From Gammaproteobacteria bacterium (lineage in GTDB: Bacteria; Pseudomonadota; Gammaproteobacteria; Eutrophobiales; Eutrophobiaceae), in the NCBI GenBank assembly GCA_009843675.1, contig VYCZ01000294.1, positions 1-12,398 of the forward strand: a DNA stretch of 12,398 nucleotides, given 5' to 3'. This document shows positions 1 through 12,398 of this stretch, piece by piece. The position numbers and the translations under genes were made by a program. Within the stretch, counting starts at the first letter, position 1; the number at the start of each line of letters is the position of its first letter. The notes beneath the pieces are model-generated. The model ran no database searches. It was not told where the DNA came from and worked only from the letters and a program-made list of their open reading frames with translations.

Positions 1-613
1 TGGCTCATTCCGCTGGCTGAGCGGCAGGGAGATCAGCATTGCGGGCAGGCCCGTGCGGGCGCTCAGGGTGAACTACGTGGGTGAACTGGGCTGGGAACTG
101 CACCCGCTGATGAAATACCTGGAGGAGTTGTACGATGCCCTGCAGGAGGCGGGCGCGGCCCTCGGCCTGACCGATTTCGGGCTGTACGCGGTCAACAGCC
201 TGCGCCTGGAGAAGGGGTACCGGGGCTGGGGCGCGGAACTGACCAACGAAGTCACCATGATCGATGCGGACATGGCGCGTTTCCTCAGGCTGGACAAGGA
301 GGACTTCACGGGGAAACGGGCCACCCTTGAGCAACGGGACAGGAGCCTCCAACTGGTGTATTTCGAAGTGGATGCCACCGACTCCGACGTGCGCGGCAGC
401 GAACCGCTGTACCACGGCGATGCATGCGTCGGCGTGACCACGTCCGGTGGTTACGGCCATTACGTGCGCAAAAGCCTGGGTTTCGGCTACGTTCCGCCGC
501 AACTGGCAGCACCCGGCACGGAACTGGACGTCGGTCTGCTCGGTGAACGGCGCCGGGTGAAGGTACTGCAGGAACCGGTGTATGATCCGGCCAATGAACG
601 GCTGAGAGCATAA
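1..613 (+). CDS. C-terminal part of a GcvT-domain demethylating dehydrogenase (dimethylglycine/sarcosine dehydrogenase family), 5' truncated
   Basis: This frame is open from the left edge (first full codon at base 2) to a TAA at 611-613, giving about 203 residues. The visible part is the end of a GcvT (aminomethyltransferase-like, folate-binding) domain and its C-terminal beta-barrel domain. Blocks shared with the end of the next gene are VGELGWEL (bases 77-100), SLRLEKGYRGWG, TSGGYGHY and the tail YDPANERLR. In the known family an N-terminal FAD oxidase domain removes an N-methyl group and this C-terminal domain captures the one-carbon unit on tetrahydrofolate. The FAD part would lie left of the window, so its presence is inferred from the paralogue downstream. 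A free-standing GcvT-like protein cannot be excluded. The stop codon overlaps the next start by one base (TAATG), which points to one operon with coupled translation. Confidence 0.88.
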   Translation, partial: GSFRWLSGREISIAGRPVRALRVNYVGELGWELHPLMKYLEELYDALQEAGAALGLTDFGLYAVNSLRLEKGYRGWGAELTNEVTMIDADMARFLRLDKEDFTGKRATLEQRDRSLQLVYFEVDATDSDVRGSEPLYHGDACVGVTTSGGYGHYVRKSLGFGYVPPQLAAPGTELDVGLLGERRRVKVLQEPVYDPANERLRA

Positions 614-3069
614 TGTCCGGCGCCACGCCAAACCTTCCCGCACGCGCCGAAGTAGTCATCATCGGCGGCGGCGTGATCGGTTGCTCCATCGCCTATCACC
701 TGGCCAAATTCCAGTCCATGGACGTGGTATTGCTGGAACGCCAACAACTCACATCAGGCACGACCTGGCACGCGGCCGGCCTGATCGGGCAGTTACGCGG
801 TTCCATCAACATGACCCGTCTGGCCCGTTACACCCGGGAACTGTACGAGGGGCTGGAAGTCGAAACGGGACAGGCAACGGGTTACAGGAAATGCGGGTCG
901 GTGTCTATTGCCACCCATGAAGAACGCTTCGAGGAGTTGAAACGTAACGCGTCCATGGCAAAGGTGTTCGGGCTGGAGGTGAGCGTGGTCACACCCGCCG
1001 AGATCAGAGAGCGCATACCATTGCTGTACACCGACGACGTCATCGGCGGGATCCATATCCCTACCGACGGTTACGCCAACGCGGTGGACATCACGCAGGC
1101 CCTGGCCATGGGCGCGCGCACTGCCGGCGCAAGGATTTTCCAGAATGTGGAAGTAACCGCCATCCGCACCGCGGCAGGCAATCTCACCGGCGTCAGCACC
1201 GGGTACGGCGACGTGGATGCCGATTACGTGGTACTGTGCGCCGGCATGTGGACGCGGGACCTGGCCGCCGGCATCGGAGTGAACGTGCCGCTGCACGCGT
1301 GTGAGCACTATTACGCGTTGTTCGAATCTGTCGCCGGCCTGGATGAGAGCCTGCCGGTGATACGGGATTATGACGCCTGCACCTATTACAAGCACGATGC
1401 CGGTAAACTGCTGGTCGGCGCGTTTGAACCTCACGCCCGGCCCTGGGGTATGGACGGTATTCCGGAGGACTTCTGCTTCGACGAGATCGCGGGTGACTTC
1501 GATCATTTCGAGCCGATCCTGCAGGGCGCCATGGCACGTGTACCGGCCCTGGAGTCAGCCGGTATCCAGAAATTCTTCTGCGGCCCGGAGAGCTTCACGC
1601 CCGACGTCCGTTACCACCTGGGCCAGGCCCCGGAGTTCGACAACTGTTTCGTTGCCGCAGGCCTGAATTCCATCGGCCTGCAGTCCGCGGGCGGGATAGG
1701 CAAGGTGGTGGCGGAATGGATGCGCGCCGGACGCCCCCCGGCAGACCTCTGGGAAGTGGACGTGCGCCGCAATATGCCGTTCCAGGGCAACCGCAAATAC
1801 CTGCACGAGCGCGTGTCCGAGAGCCTGGGCCTGCTCTATGCCAGGCATTACCCCTATCGCCAGTATGAAAGCGCCCGCGGCGTGCGCAAGTCGCCGCTCT
1901 ACGAGCGCCTGGCAGCCGCCGGCGCCTGCCACGGCGAGACCGCCGGCTGGGAGCGGCCGAACTGGTACGCGCCGCCGGGGATGGAAGCCCGGTACGAAGT
2001 CAGCTACGGGCGCCAGAACTGGTTCGAATACTCGGCCGCGGAGCACCGCGCGGCGCGCGAAAACGTGGCCCTGTTCGACCAGTCGTCCTTCGCCAAGTAC
2101 CGCCTGGAAGGACCGGACGCGGCGCGGGCGCTGAACTACGTGTGCGCCAATGATGTTGACGTGCGGCCCGGCCGCATAGTCTACACCCAGTGGCTGAACG
2201 GGAATGGAGGGATAGAGGCGGACCTGACGGTAACGCGCCTGGGTGAGGACAGTTTCCTGATCGTCACGGCCGCGGCCACGGAAGTGCGCGATTTTCACTG
2301 GCTGAAACGGCACGTCCCCGCCGACGCGCACTGTGTGCTCACCAACGTAACCTCAGCCATGGGTGTGATATCCGTGATGGGCCCCAACGCGCGCAAGCTG
2401 TTGCAACCGTTGACACCCGACGACCTGTCGAACGAGGCGTTCGGCTTTGCGAACAGCCGGGAGATTGAACTGGGCTACGCGCATGTGCGCGCCTCGCGCA
2501 TCACTTTCGTAGGCGAACTGGGTTGGGAACTGTATATACCGACCGAGTTCGTCGCCGGGGTCTACGATGAAATCACGGCTGCCGGAGAGGCGCTGGGCCT
2601 GGCCCATGCCGGTTACCACGCACTGGATTCGCTGCGCATCGAGAAGGCCTACCGGCACTGGGGCCACGACATCACCGACGAGGACACGCCGCTGGAGGCG
2701 GGCCTGGGGTTCACGGTGAAGTTCGACAAACCGGGCGGTTTCATCGGCCGCGACGCGTTGCTCAGGCAGCGCGAACAGGGCCTGCAGAGGCGCCTGCTGC
2801 AGTTCAGGCTGCTGGACCCGGAACCCCTGCTTTACCACAACGAACCGGTTTGGCATCGGGGCCGGATTGTCGGCCACATCACCTCCGGCAGTTACGGCCA
2901 CACCCTGGGCGGCAGCGTTGGCCTGGGTTATGTCGACACGTCGCAGGTACAGGACGCCGGAGAACTGCTGGAGGACGGCTTCGAGATCGAGGTGGCCGGC
3001 GTACGCGTCCCGGCCCAAGCCTCGCTGCGCCCGATGTACGATCCCGGCAACAAACGCATCCGCTGCTGA
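613..3069 (+). CDS. FAD-dependent dehydrogenase with GcvT domain (dimethylglycine/sarcosine dehydrogenase-like)
   Basis: An 818-residue flavoprotein. Oxidative removal of a methyl from a secondary or tertiary N-methyl amine is the family reaction, with the carbon passed to tetrahydrofolate. The N-terminal Rossmann motif is IIGGGVIG (16-23), with the ribose-binding acid E42 at the end of strand 2. The following SGTTWHAAGL block carries His53 in the position where mammalian dimethylglycine dehydrogenase binds FAD covalently through histidine. The FAD/DAO domain runs to about residue 380, a short FAO-middle domain to about 440, then GcvT (about 440-705) and the GcvT C-terminal barrel (about 712-805). 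D537 in GGIEADLTV matches the folate-site Asp described for Arthrobacter dimethylglycine oxidase. The architecture and length fit DMGDH/SARDH; substrate choice between dimethylglycine, sarcosine and a related amine cannot be read. The start is the ATG overlapping the upstream stop; only a weak GAGAG lies before it, consistent with coupling. The protein lacks a signal peptide, so it is probably cytoplasmic. Confidence 0.93.
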   Translation: MSGATPNLPARAEVVIIGGGVIGCSIAYHLAKFQSMDVVLLERQQLTSGTTWHAAGLIGQLRGSINMTRLARYTRELYEGLEVETGQATGYRKCGSVSIATHEERFEELKRNASMAKVFGLEVSVVTPAEIRERIPLLYTDDVIGGIHIPTDGYANAVDITQALAMGARTAGARIFQNVEVTAIRTAAGNLTGVSTGYGDVDADYVVLCAGMWTRDLAAGIGVNVPLHACEHYYALFESVAGLDESLPVIRDYDACTYYKHDAGKLLVGAFEPHARPWGMDGIPEDFCFDEIAGDFDHFEPILQGAMARVPALESAGIQKFFCGPESFTPDVRYHLGQAPEFDNCFVAAGLNSIGLQSAGGIGKVVAEWMRAGRPPADLWEVDVRRNMPFQGNRKYLHERVSESLGLLYARHYPYRQYESARGVRKSPLYERLAAAGACHGETAGWERPNWYAPPGMEARYEVSYGRQNWFEYSAAEHRAARENVALFDQSSFAKYRLEGPDAARALNYVCANDVDVRPGRIVYTQWLNGNGGIEADLTVTRLGEDSFLIVTAAATEVRDFHWLKRHVPADAHCVLTNVTSAMGVISVMGPNARKLLQPLTPDDLSNEAFGFANSREIELGYAHVRASRITFVGELGWELYIPTEFVAGVYDEITAAGEALGLAHAGYHALDSLRIEKAYRHWGHDITDEDTPLEAGLGFTVKFDKPGGFIGRDALLRQREQGLQRRLLQFRLLDPEPLLYHNEPVWHRGRIVGHITSGSYGHTLGGSVGLGYVDTSQVQDAGELLEDGFEIEVAGVRVPAQASLRPMYDPGNKRIRC

Positions 3070-3071
3070 TA

Positions 3072-4616
3072 TCAGGCCCTGCCGATAGCCTCCCGCGGCA
3101 GGAATATGGGAAACCTCGACCTCACCTCCAGGTCGGCCTCATCACTGACGTGGTTCGGGAAATGGCTCGCGAGGATGGCCCGCTTCTTCTCGATGGCCTT
3201 CTGCAACATGACCGGCTTGCCATTCTCCTCCCACACGGTGGGACTGGTCCGGTCGCCGAAATCCGGGTAGATATATTCGCTCTGCATGACCTTCAGAGTG
3301 CGGTCCGAGCCCAGGTAATGGCCCTCTCCACTGGTACAGACCTGTTTGATCTCGTCAAAACCCAGGGTCTCCGCGTTCACCTCGATGCCGCGCGTGACCC
3401 GCAGGGCCGCGCCGAGCACGTCATTGTCCAGCAGCAGGCTCTCCGGACAGGTGCCCAGCAGGCTTGCGTACATACCTGCCGATTCGTACACCAGGTTGGC
3501 GCCCGCCAGCGCCGCGGACAGGATTGTTCCGGCCCGTTCCGCACCGGCCTGGAAATCCGGAAATTTCGCATCCGTCATGCCGCAGGCGGTGCCGAACGGC
3601 AGGTCGTAGACAATACCCATCTGGGCGCAGGCCGCGGACAGAAGGCCCTGCTCGGGCGAACCGCCGCTCATGGCGCCGGTGCGCAGGTCGGAGACGAACG
3701 GCCAGGCGCCGAGAATGGCCGGGGCGCCGGGTTCGATCGCATTCACGTAGACCAGGCCGCCCAGACATTCTGCCCAGGCCTGGGAAACCGCGCCCGCCAG
3801 GCACGCCGGCGTGGTGGCGCCGGCCTGCCCCGCAGACAGCAGCAGCACCGGCATGCCGCCCTGGACCGCGGCCCGCAGGCATTCCAGCGATTCCTGTGCA
3901 AACTTCATGGGCGGCACGACGAAGCAGTTGGACTGGCTGACAAACGGCCTTGCCCGCCACGCGGCCTCGCCGCCGGCCATGACGTGCAGCATTTCCAGGG
4001 TCTTTTCCAGGTGGGCGGCTTCGGTCCAGCTCGAGGCGACGTGCTTGCCGGTGCCCATGGCCACGCAATAGGCGGTGTTGAGGTCCATCTCGTAGTTGTC
4101 GGCAACATCGCGCAACACGCAGGTACGCTGGAACATGTGTATATGTTCGCAGGTGTCGGCGATGCGCGCCATGTCGTACAGGTCCTGCGCCGTTGATTCC
4201 CGGTAGCTGTTGTTTTCCGGGTCGGCGACCATGACCGCCGCCCCGGCCGTGGAGAAGTGCACCCGGCTGCCGCTGAGGTCCAGGTCGTGCCCGGGGTCCT
4301 GGCCGTGCAGCACCAGGTTGCGCCGGGCCAGCGCCATGGCGTTTTCGACTACGGGTCTCGGCATTCTCAGGCGGCCGTCGCTGCCAAGCACCGCGCCTGC
4401 TGCGGTACAGGTCTCTATGCAGTGCGGCGTGGCCTCGATGAAGCCGACTTCCTCCAGGATCCTGAAGATATTTTCATTTACGGCCTCGACGTCAGCGTCT
4501 TTCAGCGGCCGGAACTGGCCGCCGGCCTCGCCGGGATGAACGGGCTTGAGCGCATCATCCAGGGGCGCAGCGCGTAATGCCCTGCGCGCTTTTCTTCCAC
4601 CTGATTGCCTTGCCAT
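3072..4616 (-). CDS. MttB-superfamily (trimethylamine methyltransferase family) corrinoid methyltransferase, pyrrolysine-free
   Basis: A 514-residue protein of the MttB superfamily. Members transfer a methyl from a methylated amine to the Co(I) of a partner corrinoid protein. Recognisable family blocks are VHFSTAGAAVMVADPEN, the AGQAGATTP loop, WPFVSDLRTGAMSGGSPEQ, GMTDAKFPDFQAG (346-358) and the C-terminal YIYPDFGDRTSPT. The frame has no internal TAG. It therefore differs from true trimethylamine MttB, which needs pyrrolysine, and resembles pyrrolysine-free members such as glycine betaine methyltransferase MtgB; a quaternary amine substrate is the best inference. The N-terminus is very basic (MARQSGGRKARRALR). 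The ATG at 4614-4616 is preceded by a good TGGAGG ribosome site. The gene follows its presumed corrinoid partner by 147 bases in the same direction, with a palindromic element in between. Its TGA lies two bases from the stop of the convergent flavoprotein gene. Confidence 0.93.
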   Translation of the reverse strand: MARQSGGRKARRALRAAPLDDALKPVHPGEAGGQFRPLKDADVEAVNENIFRILEEVGFIEATPHCIETCTAAGAVLGSDGRLRMPRPVVENAMALARRNLVLHGQDPGHDLDLSGSRVHFSTAGAAVMVADPENNSYRESTAQDLYDMARIADTCEHIHMFQRTCVLRDVADNYEMDLNTAYCVAMGTGKHVASSWTEAAHLEKTLEMLHVMAGGEAAWRARPFVSQSNCFVVPPMKFAQESLECLRAAVQGGMPVLLLSAGQAGATTPACLAGAVSQAWAECLGGLVYVNAIEPGAPAILGAWPFVSDLRTGAMSGGSPEQGLLSAACAQMGIVYDLPFGTACGMTDAKFPDFQAGAERAGTILSAALAGANLVYESAGMYASLLGTCPESLLLDNDVLGAALRVTRGIEVNAETLGFDEIKQVCTSGEGHYLGSDRTLKVMQSEYIYPDFGDRTSPTVWEENGKPVMLQKAIEKKRAILASHFPNHVSDEADLEVRSRFPIFLPREAIGRA

Positions 4617-4624
4617 CGTCTTCG

Positions 4625-4630
4625 CCTCCA
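4625..4630 (-). promoter_or_regulatory. Ribosome binding site of the MttB-like gene
   Basis: On the minus strand TGGAGG lies eight bases before the ATG at 4616. It is the clearest Shine-Dalgarno sequence in the window and fixes the start of the methyltransferase. It also shows that this gene can be initiated independently of the corrinoid gene upstream. Confidence 0.7.
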
Positions 4631-4633
4631 GGG

Positions 4634-4669
4634 TTCGGAATGACAGGTGAGCTTACCCGTCATGCCGGA
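4634..4669. repeat. Imperfect inverted repeat, outer part of a REP-like element
   Basis: TTCGGAATGAC (4634-4644) is an imperfect reverse complement of GTCATGCCGGA (4659-4669), and the sequence between them (GGTGAGCTTACC) is itself almost palindromic. The whole would fold into one long hairpin. It ends only a few bases before the ribosome site of the MttB-like gene on the minus strand, so in the mRNA it would stand directly upstream of that site. Confidence 0.55.
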
Positions 4670-4751
4670 CTTGTTCCGGCATCCAGTAATTATAGAGTGT
4701 CGCCTCCAGCGACGCATTATTCTACTGGATTCCCGAATGCGCGGGAATGAC
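4659..4751. repeat. REP/MITE-like palindromic element between the corrinoid and methyltransferase genes
   Basis: The left arm at 4659-4688 (starts GTCATGCCGGA, ends ATCCAGTA) is an imperfect inverted copy of the right arm at 4723-4751 (starts TACTGGATTCCCG, ends GGGAATGAC). Each arm folds on itself: GCCGGA/TCCGGC on the left, TTCCCG/CGGGAA on the right. The centre holds a third small hairpin, GTCGC-CTCCA-GCGAC (4699-4713). Elements of the GTCATTCC...GGAATCCAG type are scattered widely between genes in proteobacteria. This one carries no gene and probably acts as an mRNA stabiliser or processing site, or is just a mobile remnant. No clear target-site duplication was seen. Confidence 0.7.
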
Positions 4752-4763
4752 GGATGCGGGAGT

Positions 4764-5501
4764 TTACGCGGCGACGGCTGTGCGCGTCGTCACGAGGCGG
4801 GTGCCGGTATCCGCGGCTTCGGCCGCGTCCCGGCAGTAGGCGTCCGCGCCTACCGCCCTGCCGAACTCCTCGTTCAGCGGCGCGCCACCCACCATCACGA
4901 TGTAATCATTCCGGATGTTCTGTGACACCATCTCGTCGATGACAACCTTCATATAAGGCATGGTGGTGGTGAGCAGGGCCGACATGCCGAGAATATCCGG
5001 CTTGTGCTGCTCCAGCGCGGCAAAATAGTCCTCGACGCTGTTGTTGATGCCGATGTTGACAACCTCGAAACCGGCACCCTCCATCATCATGCCTACCAGG
5101 TTCTTGCCGATGTCGTGGATATCGCCCTTGACGGTGCCGATCACCATCTTGCCGATGGGCTTGGCCCCGGTCTCCGCCAGCAACGGGCGCAACACCTCCA
5201 TGCCGCCCTTCATGGCGTTGGCCGCCAGCAACACCTCCGGCACGAACAGGATGCCGTCGCGGAAATCGATGCCGACGATCTGCATGCCGCCGACCAGCGC
5301 TTCGTTCAACACCTTGTCCGCGGCCCAACCCCGGTCCAGCAGAAGCTCCGTACCTTCGACGATCTCATCCCGGAGACCGTCGTACAAGTCGTCGTGCATC
5401 TGCTCCACCAGTTCGGAATCGTCGAGTTCCGACAGGACCAGTTCTTCTTCCTGGTCGTCAACCCAGTTGTCTACCGCCGCTTCTTGAATCGTCACTGTCA
5501 T
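4764..5501 (-). CDS. Corrinoid (B12-binding) methyl carrier protein, MttC/MtgC-like
   Basis: A 245-residue protein that would carry the methyl group on its cobalt for the MttB-like enzyme encoded next. It has the helical cap domain (about 35-115, including FVPEVLLAANAMKGGM) and a Rossmann-like B12 domain. The signature is complete: D127-x-H129-x-x-G132, S174-x-L176 and G205-G206, with the spacing of 41 and 28 residues usual in methionine synthase-type corrinoid proteins. H129 is the lower axial cobalt ligand. An acidic stretch of 34 residues precedes M35, where shorter members of the family begin. I keep the upstream ATG because it is preceded by GGGAG, although the spacing is short (two bases), and because the extra stretch reads as coherent protein. 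The gene is the first of a leftward pair, divergent from the dioxygenase gene. Confidence 0.94.
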   Translation of the reverse strand: MTVTIQEAAVDNWVDDQEEELVLSELDDSELVEQMHDDLYDGLRDEIVEGTELLLDRGWAADKVLNEALVGGMQIVGIDFRDGILFVPEVLLAANAMKGGMEVLRPLLAETGAKPIGKMVIGTVKGDIHDIGKNLVGMMMEGAGFEVVNIGINNSVEDYFAALEQHKPDILGMSALLTTTMPYMKVVIDEMVSQNIRNDYIVMVGGAPLNEEFGRAVGADAYCRDAAEAADTGTRLVTTRTAVAA

Positions 5502-5516
5502 GTCTCCCGGATGCCG

Positions 5517-5552
5517 GAAATTTCGCGGAAGTCTGAATTAGACCGCAATTTC
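5517..5552. promoter_or_regulatory. Dyad symmetry upstream of the corrinoid protein gene
   Basis: GAAATT (5517-5522) plus GCGG (5525-5528) pair with CCGC (5543-5546) plus AATTTC (5547-5552), leaving a two-base bulge. An inner TCT/AGA pair closes a GAATT loop. On the minus strand this sits about 15 to 50 bases before the ATG and overlaps a possible -10 hexamer. It could be an operator or a hairpin in the 5' leader; sequence alone does not decide. Confidence 0.4.
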
Positions 5553-5565
5553 GTGTATATGAAAG
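5537..5565 (-). promoter_or_regulatory. Possible promoter of the corrinoid-methyltransferase operon
   Basis: Reading the minus strand, TCTAAT (5542-5537) is a fair -10, and CTTTCA (5565-5560) is a poor -35 seventeen bases upstream. The ATGTCG half-site of the composite motif ends two bases before this -35. That layout would suit a promoter needing an activator. Prediction from short matches only. Confidence 0.3.
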
Positions 5566-5567
5566 CA

Positions 5568-5594
5568 CGACATCGTTGCATCCAAATGCGACAT
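5568..5594 (-). promoter_or_regulatory. Composite direct-repeat motif, copy A (candidate activator site)
   Basis: On the minus strand this reads ATGTCGCAT, twelve other bases, then ATGTCG. The two ATGTCG units start 21 bases apart, so they face the same side of the helix. The motif ends 66 bases before the corrinoid gene start. The same arrangement recurs at 6876-6902 before the TonB receptor gene. Direct half-sites about two helical turns apart are typical of AraC-family activators, which include known regulators of glycine betaine and carnitine catabolism in Pseudomonas. The assignment to that family is inference; no regulator gene is in the window. Confidence 0.6.
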
Positions 5595-5631
5595 ATCGGT
5601 TAATTTATTTGTAAACGGGAGCATATTTGTT

Positions 5632-5645
5632 CGCTATTATTAGCG
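5632..5645. promoter_or_regulatory. Short perfect dyad CGCTA-TTAT-TAGCG before the dioxygenase gene
   Basis: Five bases pair perfectly across a TTAT centre, 33 bases upstream of the ATG at 5679, in an AT-rich stretch. It contains TATTAT (5635-5640), the only reasonable -10 for the rightward gene, although no good -35 stands at the right distance. It may be an operator over that promoter. Weak evidence. Confidence 0.3.
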
Positions 5646-5678
5646 CTGTTCCGGAAACCAACCGCTTGAAACAACGCC

Positions 5679-6854
5679 ATGGCAATGACATCTCAGGTTA
5701 TCGGGGAGCAGTTACCTTCGATTGAACCGCAGGCGGACGGCCTGGTGATCGCCTGGCCGGGGGGAGACTGCAGCCGCCACCTGTACTACTGGCTGCGGGA
5801 AAACTGCCACTGCCCGCAATGCACACACCAGGATGCCTGGGAGCGTATCGCCGATTTCCTGGCGATCCCCCTGGATATTACGCCGGACAAGTTCAGCGGC
5901 GACGCCCGCGGACTGCATCTCACCTGGCCCGAACACGGGGCCGACTGTGACGGGACTTTCTATAGCTGGGACTGGCTGTACCGCCACCGCTGCGAACGGG
6001 AGGCGCGCCTGGAGCGCAAGCAACGGCGCACGGCCTGGACCGCCCGGGAGTTTGACATCAAGCGTGTGTCCGTCGGCTTTACAGGTGTCATGGCCGGCGA
6101 TAACGCCCTGCTGGAAATGCTGGAGCATATCGATGATACGGGCGTAGCCCTGGTCACCGGCGTGCCGTCGGAACATCTTGCCGTCGTGCGCCTGGCGGAA
6201 CGCATCGCCTTCATCGAGGAATCCCACTTCGGCCGCTACTTCGACGTGGAATCGAAACCTGACCCGGAAAACCTGGCCTATACGCCGCGGGCGCTGTATC
6301 CCCATAACGACCTCCCCAGCCGCACTCATCTGCCGGGAATCCAGTTCCTGCATTGCCTGCAGAACGACGCGCAGGGCGGGGACAGCATCATGGTCGATTC
6401 TATCGCTTCGGCCGGGAAGCTGCAGCAAACGGATGCGGCGGCTTTCGAGCTGCTGAGCACCCATAAGGTCACGTTCACCTACGTCGCCGAAGACCGGCAT
6501 ATCGTCAATCGCGGCTGCGTGATAGAGGTCGATGAAGACGGCAATATCATCGGCACCCGGCTGCACCCGGCGCTGCTGGGACCGGTGGACATCGAACCGG
6601 AGTTACAGGCGCAGTTCTACCGGGCGCACCGGGCGCTTCTCGACATCGCTACCAGCGCCGAGATGCAGTACCGCTTCCGCCTGAACAATGGCGACTGCCA
6701 GGTATTCGATAACCATCGCATCATGCACGCGCGCAGCGAGTTCGATCCGGACAGCGGCTACCGGCATTTGCAGGGCTGCTACATCTGCCGGGACGATCTG
6801 CGGAGCCGCCTCGAGGTGTTGCGCAGGACAGGCGGGAATTTCCGTCACACGTGA
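5679..6854 (+). CDS. 2-oxoglutarate/Fe(II) dioxygenase, gamma-butyrobetaine hydroxylase-like
   Basis: A 391-residue protein of the gamma-butyrobetaine dioxygenase type, which hydroxylates gamma-butyrobetaine to L-carnitine using O2 and 2-oxoglutarate. The N-terminal zinc domain has C43-x-C45-x-x-C48, with H86 (WPEHG) as a plausible fourth ligand; human BBOX1 has the same C-x-C-x-x-C plus His pattern. The catalytic TauD/TfdA domain has the iron ligands H209-N-D211 (PHNDLP) and H350 (HRIMHAR), and R362 in YRHLQGCY to hold 2-oxoglutarate. Length and ligand positions are close to human BBOX1 (387 residues; H202, D204, H347). Another betaine or a trimethyllysine-like substrate remains possible. 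The ATG at 5679 is chosen as the first in frame; a second ATG follows at 5685, and neither has a strong ribosome site. It is transcribed divergently from the corrinoid gene across 177 bases. Confidence 0.9.
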   Translation: MAMTSQVIGEQLPSIEPQADGLVIAWPGGDCSRHLYYWLRENCHCPQCTHQDAWERIADFLAIPLDITPDKFSGDARGLHLTWPEHGADCDGTFYSWDWLYRHRCEREARLERKQRRTAWTAREFDIKRVSVGFTGVMAGDNALLEMLEHIDDTGVALVTGVPSEHLAVVRLAERIAFIEESHFGRYFDVESKPDPENLAYTPRALYPHNDLPSRTHLPGIQFLHCLQNDAQGGDSIMVDSIASAGKLQQTDAAAFELLSTHKVTFTYVAEDRHIVNRGCVIEVDEDGNIIGTRLHPALLGPVDIEPELQAQFYRAHRALLDIATSAEMQYRFRLNNGDCQVFDNHRIMHARSEFDPDSGYRHLQGCYICRDDLRSRLEVLRRTGGNFRHT

Positions 6855-6875
6855 CCCGGCGTCTCACATCCAACA

Positions 6876-6902
6876 ATGTCGCATAGAGTATAAAAAATGT
6901 CG
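6876..6902 (+). promoter_or_regulatory. Composite direct-repeat motif, copy B (candidate activator site)
   Basis: ATGTCGCAT, twelve bases, ATGTCG: the same 15 fixed positions and the same 21-base phase as copy A at 5568-5594. It ends 69 bases before the receptor ATG, against 66 for copy A and the corrinoid gene, and points the same way relative to its gene. It lies upstream of the predicted promoter, the usual place for an activator. Confidence 0.6.
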
Positions 6903-6911
6903 GTTCAGGGA

Positions 6912-6939
6912 TTGTGGTAGAATAGCTCTTTACTATAAT
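6912..6939 (+). promoter_or_regulatory. Predicted promoter of the TonB-dependent receptor gene
   Basis: A perfect TATAAT (6934-6939) has TTGTGG (6912-6917) sixteen bases upstream, matching TTGACA at only three positions. The surrounding sequence is AT-rich, unlike the coding regions. A second possible -10, TAGAAT (6918-6923), lies closer to the composite motif. The weak -35 fits control by an activator. Confidence 0.45.
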
Positions 6940-6971
6940 AAAAATAATGCACCAAACAATGGGTATAGAGT

Positions 6972-9878
6972 ATGTCCAATAATGCCGAATTCAAACGCAA
7001 TAAGCTGAACTGCGCAATCCTGTCAGCCCTCACCGCAACGGCAGTCAGTTCTCCCGCCAACGCACAGATCGAAGAAATCATCGTAACCGCGACCAAGCGC
7101 GCCGAATCCACCCAGGACATCCCGGTATCGGTCTCCGCCCTGCAGGGCGAGGACCTCCAGGAACTGCGCATCAGCACCTTCGATGATTACGTCAGGTACC
7201 TGCCCAACGTGGTGACCATGGGCACCGGCCCCGGGCAGAGCGAACTCTACATCCGCGGCGCCGCCACCGAGCAATCGAAAAATACCATCTCGGCGATCCA
7301 GGGATCGGCGCCGGCGGTGGCATTGTACGTGGATGAGATGCCGGTCGCGTTCGGAGGGCGCAACCTGGACGTTTATGCGACGGACCTCAACCGTATCGAA
7401 GTATTGCCGGGACCCCAGGGTACCCTGTTCGGCGCCAGTTCCCAGTCCGGCACGGTGCGCCTGATCACCAATAAACCCGTGCAGGGCGAATTCCAGGCCG
7501 GCGCCAGTGTTGACGTGTCCACCACCCGTGGCGGCGCCGTCAGTAACTCCCAGGAAGCCTATCTCAACGTGTCCCTGAGAGACGATCTGGCCGTGCGCAT
7601 CGCTGCCTACCACGACGAGCAGGCCGGCTGGATCGACAACATCAGCAACCTTGACGGCAGTGGCAATGTAATCCCCGGCGGTTTCGAAACCAACGATGGC
7701 GGCCTTGTCACCGTGCTTAATCGAAACACCGCCAATGTTTCGGCGGGATTCATCCATCCTGACAGCCCCGTCGAAGCCGCGGAAAACAGCGCGCTGGTCG
7801 AAGACGACTTCAACGATGCCACCTACATCGGCGGGCGCTTCAGTCTGGCCTATGAACCGACAGACAACTTTGGCCTGCTGGTGCAGCATACCCAGCAATC
7901 CCTGGAGGCGGATGGTGTGTTCGCCTATGACCCCAACCTGGACGGCGAGAGCAGCACAACCCGCTTCACCCGCGACACCAGCGAGGACGATTTCGGCCTG
8001 ACCACCCTGACCCTTAACGGACGCATCGGCATGCTGGATATGATCTACACCGTCGGTTACCTGGACCGGGAGATGGAGGCTCTTGTAGACTACACGGACT
8101 ATACCGCAGGCGGCGGCTACCAGGTGTACTACCTGTGTGCCCCGGTCAGGGATTGGGGCGGTAACGGATTTGTGGGCTATGGCGGCACGGTGGGCGTGAG
8201 CGAATGCCACGACCCGGAGGCACAGTACATCGACAATAACGACAGCAAACGCGTCACCCAGGAATTCCGCGTCTCCATGCCGGACGACCACCGCATCCGG
8301 GTGACTGCAGGCGCGTTCTTTGATGAACAGACAACCAATGGAACAGCTTCTTTCGAGGACGCGGCTACCCAGGACGACGGTGACGGACACTGGTTGCCCC
8401 TGGCAATGATAGGCGACCAGGTGCCGGGTACGAACGCAGACCCCAACGTGCCGTTCAATCCCAGGGTCAGTTTCGTCAACGACTACACCCGCAAGACCGA
8501 ACAGATGGCCCTGTTCGGGCAGCTTGATTTCGATCTCACGCCGACCGTTACCGCCAGTTTCGGCGCGCGTTGGTACGATATCGACTTCGATTTCAAGGGA
8601 AACAGCAGCTTCTCTTTCGGCTGCAAGGACTTTGACGGGATTGTCGGCAATGAAGCCGGCCCTTGTGACTCCAGTTTCGGGCGCGGCGGATTCGATGCCA
8701 CCAGTCCCACCTCGGGCAACAATGTGACTGCCCGGCTGGCGGCCCTGGGTACGGGTACTCTGGAGGCTCTCTCGACTGTCAATGCCGATGCCTGCCGGCC
8801 TGACGCCCCCAGGTGTCGCGGCGGTACCGGGGACATGTTCAGCTCCAGTGCAGAGGAGGTACTGGCAGACATCCAGAACGGTTCCCTCAACGTGAGCAAC
8901 CTGGACAGCGACGGTGTCCTGAATGAATCAGACGTCATCTTCCGGGCTTCACTGGACTGGAAGGTGACCGACGACATCCTGTTGTTCACCACCTTCGGCC
9001 AGGGCTTCCGCCCACCCGTTACAAACAGGAACGCCGGTAAACGTTCTAACAGGCAAACCGGTCCGTATGAGGGTTACCGTGTGCCGGCAATCGCCTTGAC
9101 CGACAAGATGGACAACTACGAGTGGGGCATCAAGGCGGATTTCTTGGACAGGACGCTACGGGCCAACGCGACCGGTTACTATTCCGAGATAGACGACCTG
9201 CAGGTATCCCGGTTTGACCCCGCCAACGTGGCCTTCCTGGTGTTCATTGAGAACGTGGGCGATGCGGAGATCCTGGGCGCTGACGGTGATTTCACCTGGG
9301 CGCCGACGGACAACCTGACCATTGCTGGCGCCTTCAGTTTCGTCGACAGCGAGATTACCAGTCTGAATCCACAGCTTGACGGCATTGCCGTGCCGGTGGG
9401 CAGTGAACTGCCGTTCACTCCGGACTTCTCCGGCAACCTGCGGGCGCGCTATGAATTCGACGTGCCTGTCATGGGCGGGGCGAATGCCTATATCTCAGGC
9501 GGCCTCAGCTACACCGGCGAGAGCAAGTCGGGCATCGCGGGCAGCGCTTTCGCCGTTGAAGACACGCTCAAGCGCACTCACGGCGGCCGCGGTTCAGGAC
9601 TCAAGATTGCCAATGAGGGCGGCGACTTTGCTGCCGGCAACTGCGGCGCCTACGATGCTCCCATCGCCTGCCCGAACGGCAGGTACGTGCAGGATGACTA
9701 CGTCCTGCTGGATATGGCAGTCGGTTTCAGGAGCGATACCTGGGGTGCGGAACTGTTCGTGAATAATGTCACCGATGAACGGGCCGAACTGCACATCGAT
9801 ACCTTGCAGTATGTGCCCAAGGTGGTAACCAACCGGCCGCGCACTTTCGGCGTCCGGTTCTCCTACGACTATAACTGA
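6972..9878 (+). CDS. TonB-dependent outer-membrane receptor
   Basis: A 968-residue receptor that would import a substrate across the outer membrane with energy from TonB-ExbBD. A signal peptide covers about residues 1-31 (KRNK, a hydrophobic core, then PANA before Q32). The TonB box EEIIVTA is at 34-40, directly followed by a plug domain (TQDIPVSVSALQ ... LPNVV ... YIRGAA ... VALYVDEMP ... IEVLPGPQGTLFGASSQSGTVRLIT). The rest is a 22-strand-type beta-barrel rich in alternating residues and ending in FGVRFSYDYN. Eight of the nine cysteines form close pairs (389/412, 551/565, 608/615, 891/900), probably disulfides in surface loops. It is much longer than BtuB, and the start of the mature protein resembles receptors from sphingomonads and marine gammaproteobacteria with unknown ligands. 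The ATG at 6972 lacks a clear ribosome site. The substrate is unknown; the promoter motif shared with the corrinoid operon suggests a methylated amine or a corrinoid. Confidence 0.95.
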   Translation: MSNNAEFKRNKLNCAILSALTATAVSSPANAQIEEIIVTATKRAESTQDIPVSVSALQGEDLQELRISTFDDYVRYLPNVVTMGTGPGQSELYIRGAATEQSKNTISAIQGSAPAVALYVDEMPVAFGGRNLDVYATDLNRIEVLPGPQGTLFGASSQSGTVRLITNKPVQGEFQAGASVDVSTTRGGAVSNSQEAYLNVSLRDDLAVRIAAYHDEQAGWIDNISNLDGSGNVIPGGFETNDGGLVTVLNRNTANVSAGFIHPDSPVEAAENSALVEDDFNDATYIGGRFSLAYEPTDNFGLLVQHTQQSLEADGVFAYDPNLDGESSTTRFTRDTSEDDFGLTTLTLNGRIGMLDMIYTVGYLDREMEALVDYTDYTAGGGYQVYYLCAPVRDWGGNGFVGYGGTVGVSECHDPEAQYIDNNDSKRVTQEFRVSMPDDHRIRVTAGAFFDEQTTNGTASFEDAATQDDGDGHWLPLAMIGDQVPGTNADPNVPFNPRVSFVNDYTRKTEQMALFGQLDFDLTPTVTASFGARWYDIDFDFKGNSSFSFGCKDFDGIVGNEAGPCDSSFGRGGFDATSPTSGNNVTARLAALGTGTLEALSTVNADACRPDAPRCRGGTGDMFSSSAEEVLADIQNGSLNVSNLDSDGVLNESDVIFRASLDWKVTDDILLFTTFGQGFRPPVTNRNAGKRSNRQTGPYEGYRVPAIALTDKMDNYEWGIKADFLDRTLRANATGYYSEIDDLQVSRFDPANVAFLVFIENVGDAEILGADGDFTWAPTDNLTIAGAFSFVDSEITSLNPQLDGIAVPVGSELPFTPDFSGNLRARYEFDVPVMGGANAYISGGLSYTGESKSGIAGSAFAVEDTLKRTHGGRGSGLKIANEGGDFAAGNCGAYDAPIACPNGRYVQDDYVLLDMAVGFRSDTWGAELFVNNVTDERAELHIDTLQYVPKVVTNRPRTFGVRFSYDYN

Positions 9879-9907
9879 TGTGACAGGGGACACCCCCCGG
9901 CTCAAAC

Positions 9908-9953
9908 GGGGAATTCCCTGAGTAATGTTGAACGGGGACGGATATCCGTCCCC
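9908..9953. repeat. Palindromes downstream of the receptor gene
   Basis: GGGAATTCCC (9909-9918) is a perfect ten-base palindrome. At 9934-9953 a perfect twenty-base palindrome is formed by GGGGACGGAT and its reverse complement with no spacer. Both lie in the 147 bases between the receptor and the sulfotransferase gene and belong to the same repeat cluster as the hairpin to the right. Confidence 0.7.
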
Positions 9954-9961
9954 GGATGCTG

Positions 9962-10009
9962 CAAATCCGTCCCCGGACGCACCTCCCCCCTGTAACGGGG
10001 ACGGATTTG
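9962..10009. repeat. Inverted repeat of CAAATCCGTCCCCG, possible terminator or REP-like element
   Basis: CAAATCCGTCCCCG (9962-9975) is a perfect inverted copy of CGGGGACGGATTTG (9996-10009), giving a 14-base stem with a 20-base loop. The core GGGGACGGAT occurs four times in 73 bases: 9934 and 9997 forward, 9944 and 9965 reverse. Such clusters resemble REP sequences mobilised by RAYT transposases in proteobacteria, but no transposase is in the window. The hairpin may stop transcription from the receptor gene; there is no proper T-run after it. Confidence 0.65.
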
Positions 10010-10025
10010 GTTTCTGTGGTACTGT

Positions 10026-12029
10026 ATGGCTGTGAATTCCAATCAAACAGACGCGCCTGAAAATCTTACCCTTGCAAAACAACTGATTCAAACTGGCAGG
10101 TTCGACGAGGCGCTCTCAACGGCGGAAAGTTTCCTGGCATCCGGACCGGATGAGGAAGACCGCATAGAGGCGTTGTACCTGCTGGCGGTCGCTCAGCGTT
10201 ACGCCAACCGGCGCAGCGAGGCATTGGCGACACTGGACACCCTGCTCGCCGGCAATCCCGAACATGCCCGCGCGCACCAGGAACGCGGCCATATCTTCCT
10301 GTCCCTCAACCGCAGCGAAGACGCCGCCCCGGCTTATGCCAGGGCGGTTGAACTGAATCCCGCGCTGAAGGCCAGCCTGAATGCGCTCGTCAATCTGGAG
10401 GAACGCCTTGGCAGGGCGGAACAGGCCCAACTGGCCCGGGAACGGCTGGATTTCCTCAACCGGTTGCCGCCGGAACTGGTCAACGTCCTTGACCTGGTTC
10501 ACGAGAACAAACTCTACAAAGCGGAACTGTTGTGCCGGGATTACCTGAAAAAACACAGGCACCATATCGAGGCCATGCGCCTGCTGGCGGAAATCGGGGT
10601 CAGGATGGGTATTTACGACGATGCGGAGTTCCTGCTGGAAAGTTGCGTGGAGTTCGCTCCGGACCACCTGCAGGCCCGCATCGATTACGTCAACATCCTG
10701 ATCAGGAAGACCCGTTTTGAAAAAGCCCATGAACAGGCAAAGCTGCTGCTGGAACGGGAACCCGGTAATCCGGGCTTCCAAAGCACCCTGGCAACCACAC
10801 TCGTGGGCCTGGGCAGGTTCGAAGAGGGAATTGCCTTGTACCGGGAAGTATTGGAAGCCCACCCCTACCGCACCGAACTGCACGTACAGGCAGGTCATGC
10901 CCGGAAGACCGTGGGCCAACTGGACGAGGCTATCGAGTCCTACCGCGAAGCCTACCGGCGCAGGCCGGACTACGGCGACGCCTACTGGAGTCTGGCCAAC
11001 ACCAAGACCTATAAATTCACGGATGAGGAGATTGACGATATCAGGCATTACGCGGATGCACCCGGCGTGGCGCCCACCGACCGGGTCAACCTGTGTTTCG
11101 CCGGCGGCAAGGCGCTGGAAGACCGCAGGGAGTACGGCGAAGCATTCGCCTGTTACGAAAAGGGCAACGGCCTGAAGCTGCGCCAGACCGGATACAGGAT
11201 CGAAAAGATGGAGGCGCGCGTGGAGGCGCAGGTTGGGACCTGTACCGGCGAATTGTTTACACGCCGGCAGGGAGTCGGGTCTGATGACCGCGACCCGATC
11301 TTCATCGTCGGACTTCCCCGCTCCGGCTCCACCTTGCTGGAACAGATCCTGGCGTCCCACAGCATGGTGGACGGCACCATGGAACTGCACAACATACTCG
11401 CGCTGGCGCAGAAACTGCGCGGGCGTGAACCTGAAAAGTCGTCCCGGTATCCCGCCATCCTGCATGAACTGGAGCAAGACTACTTCCGGCGGTTTGGGGA
11501 ACAATACATCAAGGATACCGGGGTCTATCGGGGCGATGCGCCCCTGTTCATCGACAAGATGCCGAACAATTTCCTGCATATCGGTCTCATTCGCCTGATA
11601 TTGCCCAATGCCAGGGTGATCGACGCCCGGCGCGATCCCATGGCCTGCTGTTTCAGTTGCTACAAGCAGTTGTTCGGCGAGGGGCAGGAATTCACATACG
11701 GCCTGCAGGAATTGGGACGCTACTACCGCGCCTACGTACGGCTGATGGAACACTGGGACAGGGTGCTGCCCGGGTTCGTCCTGCGCGTAATGCACGAGGA
11801 CGTGGTCGACGACCTGGAAACCCAGGTGCGGCGCATCCTGGACTTCTGCGGCCTGCCCTTCGAGGAAGCCTGCCTCAACTTCCATGAAACCGAACGCAGC
11901 GTGCGCACGCCCAGTTCCGAGCAGGTCAGGCAACCCATCTACCGCAGCGGCCTGGAACAATGGCGCAACTTCGAACCCTGGCTGGACCCGCTGAAAGAGG
12001 CGCTGGGACCGGATCTGCTCGAACAATGA
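10026..12029 (+). CDS. TPR-sulfotransferase
   Basis: A 667-residue two-part protein. Residues about 10-340 are tetratricopeptide-type helical repeats (for example units near 47-80, 81-113, 178-212, 213-246, 247-280 and 281-314). Residues about 420-650 form a PAPS-dependent sulfotransferase domain. The 5'-phosphosulfate loop is G429-LPRSGST (429-436) after IFIV. R536 and S544 in RRDPMACCFS fit the 3'-phosphate site with the usual R-x7-S spacing. DKMPNNF is the block found in this branch, before the strand leading to the 3' site. The protein has no signal peptide, as expected where PAPS is the donor. The acceptor is unknown and could be a peptide, sugar, lipid or small molecule. No Shine-Dalgarno is visible before the ATG at 10026, which stands only 16 bases after the inverted repeat; a later start is possible. 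The stop overlaps the next start (ATGA). Confidence 0.92.
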   Translation: MAVNSNQTDAPENLTLAKQLIQTGRFDEALSTAESFLASGPDEEDRIEALYLLAVAQRYANRRSEALATLDTLLAGNPEHARAHQERGHIFLSLNRSEDAAPAYARAVELNPALKASLNALVNLEERLGRAEQAQLARERLDFLNRLPPELVNVLDLVHENKLYKAELLCRDYLKKHRHHIEAMRLLAEIGVRMGIYDDAEFLLESCVEFAPDHLQARIDYVNILIRKTRFEKAHEQAKLLLEREPGNPGFQSTLATTLVGLGRFEEGIALYREVLEAHPYRTELHVQAGHARKTVGQLDEAIESYREAYRRRPDYGDAYWSLANTKTYKFTDEEIDDIRHYADAPGVAPTDRVNLCFAGGKALEDRREYGEAFACYEKGNGLKLRQTGYRIEKMEARVEAQVGTCTGELFTRRQGVGSDDRDPIFIVGLPRSGSTLLEQILASHSMVDGTMELHNILALAQKLRGREPEKSSRYPAILHELEQDYFRRFGEQYIKDTGVYRGDAPLFIDKMPNNFLHIGLIRLILPNARVIDARRDPMACCFSCYKQLFGEGQEFTYGLQELGRYYRAYVRLMEHWDRVLPGFVLRVMHEDVVDDLETQVRRILDFCGLPFEEACLNFHETERSVRTPSSEQVRQPIYRSGLEQWRNFEPWLDPLKEALGPDLLEQ

Positions 12030-12398
12030 CCAAACCCGACCCGGCAACTATCAAGTCCCTGTTCGACCTGTACCGCGCGGGCGAATACCGGACGCTGCTG
12101 GAACGGGCGGAGTCCCTGCTCGAGACCTGGCCCGATGAACCGGCGCTGCACAGCCTGGCCGGTTCGGCCTGCCTGGAGATGCAAGACTATGACTCCGCTA
12201 TCCGCAGGTACCGGGCGGCGCTGGCCATCAGGCCGGACCTGGCCAAGGTACATAACAGCCTGGGCATTGCCTGCCTGCAGTCGGGGCAACTTGAAAATGC
12301 CGCCAACAGTTTCCACAACGCGGTCAAACACGATTCACAACTCGCCCAGGCCTGGTTCAACCTCGGCATCGTCTCTGAGCACCGGAACCGGCTGGCGG
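12026..12398 (+). CDS. TPR-repeat protein, 3' truncated by window end
   Basis: The ATG at 12026 overlaps the stop of the sulfotransferase gene (ATGA), and the frame stays open to the right edge, giving 124 complete codons. It starts MTKPDPATIKSLFDLYRAGEY and shows about three TPR units: LFDLYRAGEYRTLLERAESLL, then ALHSLAGSACLEMQDYDSAI ending in IRPDL, then VHNSLGIACLQSGQLENAA ending in KHDSQ, with a fourth beginning AWFNLGIV. The spacing of conserved small and aromatic residues is typical TPR. TPR stretches like this often lead into a sulfotransferase or glycosyltransferase domain, so this may be a second enzyme of the same kind; the part that would show it is not in the window. Coupled translation implies a role with the preceding protein. 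Confidence 0.85.
   Translation, partial: MTKPDPATIKSLFDLYRAGEYRTLLERAESLLETWPDEPALHSLAGSACLEMQDYDSAIRRYRAALAIRPDLAKVHNSLGIACLQSGQLENAANSFHNAVKHDSQLAQAWFNLGIVSEHRNRLA

Follow-up and report, generated by a model that had tools for sequence, protein, structure and literature searches.

The locus described here raises the question of why the gene of a corrinoid protein and that of an outer-membrane TonB-dependent receptor should be preceded by the same composite sequence motif. Based on our analysis of the window (the whole stretch of DNA under study, 12,398 nucleotides in length) and of related genomes, it is quite probable that the corrinoid-MttB operon and the receptor are under one control, through a shared operator of the CdhR/GbdR type and an AraC-family activator carrying a GATase1 domain.

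Genes and proposed operator copies in the window

On its minus strand, the window encodes a divergent methyltransferase of the MttB superfamily (3072..4616; 353 bits against PF06253 and 188 bits against 9yce, a glycine betaine methyltransferase), the frame of which has no internal stop, and an MtgC-like corrinoid protein (4764..5501) with B12-binding Pfam domains and a score of 188 bits against NF047996, below the cut-off of 370. Within the methyltransferase gene, the Rfam model PYLIS_3, a pyrrolysine insertion element of mttB, was matched at gathering score (3479-3578, minus strand), as it was in loci L116 and L119; given the uninterrupted frame in the window, this match likely reflects plain mttB gene similarity. 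Positions 2-3069 hold, according to Pfam, GcvT and dimethylglycine/sarcosine-dehydrogenase-like genes, the latter coding for a flavoprotein with DAO and GCV_T domains (613..3069, plus strand); the start of this operon in G000, the window's own genome, falls off the contig. Further along the plus strand are the genes of a gamma-butyrobetaine-dioxygenase-like enzyme (5679..6854; 288.7 bits against TIGR02409 and 287.7 bits against TmpA, both below cut-off), of the TonB-dependent receptor (6972..9878; plug and barrel Pfam domains), and of a TPR protein with a sulfotransferase domain (10026..12029; PF13469, 172 bits), which is the conserved partner of the receptor.

The two copies of the motif flank the dioxygenase gene. 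Operator A (5568..5594, minus strand) reads ATGTCGCAT-TTGGATGCAACG-ATGTCG and ends 66 bp ahead of the corrinoid gene ATG at 5501, and operator B (6876..6902, plus strand) reads ATGTCGCAT-AGAGTATAAAAA-ATGTCG and ends 69 bp ahead of the ATG at 6972 of the receptor, its predicted target. Both 27-bp copies match all 15 fixed positions of ATGTCGCAT-N12-ATGTCG without mismatch, and in both the ATGTCG unit is directly repeated at 21 bp, which confirms the sequence, the placement and the 12-base gap given for them in the preliminary description. The core of the distal half-site is TGTCGC in A and B, while the proximal cores, TGTCGT and TGTCGG, are without the last C; spacers and flanks differ between the copies. 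No further match to the pattern was found in the window, even with up to three mismatches, and such loose matches averaged 0.44 in shuffled windows, with at least two in 17 of 200 shuffles. The G000 assembly (2.63 Mb, 466 contigs, 77% complete) contains two exact copies, both in the window, and four other matches with two mismatches each.

We did not accept the post-hoc significance of the pair within the window as proof. Four pairs with a common 9-N12-6 layout are present there, against a shuffle average of 1.1, and since 119 of 200 shuffles hold at least one, such a pair is in itself not rare. Just one of these pairs has its own hexamer repeated 21 bp on, an arrangement seen in 0 of 200 shuffles. 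An argument from the window by itself is weaker than the preliminary description assumed. The comparative evidence for the operator pair is stronger than these statistics.

Conservation and further sites within the genus

The operator pattern was matched with at most one mismatch in 29 of 144 genomes searched. Site B could be aligned in all seven genomes of the genus, with 15 of 27 columns invariant compared to 7 of 54 in the left flank and 6 of 45 in the right; the fixed bases changed were 3 of 15 in G004 and 1 of 15 in G005, and the half-sites of the receptor have thus not been lost in close relatives. The distal half-site and the conserved left edge of operator B together make up CAACAATGTCG (6871..6881, plus strand), 11 consecutive columns that are invariant in the seven genomes. 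The corrinoid/receptor pair of sites is present in five of the seven (G000, G001, G002, G003, and G006), and an orthologue of site A was found in all five genomes that share this gene arrangement. In G003 and G006 the dioxygenase gene is absent from between the sites, which there face away from each other within one intergenic region.

When TGTCGNAT-N9..17-TGTCG was searched in the seven genomes, 22 of 41 matches fell at N13, corresponding to the 21-bp period, and the other 19 were distributed across eight other spacings. Seventeen of the 22 precede pathway or receptor genes (the corrinoid gene in five cases, the receptor in five, mtgB in four, and the dimethylglycine-dehydrogenase operon in three), and five were taken as coding, four of which were checked; G003:C112:33702 was assigned to this class through its near-identity to G000:C110. 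Sites are thus mostly not found in genes or before unrelated ones, with the proviso that a long open frame alone cannot separate coding from promoter sequence, because such frames extend over all three dimethylglycine-dehydrogenase sites as well.

Further sites were found in the genus. In G001, G003, and G006 the repeat stands ahead of the gene with which the dimethylglycine-dehydrogenase operon begins, and the mtgB promoter has the site in all five genomes in which this promoter is available, in G006 as the variant CTGTCG; the G000 mtgB match begins 5 bases from a contig end and is therefore outside this count. The mtgB gene encodes the second methyltransferase of the genus, which is MtgB-like (753 bits against 4yyc, 427 bits against 9yce). 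A weaker site precedes an operon with aldolase-like, acyl-CoA-dehydrogenase-like, and crotonobetainyl-CoA-hydratase-like genes in G001, G004, and G006. No site was found before the MttB1 gene or the dimethylglycine-dehydrogenase-like gene of G004. The ten corrinoid and mtgB promoters align as ATGTCG-C/T-AT-N4-ATG-C/T-A-N3-ATGTCGT and onward to a TCTAAT element, and because they are homologous beyond the site, which points to shared ancestry, these two promoters are not independent evidence.

Downstream of the dimethylglycine-dehydrogenase operator, additional single half-sites (TTGTCGGAT, TTGTCGCAT) were noticed in L119 (1440-1800) and L123 (1230-1460). Separately, L241 (G004:C1:1064300-1064390) holds tandem 21-bp repeats of GTCGAAGG-like units, which mimic the operator in motif scans.

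Sites in more distant genomes

The sole exact copy among 137 genomes from outside the genus was found in G069, where it ends 103 bp ahead of an mtgC gene whose product is 76% identical over 222 residues. At 23 other non-genus loci, with one mismatch each, no query pathway gene was found within about 1.5 kb, and these were taken as chance matches.

In a survey of mtgC loci (the best 80 of 588 relatives, with up to 2.3 kb upstream of each), TGTCG-N16-TGTCG was found ahead of mtgC in 12 of the 80, compared to one match on the reverse strand and to 36 matches over 35 other spacings, with a maximum of 6 at N28. Seven of the 12 repeats are located 1.68-1.81 kb upstream, ahead of an MttB-family gene, and four at 114-177 bp; the repeat of L077, 517 bp upstream of mtgC, may be due to chance. 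Spacer sequences vary among the loci with the repeat, the exact form of which is absent from 68 of these best 80. With the looser pattern TG[TC]CG the contrast was lower (15 matches at N16, 9 at N28, and 8 at N19).

Receptor genes outside the genus provided a second set of promoters. In L282, from another family, mtgBC and a row of TonB-dependent receptor, TPR, and BCCT genes are divergently transcribed and are each faced by a site, the two sites matching at 11 and 10 of 12 positions, and the receptor of L058 is preceded by CTGTCGC...ATGTCGC. Overall, 4 of 17 non-genus receptor promoters have a site with at least 10 of 12 positions, where shuffles lead to expect 0.16; at other periods, the same promoters reach 10 in 4 of 204 tests. 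This threshold was chosen after receptor loci of the L058 and L282 type had been seen, the 17 exclude L041 (where the receptor is cut by the end of the locus) as well as the second receptor in each of L281 and L283, and the number of independent promoters is below 17 because some of the genomes look closely related (L043, L048, and L055; G194, G306, and G401). No site was found in the remaining 13 of 17. These 13 promoters speak against a coupling of the receptor to the pathway, as does G005, which has no MttB-family gene and no GATase1-type regulator and still keeps the receptor and its site, with one fixed base changed. The G005 exception could be explained if genes were lost recently, if a contig is missing, or if a different regulator acts there.

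The candidate regulator

A search for HTH_18 in the seven genus genomes returned 61 matches, 57 of which were sorted into 18 groups of AraC proteins; four short or weak ones were left out. When representatives of all 18 groups were scanned, a DJ-1/PfpI (GATase1) domain was found in a single group. This GATase1-type regulator occurs as a single copy in six genus genomes and is missing from G005; the G000 copy lies on contig C382, and a lone TGA in the G004 match was taken as the end of the frame. The G001 protein row includes the regulator between a BCCT gene and a CaiT-like BCCT gene on one side and genes of BKACE and L-carnitine dehydrogenase (470.6 bits, cut-off 414) on the other. The representative L145 scores 38.8 bits against PF01965 (cut-off 26.6) and 76.4 bits against PF12833, and both domains are also present in L134 of G000. 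Its score against the GbdR equivalog NF052371 was 344.7 bits, and because the curated cut-off of 480 was missed we refer to it as GbdR/CdhR-like and not as GbdR. Regulator and receptor are on one contig in G001, G004, and G006, with BCCT genes beside the regulator and about 15 kb from the receptor; in these three genomes no site was found ahead of the BCCT operon to which the regulator belongs. GbdR-like genes, with at least 38% identity over 250 aa, were found in 24 of the best 80 of 588 mtgC loci. Cultured marine strains are among the carriers of the distant version: HTCC2143 has a GbdR-like gene at locus L051, and HTCC2148 a relative of the receptor at locus L038.

The operators bound by such regulators in Pseudomonas aeruginosa offer the closest comparison. 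According to the available text of PMC5806209, the CdhR half-site is GGTCGC with a 15-bp spacer and is very similar to the GbdR, SouR, and ArgR sites. Copies A and B resemble the CdhR/GbdR operators in having direct half-sites at a 21-bp period, a (G/T)GTCGC core within which GTCGC is common to both systems, and a position ahead of genes for betaine or carnitine catabolism, and the candidate regulator likewise combines GATase1 and HTH_18 domains. They differ in their ATGTCG core, in the CAACA that borders the receptor site on its left, and in their targets, among which are genes of cobalamin-dependent methyltransferases and that of a TonB-dependent receptor. A usable GbdR consensus was not found in the accessible part of PMC12323605. 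We also considered the ARG box of the Pseudomonas ArgR, an AraC-type protein, which PMC10963909, in its available portion, gives as TGTCGCN6GNAA in tandem, 5 bp apart and thus with the same 21-bp period, the second repeat being generally less conserved. The tandem TGTCGC half-sites are alike, and identity with this box was rejected since its G-N-AA tail is missing at A and B.

An alternative, which we regard as rather unlikely, is that the operator is that of an AraC-type protein other than the GATase1-type regulator, for example of the FeaR-like one encoded nearby. A FeaR-like protein is, in fact, present in five of the seven genus genomes; its gene shares a contig with the site pair in G001 and G006 and, in G004, immediately precedes the mtgB operon. 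The receptor site of G005 is kept without the GATase1 regulator, though G005 lacks the FeaR-like group as well. Nor does the 21-bp period alone single out GATase1 regulators, because the SphR sites, as far as described in the available text of PMC3900636, are also direct repeats, of 15-base units 6-8 bp apart. Against the FeaR-like protein, none was found among the matches listed for the best 80 of 588 mtgC loci, compared to the 24 loci with GbdR-like genes, and both the half-site letters and the period fit the CdhR operator as it appears in the accessible text of PMC5806209. The comparative data favor what had been suggested at the outset, one AraC-type activator related to GbdR and CdhR that would bind before, and activate, both the corrinoid operon and the receptor gene.

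The receptor, its partners and its possible ligand

The genomes of the genus appear to be very rich in TonB-dependent receptors, with 55 to 129 receptor matches per genome. The window receptor has one ortholog in each of them, that of G002 being cut by a contig end. For the remaining 46 of the order's 53 genomes, the best candidates, up to 16 per genome, included no ortholog at E 1e-150. In a search of the class, 9 of 369 genomes, own genome included, matched it at E 1e-80 among the best candidates listed (up to two per genome). A separate search for receptor homologs returned no name that indicates a ligand. In G003 (C123:18599-19357), fragments that are 67-94% identical to the receptor and lie within one 302-aa frame make up a partial extra copy.

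The receptor had been described as otherwise an orphan, and its neighbors argue against this. A relative was found in 9 of the best 80 of 588 mtgC loci, always together with the TPR/sulfotransferase partner (9 of 9), and a BCCT gene adjoins this pair in 6 of the 9, while BCCT genes occur in 3 of the remaining 71 loci. Likewise, BCCT genes are close by in 6 of 9 receptor loci from eight non-genus genomes, and in 5 of these 6 the stretch of 20 kb holds no mtgBC. BCCT matches number one to three in each of 14 genomes searched. TPR/sulfotransferase proteins are seen to accompany this receptor type across families (window 10026-12029; L275-L283). Given the link that the two matching sites make to the demethylation genes, the cargo of the receptor is likely to be a compound related to betaine or carnitine.

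It might be argued, instead, that the receptor imports cobalamin or another corrinoid for the B12-dependent methyltransferase, and that co-regulation serves the supply of cofactor. B12 receptors are TonB-dependent, as BtuB is, and the window receptor is tied to a B12-dependent pathway by the operator sequence that it shares with the corrinoid protein gene. This reading is nevertheless disfavored, and we hold it improbable. The window receptor resembles the BtuB model TIGR01779 in the plug region only (34 bits over residues 11-216, below the cut-off of 599.7), and a cobalamin riboswitch, matched once in each of the seven genus genomes, is always located elsewhere than the receptor; none was found in the window, L116, L119, or L123. 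In G001, the only genome where the riboswitch was traced, the next gene encodes a separate BtuB-like receptor (553 bits against TIGR01779, cut-off 599.7). Furthermore, relatives of the window receptor adjoin BCCT genes in five loci without mtgBC. It is very improbable, and likewise disfavored, that A and B match by chance or through the duplication of a promoter, with no regulation in common, since in spite of the post-hoc pairs in 119 of 200 shuffles and of the corrinoid and mtgB promoters being evidently duplicates, the internal hexamer repeat was in no shuffle, the 21-bp spacing is enriched in distant genomes, A and B differ in spacers and flanks, and the site columns are kept above the flanks in seven genomes.

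Proposed mechanism and implications

If the operator is indeed of the CdhR/GbdR type, its pair of ATGTCG half-sites, directly repeated with a period of 21 bp, would be bound by a dimer of the GATase1-type AraC protein encoded on contig C382 of G000. By analogy with CdhR and GbdR, from which both the inducer and the direction of control are borrowed, a betaine or carnitine metabolite would be sensed and the regulator would then occupy the tandem half-sites. Just downstream of the proximal half-site of operator B, a putative receptor promoter (6912..6939, plus strand) was read by eye, with a weak -35 TTGTGG (6912-6917), a 16-bp spacer, and TATAAT (6934-6939), the latter being kept in five of the seven aligned genomes, not in G004 and G005; a consensus scan of the window listed no sigma-70 promoter. 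For the corrinoid gene, a candidate -10 element is TCTAAT (5537..5542, minus strand), which is identical in 6 of the 10 aligned corrinoid and mtgB promoters. Tandem direct half-sites, one of them adjoining a weak -35, suggest activation by a dimer, and RNA polymerase would be recruited by the bound regulator. The available text of PMC5806209 places CdhR among the class I activators; here, the proximal half-site seemingly adjoins the -35. Site A would in this way turn on the corrinoid-MttB operon, and site B the receptor together with its TPR/sulfotransferase partner, while elsewhere in the genus mtgB, the dimethylglycine-dehydrogenase operon, and perhaps the crotonobetainyl-CoA-type operon would also be driven.

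The pathway itself has a counterpart in the mtgBCD(E) genes for glycine betaine demethylation in marine bacteria (PMC12478193, as seen in its available text), with which the genus shares an mtgC-like corrinoid gene and an MtgB-type gene; the methyltransferase of the window, on the other hand, is a second and divergent MttB type. The terms AraC and TonB are absent from the main text of that paper, and by title or beginning of abstract we found no description in the open-licence literature of a link between a betaine or carnitine regulon and a TonB receptor.

Our results would widen the role of a regulator type familiar from Pseudomonas, which would then include the cobalamin-dependent demethylation of betaine in marine and uncultured Gammaproteobacteria, and the operator pattern could be used for scanning genomes. 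Quaternary-ammonium compounds are usually thought to cross the outer membrane through porins. We tentatively propose that the receptor, the TPR/sulfotransferase protein, and BCCT transporters might form a TonB-dependent import route for such compounds, or for larger carriers of them, under CdhR/GbdR-type regulation together with cobalamin-dependent demethylation. If this were true, a substrate class usually assigned to porins would have an outer-membrane system of its own. The shared operator in any case predicts a ligand class for one receptor out of the large number of TonB-dependent receptors that lack an assignment in this genus.
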